Assembly: GCF_900111195.1 (NCBI RefSeq)
Contig: NZ_FOGL01000015.1
Location: forward strand, 40,387-104,386
Direction: 5' to 3'
DNA length: 64,000 nt
Source of the DNA: Gracilibacillus ureilyticus
GTDB lineage: Bacteria > Bacillota > Bacilli > Bacillales > Amphibacillaceae
Under the pieces are notes generated by a model. The model made no database searches. It was not told the origin of the DNA and saw nothing but the letters and a program-made list of their open reading frames with translations. Both the position numbers and the translations under genes were made by a program. Positions 1 to 64,000 of this stretch are shown in pieces. The stretch's first letter is position 1. Each line of letters begins with the position of its first letter.

Positions 1-75
1 GACGAAATCATAGGAAGCAAAGGAACAGATTTAGTCGTGAAGCGGTTTTCACAGAATAATAGATATCTATTTTAA
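1..75 (+). CDS. C-terminal end of a truncated upstream gene
   Basis: The window opens inside a reading frame that stays open for 24 codons and ends at a TAA at 73-75. The visible tail ends in the residues KRFSQNNRYLF. It has no recognisable domain, so the function cannot be assigned. A short AT-rich spacer separates it from the acetyltransferase that follows on the same strand. Confidence 0.5.
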   Translation, partial: DEIIGSKGTDLVVKRFSQNNRYLF

Positions 76-107
76 AAATAAAAAATAAATTTGAATAGAG
101 AGATGTT

Positions 108-533
108 ATGGGATTTCACATTGTCAATGAACTGGATAAGAAAGCTAAGCAATTTGTTAATGATGGCCTGTTTCAATATAATTTAAAACATTTTCCGGAA
201 GATTTAGGCGGTAGATATGAAGATATCGGCTTATTTATTAAGGATGAACTGGGAGAAGTTTACGGAGGCTTAATTGGTGCAGTTTGCTGGAATTGGTTAG
301 AGGTATATCAATTATTTATCGATGAGAAACTTAGAAACAAGGGATATGGCAACCAATTGTTATTGGAAATTGAACGCATTGCAAGAGAGAAAAGCTGCGA
401 TTTTATCAAGCTGGATACATTGAGCTTTCAGGCACTGGATTTTTACAAGAAACATGGTTATGAAGTGTTTGGAAGTATTGATAATGTGGGCAGAGAGCAT
501 ACACATTATTACTTGAAAAAAGATTTAAAATAA
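108..533 (+). CDS. GNAT family N-acetyltransferase
   Basis: This 141-residue protein has the layout of a single GNAT domain, which transfers an acetyl group from acetyl-CoA to an amine; the substrate cannot be told from sequence. The central strand is followed by the acetyl-CoA pyrophosphate loop at about residues 73-84 (RNKGYGNQLLLE, an R-x-x-G-x-G/A type motif). A C-terminal LDFYKKHGYEVFG segment is typical of the last strand and helix of the fold. Length is normal for the family. The ATG at 108 follows an AGAGAG stretch. The gene stands alone in front of a group of small membrane proteins. The protein is presumably cytoplasmic. Confidence 0.85.
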   Translation: MGFHIVNELDKKAKQFVNDGLFQYNLKHFPEDLGGRYEDIGLFIKDELGEVYGGLIGAVCWNWLEVYQLFIDEKLRNKGYGNQLLLEIERIAREKSCDFIKLDTLSFQALDFYKKHGYEVFGSIDNVGREHTHYYLKKDLK

Positions 534-577
534 AAATATCCAATATGATGTGAAGTCAAACAGGAAATTATGTTAGG

Positions 578-793
578 ATGGAAGAAAAAGGAGTGAGAGT
601 TATTAATCAACAATACCATAACTCCGAGGAACCATTCAATGACGCAGTGGGCCACATGAAAAATCACCAGGGACTTTCTGCAAGATCTGGTGGCAAGCTG
701 CCTCGGCCAATTAGGATTATTGGGTATATATTGTTTAGCGGCTTGGGTATTATTTTTATATTCGCAATGATTGTGAGTTTGATGTATAACTAG
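578..793 (+). CDS. small protein with one C-terminal membrane helix
   Basis: The 71-residue frame has a polar N-terminal half and one hydrophobic helix from about residue 47 to the end, so it is probably a tail-anchored membrane protein. I do not recognise the family. The start is uncertain. The ATG at 578 has only a weak ribosome site, while a strong AAAGGAG lies at 586-592 and would favour a start a few codons further in, such as the GTG at 593 or a rare ATT at 602. It is the first of four consecutive small membrane-protein genes on this strand. Confidence 0.55.
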   Translation: MEEKGVRVINQQYHNSEEPFNDAVGHMKNHQGLSARSGGKLPRPIRIIGYILFSGLGIIFIFAMIVSLMYN

Positions 794-827
794 ACGCGGA
801 CAAACAGATCTATCTTGGAGGAGTTAT

Positions 828-1136
828 ATGTTGGGAAAGATTTTTGCTTGGACTGGTGCGGCTTTCTTTCTGATTGCTATTGTTAGTATTCTGTTAAATT
901 GGAGAATATACGGATCGGAACTTTTTGTTTTTTACGGGCTCGGTTTTACAGGGTTTATCCTTAGTGTAGCAGGCCGATTCTGGAAATTAGGTACAGATGG
1001 GCACCTAAGCTCTTTGTTTAAAAAAGTGGAAAGGCTTGGCTTTTACGGAAATATGATAATTACGATAGTCTTTTTCCCGCCGTTTTATATGATTTGGGGA
1101 ACCTTTGTTAAGTGGCTAATGTTTTCTGCAGGCTGA
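828..1136 (+). CDS. hypothetical integral membrane protein
   Basis: The 102-residue product has three hydrophobic segments, at about residues 5-24, 29-46 and 75-97, and no known motif. A TTGGAGGAG ribosome site lies just upstream of the ATG at 828, which makes the start firm. It lies between two other small membrane-protein genes and may be co-transcribed with them. No function is proposed. Confidence 0.65.
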   Translation: MLGKIFAWTGAAFFLIAIVSILLNWRIYGSELFVFYGLGFTGFILSVAGRFWKLGTDGHLSSLFKKVERLGFYGNMIITIVFFPPFYMIWGTFVKWLMFSAG

Positions 1137-1185
1137 AAGTGAAACGTTTCCAATGTTGATTCGTATATGAAATGTAAGGAGGGAT

Positions 1186-1377
1186 ATGATGGGTCCAGAG
1201 AAGGAATCTCCAGAAAACAGAAGAGAGAGAATGCGACAGGAAGAGTTAAAGCATCCCTCCAGCAGTGTGCATGGGAGCGGATTGCAAGACCTGGTTGGCG
1301 GGCTGGGGTGGAGAGGTACGTTAATCATTATTGTAATTATTATTCTAGCGTTTATTATTTATCAATTATTCAAATAA
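1186..1377 (+). CDS. DUF6366 family small membrane protein
   Basis: The 63-residue protein begins with a charged stretch (EKESPENRRERMRQEELK), continues through a DLVGGLGWRGT segment and ends in one membrane helix at about residues 44-60. This arrangement matches DUF6366 proteins of Bacillaceae, whose role is unknown. The AAGGAGGG ribosome site lies next to two adjacent ATG codons at 1186 and 1189. The overlapping frame on the same strand that starts earlier is a shadow. Confidence 0.7.
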   Translation: MMGPEKESPENRRERMRQEELKHPSSSVHGSGLQDLVGGLGWRGTLIIIVIIILAFIIYQLFK

Positions 1378-1397
1378 GTGGAAAAAGGGGTAAGTAA

Positions 1398-1667
1398 ATG
1401 AATGAAACTACGAACAACTCTGTGACAAACGGGAAAGCAATTGCTTCCTTAATTTTGGGTATTATTTCCATTTTGATTATTATTTTTTCAGGGCTTGGAG
1501 CGATTGTAGGTATTGTTGGATTGATTATTGGTATATTTGGACTGCAGGAGATCCGCAATGGAAAAGACGGGGGAAGAAAAGTAGCAATTGCCGGGATTAT
1601 ATGCAGCATTATTGGCATCATACTACCGATAATTTTGATCATTATCTCAATTTTTATCTTCTTTTAA
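1398..1667 (+). CDS. DUF4190-like membrane protein
   Basis: This 89-residue protein starts with a short polar tail containing NGKAIASLILGIISI, the usual opening of DUF4190 proteins. Two glycine-rich membrane helices follow, separated by a loop with GLQEIRNGKDGGRK. That loop and the repeated aliphatic helices are diagnostic of the family; the function is unknown. The ribosome site is AAAAGGGG upstream of the ATG. The gene follows the DUF6366 gene by 20 bases. Confidence 0.7.
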   Translation: MNETTNNSVTNGKAIASLILGIISILIIIFSGLGAIVGIVGLIIGIFGLQEIRNGKDGGRKVAIAGIICSIIGIILPIILIIISIFIFF

Positions 1668-1797
1668 AATACCAATAAGGGGTTCTGCTAAGGCGGTTTA
1701 GGCATGGATGGTGGGATGCTTGATAAATTTTGCAGGAGTACTTTTGAAATCCATGCTCTCGGCAGCCTCAAGTTTTAAGTTTAGAAAAATACAATAA

Positions 1798-2163
1798 TTA
1801 ATTGATTGAGTTTTCTTGTTCTTTTTTATTAACCAATTTTTTATAATTCTCTCCCCATTCCTTCATTAAAAGAATGATTGGCTCAAGGGTTCTCCCAAAC
1901 TCGGTCATCGAATATTCTACTTTTGGTGGAACTTCGGCATATACATAGCGTTGAATGATACCATCCTCTTCTAATTCCCTTAACTGGAGTGTCAACATCC
2001 GTTGGGTAACACCAGGCATTAATTTTCTCAGTTGGCTAAATCTCTTTTCTCCATCGATCAGATGAAATAATATAACACCTTTCCATTTCCCGCCTATCAC
2101 ATCGAGAGTGCCTTCAACCGGACATCCTTCCGGGCATCCATATCCGCTTTTTCTATTTCTCAT
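1798..2163 (-). CDS. HxlR/YodB family transcriptional regulator
   Basis: The 121-residue protein is a winged-helix HxlR domain. It starts with a cysteine pair (GCPEGCPVEGT, about residues 9-19), continues with the conserved GGKWKGVILFHL helix, and carries MPGVTQRMLTLQLRELE as the recognition region. Members such as YodB and HypR sense electrophiles or disulfide stress through the N-terminal cysteine. It is divergent from an alcohol dehydrogenase/quinone oxidoreductase gene starting 150 bases away, the classic arrangement of regulator and target. The intergenic region contains related arms GGTACTAAGT and ACTTACC around 2222-2258 that could be its operator. That reading is inference. Confidence 0.85.
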   Translation of the reverse strand: MRNRKSGYGCPEGCPVEGTLDVIGGKWKGVILFHLIDGEKRFSQLRKLMPGVTQRMLTLQLRELEEDGIIQRYVYAEVPPKVEYSMTEFGRTLEPIILLMKEWGENYKKLVNKKEQENSIN

Positions 2164-2316
2164 TGATTAACACACCCCATTGCTTAAAAATTGTCATCAT
2201 ACTTATTATAAATAACACAATTGGTACTAAGTTACAAGAATGTGCCTACTTACCAAATTAACTGTTTCTTTTTATAATGAAGATGAAATTCAATTATATA
2301 GATGGAGGAGATGGAA

Positions 2317-3333
2317 ATGAAGGCAATAGGATTGTACAAATACTTACCCATTGATCATGAGGAAAGTTTGATTGATGTGAATCTTGAAAAGCCTGTAGCT
2401 GAGAAAAGGGATTTGCTTGTAAAGATTAAGGCAATTTCTATAAACCCTGTGGATGTGAAAGTGCGCGCGCCGAAAGGTAAACAGGAAATAACACCAAAGA
2501 TTCTCGGATGGGATGCTTGCGGAGTAGTGGAAGAAGCAGGGTCTGATTGTACCTTATTCAAGCCTGGTGATGAAGTTTATTATTCAGGAAGTATCACAAG
2601 ACCTGGTACTTACAGTGAATACCATTTAGTTGATGAAAGAATTGTAGGGAAGAAGCCGAAATCACTATCTTTTGCAGAGGCAGCTGCAATGCCTTTAACT
2701 GCTATTACAGCATGGGAAGGACTATTTGATCGATTAGAAATTGAGTTCGATGAAAATGAAAATGAGAAGAAAACAATTCTTATTATTGGGGGAGCAGGTG
2801 GTGTTGGGTCAATAGCGATTCAATTAGCAAAACTAGCCGGCCTGACAGTCATTGCGACAGCTTCCAGAGAGGAAAGTGAAAGATGGGTGAAAGAACTAGG
2901 AGCAGATTCTGTAATCAATCATCATCATTCCTTTCTTCCGCAAATACAGAAATTTGGCTTTAGTCAGGTTGATTATATTTTCTGTCTTAATAACACGGAT
3001 CAACATTGGGAGAGCATGGGTGAGGTGATTGCACCACAAGGGAAAATTTGCTCAATAGTAGAAAATCGTAAACCTCTCGATCTCAATGTATTAAAAAGTA
3101 AAAGTGTAACATTTGTATGGGAGTTCATGTTCACCCGTTCTATGTACCATACACCAGATATGATCAAACAGTATGAACTTTTAACAAAGCTTAGCCAGTT
3201 CATTGATGATGGGAAGGTTCGTACCACTTTAAAAGAATCCATCTCCCCGATTAATGCAGAGAACTTACGGAAAGCACATGCAATGGTGGAAACGGGAAAA
3301 ATGATTGGGAAGGTTGTATTAGAGGATTTTTAG
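2317..3333 (+). CDS. zinc-type alcohol dehydrogenase-like / quinone oxidoreductase
   Basis: This is a medium-chain dehydrogenase/reductase of about 338 residues. It contains a GroES-like N-terminal half with SINPVDVKVR and GWDACGVVEEAG, and a Rossmann half with the NADPH loop IIGGAGGVGSIAIQLAK. The structural-zinc cysteine cluster is absent, as in the quinone oxidoreductase branch, so it probably reduces quinones or enals with NADPH. GGAGGAG at 2304-2310 places the start at the ATG at 2317 rather than at 2302, whose codons overlap the ribosome site. It is divergent from a redox-sensing HxlR regulator, which suggests induction by electrophiles. Confidence 0.85.
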   Translation: MKAIGLYKYLPIDHEESLIDVNLEKPVAEKRDLLVKIKAISINPVDVKVRAPKGKQEITPKILGWDACGVVEEAGSDCTLFKPGDEVYYSGSITRPGTYSEYHLVDERIVGKKPKSLSFAEAAAMPLTAITAWEGLFDRLEIEFDENENEKKTILIIGGAGGVGSIAIQLAKLAGLTVIATASREESERWVKELGADSVINHHHSFLPQIQKFGFSQVDYIFCLNNTDQHWESMGEVIAPQGKICSIVENRKPLDLNVLKSKSVTFVWEFMFTRSMYHTPDMIKQYELLTKLSQFIDDGKVRTTLKESISPINAENLRKAHAMVETGKMIGKVVLEDF

Positions 3334-3715
3334 TTTTGTGACAATCCCAGGGAAATTGTAGTTTTTTAGGGTGAAAACGGCAGGGGAGAGACTGGTAGGA
3401 TCATTTTCTTCCCTCTGAGAAATGGAACGACATATAAGTGGTACTCATAGTACTATTAAGCGTAAAATAATGTGCTTCCAGTACATGTTACAATAAGTTC
3501 ACCAACTATAAAAAGCAGTCCTAATTTTATTCATGTAACTGATTACCCAGTAGAAGTTCCTATTAGTGCTGATCCCGTTCAAGTAGCTGAAGTCCTTCGT
3601 ATAATTTCATAATTATGCTACATTCCCCCCACCTTTTTTTGCAGAACTCAACTATTTGTGTGAATATAAGGGTAACGAAGTATTAAAATACTACTGTATA
3701 ATGGGGTGTAACACT
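3334..3715. other. intergenic region with a possible gene scrap
   Basis: No convincing gene is present here. A 47-codon open stretch at 3466-3612 on the + strand ends in TAA and reads like a C-terminal piece (YPVEVPISADPVQVAEVLRIIS). It lacks a good start, and I do not recognise it. No strong terminator is visible after the dehydrogenase. Confidence 0.4.
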
Positions 3716-3967
3716 ATGACTGAAAGAATTGCAAGTATATTGTTATTATTAAAGGTACTTTTATTACTAGTTGCGGGATTCTTAACAATGGTAGTAGGTC
3801 CATTATTTTCATGGATTTTATACTTAGTCTTTTCAATTGTTTTTATCTTAACTATTGTATTGATTATTTATAATTTTAAAAATAATAATAAGTCCCTCTT
3901 TTTCATTGAAGTTATTTTCTTGTTCCTTATTACTTTCTATTTTCTTAGATATCTAGAAATTTTATAA
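3716..3967 (+). CDS. small integral membrane protein
   Basis: The likely product is 83 residues, starting at the ATG at 3716 behind a GGGGTG ribosome site. The longer frame from 3656 has no ribosome site. It is almost entirely hydrophobic, with three or four predicted helices and a short basic/asparagine loop (NFKNNNK). No family was recognised. Its stop codon is embedded in the 16-bp terminator stem that follows. Confidence 0.55.
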   Translation: MTERIASILLLLKVLLLLVAGFLTMVVGPLFSWILYLVFSIVFILTIVLIIYNFKNNNKSLFFIEVIFLFLITFYFLRYLEIL

Positions 3968-3999
3968 AGGATGTGTTGTATTAACAACACATCCTTTAT
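3964..3999. terminator. bidirectional intrinsic terminator
   Basis: A perfect 16-bp inverted repeat (3964-3979 and 3984-3999) encloses the 4-base loop ATTA. It separates the + strand membrane protein from a - strand small frame, and A/T-rich flanks on both sides allow termination in both directions. Confidence 0.85.
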
Positions 4000-4002
4000 T
4001 TA

Positions 4003-4218
4003 CTAACGTGTTATTGCTTCAGTGTGTGATAAATACTCATCGCCAGTATTTAAATCTTTAACATAGTAGCAAATAAAACCAGCAATGTGAGCATAATCTG
4101 CCCGAGAGTTCCATTTTGAACTTTTTGTTTGTATTCGCATAGTCGAAAGCGATACTTTTTTCAGTTCTTGCTTCGTCCAATGCAGATTTTGTAGGTTTGA
4201 ATGCAGTAATGGCCCCAT
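4003..4218 (-). CDS. hypothetical protein
   Basis: This 71-codon frame ends directly against the terminator stem. It has an AAGGAGAG motif about 13 bases before its ATG, slightly too far for a good ribosome site. The C-terminal half (HIAGFICYYVKDLNTGDEYLSH) looks like genuine protein sequence, but I recognise no family. It may be a fragment of a longer gene. Confidence 0.4.
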   Translation of the reverse strand: MGPLLHSNLQNLHWTKQELKKVSLSTMRIQTKSSKWNSRADYAHIAGFICYYVKDLNTGDEYLSHTEAITR

Positions 4219-4383
4219 TTTGTCGCGCTTTCTCTCCTTTTATAAATCATCCCCCGCCACTTTAACCTTAAAATCACTTCTTATTAACTTTCATCACAAA
4301 AACTCCCAGGAAAAAGTTTACAAATATAACAAAAAACGATACCATTTATTTGTATAAACTTATCAGTCTATAAAAAAGGGTGA

Positions 4384-5205
4384 ATGAGCATGCAAGGTTA
4401 TTCTATCAAAAAGGAAATTCAATCAAAGCTGTCGATCAAAGTAATGCTTGGCTGGCTGTTATTAATTGCTATACATTTTACATATTTCTTCATCATTCAG
4501 GGAAGCTATCAATTTAGAGATAATCTGGATGTATTTACTTTTATGCTGGAAGGGGTCTTTCCATTAATTTTACCGCTCTTAGCTACTTTGATATATGCAC
4601 CTTCTTTCGCAAATGAATTAAAGGATCGATTTATCATATACACGAGAACCCGAATAGAAATAAGTCGCCTTTTTTCTATTAAGTTCTGGACTAATTTCCT
4701 GCTGGTACTTTTTTCTGTATTCGGTTATATCATTGTTTTATTTATCTTCGCTCATTATGTTGTGCCAGCTTTTGATTTGGCTGAACATATGGACCCGGAA
4801 AGTTACGGTTTAAATGAAGAGACTATCATAGAAGATACTTATACTCGACACACCTTTACCCAATTACTGGAGTACGGTCTATGGACGTACGCTGTTCTAT
4901 ACAGTTTATGGCTGGGTTTAAATGCCGCATTATTTGCTACAATTGGATTCTTATGCCTTGCGCTTATTTCTAATCGATTTATTGCATTGTCAATACCTAC
5001 ATTAGTATATTTAATAGGATCCTATATTATTAGTTCTTTCCCTAGTACTAGAAATTATACTTTCACTAATTCTTTGTTTCCTTATGGATATATTCAGCAG
5101 CCGATATGGACAGCATTTGTCCCTTTTACCATTCTGGTTCTTTTATCTGTCATTATGTTAATTGTTATAAAGAAACGATTTTACAAATGGGATGCTTTCC
5201 AATGA
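4384..5205 (+). CDS. ABC exporter membrane subunit 1
   Basis: The 273-residue protein has about six hydrophobic helices and a large polar loop near residues 130-160. It is the first of three consecutive membrane-protein genes followed by an ABC ATPase, all with overlapping or near-overlapping ends, so it is probably a permease of an ABC-2-like exporter. The start at 4384 follows AAAAAAGGG. Its TGA overlaps the next ATG (ATGA). The substrate is unknown. Similar multi-subunit sets serve in antimicrobial-peptide immunity or membrane-stress systems, which is only an analogy here. Confidence 0.65.
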   Translation: MSMQGYSIKKEIQSKLSIKVMLGWLLLIAIHFTYFFIIQGSYQFRDNLDVFTFMLEGVFPLILPLLATLIYAPSFANELKDRFIIYTRTRIEISRLFSIKFWTNFLLVLFSVFGYIIVLFIFAHYVVPAFDLAEHMDPESYGLNEETIIEDTYTRHTFTQLLEYGLWTYAVLYSLWLGLNAALFATIGFLCLALISNRFIALSIPTLVYLIGSYIISSFPSTRNYTFTNSLFPYGYIQQPIWTAFVPFTILVLLSVIMLIVIKKRFYKWDAFQ

Positions 5206-5978
5206 ATTATTGGCACAAACTGGTTGGCGAAATACTGACATGGAAATGGTTGTTCTTTATTAATTTTGCCTTTGTCTCCGGATGGATTAAGAGACAGGAA
5301 TTGGGGGCGGGCGGTATTTCCATTCAGGTAGGCATGAATGCATGGGATGTTATATTGCCATTGTTTGGAGATCCTTTGTTTCATTTGTATTTTATTTTGC
5401 CTTTATGGCTTTTCCTGTCCTGCAGGAACGTAATGAATGACTGGGATTATACCGTACATATTCGTATAGGGAGTTACTGGAAATGGCTATTGTATACAAC
5501 TGGAAATGCGAGTTCCATTATTGTTATCTTTATTCTTCTGTATAGCGTAATAAATTTTCTTGTTTCGGGATCGCTCCAATGGGAGATGGGGTGGAGTGAA
5601 TACAGCCGAGAAGATGTGGGGTTTAATCGTATTGTTTATACCATGCAGCAGATGACTGGACAGCCATTAATTGCTTTTCTGTTGCAAATAATTGTTTATA
5701 TATTGTTCCTGATAACTGTTTACTTCGTTATCGCGACATTTTATCTATTCATGCCAACTAACAAAACACTAGCTGTATTAGCGATTTGTATCTATTTATT
5801 TGCTCTTATTTCGTTCAAAGTTTTTACAATTGGATGGCTGCAAGTTACAACTTATATGTTTATTCATTATGCTTACCAGACTTTCAGTTCATTCGTGCCT
5901 GTAATTGGTATCCTAATGGGAGTAAACGCTTTATGTCTGGTAACCAGCTATTTTGCTAGAAAGAGAAATGAAATATGA
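5202..5978 (+). CDS. ABC exporter membrane subunit 2
   Basis: The start is taken as the ATG at 5202, which overlaps the upstream stop as ATGA. That implies translational coupling and gives a 258-residue product instead of the longer open frame beginning at 5106. The protein has about six hydrophobic segments, plus loops containing FLSCRNVMNDWDYTVHIRIGSYWKW that resemble the cytoplasmic loop of ABC-2 permeases. It is co-transcribed with its neighbours. It is likely one of the membrane components served by the ATPase at 6716-7378. Confidence 0.65.
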   Translation: MNYWHKLVGEILTWKWLFFINFAFVSGWIKRQELGAGGISIQVGMNAWDVILPLFGDPLFHLYFILPLWLFLSCRNVMNDWDYTVHIRIGSYWKWLLYTTGNASSIIVIFILLYSVINFLVSGSLQWEMGWSEYSREDVGFNRIVYTMQQMTGQPLIAFLLQIIVYILFLITVYFVIATFYLFMPTNKTLAVLAICIYLFALISFKVFTIGWLQVTTYMFIHYAYQTFSSFVPVIGILMGVNALCLVTSYFARKRNEI

Positions 5979-6700
5979 GAAGGATTAAGGAAATTTACCA
6001 ATATATATTTTATGGATTTTTAGTGTTCCTCCATATGATTACATTAGATCAAGTAGTTGCAACAGAGCAAAGTACAGTGTGGGACAAGCTTTATATTAAT
6101 TTTTACGGGGTTTCTACTGGTGGGTTCTCTTTAAATTTCTACATCTACCTCTCAATTGTATTTCTCGGCTTTGCTTATTTTTATCAAAACAAATTGACAA
6201 AGATGCTTAATGAACGGATTTACTATTTACTAATTCGCGAGCGCTCCCTTTATCAATGGTTTTGGGCACACTTGAAGTATTCGTTAGCCGCTGTTTTCTT
6301 GCTTTTACTGGCTTTATTTGGATTAACCATAGGGATTGGCTGGTTGGAAGGGAAGACGTTTGACTTAGAGCTAACAATAGAATCATCGCTATCTGTACAA
6401 AAGTTACTTGTTCATTTTTTTCTGAATGGGTTTTTACAACTTGTTAACTATCTTCTGATTCTGTTTATTTTCACTTGGACTTTAAAACAAAGTGCGTATG
6501 TGCTTGCTGTTATTGGAGGGCTGTTGTTAATGGGGAGTTTGAAGATTGGCTACCTGCAATGGTTTCCATCCGGATTAAACAGTTTTGGTTTGCTGGAGAC
6601 CTATCCTGCGTTAAGGATTACAGGTATTTTAGTTTGTTGGCTTTTAGTGGAGATCCTTATCATATTTTATTTATTTCGAAAAAGAGAAATAATATTCTAG
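5975..6700 (+). CDS. ABC exporter membrane subunit 3
   Basis: The 241-residue integral membrane protein overlaps the previous gene by an ATGA junction at 5975-5978. It has six or so hydrophobic helices and a conserved-looking ERIYYLLIRERSLYQWFWAHLKY segment after the second helix, placed like the coupling region of subunit 2. Three different membrane partners for one ATPase is more than the usual one or two. The frame at 6475-6732 on the same strand is a shadow. Confidence 0.65.
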   Translation: MRRIKEIYQYIFYGFLVFLHMITLDQVVATEQSTVWDKLYINFYGVSTGGFSLNFYIYLSIVFLGFAYFYQNKLTKMLNERIYYLLIRERSLYQWFWAHLKYSLAAVFLLLLALFGLTIGIGWLEGKTFDLELTIESSLSVQKLLVHFFLNGFLQLVNYLLILFIFTWTLKQSAYVLAVIGGLLLMGSLKIGYLQWFPSGLNSFGLLETYPALRITGILVCWLLVEILIIFYLFRKREIIF

Positions 6701-6715
6701 TAAAGAGGAGTGGGT

Positions 6716-7378
6716 ATGATGGCAATTATTGAAGTAAGTAACGTCACGAAGGCGTTTAAAGGACTGACCATATTCCAGGGGATACATGTACAATTTGAGA
6801 AGGGGAGGATTTACGGAATTGTCGGACCCAATGGCTCTGGAAAATCGGTATTATTTAAACTGATTTGTGGTTTTATTCGTCCGGACAGTGGGGAGGTACT
6901 GATCCACCCTGACTATCAGGAAAAAGGAGCAAATTTTCCTAAAAATATCGGGATAATTATTGACCGGCCTGGCTATCTAGACAATATAACTGGATTCGAG
7001 AATCTGAAAAGGTTAGCGATCATTCAAAATATCATATCTGATCAGGAAATTCGCCAGGCGTTGCAAACAGTTGGTTTAGATCCTGATGCGAAACAAAAAG
7101 TGAGAAATTACTCACTAGGTATGAAGCAGAAATTATCCCTTGCTCAGGCAATCATGGAAAATAAGGAAGTTCTTATACTGGATGAGCCGTTTAATGCGCT
7201 GGATCAAGACAGTGTTTCGAATATTCGTCAATTACTGCTGGATTTCAAGAGTCAGGGTAAGACTATCATTTTAACAAGCCACAATCAGGAAGATATTGAT
7301 CTGTTGTGTGACGAAGTATACCGGATCAATCAGCAGAAATTGGAGAAAGTGGTGGAGTTAGTGGATTCTAGTAATTAG
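6716..7378 (+). CDS. ABC transporter ATP-binding protein
   Basis: The ATPase (about 220 residues) has all canonical motifs: Walker A GPNGSGKS near residue 38, the signature YSLGMKQKLSLAQ near 135, Walker B VLILDEP near 158, and the switch histidine in TSHN near 187. An AGAGGAG ribosome site at 6704-6710 places the start at the ATG at 6716 or 6719; the GTG at 6710 lies inside that site. It drives the exporter formed by the three preceding membrane proteins. A terminator follows. Confidence 0.85.
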   Translation: MMAIIEVSNVTKAFKGLTIFQGIHVQFEKGRIYGIVGPNGSGKSVLFKLICGFIRPDSGEVLIHPDYQEKGANFPKNIGIIIDRPGYLDNITGFENLKRLAIIQNIISDQEIRQALQTVGLDPDAKQKVRNYSLGMKQKLSLAQAIMENKEVLILDEPFNALDQDSVSNIRQLLLDFKSQGKTIILTSHNQEDIDLLCDEVYRINQQKLEKVVELVDSSN

Positions 7379-7411
7379 TATATTGAAAAAGTCATGAAGG
7401 TGGATGCTGTA

Positions 7412-7456
7412 AAATTTTGTCATAATCCTTGTTATAAAAGGATTATGACAATTTTT
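7412..7456 (+). terminator. intrinsic terminator of the ABC exporter operon
   Basis: A 14-bp stem, TTGTCATAATCCTT (7417-7430) with its complement at 7438-7451, encloses a 7-base loop and is followed by ATTTTT. It lies 40-70 bases after the ATPase stop. Confidence 0.85.
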
Positions 7457-7628
7457 ACGTGCGGTAAAGCAAAGGAAAGTCGAATTAATCATTGTTGCTA
7501 CATTAAATTGTTTAAAGCCATAGCTTACATCATGTATTAAAACAATTCACACTGCCGCCAACAACAAACTTTCTTGGTCTTTCAGTTTTACAATTAGTAA
7601 GAAAAGAAAAATAGAAATTTGGGAAGAT

Positions 7629-7815
7629 TTAATTAGTTTCATCTTCACCAACTGCGTCATATGTATTACCAAGATTCCAGCCGGGCTGCATGCTTTCTGC
7701 GTATTTTTCAATGTCGATATCTTCTGTCGTATCCTCTTCAGCAAATAACGATAAAGAATGAATGTGAGGAATAGAATGGCTAAACTGAAGACTTTTAAAA
7801 AAAATACTGTTTCAA
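7629..7815 (-). pseudogene. N-terminal remnant of a GH5 cellulase
   Basis: Read on the - strand from a TTG at 7815 with AAAGAGG eight bases upstream, the sequence encodes a signal-peptide-like start (KVFSLAILFLTFIL). After small frameshifts it continues into AEEDTTEDIDIEKYAESM and GWNLGNTYDAVGEDETN, then stops at 7629. GWNLGNT-DA is the N-terminal signature of glycoside hydrolase family 5 endoglucanases. At least two frame changes are needed, in a run of T near 7798 and near 7750, and the catalytic domain is missing. It is a truncated, inactive relic of a secreted cellulase. Confidence 0.75.
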
Positions 7816-8070
7816 TAAATAAACCTCTTTATCATAGTAAGCGCTTAGATATATCATATAATTTTTCTGATAAATACCTAAAAATGCAGTGTTGTCTTCA
7901 TGTTATTTTGAGAGGTTCACTATGAATATTCCTCTTGTTTCTATCTCAATAAGTCACCAATGTGATATTTATAGGGTGATGGTAGTATATCTGAAATTAT
8001 GCTTTCAAATAGTTGTATTTATGTGTAAAATAGTGTTGGAAATTTACTTAAACACTATACAACAATTCAT

Positions 8071-8151
8071 AAGGATATTTCCTTTTTAGTGAACAAGGGT
8101 GAGATTATGGCGATCCTTGGCCCGAATGGAAGGCACAAGGAGAAAAAGTAA
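8071..8151 (+). pseudogene. ABC ATPase remnant (Walker A region)
   Basis: The frame through 8071-8151 reads KDISFLVNKGEIMAILGPNG and then RHKEKK before a stop. NKGEIMAILGPNG is the strand before and the first half of a Walker A loop, and the GKT/GKS that should follow is lost. Only this scrap of the ATPase survives, with no start and no partner genes. Confidence 0.65.
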
Positions 8152-8382
8152 AACTTAAGAGGAATTTTATCACTTAAGTAAAAGATCACCATATATCCAG
8201 TTGGTGTTTTAAGCAATATTTTGTTAAGCTTCAAGCTTAAAAGGAAATCCAGAGAGAGCAGGGAGTAGATTTCCTGTTAAAAGTGAATTAAAGCAGTTTT
8301 TATTAATAGGTATTGTTATAAAATATATATCCCCTCGCTCATGTTTATTAAGTATTTAAATAGTGTCAAATTGGAGGTATTT

Positions 8383-10383
8383 ATGAACTCTTCTACGAAG
8401 ATGAAAAGAAAATTCCGACCAGAAATTGAAGGATTACGCTCAGTAGCTGCCATACTTGTTGCTGTTTACCATATCTGGTTTGGGAATATTTCTGGTGGAG
8501 TCGATATATTCTTTGTTGTTTCTGGATTTTTAATCACCACATCTCTTTTAAACATGTATGAAAAAAAGGGAAAAGTCGACGGCATAGAATTTCTTCTCAG
8601 GTTAGGGAAGAGATTGTTTCCTGTAGCTTTTTCAGTATTGATCTTTGTTGTCATCTCTGGTTTTTATTTTTTACCCCAAACACAATGGGACGTGATTATA
8701 GAGGAAGTATGGGCTTCCATGTTATATATGGAGAATTGGCAACTAGCCAGTAATTCTGTCGATTATTTAGCGCAGAATAATGTCGTCAGCCCAGTACAGC
8801 ACTTTTGGGCAATGGGAACACAATTCCAGTTCTATATTATTTGGACCATTGTATTAATAGCTTTATCAGTACTTGCTAAAAAGTCTGGAATTCCACTAAA
8901 AAAATTATTGTTCCCTACAATAATTGTTATGTTTCTATTATCTTTAAGCTATTCCATTTATATAACAGCTATCAATCAGCCTTGGGCTTACTTTGATACA
9001 TTTGCCAGGGTTTGGGAATTTGCAACTGGAAGTATTCTTTCTCTAATCATAGTAAAAATTACTTTCAATAAAGTTACGAATTGGGTTATTGGTTGGCTGG
9101 GTTTGTTTGGTCTAATCAGTTGTGGTCTGATCTTACAAGTTGGAACCATGTTTCCCGGGTATGCTGCTCTGTGGCCTGTCATGGCAGCTGTCTTGATATT
9201 GGTAGCCGGTGAGAGTGGCGGGAGATTCGGAGTGCATCGGTTACTGAGTGCAAAGCCTCTAGTGAAATTTGGTAGTATATCTTACGGCTTTTATTTGTGG
9301 CATTGGCCTCTCTTAGTTATCTATTACAATATCTTTGATAGTGAGAGTATTCCGGTTTTTCATGGATTATTAATTATGGTATTGGCAGCAATCAGTTCAT
9401 TTTTAACTACGATTTTATTTGAAAAACCAATTAGAAAGAAGAAAATAAATTCCAAAGCAAAACTGGCATTAATATTATTTGTGATTGCATTTCCCGTAAT
9501 CATACTTACAGGATCTTGGACATGGTACTTGAAAGATATTCAATCTGAAGCTGTTAAAGTGGAAATAAGTAACACCGATCATCCGGGAGCATATGTGATG
9601 GTATCAGATGTAGAGTTTCATTCAGATGAACCCTTTATACCGAAAACTGCAAATGCAAAGTATGATTTTCCGGAGAGTTATAAAGACGGATGCCATCAGG
9701 AAATGGAAAAGTCAGAAGTCATCATGTGCGAATATGGTGAAGTGGATACTCCTGATTATACAATTGCCTTAGTTGGCGGTTCTCATAGTGCTCATTGGTT
9801 AGCTCCCCTTGAAAATTACGCTAATGAGAATAATATAAAGATACTAAACTATACGAGAAGCGCATGCCGGTTCTCGAGTGAATCTTATTTATTGACAACT
9901 AAACTCGATCAACAGACATGCGCAGAGTGGAATGATGGAGTAATGAAAGAATTAATCGCTAAAGAGCCGGACTTGGTTTTTACCACTGCTGATGCTACGG
10001 AATGGAAGGGAATACCAAAAGGTTATGTCGATCAATGGGAAACGTTAGATGATAATGATATCAATATTTTTGCTATTAAAGATAATCCTAGAGCGGATTT
10101 TGACATTCCGACATGTGTCGAAAAAAATGGTGTGAACGCAAATGAGTGTGAATTAAAAAATGATCTGGAGGATTTAACTAAAAACATTAAAAAACTTGAT
10201 ATAGATAATATTTATTATGCTGATTTAACGGGCAAATTCTGCGAGAAAGAAATCTGCAAACCTGTTATAGGGAATGTACTAGTATATCAGGATGATTCTC
10301 ATTTAACAAAAACGTATGCGGAAACATTAACACCATTTTTAGGAGAAGAACTAACAAGAGCTCTGAATCATTTTTACAGGTAA
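8383..10383 (+). CDS. acyltransferase family protein with SGNH domain (OatA-like)
   Basis: This 666-residue protein has an N-terminal acyltransferase-3 membrane domain of about ten helices (FRPEIEGLRSVAAI near residue 10, then the VDIFFVVSGFLIT motif). An extracytoplasmic SGNH-type domain follows, with the nucleophile block VGGSHSAHW near residue 465 and the Asp-x-x-His block DDSHLTK near residue 642. Such two-domain enzymes O-acetylate cell-surface polymers, for example peptidoglycan in OatA or surface polysaccharide in OafA; which polymer is unknown here. TTGGAGG at 8371-8377 sets the start at the ATG at 8383 rather than at 8341. Confidence 0.88.
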   Translation: MNSSTKMKRKFRPEIEGLRSVAAILVAVYHIWFGNISGGVDIFFVVSGFLITTSLLNMYEKKGKVDGIEFLLRLGKRLFPVAFSVLIFVVISGFYFLPQTQWDVIIEEVWASMLYMENWQLASNSVDYLAQNNVVSPVQHFWAMGTQFQFYIIWTIVLIALSVLAKKSGIPLKKLLFPTIIVMFLLSLSYSIYITAINQPWAYFDTFARVWEFATGSILSLIIVKITFNKVTNWVIGWLGLFGLISCGLILQVGTMFPGYAALWPVMAAVLILVAGESGGRFGVHRLLSAKPLVKFGSISYGFYLWHWPLLVIYYNIFDSESIPVFHGLLIMVLAAISSFLTTILFEKPIRKKKINSKAKLALILFVIAFPVIILTGSWTWYLKDIQSEAVKVEISNTDHPGAYVMVSDVEFHSDEPFIPKTANAKYDFPESYKDGCHQEMEKSEVIMCEYGEVDTPDYTIALVGGSHSAHWLAPLENYANENNIKILNYTRSACRFSSESYLLTTKLDQQTCAEWNDGVMKELIAKEPDLVFTTADATEWKGIPKGYVDQWETLDDNDINIFAIKDNPRADFDIPTCVEKNGVNANECELKNDLEDLTKNIKKLDIDNIYYADLTGKFCEKEICKPVIGNVLVYQDDSHLTKTYAETLTPFLGEELTRALNHFYR

Positions 10384-11073
10384 CGCCCTGTGGGAAATGG
10401 CTGACGAGAAATGAGACTTGAAAGAAGGGTTTTATGAGTTATGAAAAAACGGCTGAACAAATGACACAATATCACTTTTCGACACGATAAAGATGTATCC
10501 CTGCGTATTACAAGGGCTTTTCGGAATATGCGGATATTTCACATATATCAAATAACTGTGTTTATGAGATGATTATATTTATGATCTGGTATAGACTTGT
10601 AGAGTGGTATATGGACGGAGTGGAGAGAGAAATCTTCAAGAAGCCGATGATGAAAGAACGCACAACATCCGTACTCTGCAAAAAATCTATGAGCTGAGGA
10701 ATTAACAATGATTGATAACTTTTGATATTTATTACAGAAAGTCCGAGCTATAGTAGCAAAGCAACAAATTTTTCACAGATGGGTTTAAAGTAGCGACTAG
10801 AAAGATAATATGTTCTTCGAATGTATGTTCACCTGCTATGATTGTAACTGTGAGAAACCTCGGGAATGGTAGCTCTTATTTCGTATTATGACTGAAGAAG
10901 AAACAAAATTAATAAAAACTACTGCGCGGTACAAATATGATTGCCTTATTTGCTGGAATTGACATATTCAGCAATTATTCCACTTATTTGAATAATCTTT
11001 TTCCTGACGATGTTGTTTGAAGAAGTGATATAATTAAACATTAATGCTAATATAAGGGAAAAGGGGATTGAAA
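10384..11073. other. 690-base gap, no recognisable gene
   Basis: The stretch has no convincing gene. A + strand frame is open for 68 codons (10491-10697) but has no ribosome site or known motif, and its sequence looks partly coding, so a decayed gene is possible. The last 60 bases must hold the promoter of the yfiT-like gene. Confidence 0.4.
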
Positions 11074-11583
11074 ATGGATGTAAGATACCCAATTGGGAAA
11101 CTAGAAGTTCCTGATAAAGTAACATTAGAAAATATTCAAGAATGGCTAAAAGAAATCGAAACTTACACGATTCGATTAAGAGAAACTGTCGACTCTCTTA
11201 GTGATGAGGAATTAAGCAGCACGTATCGAGAAGGAAGCTGGTCAGTTCGTCAACTTGTTCATCACATTGCAGATTCTCAGTTGAATATGTATCAACGTGT
11301 GAAGCTCGCTTTAACAGATGAGAATCCAACAGTGCCTGAATTCGATGAAGAAAAGTGGGCTATTCAACCGGATACAAAGCTTCCTGTAGAAAGTTCGATT
11401 AAAATGTTAGAAGGTATAAATGAGCGCATTGTATCTTTAGGAAATAGTTTAACAGAAGAACAATTAGATCGGTCTTTTACTCACCAGATAAACGGTAGGA
11501 TAACAGTTGCAACGAAAATAGCAAAATTATCCTGGCACGAAGAGCATCACTTAGCACAAATAAAAATTGCATTATCAAAATAA
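11074..11583 (+). CDS. bstA: YfiT/BstA-type bacillithiol transferase (DinB fold)
   Basis: The 169-residue protein matches the YfiT family end to end: the MDVRYPIGKLEVPDKVTLE opening, WSVRQLVHHIADSQLNMYQR near residue 60, and the C-terminal WHEEHHLAQI. The three histidines in HHIADS and HEEHH bind the metal in this DinB-like four-helix bundle. YfiT homologues are bacillithiol-dependent S-transferases acting on electrophiles in the cytoplasm. AAGGGG seven bases before the ATG at 11074 supports that start over the TTG at 11068. It is monocistronic and followed by a terminator. Confidence 0.9.
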   Translation: MDVRYPIGKLEVPDKVTLENIQEWLKEIETYTIRLRETVDSLSDEELSSTYREGSWSVRQLVHHIADSQLNMYQRVKLALTDENPTVPEFDEEKWAIQPDTKLPVESSIKMLEGINERIVSLGNSLTEEQLDRSFTHQINGRITVATKIAKLSWHEEHHLAQIKIALSK

Positions 11584-11622
11584 TAGAATAATAATAACAA
11601 AAGTTGTATATAAAAAATTGTG

Positions 11623-11652
11623 GCGTATCTACAGGAAGCAGATACGCTTTTT
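11623..11652 (+). terminator. intrinsic terminator after yfiT-like gene
   Basis: The stem GCGTATCT (11623-11630) pairs with AGATACGC (11640-11647) around a 9-base loop and is followed by five T. Confidence 0.85.
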
Positions 11653-11859
11653 CACATTTTGACCAGTAATGTGGAATTTCGTGCGGAATAGCCCAATATT
11701 GTTCATAAAGTATTTTCAAAATTAATGGAGATAAGAACAAATACTCTGTATCATCCGATTTGATTGTGAACATGTTGAAAATTAACCGGGAATGTTAGTT
11801 TATAGGTCAGGATTTTGTAGTAAAATTATACAAGATCATCACAGGGGAGACAGCAAATC

Positions 11860-13122
11860 ATGAAAGAAATATATGAATATATAAGTGAATCACAGTTAAG
11901 AAAGTATGCAGAACTTGCTGTGAGAGCTGGTGTAAATCTGCAAAAAGACCAATTATTGATTATTCATAGTGATATACAAAATGCTGCCTTTGCACGTCTA
12001 ATCCAAACAGTAGCCTACGAGGCAGGAGCTTCAAATGTATTTATAGATTGGACAGATGAACAGTCTGCCAAAGAATTTTACTTACATGCAGCAGATAGTG
12101 TCATCGATCACTTTCCTGATTGGCAGGCTGCCCGTTTTAAGGAGTGGGACGATGCAGGTGCTGCTTACATCCATATTATTTCTGAAAACTTAGATGTTTT
12201 TAAGGAGGTTTCCACAGAAAGGATAAGTCGTTTCCAAAAAGCAAACCGTACCAAATTGAGGGATTATCATGCGAAAATCAGATCCCATGAGGTGCGCTGG
12301 TGTCTTCTGACTGTTCCGTACGTTGCATGGGCAATGAAAGTATTTCCCAACCTAAGTAAAGAAGAAGCTGTTCAATCATTATGGAAGTTAATTCTAAAAG
12401 GGTGTCGGGCAGATGGGGAAAATCCTGTAAAAGATTGGAAGAGTCACAATAGAGCCTTCGAGTCTCGAAAAAAATTCCTGAATGAGAGCCAATTTGAATC
12501 CCTCCATTTTACAAATAGCTGTGGAACAGATTTATTCGTTGGTCTACCTGAAAATCATCTCTATATCGGTGGGGGTGTCAAAGATAAAAATGGAGTACCT
12601 TTCTTTCCGAACATACCTACAGAAGAAATATTCACAGCTCCCCATAAAAATAAGGTGAATGGAAAATTGATAGGTACGAAACCTCTGATCTATGGGGGAA
12701 GTGTCATCGATGATTTTTACCTGATTTTTAAAGATGGACGGATTACGGACTATTATGCCGCAAAGGGACAGGAAGTGTTACAAAATCTAATCGAAATAGA
12801 CGAAGGTTCCCATTATCTAGGTGAAATTGCCTTGGTTTCTAATAAATCTCCGCTTGCTCAGACAAATACTCTTTTTTACAATACCTTGTTTGATGAAAAT
12901 ACAGCCTGTCATATTGGAATCGGAAATGCTTCTCCTTCTAATCTTCAAAATGGCAGTGACCAATCTGAGGAAGAGCTGAAGGTAGCGTGTCTCAATACTT
13001 CACTATTGTTAGTCAATGTGACATTTGGCAGCGAAGACATGAAAGTAACGGGCATTAAAGAAGGTGGAGCTGATGTTCTGCTCCCCAATGGTGCACACAT
13101 GGTGCACAGAAATTTAATTTAG
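11860..13122 (+). CDS. M29 aminopeptidase-like protein with altered metal site
   Basis: The 420-residue sequence aligns with thermophilic (M29) aminopeptidases over its length: YAELAVRAGVNLQ near residue 16, IPTEEIFTAPHK near 252, DEGSHYLGEIALV near 314 and FYNTLFDENTACHIGIG near 339. In M29 enzymes the two metals are held by two Glu, two His, one Tyr and one Asp. Here the Glu residues and His351 remain. The position of the conserved Tyr after the His motif is Ser358, and the TH-x-DF motif has become LLVNV, giving Leu384 and Asn386 for His and Asp. It may be inactive or use a different centre. GGGGAGA precedes the ATG. Confidence 0.82.
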   Translation: MKEIYEYISESQLRKYAELAVRAGVNLQKDQLLIIHSDIQNAAFARLIQTVAYEAGASNVFIDWTDEQSAKEFYLHAADSVIDHFPDWQAARFKEWDDAGAAYIHIISENLDVFKEVSTERISRFQKANRTKLRDYHAKIRSHEVRWCLLTVPYVAWAMKVFPNLSKEEAVQSLWKLILKGCRADGENPVKDWKSHNRAFESRKKFLNESQFESLHFTNSCGTDLFVGLPENHLYIGGGVKDKNGVPFFPNIPTEEIFTAPHKNKVNGKLIGTKPLIYGGSVIDDFYLIFKDGRITDYYAAKGQEVLQNLIEIDEGSHYLGEIALVSNKSPLAQTNTLFYNTLFDENTACHIGIGNASPSNLQNGSDQSEEELKVACLNTSLLLVNVTFGSEDMKVTGIKEGGADVLLPNGAHMVHRNLI

Positions 13123-13228
13123 TTTTTTGTAACACTAGAAAGTAGCCAATTGTTCCATAAATTCTTTACAGTATTTTTTATTTAAGTGAATCAGTTTATT
13201 TTTCAAAAATATTTGGTATAATAGAAGT

Positions 13229-13373
13229 ATGATCTTCATAAGTTAAAAAGACTGAAAGATGCTGTAACATCTTCCAGTCCTACAATAGATTGCCTATTGA
13301 GTGGCAGTCACTAAATGGTTTTTAGCTTGTGCCACCTTAATTAAGTTTATTACTTAATTTGGGTGGTCTTTAC
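13229..13373 (+). ncRNA. putative antisense antitoxin RNA (type I toxin-antitoxin)
   Basis: An extended -10 box (TGGTATAAT, ending at 13222) is followed about 110 bases later by a rho-independent terminator (stem arms 13332-13345 and 13353-13366, then TCTTT). This predicts a + strand RNA of roughly 145 bases. It overlaps, in antisense, the 3' part of the - strand toxin-like message, the arrangement seen in BsrG/SR4 and TxpA/RatA loci. No protein frame lies inside it. No conserved -35 box is visible, as is common with extended -10 promoters. The assignment rests on architecture. Confidence 0.55.
13245..13279 (-). terminator. terminator of the toxin-like transcript
   Basis: On the - strand GACTGGAAGATG (13279-13268) pairs with CATCTTTCAGTC (13261-13250), 12 bp with one G-U, and is followed by TTTTT. 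It lies inside the antisense RNA region, so both transcripts overlap across it. Confidence 0.75.
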
Positions 13374-13450
13374 TTATTACTGTCTTTTAAAATAATACTA
13401 CAAGACTAGCGAAGCTAATCATGAGTACTAAACTCTCAAAAAACAGTCAT
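13370..13450 (-). pseudogene. type I toxin of the TxpA/BsrG holin-like class, frame-disrupted
   Basis: Behind a strong GGGGGTGA ribosome site the frame starts MTVF and stops at once, because a run of six T contains one base too many. Shifted by one base it continues ESLVLMISFASLVVLF, the hydrophobic core of short Bacillus holin-like toxins (typical start MTVFESLxLMI). A second shift restores LKDSNK and a stop at 13370. The total length of 81 bases is a multiple of three, so two shifts cancel. It is probably a dead toxin. An indel in the T-run as phase switch or sequencing error is the alternative. An extended -10 (TGATATAAT) lies upstream near 13526-13534. Confidence 0.6.
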
Positions 13451-14016
13451 AAGCGTCACCCCCTTTCATCCTCAAAGGAGGGAGTGACTACCACCCTATA
13501 AACTCTCTATTGCTATCTCTTATTATATCATTTTCCAATAAGTTATCCCATGGAAAATGAGGCAGCTCTAGGAGTCTACATGCCCGATATACTTAAATAA
13601 ATACGGGGGCGTTCTCGTTCTTCATTCAAACTGTCCCCAGAGGAAATTTAGACAGTAAAAGCAAGAGGATGATTAAAGATAAATTTTTTTATGGTTATCT
13701 TATGGAATAACGTCAGAAACCAGACTTCCCACGGGATAGTCTGCATCAGGAAACCGACGGGAAAACTTGACAGCTTTCAGATTGACAACCTTTTTATGAT
13801 GATATTTTTGATAACCCTTTACATGAATGGGAACCGTATTTGTATCCATTCATACAGAAAACAGTAATAGCAAGAATTCAATTGGGAATGAAACGCTAGA
13901 TCCGTCCGCATGGGCAGAGATTTGGGAGTAATGATCCGTGAGCATACCTGGTCCAACTTTTCTGTAAATAGAATCAAAACAGGACAATAAGCTAGTTGCT
14001 CATTGTCCTGTTGTCT
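13451..14016. other. gap with toxin promoter and an unassigned gene scrap
   Basis: The first 90 bases hold the leader and promoter of the toxin-like gene. At 13700-13849 on the - strand a 49-codon frame with good coding character ends in RRFPDADYPVGSLVSDVIP. It has no ribosome site and a stop directly before its ATG, so it looks like the C-terminal remnant of a lost gene that I do not recognise. The + strand near 13820-13930 also has short coding-like pieces in two frames. Confidence 0.35.
13979..14011. terminator. intrinsic terminator of the aldolase gene
   Basis: The inverted repeat ACAGGACAAT (13979-13988) / ATTGTCCTGT (14002-14011) lies just beyond the aldolase stop on the - strand. It is flanked on that strand by an A-run before and TTTTGATTC after, consistent with termination of the aldolase message. 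Confidence 0.6.
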
Positions 14017-14979
14017 TTATTTTTCTGTAGGCATTGTCTCTACAGATGTAAACTGATCATAAAATTTACGGTATTCATCCTTGTTTTCTGATTTTCTAAG
14101 TGCCATGGCTGTTCTTGGATGCTCGTTAAGTAAACCAGTAATCGTATAAGGAATGAGGTAACCCCATTCTACTTCTTCCCTAAGTGGGATAAACAATTTT
14201 TCTAATACATCTAAAACAGGAGCGATATCATATTGCGGATCATCTAAGTAGCCAAGTACTAATTCAGTTGGGCAATTACCAGCAGCACGTCCCATCCCAT
14301 ACACGGAGCTGTCTAAAAATTGAACGCCGTTTTCAGCAGCTAAGACAGTATTGGAAAATGCTAATTGCAGGTTATTGTGCGCATGGATTCCTAATTTTTT
14401 CTTAGGGGCATGCATTTTGAATTTTTCCACCAAGTATTTAATGTCACGGTTATACAAGCTGCCAAAAGAATCGACTACATAAATAATATCAACGTTACTT
14501 TCATTTAATTTTTCTAAGGCTTCAATAAGATCAGGCTCTAACGCATTAGATACTGCCATGATATTCACGCTTGTTTCATACCCCATAGAATGAAATTTTT
14601 CTACTAACGCAATTGCTTTATTGACATCCTTTAGATAACAAGCCACCCTTATTAAATCAATATGACTTTCTTCACAAGGTAAGATGTCATCTTCATCGAC
14701 ACGGCCAATATCCACAATTGCTGATAGCTTTGTAAAATTTTTTTCTGGAATCGTCTCTTTTAATAATTTTTCATCACAGAATCTCCATGGTCCGACACCT
14801 TCACTTGGAAGGAGCTTCGGTGAGTTTTTATAGCCGATTTCCATATAATCCACGCCTGCTTTGCTTAAAGAAGCATAAAGCTCCCGCACAAATTCCACAC
14901 TAAAATCCCAATTATTAACCAATCCACCATCTCTTATTGTACAATCTAACATACTTGCTCCATTACTTTTTACCATCAT
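14017..14979 (-). CDS. DRE-TIM aldolase-domain protein (HMGL/DmpG-like)
   Basis: The 320-residue protein is a TIM-barrel lyase of the HMG-CoA lyase/4-hydroxy-2-oxovalerate aldolase superfamily. It has the metal/substrate motif LDCTIRDGG at about residues 11-19 and the second metal motif HAHNN near residue 200. It is close in length to the catalytic domain alone and lacks the C-terminal DmpG communication domain and the LeuA-type regulatory domain. It is therefore an orphan aldolase or acyltransferase of unknown substrate. GGAGGG precedes two adjacent ATG codons. Upstream lies a leader region with a Phe/Tyr-rich mini-frame and a terminator, suggesting control by attenuation. Confidence 0.82.
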   Translation of the reverse strand: MMVKSNGASMLDCTIRDGGLVNNWDFSVEFVRELYASLSKAGVDYMEIGYKNSPKLLPSEGVGPWRFCDEKLLKETIPEKNFTKLSAIVDIGRVDEDDILPCEESHIDLIRVACYLKDVNKAIALVEKFHSMGYETSVNIMAVSNALEPDLIEALEKLNESNVDIIYVVDSFGSLYNRDIKYLVEKFKMHAPKKKLGIHAHNNLQLAFSNTVLAAENGVQFLDSSVYGMGRAAGNCPTELVLGYLDDPQYDIAPVLDVLEKLFIPLREEVEWGYLIPYTITGLLNEHPRTAMALRKSENKDEYRKFYDQFTSVETMPTEK

Positions 14980-15032
14980 TTATCCCTCCAAAGATTTAAT
15001 TGCAACACTTAGTGGAATCACCAAAAAAATAA

Positions 15033-15071
15033 AAAACATGTAGTGAAGAAGATGATCTACCTACATGTTTT
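15033..15071 (-). terminator. candidate attenuator terminator ahead of the aldolase gene
   Basis: Read on the - strand, AAAACATGTAG (15071-15061) pairs perfectly over 11 bp with CTACATGTTTT (15043-15033), and the transcript continues TTATTTTTTT. It lies between the leader peptide and the aldolase ribosome site, about 50 bases before the aldolase start, so full-length transcription must pass it. The AAAAC at its 5' edge could instead pair with GTTTT at about 15079-15083, a possible antiterminator. Confidence 0.7.
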
Positions 15072-15123
15072 CATGAGAAAAAACTTTCCTATTTACGATA
15101 AATTTATCAGTAATAGCAAAGTT

Positions 15124-15180
15124 TTAGTTATAGTAATAATAAAAAAATGAAATGTTTCTGTGGCTTGAAGTTGTTTTCAT
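15124..15180 (-). CDS. putative Phe/Tyr-rich leader peptide of an attenuator
   Basis: An 18-codon frame reads MKTTSSHRNISFFYYYYN. It follows an AAAGGA ribosome site with nine bases of spacing, and this in turn follows a promoter at 15211-15239. Two Phe codons and four Tyr codons in a row just before the stop are typical of amino-acid-sensing leader peptides. A downstream AAAACTTT (right after the Tyr codons) is complementary to AAAGTTTT about 40 bases later. A stalled ribosome would therefore change the folding ahead of the terminator at 15033-15071. That it senses charged tRNA-Tyr/Phe and controls the aldolase is inference. Confidence 0.6.
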   Translation of the reverse strand: MKTTSSHRNISFFYYYYN

Positions 15181-15210
15181 CGAAATCAATCCTTTAAAAA
15201 TATTAAGAAT

Positions 15211-15239
15211 ACTATAGCAAAGTTATCAACAATAAACAA
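15211..15239 (-). promoter_or_regulatory. promoter of the leader/aldolase unit
   Basis: On the - strand TTGTTT (15239-15234), a 17-base spacer, and TATAGT (15216-15211) form a plausible sigma-A promoter. The predicted start lies about 25 bases before the leader-peptide ATG. Confidence 0.5.
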
Positions 15240-15251
15240 TAGTTTTATTGG

Positions 15252-15401
15252 GATTTAAATGAAGCCTGTGTATTGGGAGGGGTATTTGGTTTATTGGGAA
15301 TTGTGTCTTTAATCGTTAACGGCATTGTGTTAATAATTGGTCTTTTAATCTTTATTGGTATTTTGAGTGCGGAATTATATATGGAAGTTTTATTAAGCTA
15401 A
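15252..15401 (+). pseudogene. fragment of a small membrane protein (DUF4064-like)
   Basis: The frame reads EACVLGGVFGLLGIVSLIVN and on through a hydrophobic stretch to a stop at 15399-15401, with no start codon or ribosome site. The glycine-rich helix resembles DUF4064-type membrane proteins, but the match is weak. Its 5' part has presumably been lost, leaving the piece between the leader promoter of the divergent aldolase and the repeat-rich region. Confidence 0.4.
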
Positions 15402-15511
15402 CGGTTAGCAAGAGTTACAGAAGCCAAAAATCGAATATGATTGTCCTTCTTTTTTTAATGATTTCTTTTGGAATATTATGTTAGCATAGAGTTAATAAAG
15501 AAACGTGGCAG
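15394..15511 (+). repeat. degenerate copy of the two-hairpin repeat
   Basis: The left end AGCTAACGGTTAGC and the right end TTAATAAAGAAACGTGGCAG match the ends of the clearer copies at 16471, 17304 and 17725, while the middle has diverged or been replaced. It lies between the DUF4064-like fragment and the next small gene. Confidence 0.4.
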
Positions 15512-15582
15512 TGATGTGGAAGATGTAACTTTAATTTATCAGCTCGTTAAATAGATAAGAGGCAATTATGTGCTAAAAAATA

Positions 15583-16005
15583 TTGTTTTATGTAATGATT
15601 AATTCTATACTCGTTGATTGCAGTAAACACGATATTGTAGAAGACACAATAACAGCTCCCGATATTACTTTAGAAGATGTTAAAAAAGTTATAACAGAGC
15701 GAGGGTTAGAATTGGAAGAAGCTGATTTACCTAGTGGAAATGTATTTATTCAAGTATTGAATGGTGTTTCAGCAGAAGCTTATTTTATTGAAGGATCTAC
15801 ACTATCTATTTATATCTTTTCCACTGATGATGGAAGTGAAAAAGGAAAGATTGATTTTGAAGAAAAAACTGTTGCTGCTTCGTTAGAACCATATAAAACT
15901 TTTACTGGTCAAAACGTGTTAATCTTTTATGTAGAAGGTAGCGAAGAAAACAATAATAAATTGGCAAATGCATTCAATATGCTAAATGAAGTTACAAAAA
16001 AGTAA
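15583..16005 (+). CDS. lipoprotein-like protein with damaged signal peptide
   Basis: The frame encodes a soluble domain of about 120 residues that I do not recognise, preceded by a hydrophobic stretch and LVDCSK, which resembles a lipobox. Upstream in the same frame lies ATG TGC TAA at 15568, with GAGG at a proper distance. If the TAA were AAA, the protein would start MCKKILFYVMINSILVDCSK, a normal signal peptide. The present start would have to be the TTG at 15583 or an ATG a few codons on. It is probably a recently inactivated lipoprotein gene, in a row of similarly damaged small genes. Confidence 0.5.
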   Translation: MFYVMINSILVDCSKHDIVEDTITAPDITLEDVKKVITERGLELEEADLPSGNVFIQVLNGVSAEAYFIEGSTLSIYIFSTDDGSEKGKIDFEEKTVAASLEPYKTFTGQNVLIFYVEGSEENNNKLANAFNMLNEVTKK

Positions 16006-16047
16006 TGATGTTTTAATAAGAATTTTTTTATAAAGGGGGTTACTTTC

Positions 16048-16453
16048 TTGAAGAAGAAAACAATTATTTTTATAACACTATTTTTTTTTGGGGTAGGAAT
16101 TTTCTTAACCTATAACCAAATGAAGCATACATCTTATGAAAATGTAATATCAGAAGATTGATGAATCTGAGGAGATTAAGGAGATTACCATTGAAAATAA
16201 AAAAAATAATACAGAGGTAACTATAAAAGATAAACAATTACTTCAAAAGATAACAAATAATCCAAACGAGATGGAATTAAAAAAAATGAATGATATCCCC
16301 TCTATCGAGTATCTTATTACCATTCATACAAATAATAGAAATTATGATATCGGGTTAGGGGAAAAAGGTATTCATTTTGGTTATGCAGGTAGTTATTCGA
16401 TTGTCAGTGATAATATACTCTATCAAGATGTAAGTCACGCACAATTTGAATAA
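16048..16453 (+). pseudogene. frameshifted membrane-anchored hypothetical protein
   Basis: A TTG at 16048 with AAAGGGGG seven bases upstream starts a frame with a basic N-terminus and one membrane helix (KKKTIIFITLFFFGVGIFLTY). It stops at 16159-16161. Shifting frame by one base near 16150 gives KIDESEEIKEITIENKKNN and continues without interruption to the stop at 16451-16453. The whole therefore reads as one protein of about 134 residues with a single indel. The C-terminal part from 16271 appears as a separate open frame but has no ribosome site. Function unknown. Confidence 0.65.
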
Positions 16454-16470
16454 GACATTTACTGCTTATT

Positions 16471-16547
16471 TCACTAACGGATGGCTTTAGTGGTATAAGG
16501 AGTTGTTCATTTGGCAACTCTTATTGCTTATTAAAGTAACGTGGCAG
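16471..16547 (+). repeat. two-hairpin intergenic repeat, copy 1
   Basis: It starts CACTAACGG and has a first hairpin CACTAA (16472-16477)/TTAGTG (16487-16492). The second hairpin is ATAAGGAGTTG (16495-16505)/CAACTCTTAT (16515-16524), followed by the conserved tail TGCTTATTAAAGTAACGTGG. It separates two unrelated + strand genes. Confidence 0.65.
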
Positions 16548-16574
16548 ATTACTTGAAGAAGGAATCTAAATAAT

Positions 16575-16633
16575 CGGTATCGAATTATATTATAAATTTC
16601 ATAAGGAGATAACAAACAATGAGTTCGATACCG
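16575..16633 (+). promoter_or_regulatory. long-range hairpin enclosing a ribosome site
   Basis: CGGTATCGAA (16575-16584) is the perfect complement of TTCGATACCG (16624-16633). The 39-base loop contains ATAAGGAGAT and the ATG at 16619 of a short frame (MSSIPFTLIDYLYN) that runs into the acetyltransferase gene in another phase. It could be a folded leader or a DNA operator. Confidence 0.35.
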
Positions 16634-16682
16634 TTCACTTTGATAGATTATTTATATAATGTACGAAAGGCTGGAATAAATC

Positions 16683-17192
16683 ATGGCAAAAAAAGAAGCA
16701 CCGAAAATTCAAACAGAACGATTGGTTTTACGTCCGAGAGCGGAAAAAGACATTCCCAATATGCTTAGAATGTTTAACAATGATGAAGTAAGAGAATTTC
16801 TTGGAATTAATCCCCCTCGTGATGAACACTCAATGTTAGAAATGGTTAGGAATCGTACTGAAACAAAATGGACTGTCGCATTAAAAGATACTGATGAATT
16901 CATAGGTGATGTAATGATTCCAGTAATAGCAGAAGGTTATCTTGGCGAAATTGGTTATCGCTTCATGAGGGAGCATTGGGGAGGCGGTTTTGCGTATGAA
17001 GCGGTTTCTGCGGTCATTGAGCATAGTAAAAGCACATTAAATCTTAAACGCCTATCTGCTACAATAGACAATAAAAATATGAAGTCAAAAAAGTTAATTG
17101 AAAAACTCGGATTTACTTTGGTAGCGGTGTTGCCTGAATCGCATTTACACGGCAGAGTTGCCGATGTAGCTTACTATTCTCGAATAGTATAA
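16683..17192 (+). CDS. RimJ/RimL-type GNAT acetyltransferase
   Basis: The 169-residue protein matches the Acetyltransf_3 family of GNAT enzymes: TERLVLRPRAEKDIPNM at the N-terminus, a central GEIGYRFMREHWGGGFAYEA with the acetyl-CoA loop, and LNLKRLSATIDNKNMKSKKLIEKLGF near the end. Members acetylate N-terminal alanines of ribosomal proteins or small amines; the substrate is not evident. The gene is flanked on both sides by copies of the two-hairpin repeat. Its ribosome site is poor (GAAAGG twelve bases away), so translation may be coupled to a short upstream frame. Confidence 0.85.
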   Translation: MAKKEAPKIQTERLVLRPRAEKDIPNMLRMFNNDEVREFLGINPPRDEHSMLEMVRNRTETKWTVALKDTDEFIGDVMIPVIAEGYLGEIGYRFMREHWGGGFAYEAVSAVIEHSKSTLNLKRLSATIDNKNMKSKKLIEKLGFTLVAVLPESHLHGRVADVAYYSRIV

Positions 17193-17303
17193 GCATTTTT
17201 ACTCTCTCTTGAGAAAAATGAACAAACTGGTGAGTGATTAAACAACTAATAATAGATGGTGAATTTAATAGAGTATTTAGTCGTTGTGAATAATAGGCTT
17301 ATT

Positions 17304-17379
17304 CCACTAAAGGGAGCTTTAGCTGAACAAGGAATTGTCGATTTGGCACCTCCTATTGCTTATTAAAGTAAAGTGGCAG
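17304..17379 (+). repeat. two-hairpin intergenic repeat, copy 2
   Basis: The first hairpin is CTAAAG (17307-17312)/CTTTAG (17317-17322) with a GGAG loop. The conserved middle is GAACAAGGAATTGT, and the tail TGCTTATTAAAGTAAAGTGG is nearly identical to that of copy 1. Stem bases differ from the other copies but stay paired. Confidence 0.65.
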
Positions 17380-17403
17380 GATTGTTTAACAAAGGAGGGT
17401 ATT

Positions 17404-17715
17404 ATGCAGTCTAAAATTTTACTGAGTATAATTTCTTTAATGGTTTTATTATTTGTTATTGGTTATTCATCTGATAAGGAAACATTGAACATTGAAGGAG
17501 TTACTGGAGAAATTTTAGAAATCGATGATGACTCATTTTTAATTCAAGGTAAAGGTTTTAATGTGGACCTAAAATATACGAGCGAAACAATCTTTAAAGG
17601 AAAAAACCGTAATGAACTAGATATTGGTGACAGAGTGAAAACTTGGTATAGTAGCGAACCTCTTGACTCTAATCCAATGCAGGCAACAGCTTCAAAAATA
17701 GAATTTATTAAATAG
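17404..17715 (+). CDS. DUF3221-like exported protein, lipobox cysteine lost
   Basis: The ATG at 17404 follows AAAGGAGG and gives a 103-residue product with a hydrophobic leader ending LLFVIGYSSDKE. In lipoproteins of this type the residue after the glycine is cysteine; here TAT (Tyr) replaces what would be TGT by one base change. The mature part (EGVTGEILEIDDDSFLIQGK, then DIGDRVKTWYS) resembles small OB-like DUF3221 domains. Without the cysteine it could not be lipidated. Function unknown. Repeat copies lie on both sides. Confidence 0.6.
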   Translation: MQSKILLSIISLMVLLFVIGYSSDKETLNIEGVTGEILEIDDDSFLIQGKGFNVDLKYTSETIFKGKNRNELDIGDRVKTWYSSEPLDSNPMQATASKIEFIK

Positions 17716-17724
17716 ACAGTATTG

Positions 17725-17796
17725 CACTAACGGTGGCGTTAGTTGAACAAGGGACTGTTAATCTCACAGCTCCTGTTGCTTATTTAAAACATAGCA
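17725..17796 (+). repeat. two-hairpin intergenic repeat, copy 3
   Basis: Hairpin 1 is CTAACG (17727-17732)/CGTTAG (17737-17742) with a GTGG loop. Hairpin 2 is CAAGGGACTGT pairing with ACAGCTCCTGTTG. The tail TGCTTATTTAAAACATAGCAG is diverged. It lies immediately upstream of the helicase gene. Confidence 0.65.
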
Positions 17797-17848
17797 GTTT
17801 AAAAATTTGACTATTAATCCATCGACGCTGATAATTATTTTAGGTGAT

Positions 17849-20119
17849 ATGATGACAAACGTAGTGAAAATCTCAGTAAGAAATTTAGTAGAATTTGTTT
17901 TTCGCAGTGGCAGTATTGAGTCTGGCTTCCGTACGACTCGTGCGATGACGGAAGGAACTAGAATCCATCAATTAATCCAGAAAAACTATCGGGATCAAGA
18001 TCAGAAGGAAGTGTTTGTGGAAGCAGAAATTCCTTATGAAGATTTCCTTGTTCGAGTGGATGGACGTTGTGATGGATTACTGAAAGACGAAGAATCTGTG
18101 ACAATAGATGAAATAAAGTCCACTGTTCATTTATTGGATGATGTTGAGGAAGATACTTATCCAGTCCACTGGGCACAGGTTATTTTTTATGGTTATATTT
18201 ATGCCGGAGACAATCATTTACCGGAAGTGACGATTCAACTTACGTATGTACAGGTGAAATCGATGGAACAGAAACAATTTCGCCGTGTGATGACATATGA
18301 GGAAATGAAAAGCTTCGTGTATGGAGTCATTGAGGAATATGCTTCATTTTTAAGGGTGAAGATAAAGCATAAACACAAGCGAAATAAGTCGAGTAAGACA
18401 CTGGCATTTCCGTTTGAAACCTATCGTGAAGGTCAACGCAAACTTGCAGGTGCCGTATATAAAACCATTGATGATAAGAAAACATTATTTGCTAGTGCCT
18501 CGACTGGGATTGGAAAAACCATTTCTACTATTTTTCCTGCTGTCAAAGCAATTGGCGAAGGAAAACTGGAAAAGATATTTTACATAACTGCAAAGACAAT
18601 CACAAGAACCGCTGCGGAAGAAGCATTTCAACTATTGATTGATCAAGGTCTCGATATTAAAGTTCTGACTATAACTGCCAAGGATAAAATTTGTTTTCAA
18701 GAGGAAACGATTTGTACAAGTGAGAAATGTGCTTTTGCGGATGGTTTTTATGACCGGTTAAATGGGGCGGTTATTGATATTTTGGAACAAGAGAAGATGA
18801 TAGGGAGAAACGTAATTGAACGTTACGCCAGAAAACATCTGGTCTGCCCTTTTGAATTTTCGCTTGAACTTGCTTATGCAGTGGATGCTGTCATTTGTGA
18901 TTATAATTATATTTTTGACCCGAGAGTATCATTGAAGCGATTGATGGAAGATCAGAAAAAGAAAACAGCTATATTAGTGGATGAGGCGCATAACTTAGTA
19001 GATCGTGCGAGAGAAATGTATTCTGCTGCGATTAATAAATCAAACTTTTTGCAGCTGAAAAGAGAATTTAACAATAGCCGGCTTGCGAAAGAGGCTAAAG
19101 CTATCAATGACCATTTATTACAAGTTAGGAAGTCTGAAGAATATTTGCGAAAAGACTTAGATGAAGAACTAGTAGAATTGCTAGAAACTTTCATCATGGA
19201 AGCAGAAATCGAACTGTTAAGGATGGACCATGAATTGTTACTGGAAACGTATTTTGCTGCTCAAACTTTTGACAAAATTGCTAAATTATACAATGAGCAG
19301 TTTATGACGTATGTTGAAATTCATAAGAGTGAAGTGAGGTTGAAGTTATTTTGTCTTGACCCGTCAGAGCAAATTCTTAAAATGGGGAAAGGGTTTAGGT
19401 CGAGAGTGTTCTTTTCAGCAACGTTAATACCTGCAGATTATTATAAAGATTTACTTGGCGGACAATCTGCTGATTATGTTATCTCGATTCCATCCCCTTT
19501 TGCGAGAGAGAACACAGAGGTTATCATTCAAGCCTTATCGACGAGATATCGCGATAGAGAAAAGACAATGGAGCCTATGATCCACTTTTTCAAAGATGTC
19601 ATCGATAAGAAGGACGGAAATTTCTTAATCTTCTTCCCGTCTTATCAGTATATGAGAAATGCGTATGAACAATTTACCGAGTCTTATCCCGATGTTTCTA
19701 CTATTATTCAGGATGCAGGAATGGCAGAAGCAGAAAGAGAAGACTTTCTCGCAGAGTTTAAGTCTGATCGTGCCGAAAGATTGGTAGGTTTTGCTGTACT
19801 CGGTGGAATTTTTTCTGAAGGTGTGGACTTAAAAGGTGACAGGTTACAAGGTGTTATCGTAGTTGGGGTCGGCATGCCGCAAATTGGTTTTGAAAGAAAC
19901 ATTATAAAAGATTACTTCCAATCAGTTGGAAAAAATGGCTTTGATTATGCTTATGTATATCCGGGAATGAATAAAGTATTGCAAGCTGGTGGACGACTTA
20001 TTCGTTCAGATTCTGATACTGGCGTAATCGCCTTAATCGATGATCGATTTTTACAGAAGAAGTATCAGGCATTACTCCCTTATGAATGGCAGCATTATAG
20101 AGTTGGTGGTAATGCTTAA
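17849..20119 (+). CDS. DinG/XPD-like DNA helicase fused to a Cas4/RecB-type nuclease domain
   Basis: The 756-residue protein begins with a PD-(D/E)xK nuclease-like domain (residues about 1-180) containing DGRCDGLL and DEIKST, the D...ExK residues of Cas4/AddB-like nucleases. A superfamily 2 XPD/DinG helicase follows: Walker A ASTGIGKT near residue 217, an iron-sulfur cysteine cluster (CFQEETICTSEKC and VCPFEF), DEAH near 377, and the C-terminal motif VLQAGGRLIRSDSD. It probably unwinds and trims damaged DNA in the cytoplasm. TAGGTGA lies before the ATG pair at 17849/17852. It is monocistronic. Confidence 0.85.
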   Translation: MMTNVVKISVRNLVEFVFRSGSIESGFRTTRAMTEGTRIHQLIQKNYRDQDQKEVFVEAEIPYEDFLVRVDGRCDGLLKDEESVTIDEIKSTVHLLDDVEEDTYPVHWAQVIFYGYIYAGDNHLPEVTIQLTYVQVKSMEQKQFRRVMTYEEMKSFVYGVIEEYASFLRVKIKHKHKRNKSSKTLAFPFETYREGQRKLAGAVYKTIDDKKTLFASASTGIGKTISTIFPAVKAIGEGKLEKIFYITAKTITRTAAEEAFQLLIDQGLDIKVLTITAKDKICFQEETICTSEKCAFADGFYDRLNGAVIDILEQEKMIGRNVIERYARKHLVCPFEFSLELAYAVDAVICDYNYIFDPRVSLKRLMEDQKKKTAILVDEAHNLVDRAREMYSAAINKSNFLQLKREFNNSRLAKEAKAINDHLLQVRKSEEYLRKDLDEELVELLETFIMEAEIELLRMDHELLLETYFAAQTFDKIAKLYNEQFMTYVEIHKSEVRLKLFCLDPSEQILKMGKGFRSRVFFSATLIPADYYKDLLGGQSADYVISIPSPFARENTEVIIQALSTRYRDREKTMEPMIHFFKDVIDKKDGNFLIFFPSYQYMRNAYEQFTESYPDVSTIIQDAGMAEAEREDFLAEFKSDRAERLVGFAVLGGIFSEGVDLKGDRLQGVIVVGVGMPQIGFERNIIKDYFQSVGKNGFDYAYVYPGMNKVLQAGGRLIRSDSDTGVIALIDDRFLQKKYQALLPYEWQHYRVGGNA

Positions 20120-20237
20120 GAAAGGAGAATGTGCTTTTCCTCAATCGAGAGTGAGGCTTAAGGCGAATTTGTTAGATGCTTCGTGCTTCCTTATCTGAGA
20201 ATAGGGTGCGGTTGATTAATAAGCGTCTCTGTTCTTC

Positions 20238-20268
20238 TTCAACGGGGCGTTAATTTAACAAGCTCTCT
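20238..20268 (+). repeat. degenerate copy of the two-hairpin repeat
   Basis: TTCAACGGGGCGTTAATTTA and the following ACAAGCTCTCTTAT resemble the ACTAACGGTGGCGTTAGTTG and ACAAGG...CTCCTGTTG parts of copy 3, but the stems are no longer well paired. Confidence 0.35.
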
Positions 20269-20276
20269 TATTTATA

Positions 20277-20315
20277 TTACTGCACAGTACAACGATACTA
20301 TGCAGTAAAAATTTA
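20277..20315 (+). terminator. intrinsic terminator after the helicase
   Basis: TTACTGCA (20277-20284) pairs with TGCAGTAA (20301-20308), AGTA pairs with TACT inside, and the stem is followed by AAATTTATTT. Its position between convergent genes allows it to serve the helicase and, in reverse, the phosphodiesterase operon. Confidence 0.55.
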
Positions 20316-20332
20316 TTTAATAATCAGTTTTA

Positions 20333-21673
20333 CTAGCGATATACACCGCTATATTTGTACAATTTAAGTTCCGTGAGTAGTGATCGACCATCAAAACCTT
20401 CCTCATCTAAACCCAACAGATCAAAAACGGTTGGCGCGATATCAACAAGATTGCAATCTGTGTCTACAGTCGCCCCTTTGTCGAAGCGAGGACCATATCC
20501 TATACATACAGCATACCTGTCATAAGGGGAGAGGGTCCCGTGATTTGAACGTAGATTAGTTGAGTTGGTTAATGTTTGTGTTGTCCCTGCTACACCGAAC
20601 ACATTACGCTCGTCGGTCCATTTAGGATTAATGATCATGTCGGGAGTCCGATTATGTGTGACAGGTCCTAGTATCGATTCAATCGGTGCGGTCTGTGATT
20701 TTTTGTCTACTTGTTTGTTAGTATATACGGCATCACACCAATTCTGTTCTTGAAACCATTGGATAAGCAGTTGGAAATCTTTATTACTGAAAATAGCGTC
20801 TTTTTTTAAGTAAATATAATTTCCTGTTACAATGTAGTGATGATTTATTTGCAACTTCTCACATGCTTCCTTTAACTTATCTTCTAAAGAGCCGATTGCT
20901 TCCACGTTAGAATGACCATGGTCACTTAAAAATAAGAGATCAATTTCCTCGTTTATTTCAAGTTCCTCAATGGCTTGCAACACTTTTGCGAGGCATTGAT
21001 CGATCGTTTGTAATGCCAGGTTTGCTTCAGGAGATCCTAATCCATAGAAATGTTGGCTGAAATCAGGTTCAGCAAGCCAAAGTACCATCACTTGGTTATC
21101 TCTATCTGGTAAGTGTTCGGCGATAAATACATCTGTAGCCCAAATCGATCGCTCAATTTTTGTCCCTACATGTGCTTCTTCCTCCAATTCTCCATACTTC
21201 TCTATGATATCAGGTAAAGTCGTTTGTTCGTAATCAGAAGTTGGATTGAGAATATGCTCAGGAAAATTTATATTCCACAGTAGAGATGCACCAGGTGAGC
21301 TGGAAGCAGCTACTGACATTTTTGTATGATAACGGTGTAAACGATCACCGAGTGTAGGAGCTAACAATATTGATTCTTGTGTTGTTGCAGTGTATTCTAA
21401 CAGATGTTGATCATTGCCAGTTTGGACAAAGCCGTCATTGAAACAAGGTATGTACATCCGGTTTGCGACAATGCCATGCTTTCCTGGGTATACTCCCGTT
21501 GTCAGAGTAGACATACTTACTCGTGTCTCAGAAGGATAAGCACTTTTGAAATGCCGAAATCTTGTTCCGTTTTTAATCAGTTTCGTAAGAGTGGGCATCA
21601 GCTGGTTGTTGATGAGATCTGGCCGTAACCCATCTGCTCCGATTATTAGGACACGTCTGTGTGAAGAATCCAT
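20333..21673 (-). CDS. alkaline-phosphatase-superfamily phosphodiesterase (NPP type)
   Basis: The 446-residue enzyme belongs to the type I phosphodiesterase/nucleotide pyrophosphatase branch. It has the first metal motif GADGLRPD near residue 13, the nucleophile region YPSETRVSMSTLTTG near residue 45 (Thr as nucleophile), LSDHGHS near 248 and SNHGTL near 380, which supply the other metal ligands. No signal peptide is visible, so it probably acts inside the cell on an imported phosphodiester or phosphoester. It is the last gene of the ABC uptake operon, starting 3 bases after the ComB-like gene, which indicates co-translation. The substrate is unknown. Confidence 0.82.
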   Translation of the reverse strand: MDSSHRRVLIIGADGLRPDLINNQLMPTLTKLIKNGTRFRHFKSAYPSETRVSMSTLTTGVYPGKHGIVANRMYIPCFNDGFVQTGNDQHLLEYTATTQESILLAPTLGDRLHRYHTKMSVAASSSPGASLLWNINFPEHILNPTSDYEQTTLPDIIEKYGELEEEAHVGTKIERSIWATDVFIAEHLPDRDNQVMVLWLAEPDFSQHFYGLGSPEANLALQTIDQCLAKVLQAIEELEINEEIDLLFLSDHGHSNVEAIGSLEDKLKEACEKLQINHHYIVTGNYIYLKKDAIFSNKDFQLLIQWFQEQNWCDAVYTNKQVDKKSQTAPIESILGPVTHNRTPDMIINPKWTDERNVFGVAGTTQTLTNSTNLRSNHGTLSPYDRYAVCIGYGPRFDKGATVDTDCNLVDIAPTVFDLLGLDEEGFDGRSLLTELKLYKYSGVYR

Positions 21674-21676
21674 GGT

Positions 21677-22369
21677 TTATACAACCTTTCTTAAAAAAAT
21701 TCGATCATTTTTTTCTTTAACCGCTCTTAGTACAAAGTCAAATCGATTTAGATCTAGACATAATTCAAAATCCCTCATTGCTTCATCTTTTGCCTCTGCT
21801 TTATCAAGGAAGTTGATGGTGGTACTTTCGTTTTTTAAATAGTCTACTATCTTTTCAAAATTTGTTTTCTTCCCTAAGAGAGACTGTTTTATGTAATCTC
21901 CACATAAAATATCTTCATCAGCTGGTTCTGTGCCTCCCCATCCCATACATACTAATGTAACGCTTTCTGGTTTTTTCTTTTGAATATAATTGACGATGGC
22001 TAGTGCATTCACAAAACTTCCTGTTATCACTTCATCTGCTTTCTGTGCACGGACAATTCCTTGGGTACCAGAGCTTGTCGTATGCACAATAATTGCATCT
22101 TTAAAATCAACGTCAAGGATTTGTGATGGGGAGTTGCCATAATCAAATCCAGGTAGAATGATGCTTTCTCTTTCTCCGATTAAAATCGTATTGGAATGGG
22201 AATTTTTTAAATGGTATGCTTCTTCGATGGCTCCAACTGTAATTATTTCACTTGGACTATTATTAGCAACATAACAAGATACAGAAAATGCACGAAATAC
22301 ATCAATAATAACAACTAGTCCTTTCGCATTTTTTGCTCCATCTAAACCGTGTGCGATTTGTATATCCAT
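21677..22369 (-). CDS. 2-phosphosulfolactate phosphatase family protein (ComB-like)
   Basis: The 230-residue protein has the ComB family motifs: an N-terminal VVIIDVFRAFS segment, LIGERESIILPGFDYGNSPS near residue 70, VHTTSSGTQGI near 95 and a metal/phosphate region CMGWGGTEPADEDILCGDY near 142. ComB removes phosphate from 2-phosphosulfolactate in coenzyme M synthesis. Firmicutes do not make coenzyme M, so the homologue here probably dephosphorylates another compound delivered by the adjacent transporter. It is separated from the binding-protein gene by a strong hairpin and abuts the phosphodiesterase gene. Confidence 0.8.
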   Translation of the reverse strand: MDIQIAHGLDGAKNAKGLVVIIDVFRAFSVSCYVANNSPSEIITVGAIEEAYHLKNSHSNTILIGERESIILPGFDYGNSPSQILDVDFKDAIIVHTTSSGTQGIVRAQKADEVITGSFVNALAIVNYIQKKKPESVTLVCMGWGGTEPADEDILCGDYIKQSLLGKKTNFEKIVDYLKNESTTINFLDKAEAKDEAMRDFELCLDLNRFDFVLRAVKEKNDRIFLRKVV

Positions 22370-22427
22370 TTCTAAAATCCTTTCTGTTTTTGTCTTCTTA
22401 TTTACCGTTTGATTGGAAATGTTTTAT

Positions 22428-22461
22428 TATGATCAGTGGGGATTGAAACCCACTGATCATA
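22428..22461 (-). terminator. hairpin after the binding-protein gene
   Basis: A perfect 13-bp stem (22428-22440 with 22449-22461) has an 8-base loop, directly after the solute-binding-protein stop. The downstream run is only ATAAAAC on the - strand, so it probably acts as a partial terminator or mRNA stabiliser. That would give more binding protein than downstream enzymes. Confidence 0.65.
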
Positions 22462-22469
22462 GTTTTACT

Positions 22470-23783
22470 TTATTGTACGAGTTTTCGTATAACATCTGCC
22501 GCTTCAGTTAATGCTTCCTGTGCAGTCAGATCACTTGTTACGGCTTTTTCCATTGCTTTATTTACTTCAGATTCAATACGAAGCGTATGTTCAGACTTTG
22601 GGACTTCTCTTGCATATTCCAACTGATCGATAGCTTTGGTGTAGATTGGATGTTCTTCATAATATATTTGCAATTCATCTGATGCTTGTGCAGATAGGCG
22701 AATTGGTAAATATCCTGTTTCTTTTGAGAAATAAATAGATTCATCCGTAGAGGTCATGAATTTAATAAACTCCCAAGCAGCGTCTTGCCTTTCTTTTGAC
22801 TTGTTGTTGATAATTGCTAAGTTGGCTCCACCTGTAGCTACAGCATACTCATCAAATCTTGGTAAAAAGGATGTACCCAGATCAAAGTCAACGTTGTTAC
22901 TAAACTTCCCAAGGCTACCTGTACTAGCAATTGTCATAGCTGTTGTTCCGTTAAAAAAGCTTTGCGATAGTGATTCACCAGCACTAGATCCACTTGTACT
23001 TGTCCCGCCAACTGGGGGCATCATCAATTGGTTATCAATCATTTCTTCCCAGAGAGCTACACCTTCTGCTGCTTCAGGAGAGTCAAATAGAACTGTCGAT
23101 AAGTCATCTCCTAGAATTTTTCCGCCATTTGACCATGCTAAGGAATAGAAATACCAACCAGACATGCTTGCAGAAAAGCCAAATCGTTCTACTTTTTCAT
23201 CATTAATAATGGATGCTTTTTCAGCAATCCTTACTAAATCATCCCATGTTTCAACAGGATTTTCCGGATCCTCTCCAAGTTCTTTCATGATAGCTTTGTT
23301 ATAATATAAGATAGGTGTACTACGATTATAGGGTAGTGTGTATTGCTTCCCATCTAGAGACGTATTCACCAGCAAACCTTTATTGAAATCGTCAAAATTA
23401 ATGTCTTCATCTTCCTCAATGTATTTATTTAAATCAAGAAGTGTCTCATTGTAACCGAAAACAGGCCAAGCACGTGTATTCAACTGAACAAGATCGGGTA
23501 GTTCACCACTTATAATTGCTGCTTGCAGTTTTTGAGATGTAACATCATAGCTATCCTGAAAAACTGCATTTACATGTATGTTATCATGTGATTCATTGAA
23601 ACGGTCTACTTGATTTAAAATCACTTCTTCCACTTGTCCACCTAACCCATACCAGAATTCTATTTCAACAGGTTGATTGGATTCGCTTGATTCATTCGGC
23701 TCTTTAGCAGAAGAATCACTATTACATGCTGTCAATAAGAATAATAAACAACTGCAAATGACAAGAAGCTTTACTCTTTTCAT
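22470..23783 (-). CDS. ABC transporter extracellular solute-binding lipoprotein (UgpB type)
   Basis: The 437-residue protein has a lipoprotein signal (LLVICSCLLFLLTACNSDSS, lipobox LTAC with Cys20). A family 1 solute-binding fold follows, with VEIEFWYGLGGQVEEVILNQ, SGELPDLVQL and AAWEFIKFMTS, all typical of UgpB/MalE-like proteins. UgpB relatives bind glycerol-3-phosphate and glycerophosphodiesters. The downstream phosphodiesterase and phosphatase genes fit an organophosphate ligand, but a sugar cannot be excluded. AGGAGAG precedes the ATG. It is encoded after the two permeases, an order common in such operons. Confidence 0.88.
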   Translation of the reverse strand: MKRVKLLVICSCLLFLLTACNSDSSAKEPNESSESNQPVEIEFWYGLGGQVEEVILNQVDRFNESHDNIHVNAVFQDSYDVTSQKLQAAIISGELPDLVQLNTRAWPVFGYNETLLDLNKYIEEDEDINFDDFNKGLLVNTSLDGKQYTLPYNRSTPILYYNKAIMKELGEDPENPVETWDDLVRIAEKASIINDEKVERFGFSASMSGWYFYSLAWSNGGKILGDDLSTVLFDSPEAAEGVALWEEMIDNQLMMPPVGGTSTSGSSAGESLSQSFFNGTTAMTIASTGSLGKFSNNVDFDLGTSFLPRFDEYAVATGGANLAIINNKSKERQDAAWEFIKFMTSTDESIYFSKETGYLPIRLSAQASDELQIYYEEHPIYTKAIDQLEYAREVPKSEHTLRIESEVNKAMEKAVTSDLTAQEALTEAADVIRKLVQ

Positions 23784-23800
23784 TATTTCACTCTCCTTTT

Positions 23801-24637
23801 TTATTTTAATCCGGTTTTGGCAACGCCTTTAACGATGTACTTCTGCATAAAGATGAATAAAATGATTAATGGCAAAAGTACAAATGTTGCTGCTGCCATA
23901 ATTAAATTCCACTGTGTTCCTTGTGCACCACCTTCACTGGAAATCATGCTTGAAATACCAACTTGAAGTGTGCGAAGTTCTGGGTTATTTGTTGCAATTA
24001 GCGGCCAGAAAAAATCATTATAATGCCAAATGACACTAAACAGGACAAACGTAACAATTGCTGCAGTTGATAATGGAACCATAATGTATCGTATGATATG
24101 AAAATGTTTAGCCCCGTCTAGCTTAGCGGCCTCTTCTAATTCAGTTGGCACTTGACTGAAGGCTTGTTTTATTAAAAATATTCCAAACGCATTCGTACTA
24201 AAGGGAACAATCAGTGCCAGGTAGGAATTTAACCAACCGAATTTGCTAAGAATTAAAAAGTTTGGAATAAACGTGACTTGTATCGGAATCATCATCGTCG
24301 CTAAAACAGTAAGAAATAATAGATTTTTGCCTTTAAAAGTTAACCTTGCAAAAGCATAGGCTGCCAGGATCGAAGTAATAACCTGCAATACAACGATTAC
24401 AACGGTAGTGAAAATACTATTGAAAAAGTATCTGCCGAATGGTTCACTATTCCAGGCATTATTAAAGTTTTCCCAGTTCCAGGAGTCTGGTATAAAATGT
24501 GGTGGATAAGCAAAAACCTCATCAAATGCCTTTAAGGAGGTACTAATCATCCAAATAAAAGGACCAATCATGACCAAAGCAGTTACTATTAAAATGATCA
24601 GGATAGTATTCTGCTTGATTAGCAATTGAGTTTTCAT
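23801..24637 (-). CDS. carbohydrate-type ABC transporter permease (UgpE/MalG type)
   Basis: The permease has six membrane helices and the binding-protein-dependent transporter loop EEAAKLDGAKHFHIIRYIMVPL near residue 185, which docks with the ATPase. The ATG at 24637 overlaps the stop of the other permease, giving a 278-residue protein of normal length; in-frame ATGs at 24652 and 24679 are alternatives. No ATPase is encoded here, so a shared MsmX-type ATPase elsewhere in the genome is expected. It partners with the permease at 24637-25575. Confidence 0.88.
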   Translation of the reverse strand: MKTQLLIKQNTILIILIVTALVMIGPFIWMISTSLKAFDEVFAYPPHFIPDSWNWENFNNAWNSEPFGRYFFNSIFTTVVIVVLQVITSILAAYAFARLTFKGKNLLFLTVLATMMIPIQVTFIPNFLILSKFGWLNSYLALIVPFSTNAFGIFLIKQAFSQVPTELEEAAKLDGAKHFHIIRYIMVPLSTAAIVTFVLFSVIWHYNDFFWPLIATNNPELRTLQVGISSMISSEGGAQGTQWNLIMAAATFVLLPLIILFIFMQKYIVKGVAKTGLK

Positions 24638-25575
24638 TAATAATGCACCCATTTCTTTGAAAAGTGTGTTTGTAACCATGTGATAAAAAATAAAGTGATG
24701 AACAGCATAACAGCAACTGAGGATGCGTATCCAGCTTCAAAAAATTGAAACCCAAATTGGTATAAGTAATAGATCAGCATGTTCGTACTATCTGCTGGCC
24801 CACCTTGAGTCATCATATAGATTTGGTCAAAGTCTTGAAAGGAGGCGATTATTGCCACAATCATGACAAATAATAGACTTGGTGATAGTAAAGGTAGTGT
24901 AATCTTAAAGAAGATCTGTCTTTCATTTGCACCGTCTGTTCGTGCTGCTTCGTAAAAATCATTTGGAATATTTTGCAATCCTGCAATCAAGATAATCGTG
25001 TAATATCCAACTACTTTCCAAATTTTCATGATGATAATTGCCGCCATAGCCCAACCGGATTGCGTTAACCATGGTACCTGGTCGATTCCGAACAAGCCCA
25101 AAAACCAGTTGATGAGGCCAAAATGTTGATCAAACATCCAAATCCAAACAACACTTACTGCTACCATTGGTGTAATGTAGGGTAAGAAAATTAACCCTTT
25201 CAGAAAATTAATTCCTCGTATTTTCTTATCCAGCATTGTTGCGAGTAGTGTAGCTAGTATTACTGTAATCGTTACCGAGATAAAACCGTAAATAAGGGTA
25301 TTACCAACCACTTGCCAAAAAGTCTTGTCAGTGAATAATCTTATGTAGTTATCGAAACCTTTCCAACTGAAGCTGCTCGAGATTAAATTCCAATCTGTTA
25401 AGCTTAGGAAAAAAGACATTAATAATGGGAGTAGCACAAATATAACTAAGAATGACATGGCAGGTAAGATGAACAGATATGGTATAAATTTTTCCATCAC
25501 ATTAGGTTTTAATTTACTTTTACTAGTTACTAGTGCTTTTTTTTTAGGTATCCTTTGGCTATTCTCCATTTTCAA
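24637..25575 (-). CDS. sugar-type ABC transporter permease (UgpA/MalF type)
   Basis: This 312-residue protein has a positively charged N-terminus, six helices, and the EAA loop YEAARTDGANERQIFFKITLP near residue 215. That loop contacts the ATPase in MalF/UgpA-type permeases. It is the promoter-proximal gene of a five-gene operon (permease, permease, binding protein, ComB-like phosphatase, phosphodiesterase) and is divergent from a LysR regulator. Its start is preceded by AGAGGGGG. The 156-base divergent region contains a perfect 23-base palindrome likely to be the regulator's site. Confidence 0.88.
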   Translation of the reverse strand: MKMENSQRIPKKKALVTSKSKLKPNVMEKFIPYLFILPAMSFLVIFVLLPLLMSFFLSLTDWNLISSSFSWKGFDNYIRLFTDKTFWQVVGNTLIYGFISVTITVILATLLATMLDKKIRGINFLKGLIFLPYITPMVAVSVVWIWMFDQHFGLINWFLGLFGIDQVPWLTQSGWAMAAIIIMKIWKVVGYYTIILIAGLQNIPNDFYEAARTDGANERQIFFKITLPLLSPSLLFVMIVAIIASFQDFDQIYMMTQGGPADSTNMLIYYLYQFGFQFFEAGYASSVAVMLFITLFFITWLQTHFSKKWVHY

Positions 25576-25692
25576 ATTTCCCCCTCTCTTATTATGTTTT
25601 TTCTTACTACACTAACTCTATCAATCCATTGTTGAGGGAAAATTAACTAGTTGTTAACAATACATTAAATATCATTTCATAATTTCTTGTTA

Positions 25693-25715
25693 TTCTATAG
25701 ATAATATCTATAGAA
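25693..25715. promoter_or_regulatory. palindromic LysR operator candidate
   Basis: TTCTATAGAT (25693-25702) and ATCTATAGAA (25706-25715) form a perfect 10-bp inverted repeat with a 3-base centre. They lie just before the LysR ribosome site and in the divergent region facing the ABC operon. LysR proteins typically bind such interrupted palindromes and repress their own gene from them. Confidence 0.6.
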
Positions 25716-25731
25716 ACAGGAGTTGATCCGA

Positions 25732-26631
25732 ATGAATATTCAGCAATTGAAGATATTGGTATTAATAGAGAAACATAAAAGGCTGACAACTGTTGCACAG
25801 ATCTTAAAGATTAAGCAGCCAACCGTTTCTTTTCATATGAAAAAATTGGAGGAAGTAACAAGTGTAACTCTATTTCATCAGCATTCCGGAGGGGTATTTC
25901 TAACAGATGCTGGAAAAACATTATATCGTTATGCCAGACGGATTGTGATGTGGTTAGAAGAAGCCGGTGAGCAAATGTACGATTATCGGGAGAATAGCAG
26001 GGGGTCTGTAAAAATTGGCGCAAGTAATACAGCGGCGACCTATTATTTGGTTGATTTATTAGCAGGATTACACGAAAAATATCCAAATGTACATATAAAA
26101 ACAATTGTGAAAAATACCCCTATTATCTTACACCAATTAAAAAACTATGAATTGGATTTTGGACTTGTTGCTGATCGTAACATTACAGATCCTGATATAA
26201 TAGTGAAGCCGTTAATAGAAGATGAATTGGGACTAGTTATGCCGATTGGACATCCATTGGCTCACCATAAATTGATAAATAAGGAAATTTTTAAGTATCA
26301 GAATTGGATTTTAAGAGAGAAAGACTCTTCTTCCAGAATAATGATAGATGAATGGGCAGTTGAGCAAGATATCGAATTGAAAGCTTTTCTTGAATTAGGC
26401 GCAACAGAAGCAATTAAAAAAGCAGTTCAGTCCAATATAGGTATATCTATACTCTCGCGCTTGTCAGTTAAGGATGAGATAGATAACAAGAAACTTGTTT
26501 ATAAAGAGTTAAATTCTTCTATATTAAAACGTAACATTTTTATAGTATATAATCGTCACCATCAAATAACACCAATTGTTAAGTTGTTAGTGGATTATTT
26601 TCAGAATGAGCCAGAGGGGCAGGGACTGTGA
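25732..26631 (+). CDS. LysR family transcriptional regulator
   Basis: The 299-residue protein starts with the LysR helix-turn-helix (MNIQQLKILVLIEKHKRLTT, then QPTVSFHMKKLEEVT near residue 27). An effector-binding domain of the periplasmic-binding fold follows from about residue 90. The AGGAG before the ATG at 25732 sets the start; the TTG at 25723 is closer than usual to that site. It is divergent from the ABC/phosphatase operon and is the obvious regulator of it, probably responding to the imported compound. Confidence 0.87.
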   Translation: MNIQQLKILVLIEKHKRLTTVAQILKIKQPTVSFHMKKLEEVTSVTLFHQHSGGVFLTDAGKTLYRYARRIVMWLEEAGEQMYDYRENSRGSVKIGASNTAATYYLVDLLAGLHEKYPNVHIKTIVKNTPIILHQLKNYELDFGLVADRNITDPDIIVKPLIEDELGLVMPIGHPLAHHKLINKEIFKYQNWILREKDSSSRIMIDEWAVEQDIELKAFLELGATEAIKKAVQSNIGISILSRLSVKDEIDNKKLVYKELNSSILKRNIFIVYNRHHQITPIVKLLVDYFQNEPEGQGL

Positions 26632-26680
26632 TAGTTTACTCCTATGCTGGAAAAAGAATTGTCTGCTGCCCCCCTCTAAT

Positions 26681-26740
26681 AAAGAAAATTCACTTAATTG
26701 GTTGTATAATTGTTATACAGCTAATAGGTGAATTTCTTTT
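26681..26740. terminator. long bidirectional terminator
   Basis: AAAGAAAATTCAC at 26681-26693 pairs with GTGAATTTCTTT (26729-26740) with one bulge, and the inner part GGTTGTATAA/TTATACAGC extends the stem. It lies between the convergent LysR and ywbE genes. Confidence 0.75.
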
Positions 26741-26770
26741 CAGATATATTTGGTTGATGGTAGGCTTTTA

Positions 26771-26965
26771 CTAGTCTTCGATTTCTTTTACTCTGCCTAC
26801 TATCCCACTCTCTAGTCTTACTTTAATACCATGAGGATGTGTGGCGGATTTGGTAAGTATTTTTAATACATGACCTTCTGTTAATTTCCCGGACCGTTGA
26901 TCCTGCTTTTGAACCACTTGCACTTTTGCGCCTATTTTAATGTTTTTTCTTTCTGTTCCTGTCAT
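26771..26965 (-). CDS. ywbE: YwbE family protein
   Basis: The 64-residue protein is the complete YwbE family domain: an N-terminal MTGTERKNIKIGAKVQVVQK, a QRSGKLTEGHV motif, and SATHPHGIKVRLESGIVGRV, an SH3-like small barrel of unknown function. GGAG eight bases before the ATG at 26965 supports this start; the open frame extends further but without a ribosome site. It is monocistronic, with a perfect ATGAGGT/ACCTCAT palindrome about 60 bases upstream. Confidence 0.85.
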   Translation of the reverse strand: MTGTERKNIKIGAKVQVVQKQDQRSGKLTEGHVLKILTKSATHPHGIKVRLESGIVGRVKEIED

Positions 26966-27330
26966 GATGATACTCCTTCGCTTTTTGTCTATTATATCAG
27001 ATCTTCCATTCTGCATATAGGGATGAGGTTGACCTCATGAAACTAAAATTAATGCTCCGCCACATGGAATGATCTTATTTCATTAATCGCTTTAACTTCT
27101 CTCAAGAAAGTGATACTTAAACCGGAGTGTATACACTGCAATGTAAACCTTGATCTCGATGTAATTGTAACAATGTTCCACGTTTTAAAAAAGGAGGAAC
27201 AATTGCCAAGAGAGCTGCCTGGCGCTATTAGCATTTCTTTCATATAGAGTAGAATATTTTGAAGTAAAAAAAGAACTGTCTTCGTCATATTGATGAGCTG
27301 ATTCTGATAAGGTAATAGGGCTTATTAGTA
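26966..27330. other. 365-base gap without a supported gene
   Basis: The region between ywbE and the glycoside hydrolase contains a 79-codon - strand frame (27049-27288) without a ribosome site or known motif. Parts of other frames look weakly coding, so an old pseudogene is possible. The promoter of ywbE must lie near 26970-27040. Confidence 0.35.
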
Positions 27331-28869
27331 TTATTTCTTACTGCTCATAACAACAAGACGACTTAATTCCTCCGAACATGCAACTTTTATTCCGTCAACA
27401 TAAACGGCTAAACCTGTCCCCATATTGTACTGAAGGCCGAACTTATCATAGATGATGGTGATTTCTTTATCCTGAAAAGACAAACGGTCTAAACAGAAAT
27501 ATTCCCATTCTTCAGGAACAAGTGGATTCACCTCAAAGCTGCCATCTTCTTTTATACGAAATCCGATAAGTCCGGTAATGATTAAGTCATTAAAGGTGGA
27601 ATGGTTGTAATCCTTCCCACGTTCACGGCCTCCTTTGTTTTTAGGCCAATTCCATTCCTCTAATATCCTTCTGGACAGCCATTCACCTGTAAAAGGGTCA
27701 ATATTTTCATCCAACCAGGATACCGACTTTCCGTCAGCGTTTGTGCGGTAATGACATTTCGCATAAGTGCTTAATATGTTCCAGTAATCTTCATTGTTAA
27801 TCACTTGCTGTTCGTAATCGTTTAATACGTTTGCCATTGCTGTTAACGTCTGAGATGTGGCAAATGGCCAGGACGGTCCATTCCATAGACATTCATGTTC
27901 ATAGGAAAACATGAATCGAGAATGACGTTGTTCTGCAGTTGTGGGACCATAAGGAGCATAGAAACCTTCCGTATCCATTAATTGCGACCAAGCTTGCTCG
28001 TACCCGGAGTCTGGAAGGTGGAAAGCCCAAGGGATAAATCCAAGTTGTTCCCGTACGTTATACGTTGGGTCCATCTTTTGAAAATCCCAATTTTTCACTA
28101 TGTCATTTGCGTTTTTCAGCGGGATGACCTTGAAGAACTGTGCCTGCTCATCCCACAGATGCTGTTGGACAAGTTGTTTTAACTGATTTGCCTTTTCCTT
28201 AAACCTTTTGTTCACCTCATCCTTTCCTGCAAGAAGTGCAATATTAGCAATTGCCATGGCATCGGCGTACATATACGAATTCAGAGTTGGTCTTAGACCG
28301 GATCCGCTAATGGAAATCTCCATCGCATCGCGGTCGTCAATGGACCAGAATAAGCCACTTTCGTTCCGATTACTTTTTTCCAAAATTGTGTAGTTGTCGA
28401 TCATTTCTGGCAGTAAATCAATTGCTAGCTGGAAATCGCCATCTACTTTACAGTAATTCCAAACAGCGTCGGCTAACCAGCAGCTATAAGAGCGGAGATT
28501 TCCGTCTCCTCTAAACCAAAACAAAATATAATCCTTTAAAAAGTTTTGCCTGTTTCGCATCCAGCGACCTTCATTTAAATGATGCCCTGCAGCACAGTTG
28601 ATCGTGTTATGCTTACCTGCCCAGGATACGGAAGGATGAAACTCCGTAATCACGAATCCGTCAGAAGTTAGCTTAATATGTTTTCGATACACCCACCAGC
28701 GAAAATAATAAGTCTCTTCCAGGTGAGGATCAGGACAATGGAATAGAGGAATCTGATCACGGATCCAGTCCCAGGCTGTGGCATTATCCACATGCTGGAT
28801 AACCGTTTCTTCGTCATGCCTGTTAAACTTCTCAAAATATTTTTTAAAAGTTTCTGGAGTTAGCAACAT
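27331..28869 (-). CDS. (alpha/alpha)6-barrel glycoside hydrolase (MGH1/GH63-like)
   Basis: The 512-residue protein has tryptophan-rich motifs of the GH37/GH63/MGH1 clan: DGNLRSYSCWLADAVWNYC near residue 125, NSYMYADAMAIANIALLAG near 202, YEHECLWNGPSWPFAT near 330, and a C-terminal beta segment. It contains acidic residues in the usual catalytic places (Asp around 137 and Glu around 430), although I cannot assign them firmly. No signal peptide is present, so it acts inside the cell on an imported glycoside. It is divergent from an AraC regulator. The ribosome site is GGTGGAG. Confidence 0.75.
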   Translation of the reverse strand: MLLTPETFKKYFEKFNRHDEETVIQHVDNATAWDWIRDQIPLFHCPDPHLEETYYFRWWVYRKHIKLTSDGFVITEFHPSVSWAGKHNTINCAAGHHLNEGRWMRNRQNFLKDYILFWFRGDGNLRSYSCWLADAVWNYCKVDGDFQLAIDLLPEMIDNYTILEKSNRNESGLFWSIDDRDAMEISISGSGLRPTLNSYMYADAMAIANIALLAGKDEVNKRFKEKANQLKQLVQQHLWDEQAQFFKVIPLKNANDIVKNWDFQKMDPTYNVREQLGFIPWAFHLPDSGYEQAWSQLMDTEGFYAPYGPTTAEQRHSRFMFSYEHECLWNGPSWPFATSQTLTAMANVLNDYEQQVINNEDYWNILSTYAKCHYRTNADGKSVSWLDENIDPFTGEWLSRRILEEWNWPKNKGGRERGKDYNHSTFNDLIITGLIGFRIKEDGSFEVNPLVPEEWEYFCLDRLSFQDKEITIIYDKFGLQYNMGTGLAVYVDGIKVACSEELSRLVVMSSKK

Positions 28870-29040
28870 GATATAATCTCCACCTTTCTATGAATTCTAT
28901 CAACATAAAAACATCAAAATAATAACCTTACAAAATAGTATTATAACGTTTATAATAAGTAGATAATATAAGTGAATCCAACCTAATTATTATAAAATTT
29001 CACACTATCATATTAGGACAGAGAGGAATGATCTAAATCA

Positions 29041-29905
29041 GTGCAACTAATACCTTTCCATCTTATCACCACCGTTGCCTTATTATTTGGAATGCGGCAA
29101 AGTGTTCTACTCACCGGGAGAACAGCATCCGGATCGTAATCGTATTGGTGTCTTCGATTTGCTGGTAGTTGAAAGCGGTAAACTTTATATAGGAGAAGAA
29201 GGTCATCACTGGGAGGTTTCTTCGGGCCAAATACTCATATTGTGCCCGGATAAGTATCATTATGCAGTAAAACCGTGTGATGAAGAGACTTGTTTTTATT
29301 GGCTGCATTTTAAAGAGGCATACAGGCCGGAGGAGGGCGACACTCGATCCTCTGTTTCCAATTTCAGAGAAAAGGCCAAGTTGAGCAGAACAGATTCCTA
29401 TCACATGATGCTACCTAAATACGAGTACCTGAATGAAGCAGTGCAGGTATACGCTTTAATACAACGATTAATAAGACTTTCTACCGAACACCGAAGTCAG
29501 GCGTTCTGGCAGGAACAACAATTGTTTGTCGATTTGCTGAAAATTATAGAAAATAAGCAAGAATTAGAAGTTCTTTCGCCTTCCTTACAGCTTGCAGAGA
29601 TGACGGAGGCGTATATCAAAAGACACTATCGTTCACGAATAAGTAACAGAGATTTATCCGAGGCTTTGCATTTTCACTCAAACTATATCACACGGTGTAT
29701 GCAGGAAGTTTTTCATTGTACTCCAATGGCCTACCTTCATCAATATCGACTGGACCAAGCCAAACTTCTTTTGGTTAAGACAGATTGGACGGTCACTCGT
29801 ATTGCAGAGTATGTCGGATTTCAACACTCGCCGTATTTTTCGAGTTGCTTTAAGAAGCAAGAAGGAATCTCGCCAATGCAGTTTCGGAAGCAGTATGTAA
29901 AGTGA
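29041..29905 (+). pseudogene. AraC family regulator with an early frameshift
   Basis: The main frame encodes a cupin-like sensing domain (RIGVFDLLVVESGKLYIG) and a C-terminal AraC double helix-turn-helix (ISNRDLSEALHFHSNYITRC and WTVTRIAEYVGFQHSPYFSS). It is open only from 29051 and has no good start. A GTG at 29041 starts VQLIPFHLIT in another frame. Removing one base near 29070 joins it as IPFHLITPLPYYLECG, the usual N-terminus of this AraC subgroup. Either the gene is disrupted at codon 10 or an internal TTG (29075) is used. It is divergent from the glycoside hydrolase and was probably its regulator. Confidence 0.7.
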
Positions 29906-30153
29906 AAAAAGTTTAAGACTAAAATTTATAAGTAATTATCTGACCATATCAACAGGGATTTATCAAATAATAAGTGCAGAATTTTACCGGTATTAGGCAT
30001 ATTCAATTTGATACAGGCTCCCTTATATAGAATTTTCATTTTTAGGTATATTTGTAATTTAAGTTAAAAATATGTATAGTGGTTTAGTGATGAATTTCAA
30101 TTAAAGAGATTTAGTCTCATTTTATATTAATAAGAGGGGAAAGGAGAGGTGTT

Positions 30154-31164
30154 GTGCGAAATTTTAAATTGTTTCTTATTCTATTACTGGGAATTACATT
30201 TTTTCTGTCCGCTTGTTCAAATGAGTCACAGAACCATGTGAAAACAGATGATGAAAAAGAAATGGATGAAACAGAAGAAAACAAAACTAATGATGAAGAG
30301 GAGTCTCATACAGAGGACAAACAAAATGCTCCATCCGTACATATTGAAATGGAAGGCCAGGTAACATACGAGGATCATACTTTAACGGTAGAAGGAAAAA
30401 CAAATTTACTTCCCGATTCGAATGTTTTTGTTTATCCTCAAGCTTTCGGTGGGGTCAGTTTTATCGGTGTTTCGGGTTCTGCAATTGTAGAGCAGGATGG
30501 AACATTTGTGTATGAAACGAAGGTGCCGGAAGAATATAATTATGGTTTATTTGTAAATATTCGCTTTAGACCCGAGGATTCGATTAATGATTCTGCTAAA
30601 GAATTCTACGGAGAATATGGGGAGAATCTAGAAGGCCCTATGATAAGCTTGTATGAAAGTGATGAAAAAGTAAGAAAGCAAGCGTTAACGGAAGTTTATT
30701 TACCTGTTAAAAATGGTGAAGCAATTACAAAAGAAATTGAAACACCTGAATGGCAGGTACCTGATGACTATGGCGATCCTAACGTGAGAATGGATGCAAA
30801 TGTTACATATGATGATCAATTGATATATATTAAAGGTGAAAGTAATTTGCTGGAGGGTAGTGAATTAATGTTGACACTCCTAAGTCCGGAAGGGAGTCTA
30901 ACAGGAGTAAACGGATGGGCAAGCGTTAAACCGGACGGGAGTTTTTTTACCGTTTTAGACAGAGATTCTTATGAGGAAGAACTTGATAGTCATAAGTTTA
31001 GGTTGATTTTTGCACCTTCGAAATACTCATGGGAAACCATCCGTAACAACTATGGCGATAGTGGAGAAAAAATAACAGGAGAGCATGTAAAAGAAAAGCT
31101 GAATGATCAAGAAGCCGAACTGCTTATCGATATAGGAGGAGAAAAAGCGAATACTGAAGAGTGA
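30154..31164 (+). CDS. lipoprotein with two related domains
   Basis: The 336-residue protein starts at a GTG behind GGAGAGG. A lipoprotein signal (ITFFLSACSNES, lipobox LSAC) is followed by an acidic linker of about 40 residues. Two similar domains then begin at about residue 68 (VTYEDHTLTVEGKTNLLPDS) and residue 214 (VTYDDQLIYIKGESNLLEGS), so the protein arose by internal duplication. It is probably anchored on the outer face of the membrane. Function unknown. The next gene follows on the same strand, but its real start is 100 bases downstream. Confidence 0.75.
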   Translation: MRNFKLFLILLLGITFFLSACSNESQNHVKTDDEKEMDETEENKTNDEEESHTEDKQNAPSVHIEMEGQVTYEDHTLTVEGKTNLLPDSNVFVYPQAFGGVSFIGVSGSAIVEQDGTFVYETKVPEEYNYGLFVNIRFRPEDSINDSAKEFYGEYGENLEGPMISLYESDEKVRKQALTEVYLPVKNGEAITKEIETPEWQVPDDYGDPNVRMDANVTYDDQLIYIKGESNLLEGSELMLTLLSPEGSLTGVNGWASVKPDGSFFTVLDRDSYEEELDSHKFRLIFAPSKYSWETIRNNYGDSGEKITGEHVKEKLNDQEAELLIDIGGEKANTEE

Positions 31165-31262
31165 TTGGGCTGTGTATTAGTTATTCATTGTCTCTGCATG
31201 TAATAGATGGCGTGATAATTGGCGTTGTTTATCCATATGCTTTTGAAGCAGGAGGGTACTAT

Positions 31263-32447
31263 ATGATCAAATTAACGAACCGCCAGGCACGGCAATTCTT
31301 ATTGTTAAAACAAGGACTTCTGGGCGAATATAAATTTGCAGAAAAGCAGGGTGTATTAGATTTTGTTCGGCAGGCTGGATGTATTCAATTTGATCCCATA
31401 GATGTTTGCGGAAAAAATGCTGAACTTGTGCTACAGTCACGAATGAACGGGTTTTCCAAGAAACTGCTTGATGAGTTGCTGTACATAGATAGAAAGTTGG
31501 TTGATTATCCGGATAAGAACCTTGCGATTATACCTGTCGAGGACTGGCCGTATTTTGAAAGATACAGGGAGGTTGCCCGGCAACATGCAGAAAATTATCC
31601 TGAAATGCAGGCATTAACAGAAGAAGTTCATACGCTTATTCAACAGCGGGGTGCCCTGAGTTCAAAAGATATAAAAATGGATGGGGATTTCTCATGGCAA
31701 TCAGCCATTCACTGGAGTGGTGGCAACAACTCATCTCGTTCGGTATTGGAGCAAATGTATTCAACAGGCGAATTGATTATTCATCATAAAGAAGGCACGC
31801 GTAAATACTACGATATCGCCGAGAAATATATACCGCCGCATTTGCTAAATGTGCCGGATCCACTGCCAGATCAGCTTGACCATCACAAGTGGCGCGTACT
31901 CCGCCGAATTGGTGCGGTTGGCCTTTTATGGAACCGCGCATCCCATGCCTGGTTGAACATATGGGGACTGAAATCGGAGCAGCGTAAAGAGGTTTTTCGC
32001 CAGCTACTGGACGAAGCTCGGATTACAGCTGTCTCCGTGGAAGAAATAAAGGATATGCTTTACTGCTGTGCGGAGGATTTGCCACTAATAGAAACGGTCC
32101 TGCAAAATCCGACTTGGGAATGTCGCTGCGAATTAATCGCTCCATTGGATAATTTAATTTGGGACAGAAAGCTAATCAACGAACTATTTGGCTTTGATTA
32201 TACATGGGAGATATATACACCAGCATCCAAACGACAATATGGCCATTATGTGTTGCCACTATTATTCGGAGAAACCTTCATCGGGCGAGTCGAGGTAATT
32301 GCAGAGAGAAAGGCGAAGAGACTTGTTGTTAAGAACATCTGGTATGAGAAAGGTGTGAAGCAAACCAAACAATTGCAAACAGCCTTGGACAATTGCTTCA
32401 AAAAGTTTGCGATTTTTAATAGCTGTGAAACGATCGTTGTTGATTGA
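31263..32447 (+). CDS. winged-helix DNA glycosylase of the YcaQ/AlkX family
   Basis: The 394-residue protein has the HTH_42 organisation of YcaQ/AZL-type proteins: an N-terminal IKLTNRQARQFLLLKQGLLG, VRQAGCIQFDPIDVCGKNAELVLQSR near residue 37, and a C-terminal LIAPLDNLIWDRKLINELFGFDYTWEIYTP, the strongest family signature. YcaQ-type enzymes unhook interstrand DNA crosslinks by cleaving alkylated bases. GGAGGG six bases before the ATG at 31263 defines the start; the frame extends upstream without a ribosome site. Confidence 0.85.
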   Translation: MIKLTNRQARQFLLLKQGLLGEYKFAEKQGVLDFVRQAGCIQFDPIDVCGKNAELVLQSRMNGFSKKLLDELLYIDRKLVDYPDKNLAIIPVEDWPYFERYREVARQHAENYPEMQALTEEVHTLIQQRGALSSKDIKMDGDFSWQSAIHWSGGNNSSRSVLEQMYSTGELIIHHKEGTRKYYDIAEKYIPPHLLNVPDPLPDQLDHHKWRVLRRIGAVGLLWNRASHAWLNIWGLKSEQRKEVFRQLLDEARITAVSVEEIKDMLYCCAEDLPLIETVLQNPTWECRCELIAPLDNLIWDRKLINELFGFDYTWEIYTPASKRQYGHYVLPLLFGETFIGRVEVIAERKAKRLVVKNIWYEKGVKQTKQLQTALDNCFKKFAIFNSCETIVVD

Positions 32448-32594
32448 AATTTTTTGAAAGAAAGCTTATCCCATCTATATTAAGCGATAAGGCTATGTTA
32501 TTTAAGAATAACAAAGGTATAGAATACGATATATTTACTATTTTCGCTTGACATTTTTTTCCTAAAACTATACAGTGAATATAACTTAATATAT

Positions 32595-32677
32595 GCACTA
32601 GGGGTGTTATTTAACTGAGATGAGTATTCCTCAAACCCTTTGAACCTGAACTAGTTAAAACTAGCGTAGGAAAGTGT
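32595..32677 (+). promoter_or_regulatory. TPP (thi-box) riboswitch
   Basis: The sequence contains the conserved thi-box elements in order: GCACTAGGGGTG, ACTGAGATGAG, CCCTTTGAACCTGAACTAG and CTAGCGTAGGAAAGTG. P1 forms between CACT (32596-32599) and AGTG (32673-32676). A terminator follows 60 bases downstream, so thiamine pyrophosphate should switch off the SDR and monooxygenase genes behind it. Confidence 0.93.
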
Positions 32678-32738
32678 AAACGTTATTACATACTTAAGGA
32701 ACGATTGTGCCTTATTTTCATATGTAGTTATTTGTTTT

Positions 32739-32777
32739 ACGCAACTTTCCAGGGGGAAGGTTGCGTATTTTTTTTTA
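32739..32777 (+). terminator. riboswitch-linked terminator
   Basis: ACGCAACTTTCC (32739-32750) pairs with GGAAGGTTGCGT (32755-32766), followed by A and a run of about ten T. Placed between the TPP aptamer and the SDR ribosome site, it is the probable expression platform. Confidence 0.85.
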
Positions 32778-32830
32778 TCTATCAGTTTATTATTTGGTTT
32801 CAACAAAATTTAAAATATAGGAGTTTTATT

Positions 32831-33586
32831 ATGATGACTAGAACAGTATTAGTAACAGGTAGTAGTAAAGGTTTAGGAGCAACTATTGCAAAGACATTGG
32901 CAGAACAAGGATTTCAAGTGGTAATCAATTACTTTAAAAGCAAAGATGCTGCTGAGAAGCTTGTTTCTGAGATTGGGGAAGAGAATGCTATTGCCATTCA
33001 GGCTGATGTAAGAAATCGTAAGGAAGTAGATACAATGATAAAAAAAGCAACGGAATATTTTGGCCAAATAGATGTTGTAGTGAACAATGCATTAGTAGAC
33101 TTCAAATTTGATCCAAACAAACAGAAAAGCTTCACAGAACTTACTTGGGATGATTATCAAAAGCAACTAGATGGTACTTTAAAAGCAGCATTTAATGTTG
33201 TACAAAGCGTTATACCTCAATTTATTGAACGACAAAATGGAAGTATCATAAGTATAGGTACTAATCTATATCAAAATCCTGTTGTACCTTACCACGAATA
33301 TACAACAGCTAAAGCTGGATTAATAGGTTTTACACGTAATATCGCTTCAGAATTAGGACAATATGGTATAAAAGCGAATGTAGTATCAGGTGGGTTATTA
33401 AAAACGACTGACGCCAGTGCTGTTACAACAAAAGATGTTTTCGATTTAATTGCTCAATCAACTCCATTGAAGAAGGTGACAACTCCTCAAGATGTAGCCA
33501 ATATGGTCGCTTTTCTAGCTTCGGAAAACGCAGGCGGCATTACAGGTCAAAATTTTACCGTAGATGGCGGCTTGACAATGAACTAA
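32831..33586 (+). CDS. SDR family oxidoreductase under TPP riboswitch control
   Basis: The 251-residue protein has the short-chain dehydrogenase motifs: the cofactor loop TGSSKGLGA near residue 10, NNAL near 90, the catalytic Tyr-x-x-x-Lys in YTTAKAG near 158, and a FabG-like C-terminus GGITGQNFTVDGG. AGGAG seven bases before the ATG at 32831 fixes the start, far downstream of the open frame's first codon. It is the first gene behind a TPP riboswitch and is followed by a flavin monooxygenase on the same strand. Family similarity to FabG does not fit a fatty acid role in this context. A role in handling a thiamine-related alcohol or ketone is inference. Confidence 0.85.
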   Translation: MMTRTVLVTGSSKGLGATIAKTLAEQGFQVVINYFKSKDAAEKLVSEIGEENAIAIQADVRNRKEVDTMIKKATEYFGQIDVVVNNALVDFKFDPNKQKSFTELTWDDYQKQLDGTLKAAFNVVQSVIPQFIERQNGSIISIGTNLYQNPVVPYHEYTTAKAGLIGFTRNIASELGQYGIKANVVSGGLLKTTDASAVTTKDVFDLIAQSTPLKKVTTPQDVANMVAFLASENAGGITGQNFTVDGGLTMN

Positions 33587-33659
33587 CCGCTTAAATTTAA
33601 TTAGTTCAAAAAAGAGTATAACAGACGAGTAATAATGATGGATGTTGAGGTGTAAGCAA

Positions 33660-34970
33660 ATGACGAAGACAAAAGGAAAACAAATTCACTTAGGTGTTTT
33701 GCTGTATGGTTGTGGACATCATCAAGCTGCCTGGTTAATGCCTGACTCAAGTGTGGAACGGATTGGAGACATTTCTTATTATCAATCTTTAGCACAGTTA
33801 GCAGAAAGGGGTTACTTTGACGCCGTATTCTTTGCTGATAATCAATCATTTCCGGGTAAAGATGCCAGTAATATGCCAGCATTCTGGTTCGATCCAATCG
33901 TCAATTTAACTGCTATTTCTCAAGTGACAAATCATGTAGGATTGGTTTCAACTATTTCAAGTACTTTTTCTAATCCTTTCACAGCTTCCAGACAACTATT
34001 GAGTTTAGACCATATTACAAAAGGACGTGTCGGTTGGAACCTTGTTACGTCAATGACTGATTTTGAAGCATTAAATCATAGTATGGAAGGACTGCCTTCT
34101 CATGATAAACGCTATGAGAAGGCAGATGAATTCGCTGCATTAATGAATAAGTTATTTCTTTCATGGGACAGTAATGATTTTTTACATGATCGAGAAGAAG
34201 GAAAATTGATCAATCCTTCAAACATTCAGCCGATTAATCACGATGGTACCTATTTTAAAGTGCATGGCCCATCGACTACGCCAAAAAGTCCGCAAGGCAA
34301 ACCGGTATCAATGCAAGCAGGCGCATCTAAACAAGGCATTGCATTAGCCGCAAAATATGCCGATGCCGTCTATTCCGTATCGTGGAACTTAAAGCAGGCA
34401 AAAAAGTTCCGAAAAAGATTAGATGAGCAAGTTAAACAAAGTGAGAACAGCAATAGACATATTAAAGTATTTCCAGGATTAGTTACATATGTAGGGCATA
34501 CTAAAGAAGAAGCTTTAGCCAAAAAAGCAGCATTAGATGAGCAGCTACCGATTGAAACAGCTTTAAAACAGTTGAGCTTCTTTACTCAACAAGACTGTTT
34601 TAATTGGGAAATCGATAAAGAAGTGCCTCAGCTACCTCCAGTAGAAGAATTTACTGGTCCAGTTGGGCGTTACGAAACAATATTAGAGATTATTAATGAT
34701 ACACAACCTACAGTAAGAGAACTATTAGGTTATCTTAATGCGGGTGGTGGACATCACACGCTGATAGGAACACCCGAAGAAATTGTGGATCAGATGGAAG
34801 TATGGATGGAAGCAGGTGTAGCTGATGGCTTTAACCTTATGCCCCCTACGCTACCCGGCAGTTTAGAAGACTTTGTTGAACTAATTGTTCCTGAATTACA
34901 GAAAAGAGGTATTTTCAGAAAAAAATATGAAGGCCATACTTTCCGTGAACATTTAGGATTAACATATTGA
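33660..34970 (+). CDS. LLM class flavin-dependent monooxygenase (NtaA/SnaA/DszA family)
   Basis: The 436-residue protein matches the NtaA/DszA/YtnJ(MoxC) branch of luciferase-like FMN monooxygenases: HLGVLLYGCGHHQAAW at the start, FDAVFFADN, the family block SLDHITKGRVGWNLVTS near residue 118, the flavin region MQAGASKQGIALAAKYADAVY near 215, and AGVADGFNLMPP near the end. These enzymes need FMNH2 from a partner reductase and often cleave C-S or C-N bonds. It lies 74 bases behind the SDR in the TPP-riboswitch unit, so a thiamine-derived or other sulfur/nitrogen heterocycle is a plausible substrate. A terminator follows. Confidence 0.85.
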   Translation: MTKTKGKQIHLGVLLYGCGHHQAAWLMPDSSVERIGDISYYQSLAQLAERGYFDAVFFADNQSFPGKDASNMPAFWFDPIVNLTAISQVTNHVGLVSTISSTFSNPFTASRQLLSLDHITKGRVGWNLVTSMTDFEALNHSMEGLPSHDKRYEKADEFAALMNKLFLSWDSNDFLHDREEGKLINPSNIQPINHDGTYFKVHGPSTTPKSPQGKPVSMQAGASKQGIALAAKYADAVYSVSWNLKQAKKFRKRLDEQVKQSENSNRHIKVFPGLVTYVGHTKEEALAKKAALDEQLPIETALKQLSFFTQQDCFNWEIDKEVPQLPPVEEFTGPVGRYETILEIINDTQPTVRELLGYLNAGGGHHTLIGTPEEIVDQMEVWMEAGVADGFNLMPPTLPGSLEDFVELIVPELQKRGIFRKKYEGHTFREHLGLTY

Positions 34971-35052
34971 TAAACAGATTATATATATTAAAGTGATAGC
35001 TTTATTTGCTGACTATAAGAGTTTAACCTTAAAATAATATTATTATATATTT

Positions 35053-35090
35053 GCCGTAATCCTATCTAGAAATAGGGATACGGCTTTTTT
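35053..35090 (+). terminator. intrinsic terminator of the TPP-controlled operon
   Basis: GCCGTAATCCTA (35053-35064) pairs with TAGGGATACGGC (35073-35084) with one mismatch, followed by six T. Confidence 0.85.
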
Positions 35091-35228
35091 AAAAGGAAGA
35101 TTCCTCCTAGTTGGTATAGATTGTTTTTCGCGTAGCTTTTTTTATGGATATTTATGTTAACATAAGGTTATGAAACTCGTAACGTACACAGTCGGCATAA
35201 TTATGATTTATTTATGGGGGAGAGAAAA

Positions 35229-35774
35229 ATGTTTGAATATAAAATTGATGAAGAGATATCACTAAAGCTTGTTGAGTTAAAAGATGCTGAAAGGGTGTTC
35301 AAACTAACTGACAGATCCAGAGATTATCTTCGTGAATGGCTTCCATGGCTGGATTCGACAACAAGCATTGAAGATACAAAAGGATTCATTAAGTCTTCCT
35401 TAAAAAGTTTTGCAGGTAATGAAAGCCTTACTACTTTTATTCTCTATAAAGGAGAAATTGTTGGTACGGCAGGCTATAACAGAATTGACTGGACGAATAA
35501 CATAGCATATATAGGTTACTGGTTAGGGGAGGATTATCAAGGTAATGGTATTATGACACGAGTAGTAAAGGCTCTGACAGATTATGCTTTTCATGATTTG
35601 GGGCTTCAAAAAGTCGACATAAGAGCTGCTGTACAGAATAAGAAGAGCAGATCCATTCCTGAAAGGCTGGGATTTGTTAACGAAGGTTGTATTAGACAAG
35701 CTGAGTGGTTATATGATCATTATGTCGACCATGTCGTATATGGTATGTTAGCAAAAGATTGGAATAATAAATAG
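35229..35774 (+). CDS. RimL-type GNAT acetyltransferase
   Basis: The 181-residue protein has the ribosomal-protein-serine N-acetyltransferase pattern: ISLKLVELKDAERVFKLTDRSRDYLREWLPWLD near the start, the central IAYIGYWLGEDYQGNGIMTRV with the acetyl-CoA loop, and DIRAAVQNKKSRSIPERLGF near the end. GGGGGAGAG upstream sets the start at the ATG at 35229; the ATG at 35214 overlaps that site. It is monocistronic with a normal family length. The substrate is not evident. Confidence 0.85.
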   Translation: MFEYKIDEEISLKLVELKDAERVFKLTDRSRDYLREWLPWLDSTTSIEDTKGFIKSSLKSFAGNESLTTFILYKGEIVGTAGYNRIDWTNNIAYIGYWLGEDYQGNGIMTRVVKALTDYAFHDLGLQKVDIRAAVQNKKSRSIPERLGFVNEGCIRQAEWLYDHYVDHVVYGMLAKDWNNK

Positions 35775-35880
35775 ATTTTTTAGAAGCAGATGAGAACCAT
35801 TCAAGTAAAGTGAACACAAGGCAATGCACGTAGGCTAGCGCCTATTATAATAAACATAAAAGTTAAAGGAGGTAGACTGG

Positions 35881-36244
35881 ATGGAAATGTCAAAGGAAGA
35901 ATTCAAAGGTGGAAATAACATTGCGATAAAGATACCTAAATTTAAAATACAACGAGACGGTTCACTTTTACAAGGAAGTGATAAAGTTACCGTAGTTAGG
36001 CTTCATTTCTGAATCACATGCCTTTCAGTTCGGTGATGCGACCTTATGGTTGGATTGTATGGACAATTATTCTCAACAAGATGTTTGGTTGGAGATTCAG
36101 GCAGAGAATGTAAAGAATGCAGCAGAATATTTACATGAGAATAACGTGAGTAGAAGAGACGAAGTTGAAGTGCACGAGAACTCAGAGGGTTTCTGGATAT
36201 CCGATCCCAGTGGAACAATCCTTCGAGTGAATCCAGGTAAATAG
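35881..36244 (+). pseudogene. VOC (glyoxalase-like) family protein, frameshift plus nonsense
   Basis: A strong AAAGGAGG and an ATG at 35881 start GNNIAIKIPKF, the usual first strand of a vicinal-oxygen-chelate domain. The frame then stops at 36010. One base change of phase in the A-run near 35945 gives KYNETVHFYKEVIKLP, an in-frame TAG near 35998, and then FISESHAFQFGDATLWLD through to a proper C-terminus (FWISDPSGTILRVNPGK). One indel and one stop therefore break a gene of about 120 codons. It may have been a small glyoxalase- or bleomycin-resistance-like protein. Confidence 0.75.
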
Positions 36245-36507
36245 AAAAATAGTCCATATTCTACGTAGCGTGTCTTTCCGATTTTTATAATCTTCAACAG
36301 GAATTTCAGATCGGTTTTCAGTTATAAGCGCTTGTCTTGAACGAGCAGGCGTCTTTTTTTGTTGACCCTGATTCAAAAAACTTGATGATTTAATGGAATC
36401 ATGTGTAGTACATGGAGAAATAATACAGTTAGATGATTGAGTTTTAAGACATAGATAGTGATCCTTATTCAACTAACGGTCAGGGTTTTTTAAGAGGAGG
36501 TATCTAA
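36245..36507. other. gap with a terminator-like hairpin and a partial repeat
   Basis: A GC-rich imperfect hairpin at about 36328-36352 (AGCGCTTGTC/GAGCAGGCGTC) followed by seven T looks like the terminator of the broken VOC gene. CTTATTCAACTAACGGTCAG at 36464-36483 resembles the left end of the two-hairpin repeat seen around 16-18 kb. Confidence 0.4.
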
Positions 36508-36702
36508 ATGGGGAAATATGTTAATATCTTTTTTGGTACATTAGTTATTAGCTTTATTATCTTTTCTTTGGGTAATGGATTTTTTGGTGGTGGCAACTAT
36601 ATAGAAACAATAATTTTATCTGTTGGTGCAGCAATTGTATTTCTTTTGTCATATATAATTGCACAAGTTCAATACCTTATTGATATTGTGAAGAAGAAAT
36701 AA
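36508..36702 (+). CDS. small two-helix membrane protein
   Basis: The 64-residue product has two hydrophobic helices (about residues 5-24 and 31-58) separated by a glycine/asparagine turn, and ends with three lysines. AAGAGGAGG is placed well before the ATG, so translation is likely. No family is recognised. It lies immediately after a partial repeat and before another small gene. Confidence 0.65.
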   Translation: MGKYVNIFFGTLVISFIIFSLGNGFFGGGNYIETIILSVGAAIVFLLSYIIAQVQYLIDIVKKK

Positions 36703-36763
36703 TTATCTTTTTAATAAAGATAGCGTCCCGACCTGGCGGAATAAAAAATCAAGAGGAGAGATT

Positions 36764-36997
36764 ATGTTGAAAGATACTACTGATACTAAGGAATTTGAAA
36801 ATACGATCAATGCTGTTAATGATCTGACAGATGATGATGCTAAATCATTGTTAAGACTGATTTATGGGTTTGTGAATACTGCAATGACGGGAAATGGCGG
36901 GGAAAAGGTAAAGTTAGAAGTTGTTCAGAAGGTGTCAGATATTTATAAACGTATCCCCGAGCTAAATGAGTTAAGGAAGAATAAAAATGCGGATTAG
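36764..36997 (+). CDS. small hypothetical soluble protein
   Basis: This 77-residue acidic, helical protein (NAVNDLTDDDAKSLLRLIYG, then VKLEVVQKVSDIYKR) has no membrane segment and no family I can name. AGAGGAGAG supports the ATG at 36764. It may be expressed with the small membrane protein upstream (spacing 61 bases). Confidence 0.6.
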   Translation: MLKDTTDTKEFENTINAVNDLTDDDAKSLLRLIYGFVNTAMTGNGGEKVKLEVVQKVSDIYKRIPELNELRKNKNAD

Positions 36998-37064
36998 GAC
37001 ACTCTGTTCAAATATACTTAACATCTGGATTTAGGCTATTCTTACTAGAGTTGGAGGGGTTGAA

Positions 37065-37535
37065 ATGGGAATATGGATCCGGCGCCTTATAATAATTGTT
37101 TGTGCAATTGCACTTATACCAAATATCATTTCATTTTTTTCCGGATTAACGAACGGTCTGCCAGAGCGTGTTAAAAGTGAAGTGGAAAACGGGGATGCAG
37201 TCCTCATTGATTTAGATAAAAAGGTTAATTTAGAAAATGATGAAATTTTGTTCAAACATCTCGTACTAGCACCACAGGAAACTTCCTTAATCTTTGAAGT
37301 ACATACGAATGAAAATGGATGGTCATTTCCCGATTCAGCACTAATTTTAACGGATAGACAGGGAAATATCTATCGAAAGACAAGCGGTTCCGCTTCTGGT
37401 CATACATGGGGGCAGTACAGAATTAATCATTATGAACCTTTGAAAACAGATGTAGAAACAATTGTACTAGATTTCGAATGGTTTGATCGGAAGTTTCAAA
37501 CAGAGTTTTCAGTTGATCAGGGGGATTTAGAATGA
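37065..37535 (+). CDS. membrane-anchored hypothetical protein A
   Basis: The 156-residue protein has one N-terminal helix (residues about 6-26) and an extracytoplasmic part with beta-rich sequence (HLVLAPQETSLIFEVHTNE, then SFPDSALILTDRQGNIY). GGAGGGG precedes the ATG. Its stop overlaps the start of the next gene (ATGA at 37532-37535), so the two products are translationally coupled and probably work together. No family is recognised. Confidence 0.65.
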   Translation: MGIWIRRLIIIVCAIALIPNIISFFSGLTNGLPERVKSEVENGDAVLIDLDKKVNLENDEILFKHLVLAPQETSLIFEVHTNENGWSFPDSALILTDRQGNIYRKTSGSASGHTWGQYRINHYEPLKTDVETIVLDFEWFDRKFQTEFSVDQGDLE

Positions 37536-38128
37536 ATAGAGAAAAAATGAAAGCAGTAATAGAATGGGCTATTGCATTTCTATTAATTATCCTTGTGATG
37601 ATAAACTCCCCTTACTATAATTATTATGAACTTTCGCCAGAATCCGCATTTGAGAAATCTGAACGGACACTTTATTACGGTCCATCCGAGGTAGTAGAAA
37701 AAGTAGATCTGAATGATGTTCAAATTTTTCTGGGAAAGTATAAAAGCTGGTTTTCAGCTACACTAGTGAATAGACACGCCGGTATTTTCTGGGGGCCTGG
37801 AAGCGGTGTTACCGGGATGGAAATTGAAGAAGACAAGGATATTTCTCATTCCTGGGGTAGTACCTCCATTAATGAGGACTTCATGTTGATGCGGGTCTAT
37901 GGTATTGTTACCAACCCGGATATTTATAAGGTGGAACTGGATGTGGCAGAAGGATATAGTTGGGATAAACAAGTCCCGGCAGAAGATATTGTTACATTAA
38001 CTTATCCATTAGTAGATCATCGCATGTTTTTATTCTACTGGAACGAAATGGAGCATGACTATCTTAGTATTGCGCTAAGAGGATTGGGCAGTGATGGGGA
38101 AGTGATTTATGAGGAGGATCTAAGATGA
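37532..38128 (+). CDS. membrane-anchored hypothetical protein B
   Basis: The 198-residue protein has one N-terminal helix (residues about 9-25) followed by an outside domain without known motifs (YYGPSEVVEKVDLNDVQIF and later YWNEMEHDYLSIALRG). It overlaps protein A by four bases and shares its layout. The pair may form a cell-surface complex, which is inference. No terminator is evident before the AraC gene 210 bases downstream. Confidence 0.65.
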   Translation: MNREKMKAVIEWAIAFLLIILVMINSPYYNYYELSPESAFEKSERTLYYGPSEVVEKVDLNDVQIFLGKYKSWFSATLVNRHAGIFWGPGSGVTGMEIEEDKDISHSWGSTSINEDFMLMRVYGIVTNPDIYKVELDVAEGYSWDKQVPAEDIVTLTYPLVDHRMFLFYWNEMEHDYLSIALRGLGSDGEVIYEEDLR

Positions 38129-38341
38129 GGCAAATATGAAGAACTAGATTATTTTGGCATATCGAAGAAATCATTTTTTCGTAAAAGGATATTACTCTTG
38201 TGCCAATAAACTTAATCCTCGTATTACAACCGAAATTAATTAACCCAGCTATCAATATGCTGTCTAACATTATCGGGCATGAAATGCTAGGTAAGGCCGC
38301 CTGCAATGCTATAAAATGAAAAAAGAAGGAAGGTGAAAGGT

Positions 38342-39211
38342 ATGGAGTGGGCACCGAGAATGAATGCGGCTGTTGACTATATTGAAGAAAATATGCTGGG
38401 TGAGATAAATTACAAAGAGGTCGCTAGAATCGCCTGTTGTTCTGTATATCATTTTCAACGGATGTTCTCCTTTATTACCGAGGTTTCATTGTCTGAGTAC
38501 ATTAGGCGTCGCAGACTTTCGTTAGCGGCGATGGATTTGCAGAACAGTGATGTAAAAGTGATCGATCTTGCGCTAAAGTATGGCTATGATTCTCCTGAAG
38601 CGTTTACCCGCGCGTTCCAACAGTTGCATGGGATTACACCGACTTCCGCTCGTAACGCAGGATCGAAATTGAAAGTGTATCCCAGACTAATCTTCCAGCT
38701 TACAATACAGGGGGTTGAGGAAATGAACTACCGGATTGAGGAAATGAGTAGTTTTAGGGTTGTAGGGGTTAAGGAGCGTATCTATACAGAGGAGGTTCTT
38801 AATCTCAAGGATGTTTATGACAGAATGTTTCAGATAAAAGACACAGCAGAAGCGAAAGTGAAAGAACAGTTATGGGATATTTATGACACACAAAAAAAAT
38901 CGAGAGGGATAATGGGCGTCTGGTACAGTGAATCGGATGGTGACAAAGAACAATTTTATTACATGCTAGCCGCTCGTTCTGACAAGGAAACACCAGAAGG
39001 TATGGAATCCAGGGAAGTGGAGGCAGCCACTTGGGCCGTATTCGAAGTACCCGGCCCTCCGGAACAAATTGTAGATTTTTGGCAGCGCCTGTATAAAGAA
39101 TGGCTCCCAGCATCCAATTATGAGTTTGCCCATGCTCCCACGATGGAATGCTATTTGCCGGCAGTGGAGAACATGAACGAATTATGGGTCGCCGTTATAA
39201 AAAAACAGTAG
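38342..39211 (+). CDS. AraC family regulator with GyrI-like effector domain
   Basis: The 289-residue protein starts with two AraC helix-turn-helix motifs (INYKEVARIACCSVYHFQRMF near residue 22 and VKVIDLALKYGYDSPEAFTRAF near 70). A GyrI/BmrR-like ligand-binding domain follows from about residue 120 (MNYRIEEMSSFRVVGVKERI and a C-terminal ATMECYLPAVENMNELWVAV). This organisation is that of Rob/SoxS-like multidrug sensors. GGAAGGTG eight bases before the ATG at 38342 sets the start. No neighbour is an obvious target. Confidence 0.87.
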   Translation: MEWAPRMNAAVDYIEENMLGEINYKEVARIACCSVYHFQRMFSFITEVSLSEYIRRRRLSLAAMDLQNSDVKVIDLALKYGYDSPEAFTRAFQQLHGITPTSARNAGSKLKVYPRLIFQLTIQGVEEMNYRIEEMSSFRVVGVKERIYTEEVLNLKDVYDRMFQIKDTAEAKVKEQLWDIYDTQKKSRGIMGVWYSESDGDKEQFYYMLAARSDKETPEGMESREVEAATWAVFEVPGPPEQIVDFWQRLYKEWLPASNYEFAHAPTMECYLPAVENMNELWVAVIKKQ

Positions 39212-39298
39212 GAGTAATCCTATCTCAGAGGAAAGCATCCTGACAAGTTTGGTCATTGGGGTCAACTGATCAAAAACTTTACTTTATAAAATTGTATT

Positions 39299-39336
39299 TA
39301 ACACCCGTCAACAAGCTTGGTTGATGGGTTATTTAT
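39299..39336. terminator. terminator between convergent AraC genes
   Basis: AACACCCGTCAAC pairs with GGTTGATGGGTT across the loop AAGCTT, with G-U and bulge, followed by ATTTATATT. It lies about 90 bases after the upstream gene's stop. Confidence 0.55.
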
Positions 39337-39430
39337 ATTACTCCGCATTTATCCCCAATAGTTACAGCCAGGAACCAAACTCATTTATGCGCTAGTTGTT
39401 TTAAACGAGCATGGTGAAAACAGGATATGA

Positions 39431-40351
39431 TTAAATCGACTGAATTTTAAACCGTTTGATATCGCGCATGGGAGGTGCTCCAAATAGACGGGCATATTCA
39501 CGACTGAACTGGGAAGGACTTTCATAGCCTACCTGGAATCCTGCATTTGCAGCGTCCATTGATTCAGATAACATCATTCGGCGGGCTTCCTGTAATCTTA
39601 ATTGCTTCTGATATTGCAACGGACTCATCGCTGTCACCTCTTTAAAGTGATAATGCAAAGAAGATGTACTCATGTTCACAGACTTGGCCAGTGTATCGAT
39701 TTTAAGTGGCTGATTATAGTCACGTTTTATAATATCAATAACACTTGCGACTCGCTGTGCATTGCTGCCAATCATTGCAATCTGTTTCACAGCATCGCCT
39801 TGTTCCCCGCTCAGAATGCGATAAAGAATTTCGCGAATAATCAGGGGGGAAAGGATGGGAATATCCTTTGGTGTTTCTAAGAGACGAACAAGTCTCATGA
39901 TGGCATCGAATAAGGTGTGATCCGTTTCGCTTATAAATAATCCCCGTTTGGAAGACTTTGAACTATGAAAAGATGAACCGGAATCTCTAAGTATATCAAA
40001 TATCTGTTTCGGTTGAAAATCCAGGCGAAGGCACAAGTAAGGGGACGTGGATGATGCTTGTATCACTTGTCCGGAAATAGGTAAATCGACCGAAACGACG
40101 AGGTATTTGGAAACATCATAATAATAACTTTCCTGTCCAAGCGTCACGACCTTTTTGCCTTGAACTACGATACATAACGCGGGTTCATGAATGATGCTGA
40201 TTGGCTCTGATACATTAGAAGCACGAATAAGGTGTAATGCTGGAATAGCAGTTGAGTGAACTCCGTCTTCCTTGGCAAATTGTTCAATCAGTTTTACTAA
40301 TTCGGTTTGTTGCTTCCATATAGTTTCATTCTCGTATTCTATTGTCTCCAT
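39431..40351 (-). CDS. AraC family regulator with AraC_N cupin domain
   Basis: The 306-residue protein has the N-terminal AraC-binding domain (PALHLIRASNVSEPISIIHE and ALCIVVQGKKVVTLGQ) and a C-terminal double helix-turn-helix (LKIDTLAKSVNMSTSSLHYHF and ANAGFQVGYESPSQFSREYARLFG). AAGGAGGAGATC before the ATG at 40351 places the start there, not at the upstream ATG at 40444. It is divergent from the Atu4866-domain gene and SDR, which it probably regulates. This regulator/SDR pairing is common in bacteria. Confidence 0.87.
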   Translation of the reverse strand: METIEYENETIWKQQTELVKLIEQFAKEDGVHSTAIPALHLIRASNVSEPISIIHEPALCIVVQGKKVVTLGQESYYYDVSKYLVVSVDLPISGQVIQASSTSPYLCLRLDFQPKQIFDILRDSGSSFHSSKSSKRGLFISETDHTLFDAIMRLVRLLETPKDIPILSPLIIREILYRILSGEQGDAVKQIAMIGSNAQRVASVIDIIKRDYNQPLKIDTLAKSVNMSTSSLHYHFKEVTAMSPLQYQKQLRLQEARRMMLSESMDAANAGFQVGYESPSQFSREYARLFGAPPMRDIKRFKIQSI

Positions 40352-40523
40352 CTGATCTCCTCCTTCTTTCATTTTACTAATTAGAGTATAGCATTTTTTT
40401 CCACTGTTTCGTTTCGTATTTTTATTTTCTGGAGAAATAGGCAATGATTCTCCACGATTGGTCTATCGCTTATGTTTTCTTTTGTTACATAATAATACCA
40501 GTTAGAAAAAAAGGAGGATTATC

Positions 40524-40793
40524 TTGAAAGAAAATCAGAATCAAAAAAAGTTAGTAAATCAATCTTATGTAGGTATGTGGGTAACAGAAGATGGATATAT
40601 TCGTCATAATCTTTTGCCAAATGGTCGTTACGATGAGGCGCGGGGCAGGAAAGAAAGTGCCTATACAGGAAGATATTCGATGGAAGGAAATCACATTTAT
40701 TATGTTGATGATACTGGTTTTACTGCTGATGGTGAATTTCGTGATGATGTTCTCTATCATGCTGGCATGATTCTATATCGAGAAAAAAATTAA
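40524..40793 (+). CDS. Atu4866-domain protein
   Basis: The 89-residue protein starts at TTG behind AAAGGAGG. Its sequence (YVGMWVTEDGYIRHNLLPNGRYDEARG, then YTGRYSMEGNHIYYVDDTGFTADGEF) matches the small Atu4866 family, a lipocalin-like beta barrel of unknown function. Such proteins are frequently encoded next to an SDR and an AraC regulator, exactly as here: the SDR starts 22 bases downstream. It is probably cytoplasmic and may bind the SDR's substrate, which is inference. Confidence 0.82.
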   Translation: MKENQNQKKLVNQSYVGMWVTEDGYIRHNLLPNGRYDEARGRKESAYTGRYSMEGNHIYYVDDTGFTADGEFRDDVLYHAGMILYREKN

Positions 40794-40815
40794 TCTGGGA
40801 AAAGGAGATGATTGG

Positions 40816-41556
40816 ATGTCCAATATTGAAGGAAAAGTTGTCGTTATTACAGGTGCAAGCAGTGGTATTGGTGAATGTTCTGCAAGATTACTAGCTGAAA
40901 AAGGTGCAAAGGTAGTGATAGGAGCAAGGCGGACGGAAAGATTAGAAGTTTTAACAAATGAAATTCGCTCGGCTGGTGGAAAAGTAGAGTACTTGAAACT
41001 GGATGTAACGGATAGAGATCAAATGGAAGCATTTGTCCAATTTGCGAAAGAAAAATATGGTCAAGTGGATGTAATCGTTAATAATGCAGGGATAATGCCT
41101 CTTTCTGCCTTAGAGGCATTAAAGATAGAGGAATGGAATCGAATGATCGATGTGAACATTCGTGGTGTTCTTCACGGCATTGCGGCAGGTCTTCCCGTTA
41201 TGAAAGAGCAAGGATTTGGCCAGTTTATTAACATTGCTTCGATTGGCGCATATGAGGTATCGCCAACTGCTGCTGTTTACTGTGCTACAAAATATGCTGT
41301 CCGTGCAATTACGGAAGGATTGCGCTTGGAAGCCGGAAATAGTAATATACGGGTGACGCTTATATCTCCAGGTGTTACTGAATCCGAATTGGCTGACAGT
41401 ATTACAGATGATGAAGCAAGACAAGTGATGAAGGATTATCGTAAGATCTCCCTTCCAGCTTCTGCGATCGCTAATTCGATTGTTTATGCTATTGAACAGC
41501 CGGAAGAAGTGGATGTGAATGAGTTGGTTATCCGTCCCGCGAGAAGTGCCGGGTAG
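40816..41556 (+). CDS. SDR family NAD(P)-dependent oxidoreductase (YdfG-like)
   Basis: The 246-residue enzyme has the classical SDR motifs: TGASSGIGE near residue 12, NNAGIMP near 88, the catalytic Ser in NIASIGAYE, and YCATKYA near 155 (Tyr-x-x-x-Lys). The C-terminus (YAIEQPEEVDVNELVIRPA) is typical of the YdfG/clavulanate-dehydrogenase-like group. AAGGAGATG precedes the ATG. It is co-transcribed with the Atu4866 gene and followed by a strong terminator. The substrate is unknown. Confidence 0.88.
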   Translation: MSNIEGKVVVITGASSGIGECSARLLAEKGAKVVIGARRTERLEVLTNEIRSAGGKVEYLKLDVTDRDQMEAFVQFAKEKYGQVDVIVNNAGIMPLSALEALKIEEWNRMIDVNIRGVLHGIAAGLPVMKEQGFGQFINIASIGAYEVSPTAAVYCATKYAVRAITEGLRLEAGNSNIRVTLISPGVTESELADSITDDEARQVMKDYRKISLPASAIANSIVYAIEQPEEVDVNELVIRPARSAG

Positions 41557-41581
41557 TAGAGGCTTTCAGCCGCAGAGCAAA

Positions 41582-41607
41582 GCCACCAGTTAATACTGGT
41601 GGCTTTT
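41582..41607 (+). terminator. intrinsic terminator after the SDR
   Basis: The perfect 9-bp stem GCCACCAGT (41582-41590)/ACTGGTGGC (41595-41603) has a TAAT loop and is followed by TTTT. Confidence 0.9.
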
Positions 41608-41624
41608 GCCATTCAATAAGCAAA

Positions 41625-42371
41625 TTAAGGATTAGGAGTTAAAAGGTTTTCTTCAGTAGTTCCTGTAGTATAGGTATCGTCTTCATACGTATGAAGCTCA
41701 TAAGTGAAGGTACCATCACCATTATTTTCAATAGATGAAATTTCCTCTTTTTCCGTTAGGTTAGGAAAGACTTTTTTGACTGAAAAATCTTTTAGTGAAA
41801 CTTCATAAAGTTGTCCGCCTTTTGATACCATTCCAAATGACATGCCAACAATGATAAACAATTGTTTATTATCAATCCATTCGACCGCTTTAATCGTATC
41901 CTGGCTTTCTTTATTCGCCAATGTAATCAATTGATAAGTATCCTTTCCTTTATCATGTAAAACAAGCGTTCCAATCCCTTCTTCTATAGCATATTGACCT
42001 CTTCCATCAATCAAAACCTCTTTTGTTCCATCGGGAGAACTTTCCCATTTTGTTGGAAATACAGGTTCATAATTATCTTTATCTTCTACCATTAGAAAAG
42101 ATTCATCCTTTTGGACTGTATCAGGAGCATAAGAAATATCATCATTCTGAGAACTTTCTGCTGGTGGATTGGTTGGACTTTCAATGGGTTCTTCTTTAGA
42201 ATCCGATCCAGTTTTGTCTTCTTGTTGAGGTGCGGTTTCCAGTTGATCGGATGTGTCCTGGTCTTCTACTTGTTTTTCTGATGAATTCTCAACATTATCA
42301 CTACATGCCGTTAAAGTAATTATTGAAGCAATCAAAGTAGAAAGAATGGAAAACTTTATCAATCTATTCAT
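41625..42371 (-). CDS. DUF4652 lipoprotein
   Basis: The 248-residue protein has a lipoprotein signal (LIASIITLTACSDN, lipobox LTAC) and an acidic, Gln/Ser-rich linker to about residue 85. A DUF4652 domain follows, with beta-propeller-like strands such as KEVLIDGRGQYAIEEGIGTLVLHDKG and KAVEWIDNKQLFIIVGMSFG. The function of the family is unknown. AAAGGAGG lies before the ATG, and a TATAAT box is visible at about 42407-42412 on the - strand. It converges on the SDR operon. Confidence 0.8.
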   Translation of the reverse strand: MNRLIKFSILSTLIASIITLTACSDNVENSSEKQVEDQDTSDQLETAPQQEDKTGSDSKEEPIESPTNPPAESSQNDDISYAPDTVQKDESFLMVEDKDNYEPVFPTKWESSPDGTKEVLIDGRGQYAIEEGIGTLVLHDKGKDTYQLITLANKESQDTIKAVEWIDNKQLFIIVGMSFGMVSKGGQLYEVSLKDFSVKKVFPNLTEKEEISSIENNGDGTFTYELHTYEDDTYTTGTTEENLLTPNP

Positions 42372-42567
42372 TTCTTATGACCTCCTTTTTATATTTTTGT
42401 ATATTATACTATATGCTTTTTCATCTTCAAAACAATCGGGAAAGTTATTAGTTGTGATGACAACTCTGGTTATCGCCATCTTTATGGCGCAGTGGGTAAA
42501 AGTGAAAAAGCATCAAAGCACTGTTTTTGGTCTTGGTTTTTCTTTGCTTATTAAAATTTATTCATTT

Positions 42568-42987
42568 TTACTTCACAATCATAGCGGGGCAGTTAACACG
42601 TTTCATTACCTTATGACTTACACTGCCTAACACCATTTCCTGTAATGTATTAAGTCCTCGGCTGCCAATTACTACGATATCTACATTTTGCTCATTTGCA
42701 TATTTTACGATTTCCGGCCCAGGCTTACCACGAAGAATAGTTGTTCTGTAATTAACATCTGCTTCATTCAAAAATTGAATAACCTTAGAATTCTTTTTAC
42801 GACGTTCTATATCAATCTCTTCAGTGGAATGTGAATGAAGAACATCTGATTTGGATTTATCGATATTAATTACATAAACCACCTCTATTATCGAATCTTT
42901 ATTATATGAAGCAAGCTTTACGGACTCTTTCGCCGCACGTACAGCGTTCTCTGATCCATCTGAAGCCAATAAAATATGTTTATACAT
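42568..42987 (-). CDS. universal stress protein (UspA family)
   Basis: The 139-residue protein is a single UspA domain: the opening MYKHILLASDGSENAVRAA, and the ATP-binding loop VIGSRGLNTLQEMVLGSVSHKVMKRVNCPAMIV near the C-terminus (G-x2-G-x9-G-S type). It is probably cytoplasmic and nucleotide-binding. Its start lies 16 bases after the SulP transporter stop, so the two genes form an operon, and UspA partners of SulP transporters are common. Confidence 0.9.
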   Translation of the reverse strand: MYKHILLASDGSENAVRAAKESVKLASYNKDSIIEVVYVINIDKSKSDVLHSHSTEEIDIERRKKNSKVIQFLNEADVNYRTTILRGKPGPEIVKYANEQNVDIVVIGSRGLNTLQEMVLGSVSHKVMKRVNCPAMIVK

Positions 42988-43003
42988 AGCAAATCCTCCC
43001 TAA

Positions 43004-44437
43004 TTAATGTGATGAAGAAAAACCATCCAGCTTATCCATTATCTCTTTGCTTATTGCATCCATTTCAATAATTTCCACATTGATATTCTTTTCTTCCAAT
43101 AGTTCCTTCACTTTTATTAAAGCACCTACACCAGAATCATCCCATATTCTCGTATGAGATAAATCAATTTTTATCCTTTTCTGTTGAATCTCTGCTTTTT
43201 TAAAATAATCTACAAATCCATCCGTCGATGCAAAGAAAAGTTGACCATGAACCTTAAAGCGATTGCCATCTTGATGTACTTTAACTGTGGATATTTTGAC
43301 AACAAAGAAAATGGCACTCAATAATACCCCAATAAGTACGCCTTTTGATAGGTCATGGGTGTACACGACAATTCCAACAGTTGCTAACATAACAACTGCG
43401 TCTGTACGGGGAGCCTTTAACAAATATTTAAATGAGCTCCAGTCAAATGTTCCGATACTTACCATAATCATAATACCTACTAAAACCGGCATTGGTATCT
43501 GAACAACTAATTCTCCCAGTACAATAATCAGGAACATTAAGAAGACCCCTGCAACTAGAGTAGATAATCGTCCACGACCGCCAGATTTCACATTAATCAC
43601 AGACTGTCCAATCATCGCACAGCCCGCCATTCCTCCGAAAAAACCTGTAATGAAGTTAGCAATCCCTTGTCCTTTAGCTTCACGGTTTTTATTGCTTTCT
43701 GTTCCTGTCATATCATCTACAATTTGTGAGGTGAGCAATGATTCCAGCAACCCGACAATTGCTAAAGATAAGGAGTAAGGGAAGATTATCTGTAATGTTT
43801 CCAAATTAAATGGAACATTCGGAATTAGAAATGAAGGTAGCGATTGAGTAATCGTACCAAGATTTCCTACCGTCTTTAATTCGAACCCGCCAAATATAGC
43901 TACTGTTGTTAATGCAACAATTGCTATTAATGGTGCTGGCACTACTTTAATGAAACGTGGTAAAGTGTATAATAAAACTAAAGTTACTGCAACAAACACA
44001 TAAGTCATTGTGGAAATACCAATAAAATGTTCCAATTGGGCCATGAAAATAAGTATGGCTAATGCATTGACAAACCCAATCATTACAGCATTTGGAATAA
44101 ACTTCATAACTTTAGCAACCTTGCACACCCCAAATAAAATCTGAATGATACCAGTTAAAATGGTTGCTGCTAATAAATAATCAAGTCCATGTTCGCGGAC
44201 TAATGGAACCATCAGTAAAGCCATTGCACCAGTTGCCGCTGAAATCATTCCAGGTCGCCCGCCTGCAAAAGCAATGACAACAGCAATAATAAAAGAGGCA
44301 TATAATCCAACCATTGGATCAACACCAGCTATAATAGAAAAAGCAATTGCTTCTGGTATCAGAGCAAGAGCAACTACCATACCTGCTAAGATGTCGCTAC
44401 GTATGTTACCAAACCATTGTTGTTTTATTTTTTGCAT
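43004..44437 (-). CDS. SulP family anion transporter with STAS domain
   Basis: The 477-residue protein has about ten to eleven membrane helices and the SulP signatures: [20 protein letters not shown] near residue 14, [19 protein letters not shown] near 57, and a C-terminal STAS domain from about 385 ([21 protein letters not shown]). Bacterial SulP proteins move sulfate, bicarbonate or dicarboxylates; the substrate cannot be decided. GAAGGAG precedes the ATG. It is divergent from a recombinase-like regulator, with a 20-bp palindrome between them. Confidence 0.9.
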
Positions 44438-44485
44438 AATAATCTCCTTCTCTTAATATCTTTAAACATTGTATCATCGAACGTA

Positions 44486-44505
44486 CCAAAAAGGAACCTT
44501 TTTGG
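44486..44505. promoter_or_regulatory. 20-bp palindromic operator candidate
   Basis: CCAAAAAGGAACCTTTTTGG has perfect 9-bp arms around a 2-base centre. It lies between the divergent sulP and recombinase-like genes, 23 bases before the latter's start and just upstream of a TACAAT -10 candidate for sulP. Confidence 0.65.
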
Positions 44506-44527
44506 GAAAATGAAAGGAATGAATTCA

Positions 44528-45076
44528 ATGAATTTTGGCTATACGAGGCCATTATATAATGATACCAAGTCAGAAATTCAGTTAAAACTACTTAATAATA
44601 GATGTGAAATGATCTTTAAAGAAAAACATGGCTCACCTAAAAAGCGACATCAACTAGAATCATTACTCATGAAAATGCAGCCTGGTGATTCGATTACAGT
44701 GGAAAGAATGATTGTTCTGGCTGATTCTTTTCATAATTTAATGGAATTATTAAAAGTATGTGAAAAGGACAATGTAAGAATACACTTTTTACGGGAGGGA
44801 ATTCGAAGTGATCAGTTACTGAACATTCAGCTGAAGGATATCATGGTATTCATATTGGATTTTCAATCAGAAATAATAAAGCAATCAACAACCAATGGTA
44901 TGCATCAGGCGAAAAAACAAGGGAAACAAATAGGTCGACCTAAAAAGTCAGATGATAATGTGAAAAAGGCGATTTCTATGTACCATGATGGGTGTAAACT
45001 GATAGATATTAAAAATCAAACAGGAATAAGCAAGTCTACCCTTTATCGTTATTTAGAATCTGAAACAGGACAGTGA
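44528..45076 (+). CDS. serine-recombinase-like DNA-binding protein lacking catalytic residues
   Basis: The 182-residue protein aligns with Hin/Tn3-type resolvases: MNFGYTRPLYND corresponds to the GYxRVST opening, QPGDSITVERMIVLADSFHNL to the GDTLVVWKLDRLGRS region, and QAKKQGKQIGRPKK leads into a C-terminal helix-turn-helix (LIDIKNQTGISKSTLYRYL). The nucleophilic Ser is replaced by Leu9, and the two catalytic arginines of DRLGR are missing. It can hardly recombine DNA and is probably a regulator. AAAGGA nine bases before the ATG at 44528 sets the start. The divergent sulP gene is its likely target. Confidence 0.75.
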   Translation: MNFGYTRPLYNDTKSEIQLKLLNNRCEMIFKEKHGSPKKRHQLESLLMKMQPGDSITVERMIVLADSFHNLMELLKVCEKDNVRIHFLREGIRSDQLLNIQLKDIMVFILDFQSEIIKQSTTNGMHQAKKQGKQIGRPKKSDDNVKKAISMYHDGCKLIDIKNQTGISKSTLYRYLESETGQ

Positions 45077-45091
45077 ACCTGTCCTGTTGTG
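45065..45091 (+). terminator. terminator overlapping the recombinase-like stop codon
   Basis: ACAGGACAG (45065-45073) pairs perfectly with CTGTCCTGT (45079-45087); the stop codon lies in the loop. The downstream run is TGTGGTTATTTTC, so U-rich but interrupted. Confidence 0.65.
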
Positions 45092-45266
45092 GTTATTTTC
45101 TATCCTTAAACTGAATTCATTCCTTAAAACACCCCGTTGCAATGTTAATGATGGAAAAAGAATGAGGCAGCTTAGTGGGAAGGTTTAAAAATATAAGTTC
45201 ACTTAGAATACATTATTCAAATGGGAACAGGTGAAATGAGAGAAATAGATATGATTTGTCCGTGTT

Positions 45267-45539
45267 TTATTCTTGAATATGCTGCGTTAAACAGTTTTTA
45301 ATAGTCTTTAACGCTAGAATTTGATCAGTTCCTTCAGCCTTAAGACAAATTTCAGAGCCTTTATCAATTCCTAATGACATAATTTCCATAATTGAATCAG
45401 GAGACTTAGTTAATTCAACTGATTTTTCGTTATATTTGAGAGTAATGGTAGAGGTAAACTTACTAGCATCTGTTACTAATAAAGTGGCTATACGAGCAAA
45501 GCCGGAACTTGTAGTTACCTTATACTGTTTTGTAATCAT
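45267..45539 (-). CDS. HPr/Crh-like protein lacking the phosphocarrier histidine
   Basis: The 90-residue protein has the HPr fold sequence (ATLLVTDASKFTSTITLKYN, then SIMEIMSLGIDKGSEICLKA). HPr carries its phosphorylatable His in G-x-H-A-R-P-A. Here the motif is GFARIATLL, with the His codon absent and Pro changed. The regulatory serine region (DSIMEIMSLG, Ser49) is kept. That resembles Crh, which also lacks the histidine and serves only in catabolite regulation. AGGAG before the ATG at 45539 sets the start. There are no PTS neighbours. Confidence 0.78.
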   Translation of the reverse strand: MITKQYKVTTSSGFARIATLLVTDASKFTSTITLKYNEKSVELTKSPDSIMEIMSLGIDKGSEICLKAEGTDQILALKTIKNCLTQHIQE

Positions 45540-45658
45540 TTTTCTACTCCTATACTTTTCTTTGGAATTCATTTACTTGATATAAAAAGGGAGCCAAAAT
45601 ATGTCCTATTACAAGACCCACACACATAGCGGGTCTTACAATAAGAAAAGCTTTTAAC

Positions 45659-46074
45659 TTAGGCATTGAAGGTAAGCTGTCGAAAAATGTCATTTACATC
45701 GACATGAGAACTTTTCTCTATGATCTTCCCGTTAACAATACGTAATAGTATCATTAGTGAGAATTTAACAGTCTTCCCTGTTGCAGGAACACCAAGGAAC
45801 GGAATCCCAGTATGTGTACCTTCAAGTATTAAATATACAGCTACTTGATCACTATCAGCCATTATCGAGTGGATTGGCATTTTGAAGTCTGGAAAAGAAT
45901 CAAAGTTTTTCCTATCGGATTCTAAATACCTTCCACACCAGGAAAAGGAGTGTCTAGTTGTGGGTAAAACACAAAGTCTTTATGGCAGAAATCTTTAAGT
46001 GCCTCATAGTTCTCTTGTTCAATCGCTTCATAAAAATGGCGAACTAAATCTTTGTTAGCTTCAACTGACACCAT
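45659..46074 (-). pseudogene. SnoaL-like/ester cyclase family protein, frameshifted
   Basis: From the ATG at 46074 (AAGGGGG upstream) the frame reads VRHFYEAIEQENYEALKDF, the usual first helix of SnoaL-like proteins. It stops near 45929 after TPFPGVEGI. Changing frame by one base gives LESDRKNFDSFPDFKMPIHS and then continues through the conserved beta strands (AVYLILEGTHTG) to the stop at 45659. A single deletion thus splits the gene. It lies 14 bases after the MBL-fold hydrolase and was probably co-transcribed with it. Confidence 0.75.
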
Positions 46075-46088
46075 GAATCCCCCTTAAA

Positions 46089-46868
46089 CTAAAATGTGTA
46101 TGCTTCTCCGTCATCCGGTACTAAAACATTAGAAGAGATTCCTTTTTCGTCAGCAAAGTTTTTCAATTCTTCTCTTGATAAAGTCCAATGGTTTACAGAT
46201 TCCATATGAGCGGAGATAATTTTTGCGTTAGGAGCAGCCTTATAAACTTCATAGACATCGTCTTTACCCATTACTAGAGAACCACCTATATTGAATTGAT
46301 TATCTCCAGCATTTACGACAATAATTTCAGGCTTATGTGTGTTAATTACGTCCTGAACAGCATCATACCAAACTGTATCTCCAGCAACATATAATGTACT
46401 CTCTGAGGAGTGTTTAAAGACAACGCCACATACATGACCAGCAGCTTTTAGAATTTCACCTCTCCCGTGCTCACCTTTTGTTTTAATCAATTGGATTTCT
46501 TCAAAAACAGTATTCTCTTGTAAAATCTCTACATTTTGGAAACCAGCATCGCTTATTGCTGATGCATCTTCTTCATTCTGCGAAAATAGTTTAATGTCTT
46601 TTGGCAATGCCTCAATAGCTGCCATATCCCAATGGTCAGGATGCAGATGAGTGACGATGACCGCATCGATATCCTCAATGATATTTTCTATGGATATTGG
46701 CAAGTCTACCAATGGATTCTTCTGATCTTGTCTCGGGGCATCAGGTAAGCCTACCTCTGGACCAAAAGCAGGCAAAGTCCCTTTTTCAGCTAACATAGGG
46801 TCGATTAAAAACTTTTTTCCTGCATATTCAATGACAAGTGTTGCGTTTCGAATTAGTTGAATATTCAT
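46089..46868 (-). CDS. MBL fold metallo-hydrolase (UlaG-like)
   Basis: The 259-residue enzyme has the metallo-beta-lactamase motif THLHPDHWD near residue 73, and further ligands in TKGEHGRGE, VAGDTVWYD (Asp near 173) and ISAHMESVNHW near 225. The sequence resembles the L-ascorbate-6-phosphate lactonase (UlaG)-like group, hydrolases with varied substrates. It is the first gene of a two-gene unit with the broken SnoaL-like gene and is divergent from an Lrp regulator 130 bases away. Confidence 0.85.
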   Translation of the reverse strand: MNIQLIRNATLVIEYAGKKFLIDPMLAEKGTLPAFGPEVGLPDAPRQDQKNPLVDLPISIENIIEDIDAVIVTHLHPDHWDMAAIEALPKDIKLFSQNEEDASAISDAGFQNVEILQENTVFEEIQLIKTKGEHGRGEILKAAGHVCGVVFKHSSESTLYVAGDTVWYDAVQDVINTHKPEIIVVNAGDNQFNIGGSLVMGKDDVYEVYKAAPNAKIISAHMESVNHWTLSREELKNFADEKGISSNVLVPDDGEAYTF

Positions 46869-46999
46869 CTATTAAAAACTCCTTTTCTTTAAAAATTGAT
46901 TTGAACAATGTATATTCTATACTAAGACTGGAACAGGAATACATAGATTAAATAAAGTCTTTTGGTCATTTTACTTTATTTATGAAAGGAGTTAACAAA

Positions 47000-47413
47000 A
47001 TGTTAGATAGGACGGATCTTCTTATCTTGGACGAATTATCCAAAAATAGCCGGATTAAGATGAAAGAATTGGGCGAGAAAGTCCATTTAACTGGACCAGC
47101 TACTTCAGCTAGAGTGGCGAAATTGGAGGGAAATGGGATTATTCAGGGGTACACCATTAAAATTAATCAAGAAAAAATAGGTTATACAATTCACGCAATT
47201 ATACAAATTTATATGAAGGATACGAATCATCAACCTTATCAAACGTTTATAAAGAAACAAAAAGACTATGTGATAAATAACTATAAAGTTAGTGGAGAGA
47301 GTTGCTACCTTCTAGAATGCAAATTCCCCTCAAATGAGAAACTAGATGAATTTTTGGAAGGTTTGAGTAAATATGTGAGTTATAAATTATCAATTGTTAT
47401 TAATAATAAATAG
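47000..47413 (+). CDS. Lrp/AsnC family transcriptional regulator
   Basis: The 137-residue protein has an N-terminal helix-turn-helix (LDRTDLLILDELSKNSRIKMKELGEKVHLTGPA) and a C-terminal RAM ligand-binding domain (IHAIIQIYMKDTNHQPYQTF, then VSGESCYLLECKFPSNEKLDEFLEGL). AAAGGAG at 46985-46991 points to the ATG at 47000, since the ATG at 46982 contains this site. It is divergent from the MBL-fold hydrolase gene and upstream of an SDR gene, either of which may be its target. Confidence 0.87.
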   Translation: MLDRTDLLILDELSKNSRIKMKELGEKVHLTGPATSARVAKLEGNGIIQGYTIKINQEKIGYTIHAIIQIYMKDTNHQPYQTFIKKQKDYVINNYKVSGESCYLLECKFPSNEKLDEFLEGLSKYVSYKLSIVINNK

Positions 47414-47506
47414 TGAACAAAATAACATTAAAGGGTGCACTGTATCAATTTTTGAAGGGACACTGTATATAAGGGTATTGATTATTAATGAAGGAGATAA
47501 ATTATT

Positions 47507-48253
47507 ATGACAAATCAAATAAAGCGTTTTGAAAACAAGGTGGCGCTAGTGACAGGTGGGCGTTCTGGGATTGGACGAGCCATTTCCCGCCGATTACGCG
47601 ATGAAGGAGCGACTGTGATCACCGCGCAGCGCGGGGAAGATGAGGAATTTGAATCCATCGGGGCAGATTTCTCCAATCCGAATACACCCGAACAGATTAT
47701 TAAAGAAGTTATCGGCCGCACTGGGAAGCTTGATGTGCTGATCAACAATGCGGGTATGATGCAGGAAGCTAAGATCGAAGAAATGAGTCTCGAGGATTGG
47801 CAACGTAACCTCAATCTTAACCTGACGGCCCCATTCCTGCTGATTCGCGCGGCGTTGCCTTACCTGCGCAAGACGTGCGGAAGTATCGTCAACACCGGCT
47901 CAGTAGAAGGGTTGGGTGCAAACCCCGGGCATGCAGCCTACTGCGCCTCGAAGGCAGGGCTCCATGGGCTGACTCGTTCGGTGGCAGTGGACCATGGCGA
48001 TGAAGGAATAAGATGCAATGCGGTGGCGCCCGGCTGGATTGACACCGATCTAAATCTCGATATGATCGAAAATATAGCTGATGCAGAGACGTTCCGACGA
48101 GACATCGCACGTATCCACCCTGTAGGTCGTACGGGATCCCCTGAAGAAGTGGCAGCGCTCGTGGCTTTTCTCGCAGCTGGTGAGGCTGGGTTTATTACAG
48201 GACAGGTCTATACAGTGGATGGCGGTAGGATGACCAAGTTGAGCTTCCCATGA
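47507..48253 (+). CDS. SDR family oxidoreductase of atypical high GC
   Basis: The 248-residue enzyme carries TGGRSGIGRA near residue 16, NNAGMMQ near 83, NTGSVEGLG with the catalytic Ser, YCASKAG near 145 and the FabG-like end FITGQVYTVDGG. From about 47540 to 48250 the codons are clearly GC-rich (for example CTGCGCAAGACGTGCGG), unlike every neighbouring gene. This suggests recent acquisition from a higher-GC donor. AAGGAGA precedes the ATG. The Lrp gene upstream may now drive it. Confidence 0.87.
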   Translation: MTNQIKRFENKVALVTGGRSGIGRAISRRLRDEGATVITAQRGEDEEFESIGADFSNPNTPEQIIKEVIGRTGKLDVLINNAGMMQEAKIEEMSLEDWQRNLNLNLTAPFLLIRAALPYLRKTCGSIVNTGSVEGLGANPGHAAYCASKAGLHGLTRSVAVDHGDEGIRCNAVAPGWIDTDLNLDMIENIADAETFRRDIARIHPVGRTGSPEEVAALVAFLAAGEAGFITGQVYTVDGGRMTKLSFP

Positions 48254-48885
48254 AAGAGAAATGACTCGTTATCTTAATTAGCTGCTTGATCAAAGGATCT
48301 TTGATATACACCATTATATTAATTGGTAAGTATGTTATTTAACATTTTATCACTCTCCAATTTACTTTTTTCAATAACTAATTATGTATTTATAAAATAT
48401 CTTATTGTTATCATTTATTCTAAAAGAAACAGGTAAGAGCAGAGTCGAGGATTGCTGTAGTAATACAAATAAGTATTTCACGGGTTCTTAGTAATCTCTA
48501 GGCCAATGCCATTCGTTATTAAGAAGAGGGTACAGGGGCGCTTATAATAAAGGGGGAGCATTCTCATTTCGGACTATAAGTTTAAAATAACAGGAGCTGG
48601 CCTAACAATTCGGATAGAGAAAGATTTTTAACGTTTTTATCGTACGGAACATTCCAGATCAAGAGAATTGGGCGGATCAGGGCTGGGACTAGCTATCTCA
48701 AAGGGAATTATCGAACAGCATAATGGAAAAATAGGAGTCCAGTCAGAAGGGAATAATCATACCTAGTGATTTGTGTTACCTTGCAGTTAAGCTGATTTAA
48801 ATGGATAGGAGTCTTTATTGTATGGTTGTGGAATGAGGGGTGGATGAAGATTTTCCTTCAGAAAAAGATTATATGAGAAATTTTG
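48254..48885. other. gap with a histidine kinase remnant
   Basis: This 630-base stretch has no intact gene. A hairpin ATCAAAG/CTTTGAT at 48289-48305 may terminate the SDR message. The only recognisable content is the kinase fragment at 48593-48766. Confidence 0.5.
48593..48766 (+). pseudogene. C-terminal remnant of a sensor histidine kinase
   Basis: The frame contains [14 protein letters not shown] followed by [19 protein letters not shown], the F and G2 boxes of a HATPase_c domain, then a stop at 48764. An in-frame TAA just before RFYR (where FERFYR is expected) and the absence of the rest of the kinase show that it is dead. Confidence 0.8.
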
Positions 48886-48899
48886 TGTAACCCCTTGCA
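48886..48899. promoter_or_regulatory. possible CcpA cre site
   Basis: TGTAACCCCTTGCA matches the cre pattern TGWAANCGNTNWCA at most positions, with C for G at the centre. Its place 50 bases before the RAT/terminator of the beta-glucoside PTS operon fits catabolite repression. Confidence 0.4.
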
Positions 48900-48949
48900 T
48901 TTTATTTTATATTATAATATGATATGAACAAGCTAATTAAATAATAACT

Positions 48950-48980
48950 GGACATGTGACTGGTCATGCAGGCAGGATCC
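48950..48980 (+). promoter_or_regulatory. ribonucleic antiterminator (RAT) for LicT
   Basis: The 31-base element begins GGACATGTGACTGG and ends TGCAGGCAGGATCC, matching the LicT/BglG RAT form (GGATTGT-ACTG...GCAGGCAAAACC). Its last ten bases are the 5' arm of the following terminator, so the two structures exclude each other. Confidence 0.8.
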
Positions 48981-49048
48981 ATAAAGCAAGATAGTACCTG
49001 GTATTATACTGGGAGTACTATAATGCTTTATTGGATTCTGCCTTTTTT
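48971..49048 (+). terminator. LicT-controlled terminator ahead of the PTS operon
   Basis: GGCAGGATCCATAAAGC (48971-48987) pairs with GCTTTATTGGATTCTGCC (49025-49042) and an inner AGTACC/GGGAGTACT stem, followed by six T. It lies between promoter and bglP and overlaps the RAT. Confidence 0.85.
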
Positions 49049-49104
49049 ATATTAAATGTAAGTTACAGTCGAACATGCTAGTTAGACAGAAAAGGGGAAT
49101 TCAT

Positions 49105-50931
49105 ATGGATTATCAAAAAACAGCATCTGCTATCTTACAATATGTTGGTGGACAAGACAATGTTGTTCATTTAGGACATTGTGCGACAAGGTTACGTTTC
49201 ACCCTTCATAACGATAATAAAGTAGAGACAAAAGACTTAATGAAAATTGAGGGTGTTCTGAAGATTGTAAAATCAGGAGGACAAACACAAGTAGTTATTG
49301 GAAGTGATGTAGTAGAAGTTTATGAACAATTAATGAAAATGGGGAATTTTGGATCAGCCAATTCAAATGAAAAGCCAAAAGGAAAACGCAAAATTGGTGC
49401 TACCGTGTTGGACTTCATTGTCAGCGTATTTCAACCATTGATTCCAGCTATGGCTGGGGCAGGTATATTAAAGTCTATCTTATTTTTACTAACTGCGCTT
49501 AATGTATTGAGTGAACAAGATCATGTCTATTTAATTTTACGATATATTAGTGATTCTGTTTATTATTTTTTACCGATACTAGTAGCTATTACAGTTGCCA
49601 ATAAGCTGAAGGTAAATCCAATCGTAGCAGCTGCTGCAATGAGCATTCTTTTGTTCCCAAATATGACAACATTAATGGGTGAAGGTGCTACTTTCTTAAC
49701 GTTTGATATAACAAATGTTAATTATTCATCACAACTGTTTCCATCCATCTTAGGGGTTATTTTCTATTCCTATATGGAGAAGTTCTTTACGAAGGTCTCA
49801 CCAAAAGCTGTTCGGGTATTCTTTATTCCCATGATGTCGCTATTATTAACTGTACCGTTTACATTAATCGTATTAGGGCCAATAGGTTTTACACTAGGTG
49901 TATGGTTTACTAATCTAATTCTATTCCTATTTAACAATGTAGGCTGGGTTGCTGTAGGTTTACTTGCTACTTCTTTACCATTTATGGTGGCAACTGGTAT
50001 GCATAAAGCAACTACACCTTATGCTGTTTCATCACTATCAAGTCTTGGTAAAGAAGCATTAATGTTACCGGCATTGTTAGCGCATAACATGTCAGAAAGT
50101 GGTGCTTCACTAGCAGTAGCACTGCGTTCGAAAGATACTCAACAGAAATCAGTAGCCCTTTCAGGTGGGATCTCCGCATTTTTCGGGATTACCGAGCCCG
50201 CTTTGTATGGTATTACTTTGCAGAATAAACGGGTGTTGGGAACTGTTATTACTTCGAGCTTAATTGGCGGATTATTTGTCGGTTTCTTCGGTTTAGCGGG
50301 TTTCACTTTAGTAACACCTGGTATTGCTAGTATTTCAATGTTCATTGACCCAGATAATGGGATGAATATTATTTATGCTTTAATAGGGTTAGTAATTTCA
50401 TTTATTACATCATTTGTGCTAACATTCTTCTTTTGGAAAGCAACAGATAGGAAAGAGGAAAATATAGATTTAGTTGAAACAGAAAAAGCCGATAAAACGA
50501 GTGAAACATCGGTAATTACTGATCAAAATAATGAAATAACAATCAACAATAAAATCAAACTGTACCAACCTGTAAGTGGAGCAGTTATTCCAATTACAGA
50601 AGTTAATGATGATGTATTCTCGAGCAAGGCAATGGGGGAAGGAATTGCAGTTATTCCAGATGCCGGTCAATTAGTGGCACCAGCGGATGGAACGATCAAA
50701 ATGGTATTCAATACCAATCATGCATTAGGTATGGAAACAGAAGATGGTGTGGAATTACTGTTTCATATCGGAATTGATACGGTTCAGCTAGACGGTAAAT
50801 ACTTCGAATCCCATGTCAAAGAAGGTGACGAAGTAAAAACCGGTGATTTATTAGTAACATTTGAAACAGATAAAATTGTGGAAGCAGGATTTGACACAAC
50901 TACGATGATAGTGATTACAAATCAGAAATAA
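49105..50931 (+). CDS. bglP: PTS beta-glucoside-specific EIIBCA
   Basis: The 608-residue transporter has the domains in B-C-A order. EIIB carries the phosphorylated Cys26 in HLGHCATRLRF. EIIC has about ten helices (residues 100-450; PALLAHNMSESGASLAVALR near 330), and EIIA carries LLFHIGIDTVQLDG with the active His near residue 553. It takes up and phosphorylates aryl-beta-glucosides such as salicin or arbutin, or cellobiose-like sugars. AAGGGG before the ATG at 49105 supports this start. It is the first gene of the operon behind the RAT/terminator. Confidence 0.92.
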   Translation: MDYQKTASAILQYVGGQDNVVHLGHCATRLRFTLHNDNKVETKDLMKIEGVLKIVKSGGQTQVVIGSDVVEVYEQLMKMGNFGSANSNEKPKGKRKIGATVLDFIVSVFQPLIPAMAGAGILKSILFLLTALNVLSEQDHVYLILRYISDSVYYFLPILVAITVANKLKVNPIVAAAAMSILLFPNMTTLMGEGATFLTFDITNVNYSSQLFPSILGVIFYSYMEKFFTKVSPKAVRVFFIPMMSLLLTVPFTLIVLGPIGFTLGVWFTNLILFLFNNVGWVAVGLLATSLPFMVATGMHKATTPYAVSSLSSLGKEALMLPALLAHNMSESGASLAVALRSKDTQQKSVALSGGISAFFGITEPALYGITLQNKRVLGTVITSSLIGGLFVGFFGLAGFTLVTPGIASISMFIDPDNGMNIIYALIGLVISFITSFVLTFFFWKATDRKEENIDLVETEKADKTSETSVITDQNNEITINNKIKLYQPVSGAVIPITEVNDDVFSSKAMGEGIAVIPDAGQLVAPADGTIKMVFNTNHALGMETEDGVELLFHIGIDTVQLDGKYFESHVKEGDEVKTGDLLVTFETDKIVEAGFDTTTMIVITNQK

Positions 50932-50964
50932 GCGTAATCAATTTTTAAAAATATGAAATAATAA

Positions 50965-52398
<1,434 letters not shown>

Positions 52399-52559
52399 GG
52401 AAATATGAACATAGCTTAAATAGCTTTAGATAGAGTAGTTACTTGTAATTGAAATAAATACCAGTAGCTACACTTTCTCTTTCCAGAATTTTTGTGTCAG
52501 CATTCCATTCGTTCATGTAATCCTGATAGAAATATTATCAAAGGAAAGGAGAATAATAG

Positions 52560-53411
52560 TTGATACGGATAAAAAAAGTTTTAAATTCGAGCGTTGTATT
52601 GGCAGAAGACGATCAAAAAAAAGAATTCATCCTTTTCGGCAAAGGAATCGGTTTTGGACAAAAAGCCGGAAATGTCATAAAAGAAAACCAAGCTGATCAG
52701 ATGTTTCTTCCGATTGATAATATAAAAGTGAAAGAATTTATTGGCTTGTTGGATTCTATTCCGGCTGAATTTGTTGATCTGACCCAGCAGATTGTCAAGT
52801 ATGCTGAAGAAAATCTGCAGGCAAAACTAAATTCCAGTATCTATTTTATGTTAATGGATCATTTGAACTTTGCGGTTGAAAGATATAAGAAAAATATTAA
52901 CATCACCAACAAAGTATATTGGGAAATAAAAAATTACTATCCGGACGAATTTAATATTGGAGTACATGCTGTCAAACTAATGAATAGAAAATTCGATATT
53001 GAATTACCGATTGAAGAAGCAGCAAATATTGCATTTCATATCATCAACGCGCAAGGTGAACAACAGAAAGAGTCAAAAGATGGTATGAAGTATGCAAAGA
53101 TGATCGGAAGTATTGTTAACCTGACAAGGTATTCTTTCAATATCAATATAGACACGGACAGCATTCACTATACTCGTTACATCACCCATGTTAAATTTTT
53201 TGTTGAACGTTTTTATAAAGATGAGATGTTAGATGATAAGGATAATGTCCTGTTTAAACAATTAGCCAATTTGTATCCTCAGGCGATGGATGGGGCATTT
53301 AAAATTAAAGAATATATAAAGCAAGTTCATGACAAAACAATCCCGAATGAGGAATTGGCCTATCTTGCGGTGCATATCCATCGATTAATAACTTATAACC
53401 AACTTAATTAG
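52560..53411 (+). CDS. licT: BglG/LicT family antiterminator
   Basis: The 283-residue protein has an RNA-binding CAT domain (residues 1-55: IKKVLNSSVVLAEDDQKKEF and LFGKGIGFGQKAG) and two PTS regulation domains. PRD1 has histidines in DHLNFAVERY and IGVHAVKLM. PRD2 has them in TRYITHVKFFVERF and LAYLAVHIHRL. It binds the RAT upstream of bglP when its PRDs are suitably phosphorylated. Start is TTG behind AAAGGAG. Order bglP-bglH-licT differs from the common licT-first order. Confidence 0.92.
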   Translation: MIRIKKVLNSSVVLAEDDQKKEFILFGKGIGFGQKAGNVIKENQADQMFLPIDNIKVKEFIGLLDSIPAEFVDLTQQIVKYAEENLQAKLNSSIYFMLMDHLNFAVERYKKNINITNKVYWEIKNYYPDEFNIGVHAVKLMNRKFDIELPIEEAANIAFHIINAQGEQQKESKDGMKYAKMIGSIVNLTRYSFNINIDTDSIHYTRYITHVKFFVERFYKDEMLDDKDNVLFKQLANLYPQAMDGAFKIKEYIKQVHDKTIPNEELAYLAVHIHRLITYNQLN

Positions 53412-53500
53412 AACAATAATACTAATAAAAAAACAGACACTACCTCTTTGTTGAATGCAAGCTCAGCTCATGTACCTTCTATCTGGATGAATTAAGACGG

Positions 53501-53701
53501 GTGGCGACGGCAGAAATTGATACAATTGATGTACAGGAGTCTTCCAAAGATATTGTTATTCAGTCCATTCATGATGCAGATGTGATTGTAACACGCTCTG
53601 ACCTTGCTGAGAAATTAAAGGAGCTTGTTGATGTATCACAGAAGAAAATCATCTCTGTCGGTTCTACAAACGATGTTTCGTTACTGCTTAATATGAGCTA
53701 A
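53501..53701 (+). pseudogene. possible PTS EIIB-like fragment
   Basis: The frame (open from before the GTG at 53501) contains DADVIVTRSDLAEKLKELV and KKIISVGSTNDVSLLLNMS, a pattern like the C-terminal half of small PTS EIIB domains. There is no ribosome site and no cysteine signature, and a second frame upstream holds another scrap (ASSAHVPSIWMN). It looks like the end of a lost PTS-related gene. The assignment is weak. Confidence 0.35.
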
Positions 53702-53754
53702 TTTGTTTAGAAAAGATACTTTTAGGGGAATTATTTTATATCTGAAAAACAAGA

Positions 53755-53790
53755 AAATCAGGCGGAATTTCATTTCTGTCTGATTTTTTG
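53755..53790 (+). terminator. terminator before the copper island
   Basis: AAAATCAGGCGGAA pairs imperfectly with TTTCTGTCTGATTTT and runs into six T. Confidence 0.65.
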
Positions 53791-53831
53791 ATTCAAAAAA
53801 ATAGAATTGGTGAGGATTTTATAACTTTACA

Positions 53832-53853
53832 ATACAGTAGGGGGGTATGGTAT
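53832..53853. promoter_or_regulatory. CsoR operator A and promoter of copZ
   Basis: ATACAGTAGGGGGGTATGG followed by TAT matches the CsoR operator pattern (TACCC...GGGGGTATGGTA type). It lies between TTTACA (53826-53831) and TATGAT (53851-53856), so binding would block the promoter of the first copper-chaperone gene. Confidence 0.75.
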
Positions 53854-53888
53854 GATGTAGACGAAATAAAAATTGGGAGGCAATGAAA

Positions 53889-54095
53889 ATGACAAATACA
53901 ACACTTAATGTAGTAGGTATGACTTGTGGACATTGTGTAAGTTCAGTTGAAGGAAGCGTTGGAGAACTTAACGGTGTGGAGGCAGTAAAGGTTCATTTGG
54001 ATGAGGCGAAAGTTGACGTAACGTTTGATTCAGAAAAAGTGGATTTGCAAGTGATTAAAGAGACGATTGAAGAACAAGGTTACGATGTTGTTTAG
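53889..54095 (+). CDS. copZ: copper chaperone CopZ, paralogue 1
   Basis: The 68-residue HMA domain carries the metal motif GMTCGHC (residues 10-16) and the ferredoxin-like fold pattern KVDVTFDSEKVDL. It hands Cu(I) to a CopA ATPase or sensor in the cytoplasm. GGGAGG eight bases before the ATG at 53889 fits better than the ATG at 53883, which is only two bases away. A CsoR-type operator covers its promoter. A second, closely similar copy follows copA at 60211. Confidence 0.87.
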   Translation: MTNTTLNVVGMTCGHCVSSVEGSVGELNGVEAVKVHLDEAKVDVTFDSEKVDLQVIKETIEEQGYDVV

Positions 54096-54233
54096 AAAGT
54101 GCTAAAGCTACACGAAGCATCCCGGTAAGTTTAGTGGGGTATAAAAACCTCGCTGATTAAAATCTCACTATATAGCACAATCTATATATAACAATGTGTT
54201 ATCAATAAAGATAATTAAAGGGAGGAAAAAACA

Positions 54234-54908
54234 ATGAATCACGGTGAACACAATCATCATCACCATCATCATGCCAAATCAGAGCTTAAGACAGATGTAA
54301 CCTATGATAATGGAAAAATTATGATTAAGCTGGAAGATAATAATGGCGCTCCACCAGAACTTGCTGTACAACATGAGAAAGAGATGCATTTTATCATTAT
54401 TTCTAATGACTTAGAGGAATATTATCATCTGCATCCAGTAAAGGAGAAACATGGACTCTATTCAGTAAACCAGGTGCTGAGCAACGGTACCTACCAGGCA
54501 TTCGTTGACATTACACCAGAAAATAAGGAGTACCAGATAAAACCAAATACCCTTCAGGTTGGAACAGGGGAAACAAGGAAAGTAAGCCTCGGAGAAAAGG
54601 ATAACTGGACGAAAGAACGTGGAGGCAAGACAGTGACCTTACATCCTGTAGACGCAATGGTCGGGGAAGAAGTTCCATTGGTCTTTGATACACAGGGAGA
54701 AAAATCAGATCCATATCTCGGTGCCCTAGGTCATGTGGTTATTATTGACGAGAACGTTGAACATTATATTCATGTACATCCGGAAACAGAAGTAACTACA
54801 ACGTTTAATGCACATTTTCAAACCCCGGGCATGTACAAAATCTGGGCCGAATTTAAGTTTGGTGAAAACGTAGAAGTTTATCCATTTATCATTGAAGTAA
54901 AAGAATAA
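54234..54908 (+). CDS. histidine-rich two-domain protein of the copper island
   Basis: The 224-residue protein begins with a natural histidine cluster (GEHNHHHHHHAK). Two related beta-rich halves follow: MHFIIISNDLEEYYHLHP near residue 62 and HVVIIDENVEHYIHVHP near 163, each with an H-x-H-P motif. No signal peptide or membrane helix is visible. The sequence fits a copper-binding or buffering protein with an internally duplicated cupredoxin/YtkA-like domain; the exact family is uncertain. GGGAGG precedes the ATG. Its location between copZ and a glutaredoxin-like gene supports a copper role. Confidence 0.7.
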   Translation: MNHGEHNHHHHHHAKSELKTDVTYDNGKIMIKLEDNNGAPPELAVQHEKEMHFIIISNDLEEYYHLHPVKEKHGLYSVNQVLSNGTYQAFVDITPENKEYQIKPNTLQVGTGETRKVSLGEKDNWTKERGGKTVTLHPVDAMVGEEVPLVFDTQGEKSDPYLGALGHVVIIDENVEHYIHVHPETEVTTTFNAHFQTPGMYKIWAEFKFGENVEVYPFIIEVKE

Positions 54909-54928
54909 ACAAGGAGGTATGGTTAGAG

Positions 54929-55207
54929 ATGAACAACTATCAGCTGGAAGTTTACACAAGACCAACCTGTTCAGATTGCCAGGACTTAAAGAAGTTTCTG
55001 CAAAAGAATCAGATTCCACACAAGGAATATGATTTAGCACAACAACCATCAAAAGAAGAAGATCTTAAAAAATTAACAGGAAACAGGATTGTTCCAGCAC
55101 TTGTATTTTCCCGTCGATCCTTTTTGGGTATAAAGAAAAAGTCAAAAAGTATGATAGGGTTCGAGAGGAATAAGGATGAAATAATGAAACTGCTAAATGT
55201 TGGGTAG
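54929..55207 (+). CDS. glutaredoxin-like protein
   Basis: The 92-residue thioredoxin-fold protein has the active-site motif TRPTCSDCQDLKKFL (Cys-x-x-Cys at residues 13-16) and the cis-proline segment NRIVPALVF near 52. It probably reduces disulfides or binds copper in the cytoplasm. AAGGAGG precedes the ATG at 54929, 20 bases after the histidine-rich gene, so the two are co-transcribed. Confidence 0.82.
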   Translation: MNNYQLEVYTRPTCSDCQDLKKFLQKNQIPHKEYDLAQQPSKEEDLKKLTGNRIVPALVFSRRSFLGIKKKSKSMIGFERNKDEIMKLLNVG

Positions 55208-55246
55208 GTCGCATGGAATAACCTGATTATTTTTTTATTCAAAATA

Positions 55247-55268
55247 ATACCCTCCCCCTGTATAGTAT
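55247..55268. promoter_or_regulatory. CsoR operator B
   Basis: The 22-base site starts ATACCCTCCCCCTG and ends TATAGTAT, the CsoR pattern with its G-tract on the - strand. A TTCAAA at 55238-55243 and TATAGT at 55261-55266 (17-base spacer) form the promoter of the reductase-domain/MFS operon. Confidence 0.7.
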
Positions 55269-55299
55269 CAAATTGTTATGAGAAGGAAGGGAAACAAAT

Positions 55300-55929
55300 A
55301 TGGAGACAGATGTACCAAAAATAAAGATCGCCGTAAATGGGGGAATCGGATTTGGAGCAAAGCTGAACGCCAAACAGCTTGTAACCATCTCCAAATACAT
55401 GAATGAAGAGGATGAGCTGGAATTAACCACATTTCAACAGCTATATCTGGAAATTCCTGAGCATAGAAAAGACGAAATCATTGAGGAGCTGGAAAGCGTT
55501 GGGCTGGCCTGTTACCCAGTTGGGAATGTTGTCAAAAGTTTGCGAACATGTAATTTTTGCAAAGGGGAAGAACGAGAGGGGATGCCGATTGCAAAAGAAT
55601 TAAACCGGCGATTTGCTGGAAAGCCGGTTCCTTTTACACTAAAGATGGCCTATACAGGCTGTGCGGTAGGCTGCGGTGAACCTATGCTCAGTGATATCGG
55701 TGTGATGAAATTCAAAGACCGTTACAATTTATATATCGGGGGAAAAGCGAAGGGGAAAGATGCCGAAGTTGGATATTTACTGAAGGAAGGTCTGACACCG
55801 GAAGAATTGTACGATACAGTAGATAAACTTATTGCAGCATATGCCGAAATGGGTAAGAAACGAGAGGCATTTTATAAATTCTGCAAGAGAGTTGATATCG
55901 ATCAATTAAATGAAAACAAAATAATGTAA
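55300..55929 (+). CDS. nitrite/sulfite reductase-domain protein, single-domain
   Basis: The 209-residue protein has one ferredoxin-like half-domain (ELTTFQQLYLEIPEHRKDEI, residues 41-60) and one siroheme/4Fe-4S half with cysteines in CNFCKGEE (84, 87) and TGCAVGCGEP (121, 125). That is about half the size of a complete siroheme reductase and resembles the dissimilatory-type NirB C-terminal piece. It may be a redox or siroheme-binding protein rather than a full enzyme. The CsoR-type operator in front and the MFS gene 18 bases behind put it in the copper response. Confidence 0.75.
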   Translation: METDVPKIKIAVNGGIGFGAKLNAKQLVTISKYMNEEDELELTTFQQLYLEIPEHRKDEIIEELESVGLACYPVGNVVKSLRTCNFCKGEEREGMPIAKELNRRFAGKPVPFTLKMAYTGCAVGCGEPMLSDIGVMKFKDRYNLYIGGKAKGKDAEVGYLLKEGLTPEELYDTVDKLIAAYAEMGKKREAFYKFCKRVDIDQLNENKIM

Positions 55930-55947
55930 TATTGGGGGTACATCATT

Positions 55948-57375
55948 ATGTCAACAAATACAATTTCACAACCAGATCCAAATCGCTGGAAAGCACTGGC
56001 ATTGTTATGCTTTGCGAATTTCCTTGTAATGATGGATTCGGCAATTATTCAGATTGCCCTGCCATCGATTAAAGAAACACTTGGTTACAGTCAGGAAAAT
56101 TTACAATGGGTAATGAGTGCATTTCTTATTTTCTTTGGGGGATTCTTATTATTAGGCGGAAGGTTAGCAGATTTATTCGGAAACCGGCGCATCTTTAATT
56201 TTGGTGTTATCATTTTAATCATTTCTTCCTTATTTGCAGGAATAGCCTGGAGCGAAATGAGTCTCAACGTCTCAAGGGCAGTTCAAGGATTAGGATCTGC
56301 ATTCATTGCGCCAGCTGCACTTTCCCTTATTATGATCCTGTTTTCTTCCAATAGTAAAGAAATGGGCAAAGCCCTTGCATTCTGGGGTCTGTCCGGGGCA
56401 GCGGGTGGTGCTTTGGGTATCGTTATGGGTGGTATCATTACAGAGTTTGTCGGCTGGCGCTGGACATTATTGATCTATGTTCCACTTGGTATCATTGTGC
56501 TTCTCCTGTCTCCAAAGCTTTTACAAAAGTCAGGAAGTAAAGCAACCGGCCGTGTCGATTATATTGGCGCAATATTAGTGACCATTTCTTCCATGCTCAT
56601 TGTTTATGGAATTGTAACAGCAGAGCATAGTGGCTGGCAGTCCATCAATACCATTCTGCCATTATCAATAGGGGCTGTATTGTTCATCGTATTTATCATC
56701 GTACAGTCGAAAACAAAAGAACCGCTCATGCCACTTAATATTTTTAAGACACCGAATCTTGCGATAGGAAATATTTCTGTTTTCTTAATAGCAGCTTCAT
56801 GGTTCCCGCTCGTATATATTCTTGTTTTATACTTGCAGCAGATTTTACAGCTCTCTCCATTTATTGCAGCGATGGCGATGCTGCCAATGCCAATTTTTAT
56901 GGCCATCTTCATGGTTGCCATTGCGGAAAAAGTAATGGAGAAGTTCGGAATTAAGAAGACACTTGTTACGGGATTTGTCTTGCTTGGAGCAGCGGGGATT
57001 TTATTTTCCCAAACAGCCGGCGTTGATGGAAACTACTGGACAAATGTCTTGCTTGCTTCCTTAATAGCATCTTTAGGTAATGCCCTTGCCTATTTACCTG
57101 CTACAACAGCATCCGTATCAGAAGTGGAATCAGGAAGGTCAGGTATTGCATCTGGTTTATATAATACTTTTTACCAAATTGGCTCGGCGGTAGGTCTTGC
57201 TGTAATAGTGGCTATTGCCGGTGCAACTACTGCTTCAAGTACAGCAGAATCACAGACAGGTGCCTTGAATGCAGGCTTCCAGCAGGGATTTTTCTGGATA
57301 GGAATAATCGCATTGATTGGATTTGTGCTTGCACTTCTGTTCACACGATCTACAAAGGCTGGAAAAAACGAATAA
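55948..57375 (+). CDS. MFS transporter, DHA2 (EmrB/QacA) family
   Basis: The 475-residue protein has fourteen predicted helices and the DHA2 motifs: NFLVMMDSAIIQIALPSIKETLG near residue 22, LGGRLADLFGNRRIF near 70 (motif A), and GSAFIAPAALSLI with motif C further on. It is a proton-driven exporter at the cytoplasmic membrane. It is co-transcribed with the siroheme-type protein from a CsoR-regulated promoter, so a copper-related or copper-chelate substrate is likely. That is inference; the family mostly exports drugs. Confidence 0.87.
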   Translation: MSTNTISQPDPNRWKALALLCFANFLVMMDSAIIQIALPSIKETLGYSQENLQWVMSAFLIFFGGFLLLGGRLADLFGNRRIFNFGVIILIISSLFAGIAWSEMSLNVSRAVQGLGSAFIAPAALSLIMILFSSNSKEMGKALAFWGLSGAAGGALGIVMGGIITEFVGWRWTLLIYVPLGIIVLLLSPKLLQKSGSKATGRVDYIGAILVTISSMLIVYGIVTAEHSGWQSINTILPLSIGAVLFIVFIIVQSKTKEPLMPLNIFKTPNLAIGNISVFLIAASWFPLVYILVLYLQQILQLSPFIAAMAMLPMPIFMAIFMVAIAEKVMEKFGIKKTLVTGFVLLGAAGILFSQTAGVDGNYWTNVLLASLIASLGNALAYLPATTASVSEVESGRSGIASGLYNTFYQIGSAVGLAVIVAIAGATTASSTAESQTGALNAGFQQGFFWIGIIALIGFVLALLFTRSTKAGKNE

Positions 57376-57421
57376 TGCCCTTGTGAACTTTTATTGAATG
57401 GAGCCGAAAGTTCTCTTTTAT

Positions 57422-57452
57422 TTGACAATAATACCATAAGGGGGTATAGTAT
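57422..57452 (+). promoter_or_regulatory. CsoR operator C and promoter of csoR-copA-copZ
   Basis: TTGACA (57422-57427), a 17-base spacer and TATAGT (57445-57450) form a good promoter. ATACCATAAGGGGGTATAG followed by TAT (57431-57452) is a CsoR operator lying over the spacer and -10, giving autoregulation. Confidence 0.85.
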
Positions 57453-57481
57453 AAATATAATAAAAAAAGGAAGTGATTTAT

Positions 57482-57784
57482 TTGGATAAGTTCTTACATG
57501 ACCACCCAAGTAAACCTAGAACGCAGGATGAAAAGCAAAAAGTAATAAATCGTTTAAAACGTATAGAAGGACAAGTCCGCGGAATACAGAAAATGGTGGA
57601 AGAAGACAGGTATTGTGTTGATATTTTAGTGCAAATCAGTGCAATTCAATCCGCGTTAAAAAATGTTGGTTTCTCTGTCACAGAACGACACCTTAATCAT
57701 TGTGTCAGTGATGCGATCAAGCAAGGTGACGGGAAAGCAACGATTGATGAATTAATGAGTGTAATGAAGCAGTTTTCCAAGTAA
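57482..57784 (+). CDS. csoR: copper-sensing transcriptional repressor CsoR
   Basis: The 100-residue helical protein has the canonical copper ligands Cys45 (DRYCVDIL), His70 and Cys74 (TERHLNHC) and the N-terminal [21 protein letters not shown] block of the DUF156/CsoR family. Cu(I) binding releases it from the operators at 53832, 55247 and 57431. It starts at TTG behind AAGGAAGTGAT; the GTG at 57473 lies inside this site. It precedes copA by 14 bases. Confidence 0.92.
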
Positions 57785-57798
57785 GGAGGGGAACAATT

Positions 57799-60183
57799 AT
57801 GGGAGAAACAAATCATGCAACACTTGGTATAACAGGAATGACCTGTGCTGCTTGTTCAACCCGAATTGAAAAGGTATTAAATAAAATGGATGGAGTCGAA
57901 GCTCAAGTCAATTTAACGACAGAAAAAGCAACCGTAGAATATGATTCTAAGAAAACTTCCATTGAAGATATTACGCAAAAAATCGAAAAAGTTGGCTACG
58001 GTGTTTTAATGGAGAAAGCAGAGTTAGATGTGTTTGGAATGACTTGTGCTGCATGTTCAACCCGAATAGAAAAAGTCTTGAACAAGCAAGATGGTGTTAA
58101 GTCTGCATCTGTAAACTTAACAACAGAATCAGCATCAATAAAGTATAACCCTGGTTTGGTTAACCAGAAAGCAATTATTGAGAAAATTAAAACACTCGGC
58201 TATGATGCGAAGCCAAAAGCGGAAGCAGCAGAAAAACAAACACATAAAGAAAAAGAAATTAAGAATATGAAAACAAAATTAATCATTTCTGCTGTTTTAT
58301 CTGCACCGCTTCTAGTAACAATGCTTGTTCATTTATTTAATTTGGCGATACCAGCTATCTTTATGAATCCATGGTTCCAATTCGCTTTAGCAACACCTGT
58401 TCAGTTTATTATCGGCTGGCAATTTTATGTTGGGGCATATAAGAACCTTCGTAATGGTGGAGCGAACATGGATGTGCTTGTGGCATTAGGTACGAGTGCG
58501 GCGTATTTCTACAGTTTATACGAAGCGTTTAAGACAATTGGCAATCCAGACTATATGGCGCATTTATACTTTGAAACAAGTGCAGTATTAATTACGTTGA
58601 TATTATTTGGTAAGTATCTGGAAGCAAGAGCGAAGAGCCAAACAACGAATGCTCTGTCTTCTTTACTTAATTTACAGGCAAAAGAAGCACGTGTGATCAG
58701 AAATGGCGAGGAAACAATGATACCAGTCGAAGAAGTTGCCGTTGGGGATCGCTTGGTTGTCAAACCAGGTGAGAAAATACCTGTTGACGGTATTGTAGTG
58801 AAAGGAAGAACTTCTGTTGATGAATCGATGATTACAGGGGAATCTATTCCAATTGAAAAAGAAATAGATGCTAACGTAATAGGGTCAACGATCAATAAAA
58901 ATGGTTCGATTGAAATGGAAGCGACCAAAGTCGGGAAAGATACAGCCCTTGCTTCGATTGTAAAAATTGTGGAGGATGCCCAAGGTTCGAAAGCGCCAAT
59001 CCAGCGATTAGCTGATATCATTTCAGGTTATTTCGTACCGATTGTTGTAGGGATAGCCATTCTCACATTTGTCATATGGATCGCTTTCGTCGAACCTGGC
59101 CAGTTTGAACCAGCGTTAGTTGCAGCAATTGCTGTCCTAGTTATTGCATGTCCTTGTGCTTTAGGGCTTGCAACACCTACATCCATTATGGTTGGAACAG
59201 GAAAAGCTGCAGAGAATGGAATTCTGTTTAAAGGCGGAGAGCACCTTGAACGTACACATGCCTTAAACGCAATCGTGTTGGATAAAACAGGGACAATCAC
59301 AAAAGGTAAACCAGAAGTGACAGACTTTACTGGTGATGAGGAAACATTACAGCTGCTTGCAAGTGCGGAGAAAGGCTCAGAACACCCGCTTGCAGAAGCA
59401 ATTGTTGCCTATGCAACCGAAAAAAATATCGAATTGGTTGATGTGGATGACTTTACTGCAATACCTGGACATGGTATCGAGGTAACGATCTCAAACAAGC
59501 ATATTCTTGTTGGTAACCGCAAACTGATGCAGAATCACCAAATTGATGTTGGCGGGGCAGAACAAGAATTGATTGATTATGAGATAGAAGGAAAAACAGC
59601 GATGTTAATCGCAATGGACGGACAGTTCCGTGGAATTGTTTCAGTCGCTGATACCATTAAAGAAACAGCACCACAAGCAATCAGAGAATTAAAAGAACAA
59701 GGCTTGGAAGTTATCATGTTAACAGGGGATAATGAACGAACGGCACAAGCAATTGCCAAACAGGTTGGTATCGATAAAGTAATTGCTCAAGTTTTACCAG
59801 AGGAAAAAGCAGATAAAGTGAAAGAAATTCAGGATCGAGGTAAAAAGGTTGCAATGGTCGGTGATGGGGTAAACGATGCCCCAGCATTAGCAATCGCCGA
59901 TATCGGAATTGCGATAGGAACGGGAACGGAAGTAGCAATTGAAGCTGCCGATGTCACGATTCTTGGTGGTGAATTATTGCTTATACCTAAAGCAATCAAA
60001 ATAAGCCATGCTACAATCAAGAATATCCGCCAAAACCTGTTCTGGGCATTCGGTTACAATACTGCAGGAGTCCCGATTGCGGCTTTAGGGTTATTGGCTC
60101 CTTGGATTGCTGGTGCAGCAATGGCATTAAGTTCAGTAAGTGTTGTCTCTAACTCATTACGCTTAAAACGAGTCAAATTATAA
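57799..60183 (+). CDS. copA: copper-exporting P1B-type ATPase CopA
   Basis: The 794-residue ATPase has two N-terminal HMA domains with GMTCAAC (residues about 12 and 79), and eight membrane helices with the transport motif [11 protein letters not shown] near residue 450. It also has the phosphorylated Asp in [10 protein letters not shown] near 495, SEHPLAEAI, and [11 protein letters not shown] near the end. It pumps Cu(I) out of the cytoplasm. GGAGGGG precedes the ATG. It is co-transcribed with csoR and the second copZ. Confidence 0.95.
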
Positions 60184-60210
60184 AGTCCACTGTAAAGGAG
60201 GTGATAGGCC

Positions 60211-60417
60211 ATGGAAAAAACGTTAAACGTACAAGGCATGACATGCGGTCATTGCAAAATGTCAGTTGAAGGGGCATTAAAAGAATTAGATGGCGTGTCA
60301 GCTGCTGAAGTTAATTTAGAAGTTGGCAGTGTTGATGTTACTTTTGATGAATCCAAAGTAACTGTTGCTGCAATGAAAGAAGCGATTGAAGAACAAGGTT
60401 ATGAGGTGGAAGACTAA
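60211..60417 (+). CDS. copZ: copper chaperone CopZ, paralogue 2
   Basis: The 68-residue HMA domain has GMTCGHC at residues 9-15 and ends KEAIEEQGYEVED. It differs in detail from the copy at 53889 but has the same length and motif. AAAGGAGGTGA before the ATG and a 27-base gap to copA show that it is the last gene of the csoR-copA-copZ operon. Confidence 0.92.
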   Translation: MEKTLNVQGMTCGHCKMSVEGALKELDGVSAAEVNLEVGSVDVTFDESKVTVAAMKEAIEEQGYEVED

Positions 60418-60423
60418 TATATG

Positions 60424-60459
60424 AAAAAGCTGGTTTTCAGTTATGGAAACCAGCTTTTT
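60424..60459 (+). terminator. terminator of the copper operon
   Basis: AAAAAGCTGGTTT (60424-60436) pairs perfectly with AAACCAGCTTTTT (60447-60459), a 13-bp stem ending in T. Confidence 0.92.
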
Positions 60460-60939
60460 CATTATAGAGCTGTAGCCTGGGAACAGGAGAAGTGACTATC
60501 CATTTCTAATGTAGTAGAGTTTTTCATATTTCAGACCACCTTTTGTATTGTAATTCTAGCACGTAGTACAGTGAGGACTGAAAAAAATTTATCTTATCTT
60601 AATTGGGATCCCAGCTATATTAAGGGTGAAGGCTTTCTTTATTTTGACAAGAAATGAAGGTAAGTCACTGCGATATACAGTATCAATATATTCTTAAAGA
60701 AACAGCTTGCATAACGTAACTCACGGATAATCTTTCTTTCTTACTGATGTTTGACTGTATGCATGAAACTGACCTAAGCTGCTCCTGGGTGATTAAATCA
60801 AATTGCTTCCATTCATTTGTATAAAGAGAAATTATGTTGACAGCGACCGCTATTCAGTGATACTATGTACTTGTAGTAAGTAATACTGAATACCAGTAAT
60901 AATGAGTACTGAGAAAATATAGAAAAATGGGTGAGAAAT
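60460..60939. other. 480-base gap before padR
   Basis: No gene is supported here. On the - strand around 60650-60780 short coding-like pieces (KIIRELRYASCFFKN) occur with stops, possibly a decayed transposase or other gene. The last 80 bases contain several AGTA/TACT motifs (60860-60912) where PadR could bind its own promoter. Confidence 0.35.
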
Positions 60940-61278
60940 TTGGAAAATATCACAGAGATGCTGAAAGGAGTACTGGAGGGTTGTGTGCTTGAGATCATCA
61001 GTCGCGGCGAAACTTACGGCTATGAAATCACACAGCAGCTGCGCGAACTTGGCTTCACTGATGTGGTTGAGGGGACAGTTTATACGATTACGATGCGACT
61101 TGAGAAGAACAAACTGGTGGATATTGAGAAAAAGAAATCCAATGTGGGCCCCCCAAGAAAATTTTACAAACTTAACACAGCAGGTCAGGAAAGACTCGAA
61201 GTTTTCTGGGAAAGATGGGAATTCGTTTCAAGTAAAATTAATGAATTGAAATCGAAAGAAATCCAAAGGAGAAGATAA
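60940..61278 (+). CDS. PadR family transcriptional regulator
   Basis: The protein (112 residues from the TTG at 60940, or 115 from the GTG at 60931) has the PadR winged helix: [33 protein letters not shown] near the start, and [17 protein letters not shown] as the recognition/wing region. GGGTGAGA at 60929-60936 favours the TTG. It is followed 1 base later by the DUF1048 gene, a standard pair in Bacillaceae in which PadR represses the operon and nearby transporters. Confidence 0.87.
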
Positions 61279-61279
61279 C

Positions 61280-61618
61280 ATGAGTATTATGGAAAAGATT
61301 ATTGGTGATCTGAATGACAAGCGGGAATGGAAGGCGATGGAGAAGCGGGCAAAGGGGCTTCCCGTGGAATATTATAATGCCTATAAAGCTATCCAAAAAT
61401 ATATGTGGACTACTGGCGGTCTCACTAACTGGGATGACATAAACCGTATTTTTAACGGCATTATAGATATGTTTGAGGAAGGAGCAGTGTCTGGAAAGAA
61501 AGTCACTGACCTTACAGGCGAGGACGTAGCCTCATTTTGCGAAGAATTAGTGAAGGACGCGGCAACATGGAAAGATAAACATCGCGAAAAGTTGAATGAA
61601 ACGATTGGGCGTGAATAG
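61280..61618 (+). CDS. DUF1048 domain-containing protein
   Basis: The 112-residue helical protein matches DUF1048 ([38 protein letters not shown] near the start, [31 protein letters not shown] later), a small family of unknown role almost always encoded next to PadR regulators. AAAGGAGAAG precedes the ATG. It forms an operon with padR, and a bidirectional terminator follows at 61654. Confidence 0.87.
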
Positions 61619-61653
61619 TTCAAGTAAAGGGGAATTGAATTTTATGATGCTAA

Positions 61654-61683
61654 AAAGAAAGCAGGCGGCTGCCTGCTTTCTTT
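61654..61683. terminator. bidirectional intrinsic terminator
   Basis: AAAGAAAGCAGGC (61654-61666) pairs perfectly with GCCTGCTTTCTTT (61671-61683) around GGCT. It ends both the padR-DUF1048 unit and the small - strand gene. Confidence 0.88.
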
Positions 61684-61849
61684 ACTCTATCCATATAACG
61701 TTCCATATTGGCCCTTGTCTTAAATGCGAATTTAATTTCTTTGCAAGCAAATCTGCAGCAGAGAAATCAGAAAAAGTTTTATTCAAATCGCTGTTTGAGT
61801 CTTTTAAGGTTTCTGTTTCCCCATTAACGTCTCGTACAATAACGAACAT
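61682..61849 (-). CDS. small hypothetical protein, 55 residues
   Basis: On the - strand an ATG at 61849 behind AAGGAGATGA starts a 55-residue protein: MFVIVRDVNGETETLKDSNS, then AADLLAKKLNSHLRQGPIWN and VIWIE. The good ribosome site, the sensible alpha/beta composition and the terminator at its stop codon make it a real gene, though it is short. I recognise no family. The opposite-strand frame at 61596-61865 is a shadow. Confidence 0.65.
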   Translation of the reverse strand: MFVIVRDVNGETETLKDSNSDLNKTFSDFSAADLLAKKLNSHLRQGPIWNVIWIE

Positions 61850-61995
61850 TGGGTCATCTCCTTAATTTCAGACTGATTTTTTGCTGTATCATAAGTATCT
61901 CATACAAAGAAGCAAGTGTAAACCAAGCATTCGACATATAGTTGATGAAAGAGTGAAAATTGAATATTGACAAATATGCTGGAAAAATTTATGAT

Positions 61996-62011
61996 TTGGT
62001 TGGATGACCAA
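61996..62011. promoter_or_regulatory. TetR operator site 1
   Basis: TTGGTTGGATGACCAA has inverted TTGGT/ACCAA arms with a 6-base centre. It lies immediately before the ribosome site of the TetR gene, fitting autorepression. The same sequence recurs at 62601. Confidence 0.7.
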
Positions 62012-62028
62012 AAAGTGAGGTGAATAAA

Positions 62029-62583
62029 TTGCATAAGCAGGATAAACGCCAACTGTTAATTGATGCTGCATACAAGGTATTTGCGAGAAAAGGTTACAAG
62101 GATGCTTCCATAAAAGAAATCGCAGAATATGCGGATATAACACCAGGGCTTGTTCACTATTATTTTAATAGTAAAGAGGAGTTATTTTTTGCTGTACAGG
62201 AAAAAGCGCAAAAGGAATACCATGCACAATATATTGATGCAGATAAAGATTCGACTTCTTTAAAAGAAGTGATGGAAGAGATTAAAAATCGCGCGATAGA
62301 GAATCCTGACTGGTATCGATTACGGTATGAAAGTTATGCTCATGGGATAAAGGATAAAGTTTTTCAGGAGAATGTGTCCGCTTTTTTGAAAAAAGGGAGA
62401 GAGAGCATCGAATGGCCATTAAATGAATTGGCTCCAGGAAAATCAGGGAATACGGAATTGGCGGGAATTCTATTGGCCTGTTTTGATGGCCTGGCATTAC
62501 AGAAAATCGTCGATGAAGAATTTGATATAGACCTAGCATATGAAATTCTGTCAGAGCTGATTAGTACATATATCAAGAAATAA
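62029..62583 (+). CDS. TetR/AcrR family transcriptional regulator
   Basis: The protein of about 184 residues has the TetR helix-turn-helix: RQLLIDAAYKVFARKGYKDASIKEIAEYADITPGLVHYYFNSKEELF. Its ligand domain ends in an LLACFDGLALQKIVDEEFD segment typical of the TetR_C_6-like group. GTGAGGTG places the start at the TTG at 62029, with GTG 62020 as alternative. Near-identical palindromes in front of this gene and the next one show that it regulates both. Confidence 0.87.
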   Translation: MHKQDKRQLLIDAAYKVFARKGYKDASIKEIAEYADITPGLVHYYFNSKEELFFAVQEKAQKEYHAQYIDADKDSTSLKEVMEEIKNRAIENPDWYRLRYESYAHGIKDKVFQENVSAFLKKGRESIEWPLNELAPGKSGNTELAGILLACFDGLALQKIVDEEFDIDLAYEILSELISTYIKK

Positions 62584-62599
62584 ATTTTTTTAACTATAA

Positions 62600-62617
62600 A
62601 TTGGTTGGGTGACCAAT
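62600..62617. promoter_or_regulatory. TetR operator site 2
   Basis: ATTGGTTGGGTGACCAAT, an 18-base palindrome with a 6-base centre, differs from site 1 at one central base and lies just before the ribosome site of the serine hydrolase gene. Confidence 0.7.
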
Positions 62618-62636
62618 TAAGAGAGGAGGAAATAAG

Positions 62637-64000
62637 ATGAGAAGATGGATGATAATAATCTCTTTTGTAATGCTGCTTGTGATGCCAATATCAGTCTCTG
62701 CTGCAGATTCAGAAGTGGATCAGATCGAAAAATATATGGAAGATGCTTTGGAAAAATATAATATTCCCGGAGCTTCGTTAGCTGTAGTGAAAGAAGGTAA
62801 AGTCATTTTTCAAGACAGCTGGGGGAAGCAAAGTGATGACACCGAAGTGACTGATCAGTCTTTATTTTTATTAGGGTCATTAAGCAAACCACTTACAAGT
62901 CTTGGGATTATGAGGATGGTTGAGAATGGGCAGATAGAGTTAGATGTACCTATTAAGATGTATATCCCGGAATTTATTTCAGAACGTTCTCATTTAGAAG
63001 ATATTACAGTTCGCCAGCTGTTATCACATACAAGCGGATTTTCTGGCTATGCCGGATTGGAGGTTGCCGATCAAAATGTCCGGGGAGAGAATGCCATTCA
63101 GAAGGTATTAGAAAAGATAGATGATTTTTCGCTAATATCTTCACCGGGAGAAACCTATGAATATAGTGCGACGAATTATCTGTTGCTTGGATATATCATC
63201 GCATCCGTTTCAGGTCAATCATTTCCAGACTATATGGAAGCGGAGGTTTTCCAAGAATTGAACATGGAACGTACGGTGTCTACATATGAAAAGGCAGTTG
63301 AATTAGGCTATCAAAACGGATATCAGTCATGGTTTGGAAAGCCTGTAAAGAGTGAGGTTATTTATGATAACAGCGGCGCACCTTATGGTTATATGGCGTC
63401 AAGTGCCCAGGACCTGGCTAATTTTGTAGCTTTCTTACTTAATGAAGGAGATGGCGTTCTTTCGGAAGAAATGTTTGAGGAGTATGCAGCTCCACAGGTG
63501 GAACGTGGGGAAGATGCTTTCTATGGACTGGGCTGGTTTATTTCAACGAAAAAGAATGATCCTTATTATTTCCACAGTGGATCCACCCCAACTTCATTAG
63601 CGCAGCTGCTTGTAGATGAACAGGATGACTTTGGATTTGTGCTATTAACCAATAAACATAATATATCAGAAGTTTTACACACAACGTATATGCGGGAAGG
63701 CATTAAGCAAATTCTTGAAGGGGAAGGAGTCCCTCAGCTTCCGGATTCTAATTATTCGATGCAATGGATCACATTGGGAACAAGTGTAGTCCTTTCCTTA
63801 TTGGTATTATGGAGCCTTTTTCTATTAATCAGGAAAAAAGTGGTGCGGACTAAGTTATGGGGAGGAACAGGTCTCTTTTCATTTATTATGGCATTTATTC
63901 TCATACCAGTTTTAACAAAAATATTCCATGCCCCATGGTACACTATGAAAGTGACAGCACCTGATATTGCCTTTTTCATTCAATGGACGGTAGGAGTGCT
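62637..64000 (+). CDS. serine hydrolase (beta-lactamase/PBP4*-like), truncated by window end
   Basis: The open frame runs from the ATG at 62637 (GAGAGGAGG upstream) to the end of the window, 454 codons with no stop. It has a signal peptide (IIISFVMLLVMPISVSAADS) and a class C beta-lactamase-like domain with Ser-x-x-Lys in GSLSKPLT near residue 82, Tyr-x-Asn in YSATNYLLLGY near 180 and HSGSTP near 316. After it come at least two C-terminal membrane helices (TLGTSVVLSLLVLWSLFLLI). It is a membrane-anchored extracellular hydrolase, peptidase- or esterase-like, controlled by the adjacent TetR protein. Confidence 0.85.
   Translation, partial: MRRWMIIISFVMLLVMPISVSAADSEVDQIEKYMEDALEKYNIPGASLAVVKEGKVIFQDSWGKQSDDTEVTDQSLFLLGSLSKPLTSLGIMRMVENGQIELDVPIKMYIPEFISERSHLEDITVRQLLSHTSGFSGYAGLEVADQNVRGENAIQKVLEKIDDFSLISSPGETYEYSATNYLLLGYIIASVSGQSFPDYMEAEVFQELNMERTVSTYEKAVELGYQNGYQSWFGKPVKSEVIYDNSGAPYGYMASSAQDLANFVAFLLNEGDGVLSEEMFEEYAAPQVERGEDAFYGLGWFISTKKNDPYYFHSGSTPTSLAQLLVDEQDDFGFVLLTNKHNISEVLHTTYMREGIKQILEGEGVPQLPDSNYSMQWITLGTSVVLSLLVLWSLFLLIRKKVVRTKLWGGTGLFSFIMAFILIPVLTKIFHAPWYTMKVTAPDIAFFIQWTVGV

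Follow-up and report, generated by a model that had tools for sequence, protein, structure and literature searches.

The window, that is, the whole 64-kb stretch of Gracilibacillus ureilyticus DNA analysed here, contains on its minus strand an aldolase gene preceded by a very short reading frame rich in phenylalanine and tyrosine codons, and raises the question of which signal such a leader reports and which pathway the aldolase serves. A preliminary description had recognized in this region the layout of ribosome-mediated attenuation by tyrosine/phenylalanine supply and had proposed a link of the aldolase to aromatic amino acids, an overall interpretation which is partly supported by the present analysis.

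The leader and its aldolase

The leader located ahead of the aldolase gene is real, and its observation is confirmed. It comprises the following parts, all on the minus strand:

15211..15239, minus strand: possible promoter, TTGTTT (15239-15234), 17-nt spacer and TATAGT (15216-15211), read in the sequence
15190..15195, minus strand: ribosome binding site AAAGGA of the leader frame, read in the sequence
15124..15180, minus strand: leader frame MKTTSSHRNISFFYYYYN, 18 codons plus stop, with the ATG at 15180 and the stop ending at 15124
15080..15125, minus strand: hairpin after the frame, AAAACTTT (15125-15118) and AAAGTTTT (15087-15080) plus an inner stem, starting inside the leader stop codon
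15023..15071, minus strand: intrinsic terminator, arms 15071-15061 and 15043-15033, 11-bp stem, 17-nt loop and T-run
14984..14989, minus strand: ribosome binding site GGAGGG of the aldolase, read in the sequence
14017..14979, minus strand: DRE-TIM (HMGL-like) aldolase gene, 320 aa, PF00682, with the ATG at 14979

The leader peptide ends with FFYYYYN, i.e., two Phe, four Tyr and one Asn residues. Both the frame and its ribosome site occur as previously described, and when the 226-nt leader was shuffled 5000 times with its dinucleotides preserved, only 2 of the shuffled sequences contained a start codon that had a ribosome site and was followed, within 40 codons, by six or more consecutive aromatic codons. 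No second frame of this kind was found upon scanning both strands of the 64-kb window. The 11-bp terminator with its T-run (-15.7 kcal/mol, z -5.5) and the hairpin following the frame (-13.6 kcal/mol, z -4.9) each performed better than 200 out of 200 shuffles. The pairing of AAAACTTT with AAAGTTTT, also put forward in the preliminary description, does exist but forms just the basal part of the longer hairpin 15125-15080. Similarly, the TTGTTT/TATAGT pair is present at its 17-nt spacing but is weak, agreeing with the consensus at 8 of 12 positions by our own count, and cannot be distinguished by scanning from chance: between 14000 and 15500 the promoter scan listed 7 sites for 6.5 expected, including another same-strand site at 15229-15200, and this pair was absent from the list. 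Since about 40 nt separate the terminator from the aldolase, which leaves hardly any room for a promoter, the aldolase is probably transcribed through the terminator. As far as its sequence goes, the leader thus offers the run of control codons behind a ribosome site that is expected from a ribosome-mediated amino acid attenuator, as well as an intrinsic terminator between frame and gene. In addition, an 11-nt direct repeat, AACTTTGCTAT, occurs at 15224-15214, overlapping the -10 element, and at 15123-15113, just past the leader stop.

With respect to the protein, the score of 96 bits obtained with PF00682 (cut-off 29) assigns the aldolase to the HMGL-like/DRE-TIM metallolyases, and the Pfam search returned this family only, the DAHP synthase domains PF00793 and PF01474 being found nowhere in the protein. 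The nearest solved chain, 3dxi_A, is itself a putative aldolase. The protein shares with the latter and with DmpG (PDB code 1nvm) its membership of PF00682 by sequence as well as the arginine and metal ligands: residues R17, D18, H200 and H202, which fulfil these roles in DmpG, are kept as R16, D17, H199 and H201 in the alignment to 1nvm. In contrast to DmpG, it scores 116 bits with TIGR03217 (4-hydroxy-2-oxovalerate aldolase), far below the cut-off of 286, and exhibits a leucine, L20, at the position of H21, the catalytic base of DmpG. This leucine is invariant in 30 family members. The family also has the invariant basic residues K80, K84, R231, R267, R289 and R295, which might line a sugar-phosphate pocket.

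Conservation and folding of the leader

A DNA search of 17 Gracilibacillus genomes recovered the leader over its length in only two of them, the window genome and that of Gracilibacillus oryzae TD8 (G013), together with a weak 47-nt match in G008; the search also matched, on the opposite strand, the hairpin region of the window genome (G000) and of G. oryzae. The G. oryzae leader, which encodes the peptide MKTTSSHKSISFFYYYYN, is 97% identical to that of the window. Four codons of the frame differ, two of them silently and two with replacement of the residue, and the FFYYYYN codons, the terminator and the -10 element of the promoter are all unchanged. The search for related loci kept the best 80 of 580 relatives. 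Upstream of the 167 homologous loci, which include several from one same genome, a run of at least five Phe/Tyr codons occurs only in G. oryzae, the runs of four codons in frames of L142, L157, L050 and L108 falling short of this threshold. A degenerate HRN-x-x-FFYY pattern, searched in 81 genomes, matched beyond the window itself only the start of a frame in G006, by eye a NAD kinase, which was rejected as a chance match.

The close similarity of the two leaders would be expected in any case. At 4-fold sites the aldolases of the window and G. oryzae differ at 7 of 116 positions (6%), as opposed to 35 of 139 and 14 of 58 for the neighbouring M29 and DinB genes, respectively (24-25%), and a block of about 96% identity extends from about 13921 to 15270 over promoter, leader and aldolase, upstream of which, from about 15260, identity amounts to only 38-46%. 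This pattern suggests that the 13921-15270 block is a cassette which has probably been transferred or converted recently. Owing to the young age indicated by the 6% divergence of the aldolase, the unchanged leader codons carry little weight, and a single further leader with 97% identity to that of the window offers no compensatory changes. Beside the cassette, the stretch 13598-13920 matches two places in locus L035 of G. oryzae and possibly represents the remnant of a mobile element.

The switch itself, in the form previously drawn, is not supported. The preliminary description assumed that a GTTTT segment could capture the AAAAC arm of the terminator. This pairing can be drawn, but the helix amounts to about -1.9 kcal/mol, and in the equilibrium model the terminator formed at all eight ribosome positions examined (A-site codons 12 to 19), with a mean pair probability of at least 0.94 for each of them. 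The best competitors for the 5' side of the terminator reach -5.9 and -7.0 kcal/mol as free duplexes, versus about -15.7 kcal/mol for the terminator. Neither folding at the eight ribosome positions nor duplex scans disclosed an antiterminator at equilibrium, so that, of the attenuation layout previously claimed, the frame and the terminator stand but the ribosome-dependent competing structure does not, and the model predicts no mutually exclusive folding governed by the position of the ribosome. According to the same model, a ribosome at the stop codon would invade the hairpin 15125-15080 and a ribosome at the first Tyr codons would not, which is the reverse of the trp layout. A mechanism of kinetic nature, or one coupled to RNA polymerase, may operate instead, the folding having covered equilibrium states.

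The leaders of pheA and trp in Escherichia coli are aromatic amino acid attenuators and provide a close comparison. Like the window leader, they associate a short frame rich in codons for the end product, a pause-type hairpin and an intrinsic terminator before the gene. The window leader differs from them by the absence of a strong 2:3 antiterminator, by a post-frame hairpin which has its start at the stop codon, clear of the control codons, by its host, a member of the Bacillota, and by its gene, an aldolase devoid of any known biosynthetic role.

Orthologues under tyrosine T-boxes and genomes devoid of a detected DAHP synthase

Tyrosine regulation of the aldolase family is suggested by a second, unrelated RNA device. 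A T-box (RF00230) occurs directly upstream of the aldolase in three MAG loci among the 13 loci scanned. In the order of G660, which belongs to the same class as the window organism, the aldolase is present in 9 of 59 genomes and a T-box precedes it in all nine, eight of these T-boxes being detected by cmscan above the gathering score and the ninth (L216) recognized by eye from its conserved sequence and specifier loop. L216 and L222 display two antiterminator-terminator modules in tandem. Imperfect T-box-like matches in L054, L059, L060, L064, L065, L068, L091, L105 and L206 were left uncounted. The specifier region of all nine T-boxes reads GAA-[A/G]-UAC-A, and the T-boxes of the window genome, with genes named by eye, served as a guide for its interpretation. 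Depending on the gene, the specifier of the latter follows the GAA with a gap of 0, as in serS (UCC) and leuS (CUC), or with a gap of 1, as in tyrS (UAC), pheS (UUC) and trpS (UGG), and is itself followed by a purine. Since UAC followed by A conforms to this spacing and purine rule and is constant in the nine orthologues, the specifier is read as tyrosine; taken directly after the GAA, the triplet would be GUA or AUA with a C behind it.

Genes under T-boxes are expressed more strongly upon scarcity of the amino acid, a response suited to synthesis rather than degradation. Compared with the tyrosine T-box, the window leader would share the tyrosine signal, the read-through of a terminator and, in relatives, the same gene family, but it yielded no match to RF00230 and carries a translated frame instead. 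No article joining T-box, specifier, tyrosine and aldolase was found in the open-licence part of PMC, a scope which makes this absence weak evidence. Two further riboregulatory features were encountered: two tandem T-boxes with UGG specifiers (L124 and L125, contig C28 of the window genome) before a gene that by eye resembles trpE, and a TPP riboswitch on the plus strand of the window (32590-32689).

The gene neighbours of the orthologues point in part to the same metabolism. In Ammoniphilus sp. YIM 78166 (G593), the aldolase is followed by a bifunctional chorismate mutase-DAHP synthase and then by ccpA. In G574, of the same genus, ccpA follows directly with no aroA in between, and no aroA remnant was found in the gap of 275 nt. 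Leaving aside short matches at chance level, the part of the G593 sequence to which this gap can be aligned is the ccpA-proximal one alone. The gene order in G210 is trpD-C-F-B-A-aldolase-trpEG (trpA and trpEG confirmed by NCBIfam, the remaining trp genes named by eye), and the longest aldolase frame overlaps trpA by 23 bases, stop codon excluded. Among the 167 loci searched with aromatic-pathway proteins, such neighbours were detected only in the Ammoniphilus and G210 lineages; not counted among them are two further hits of this search, a distant one to HisC in L090 and, in L078, a second ccpA-like match. Most homologous loci, above all those of Paenibacillus, possess neither a verified T-box nor aromatic neighbours, and the gene most often found next to the aldolase, in 79 of 162 loci, is from a group whose one tested member is a GGDEF-EAL protein. 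One of the two aldolase copies of G169 (L261) is separated by 17 bp from the FGGY sugar kinase upstream of it, in surroundings which by eye resemble an ascorbate-type operon, and a LigB-type dioxygenase frame directly follows the T-box-controlled aldolase in G660 (L194:2111-2932), with a like frame in G808. Taking into account this sugar kinase, the LigB frames and the mostly non-aromatic loci, the aldolase family may not have one single function.

Other upstream elements were noticed as well. Genus g234 has, in both of its genomes, a palindrome-like site ahead of the aldolase (L227:6663-6690 and L228:5520-5547), related AAAGC-type repeats precede this gene in L197, L198, L199, L201 and G734, and upstream of aroC in G734 and G574 there are AAAGC-type or CACTTAAAAGTG sequences. 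These sites might be recognized by a shared regulator.

The distribution of DAHP synthase was surveyed with PF00793 in 80 genomes, 68 with and 12 without the aldolase. The 68 were drawn from 94 aldolase-positive genomes (E up to 1e-60), the 26 left out all belonging to f50, a family clustering with named Paenibacillus loci. DAHP synthase is kept in 62 of the 68 aldolase-positive genomes, the window genome having two matches. PF00793 gave no match in the remaining six (G574, G734, G219, G815, G816 and G813), compared with 0 misses among the 12 aldolase-negative genomes. In 13 genomes checked, these six included, the class II enzyme (PF01474) was never matched and aroB (PF01761) was always present. 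Two isolated observations concern the enzyme in Gracilibacillus: the second DAHP synthase of the window genome (L257:5117-5941) has no chorismate mutase domain and lies beside a gene that by eye looks like an adenylate-forming ligase, and the match G006:C15:21453-22175, in the same genus, contains one internal stop codon.

The surroundings of aroB, compared using G574 proteins as queries, indicate that the six PF00793-negative genomes keep further genes for aromatic amino acids. G574 exhibits aroC, aroB, aroH, trpE-D-C-F-B-A, hisC, tyrA and the start of an EPSP synthase gene; G734 has the same set minus trpE and EPSP synthase, and G219 has the same again, minus trpB and trpA. In G816 and G813, aroC, aroB, trpD-C-F-B-A and tyrA were found, and in G815, where the contig measures 7.7 kb, aroC, aroB and trpD. 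Genes absent from these stretches may be located elsewhere in the genomes.

In the aldolase tree (86 rows after removal of near-identical ones), five of the six genomes fall in one clade together with all T-box rows and Ammoniphilus, G219 being located outside. The clade has a FastTree support of 0.82, the T-box rows one of 0.94, and the union of Ammoniphilus with the latter one of 0.63; G746 and G808, which are not in the tree, were put in the clade by their 98-99% identity to tree rows. For the 12 tested genomes of this clade, which was picked after the data had been seen, about 0.85 misses are expected from incompleteness and five were observed, a number reached in 0.04% of the simulations. 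Three of the five genomes are 73, 88 and 91% complete, and G574 and G734 reach 100 and 98%, respectively. The previously suggested tie of the aldolase to tyrosine or aromatic supply thus receives support from the T-boxes of the orthologues, from their DAHP synthase and trp neighbours and from the genomes in which no DAHP synthase was detected.

Proposed tyrosine control and a possible entry to the shikimate pathway

The explanation we prefer, and to which we attribute about an even chance, is that the leader acts as a tyrosine-reporting attenuator and that the aldolase takes part in the biosynthesis of aromatic amino acids, its most likely place being the start of the shikimate pathway. Translation of the leader through FFYYYYN would report the supply of tyrosine, and perhaps also of phenylalanine, and would set the read-through into the aldolase, ribosomes stalled at the Tyr codons being expected to relieve termination. 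The window aldolase would share the role of its orthologues, the leader representing an independently evolved tyrosine sensor placed on an extra isozyme. DAHP is a 4-hydroxy-2-keto acid and thereby belongs to the product class of the DmpG-type aldolases; from the genomic context, the best-fitting chemistry would be the aldol condensation of pyruvate with erythrose 4-phosphate to DAHP. It is the agreement between the tyrosine regulation, the neighbours and the missing DAHP synthase that leads us to propose a pyruvate aldolase at this position. Counting against the proposal are the lack of an antiterminator at equilibrium, the detection of the leader in only two genomes as part of a recent cassette, and the retention of DAHP synthase by 62 of 68 genomes. 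The many loci with neither a verified T-box nor aromatic neighbours, the G169 copy behind a sugar kinase, the incompleteness of three of the six PF00793-negative genomes and the place of G219 outside the clade also weigh against it.

The same data have to be weighed under other assumptions. Ribosomes might be stalled in the leader by an aromatic nascent chain or by translation stress and not by the charging of tRNA-Tyr or tRNA-Phe, which would make it a general or drug-sensing attenuator, the tyrosine link of the orthologues being unrelated. The location of the aromatic codons at the very end of the frame, adjoining the stop, is in line with this idea, being the arrangement of arrest peptides, and so are the lack of a tRNA-type antiterminator and the fact that leader and T-box were never seen together on one aldolase among the loci scanned. 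We nevertheless hold it to be rather improbable, because it requires a coincidence with independent tyrosine T-boxes and aro/trp neighbours in the same gene family. More improbable in our eyes is a short unit of its own, in which frame and terminator would make a small peptide or RNA, or the frame would be due to chance, the aldolase being reached by leaky read-through. A terminator formed in every modelled state, a promoter scan at chance level and a short, A+T-rich region are all compatible with such a unit, and a recently shared cassette would by itself account for the 97% identity of the leaders. However, shuffled sequences seldom contain such a frame behind a ribosome site, the space between terminator and aldolase hardly accommodates a promoter, and the agreement between the leader codons and the specifier of the orthologue T-boxes would have to be accidental.

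An alternative that accepts the tyrosine signal regards the enzyme as a sugar-acid or catabolic aldolase, brought under tyrosine regulation by some lineages with a different purpose, for example degradation or the formation of a tyrosine-derived product. It draws on the copy of G169 behind the FGGY kinase, with its ascorbate-operon-like neighbours identified by eye, on the LigB-type frames downstream in G660 and G808, and on the replacement by leucine of the catalytic base of DmpG. Induction by T-boxes upon scarcity fits synthesis better, and the trp-operon and aroA neighbours, like the genomes without a detected DAHP synthase, also speak against this alternative, which we consider unlikely.

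Extended to the whole family, the shikimate-entry proposal would make these pyruvate aldolases, spread through the Bacillota, a natural, non-homologous substitute or isozyme of DAHP synthase, whose reaction is the committed step of the shikimate pathway. Tyrosine would govern them by way of T-boxes in one lineage and, in Gracilibacillus, by way of a leader with Tyr/Phe codons, and their presence would have let several genomes lose the classical DAHP synthase. This broader version is tentative, and its chances seem to us well short of even. A precedent for an aldolase route to DAHP exists in KDPGal aldolase, whose donor is pyruvate. In PMC3018139, this enzyme is presented as an alternative DAHP-forming enzyme, although with phosphoenolpyruvate named as its donor; 108 prokaryotic proteomes are reported to be without DAHP synthase, of which only 14 had the tested KDPGal aldolase substitute, so that most of the gaps are left unexplained there. 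KDPGal aldolase is a different enzyme; the aldolase proposed here, in contrast, would be natural and regulated by tyrosine. Among the open-licence PMC articles, a single one, PMC10520331, was found to mention DAHP synthase together with an HMGL-like protein, the latter as the neighbour gene of another enzyme.

If true, a widespread family known to date only as aldolase would represent a second natural entry to aromatic amino acid synthesis and would explain genomes that seemingly lack the first enzyme of this pathway. One enzyme family would then be found under two unrelated RNA devices responding to the same amino acid. Such a route to the aromatics, which would spend pyruvate instead of phosphoenolpyruvate, could be of use in metabolic engineering.
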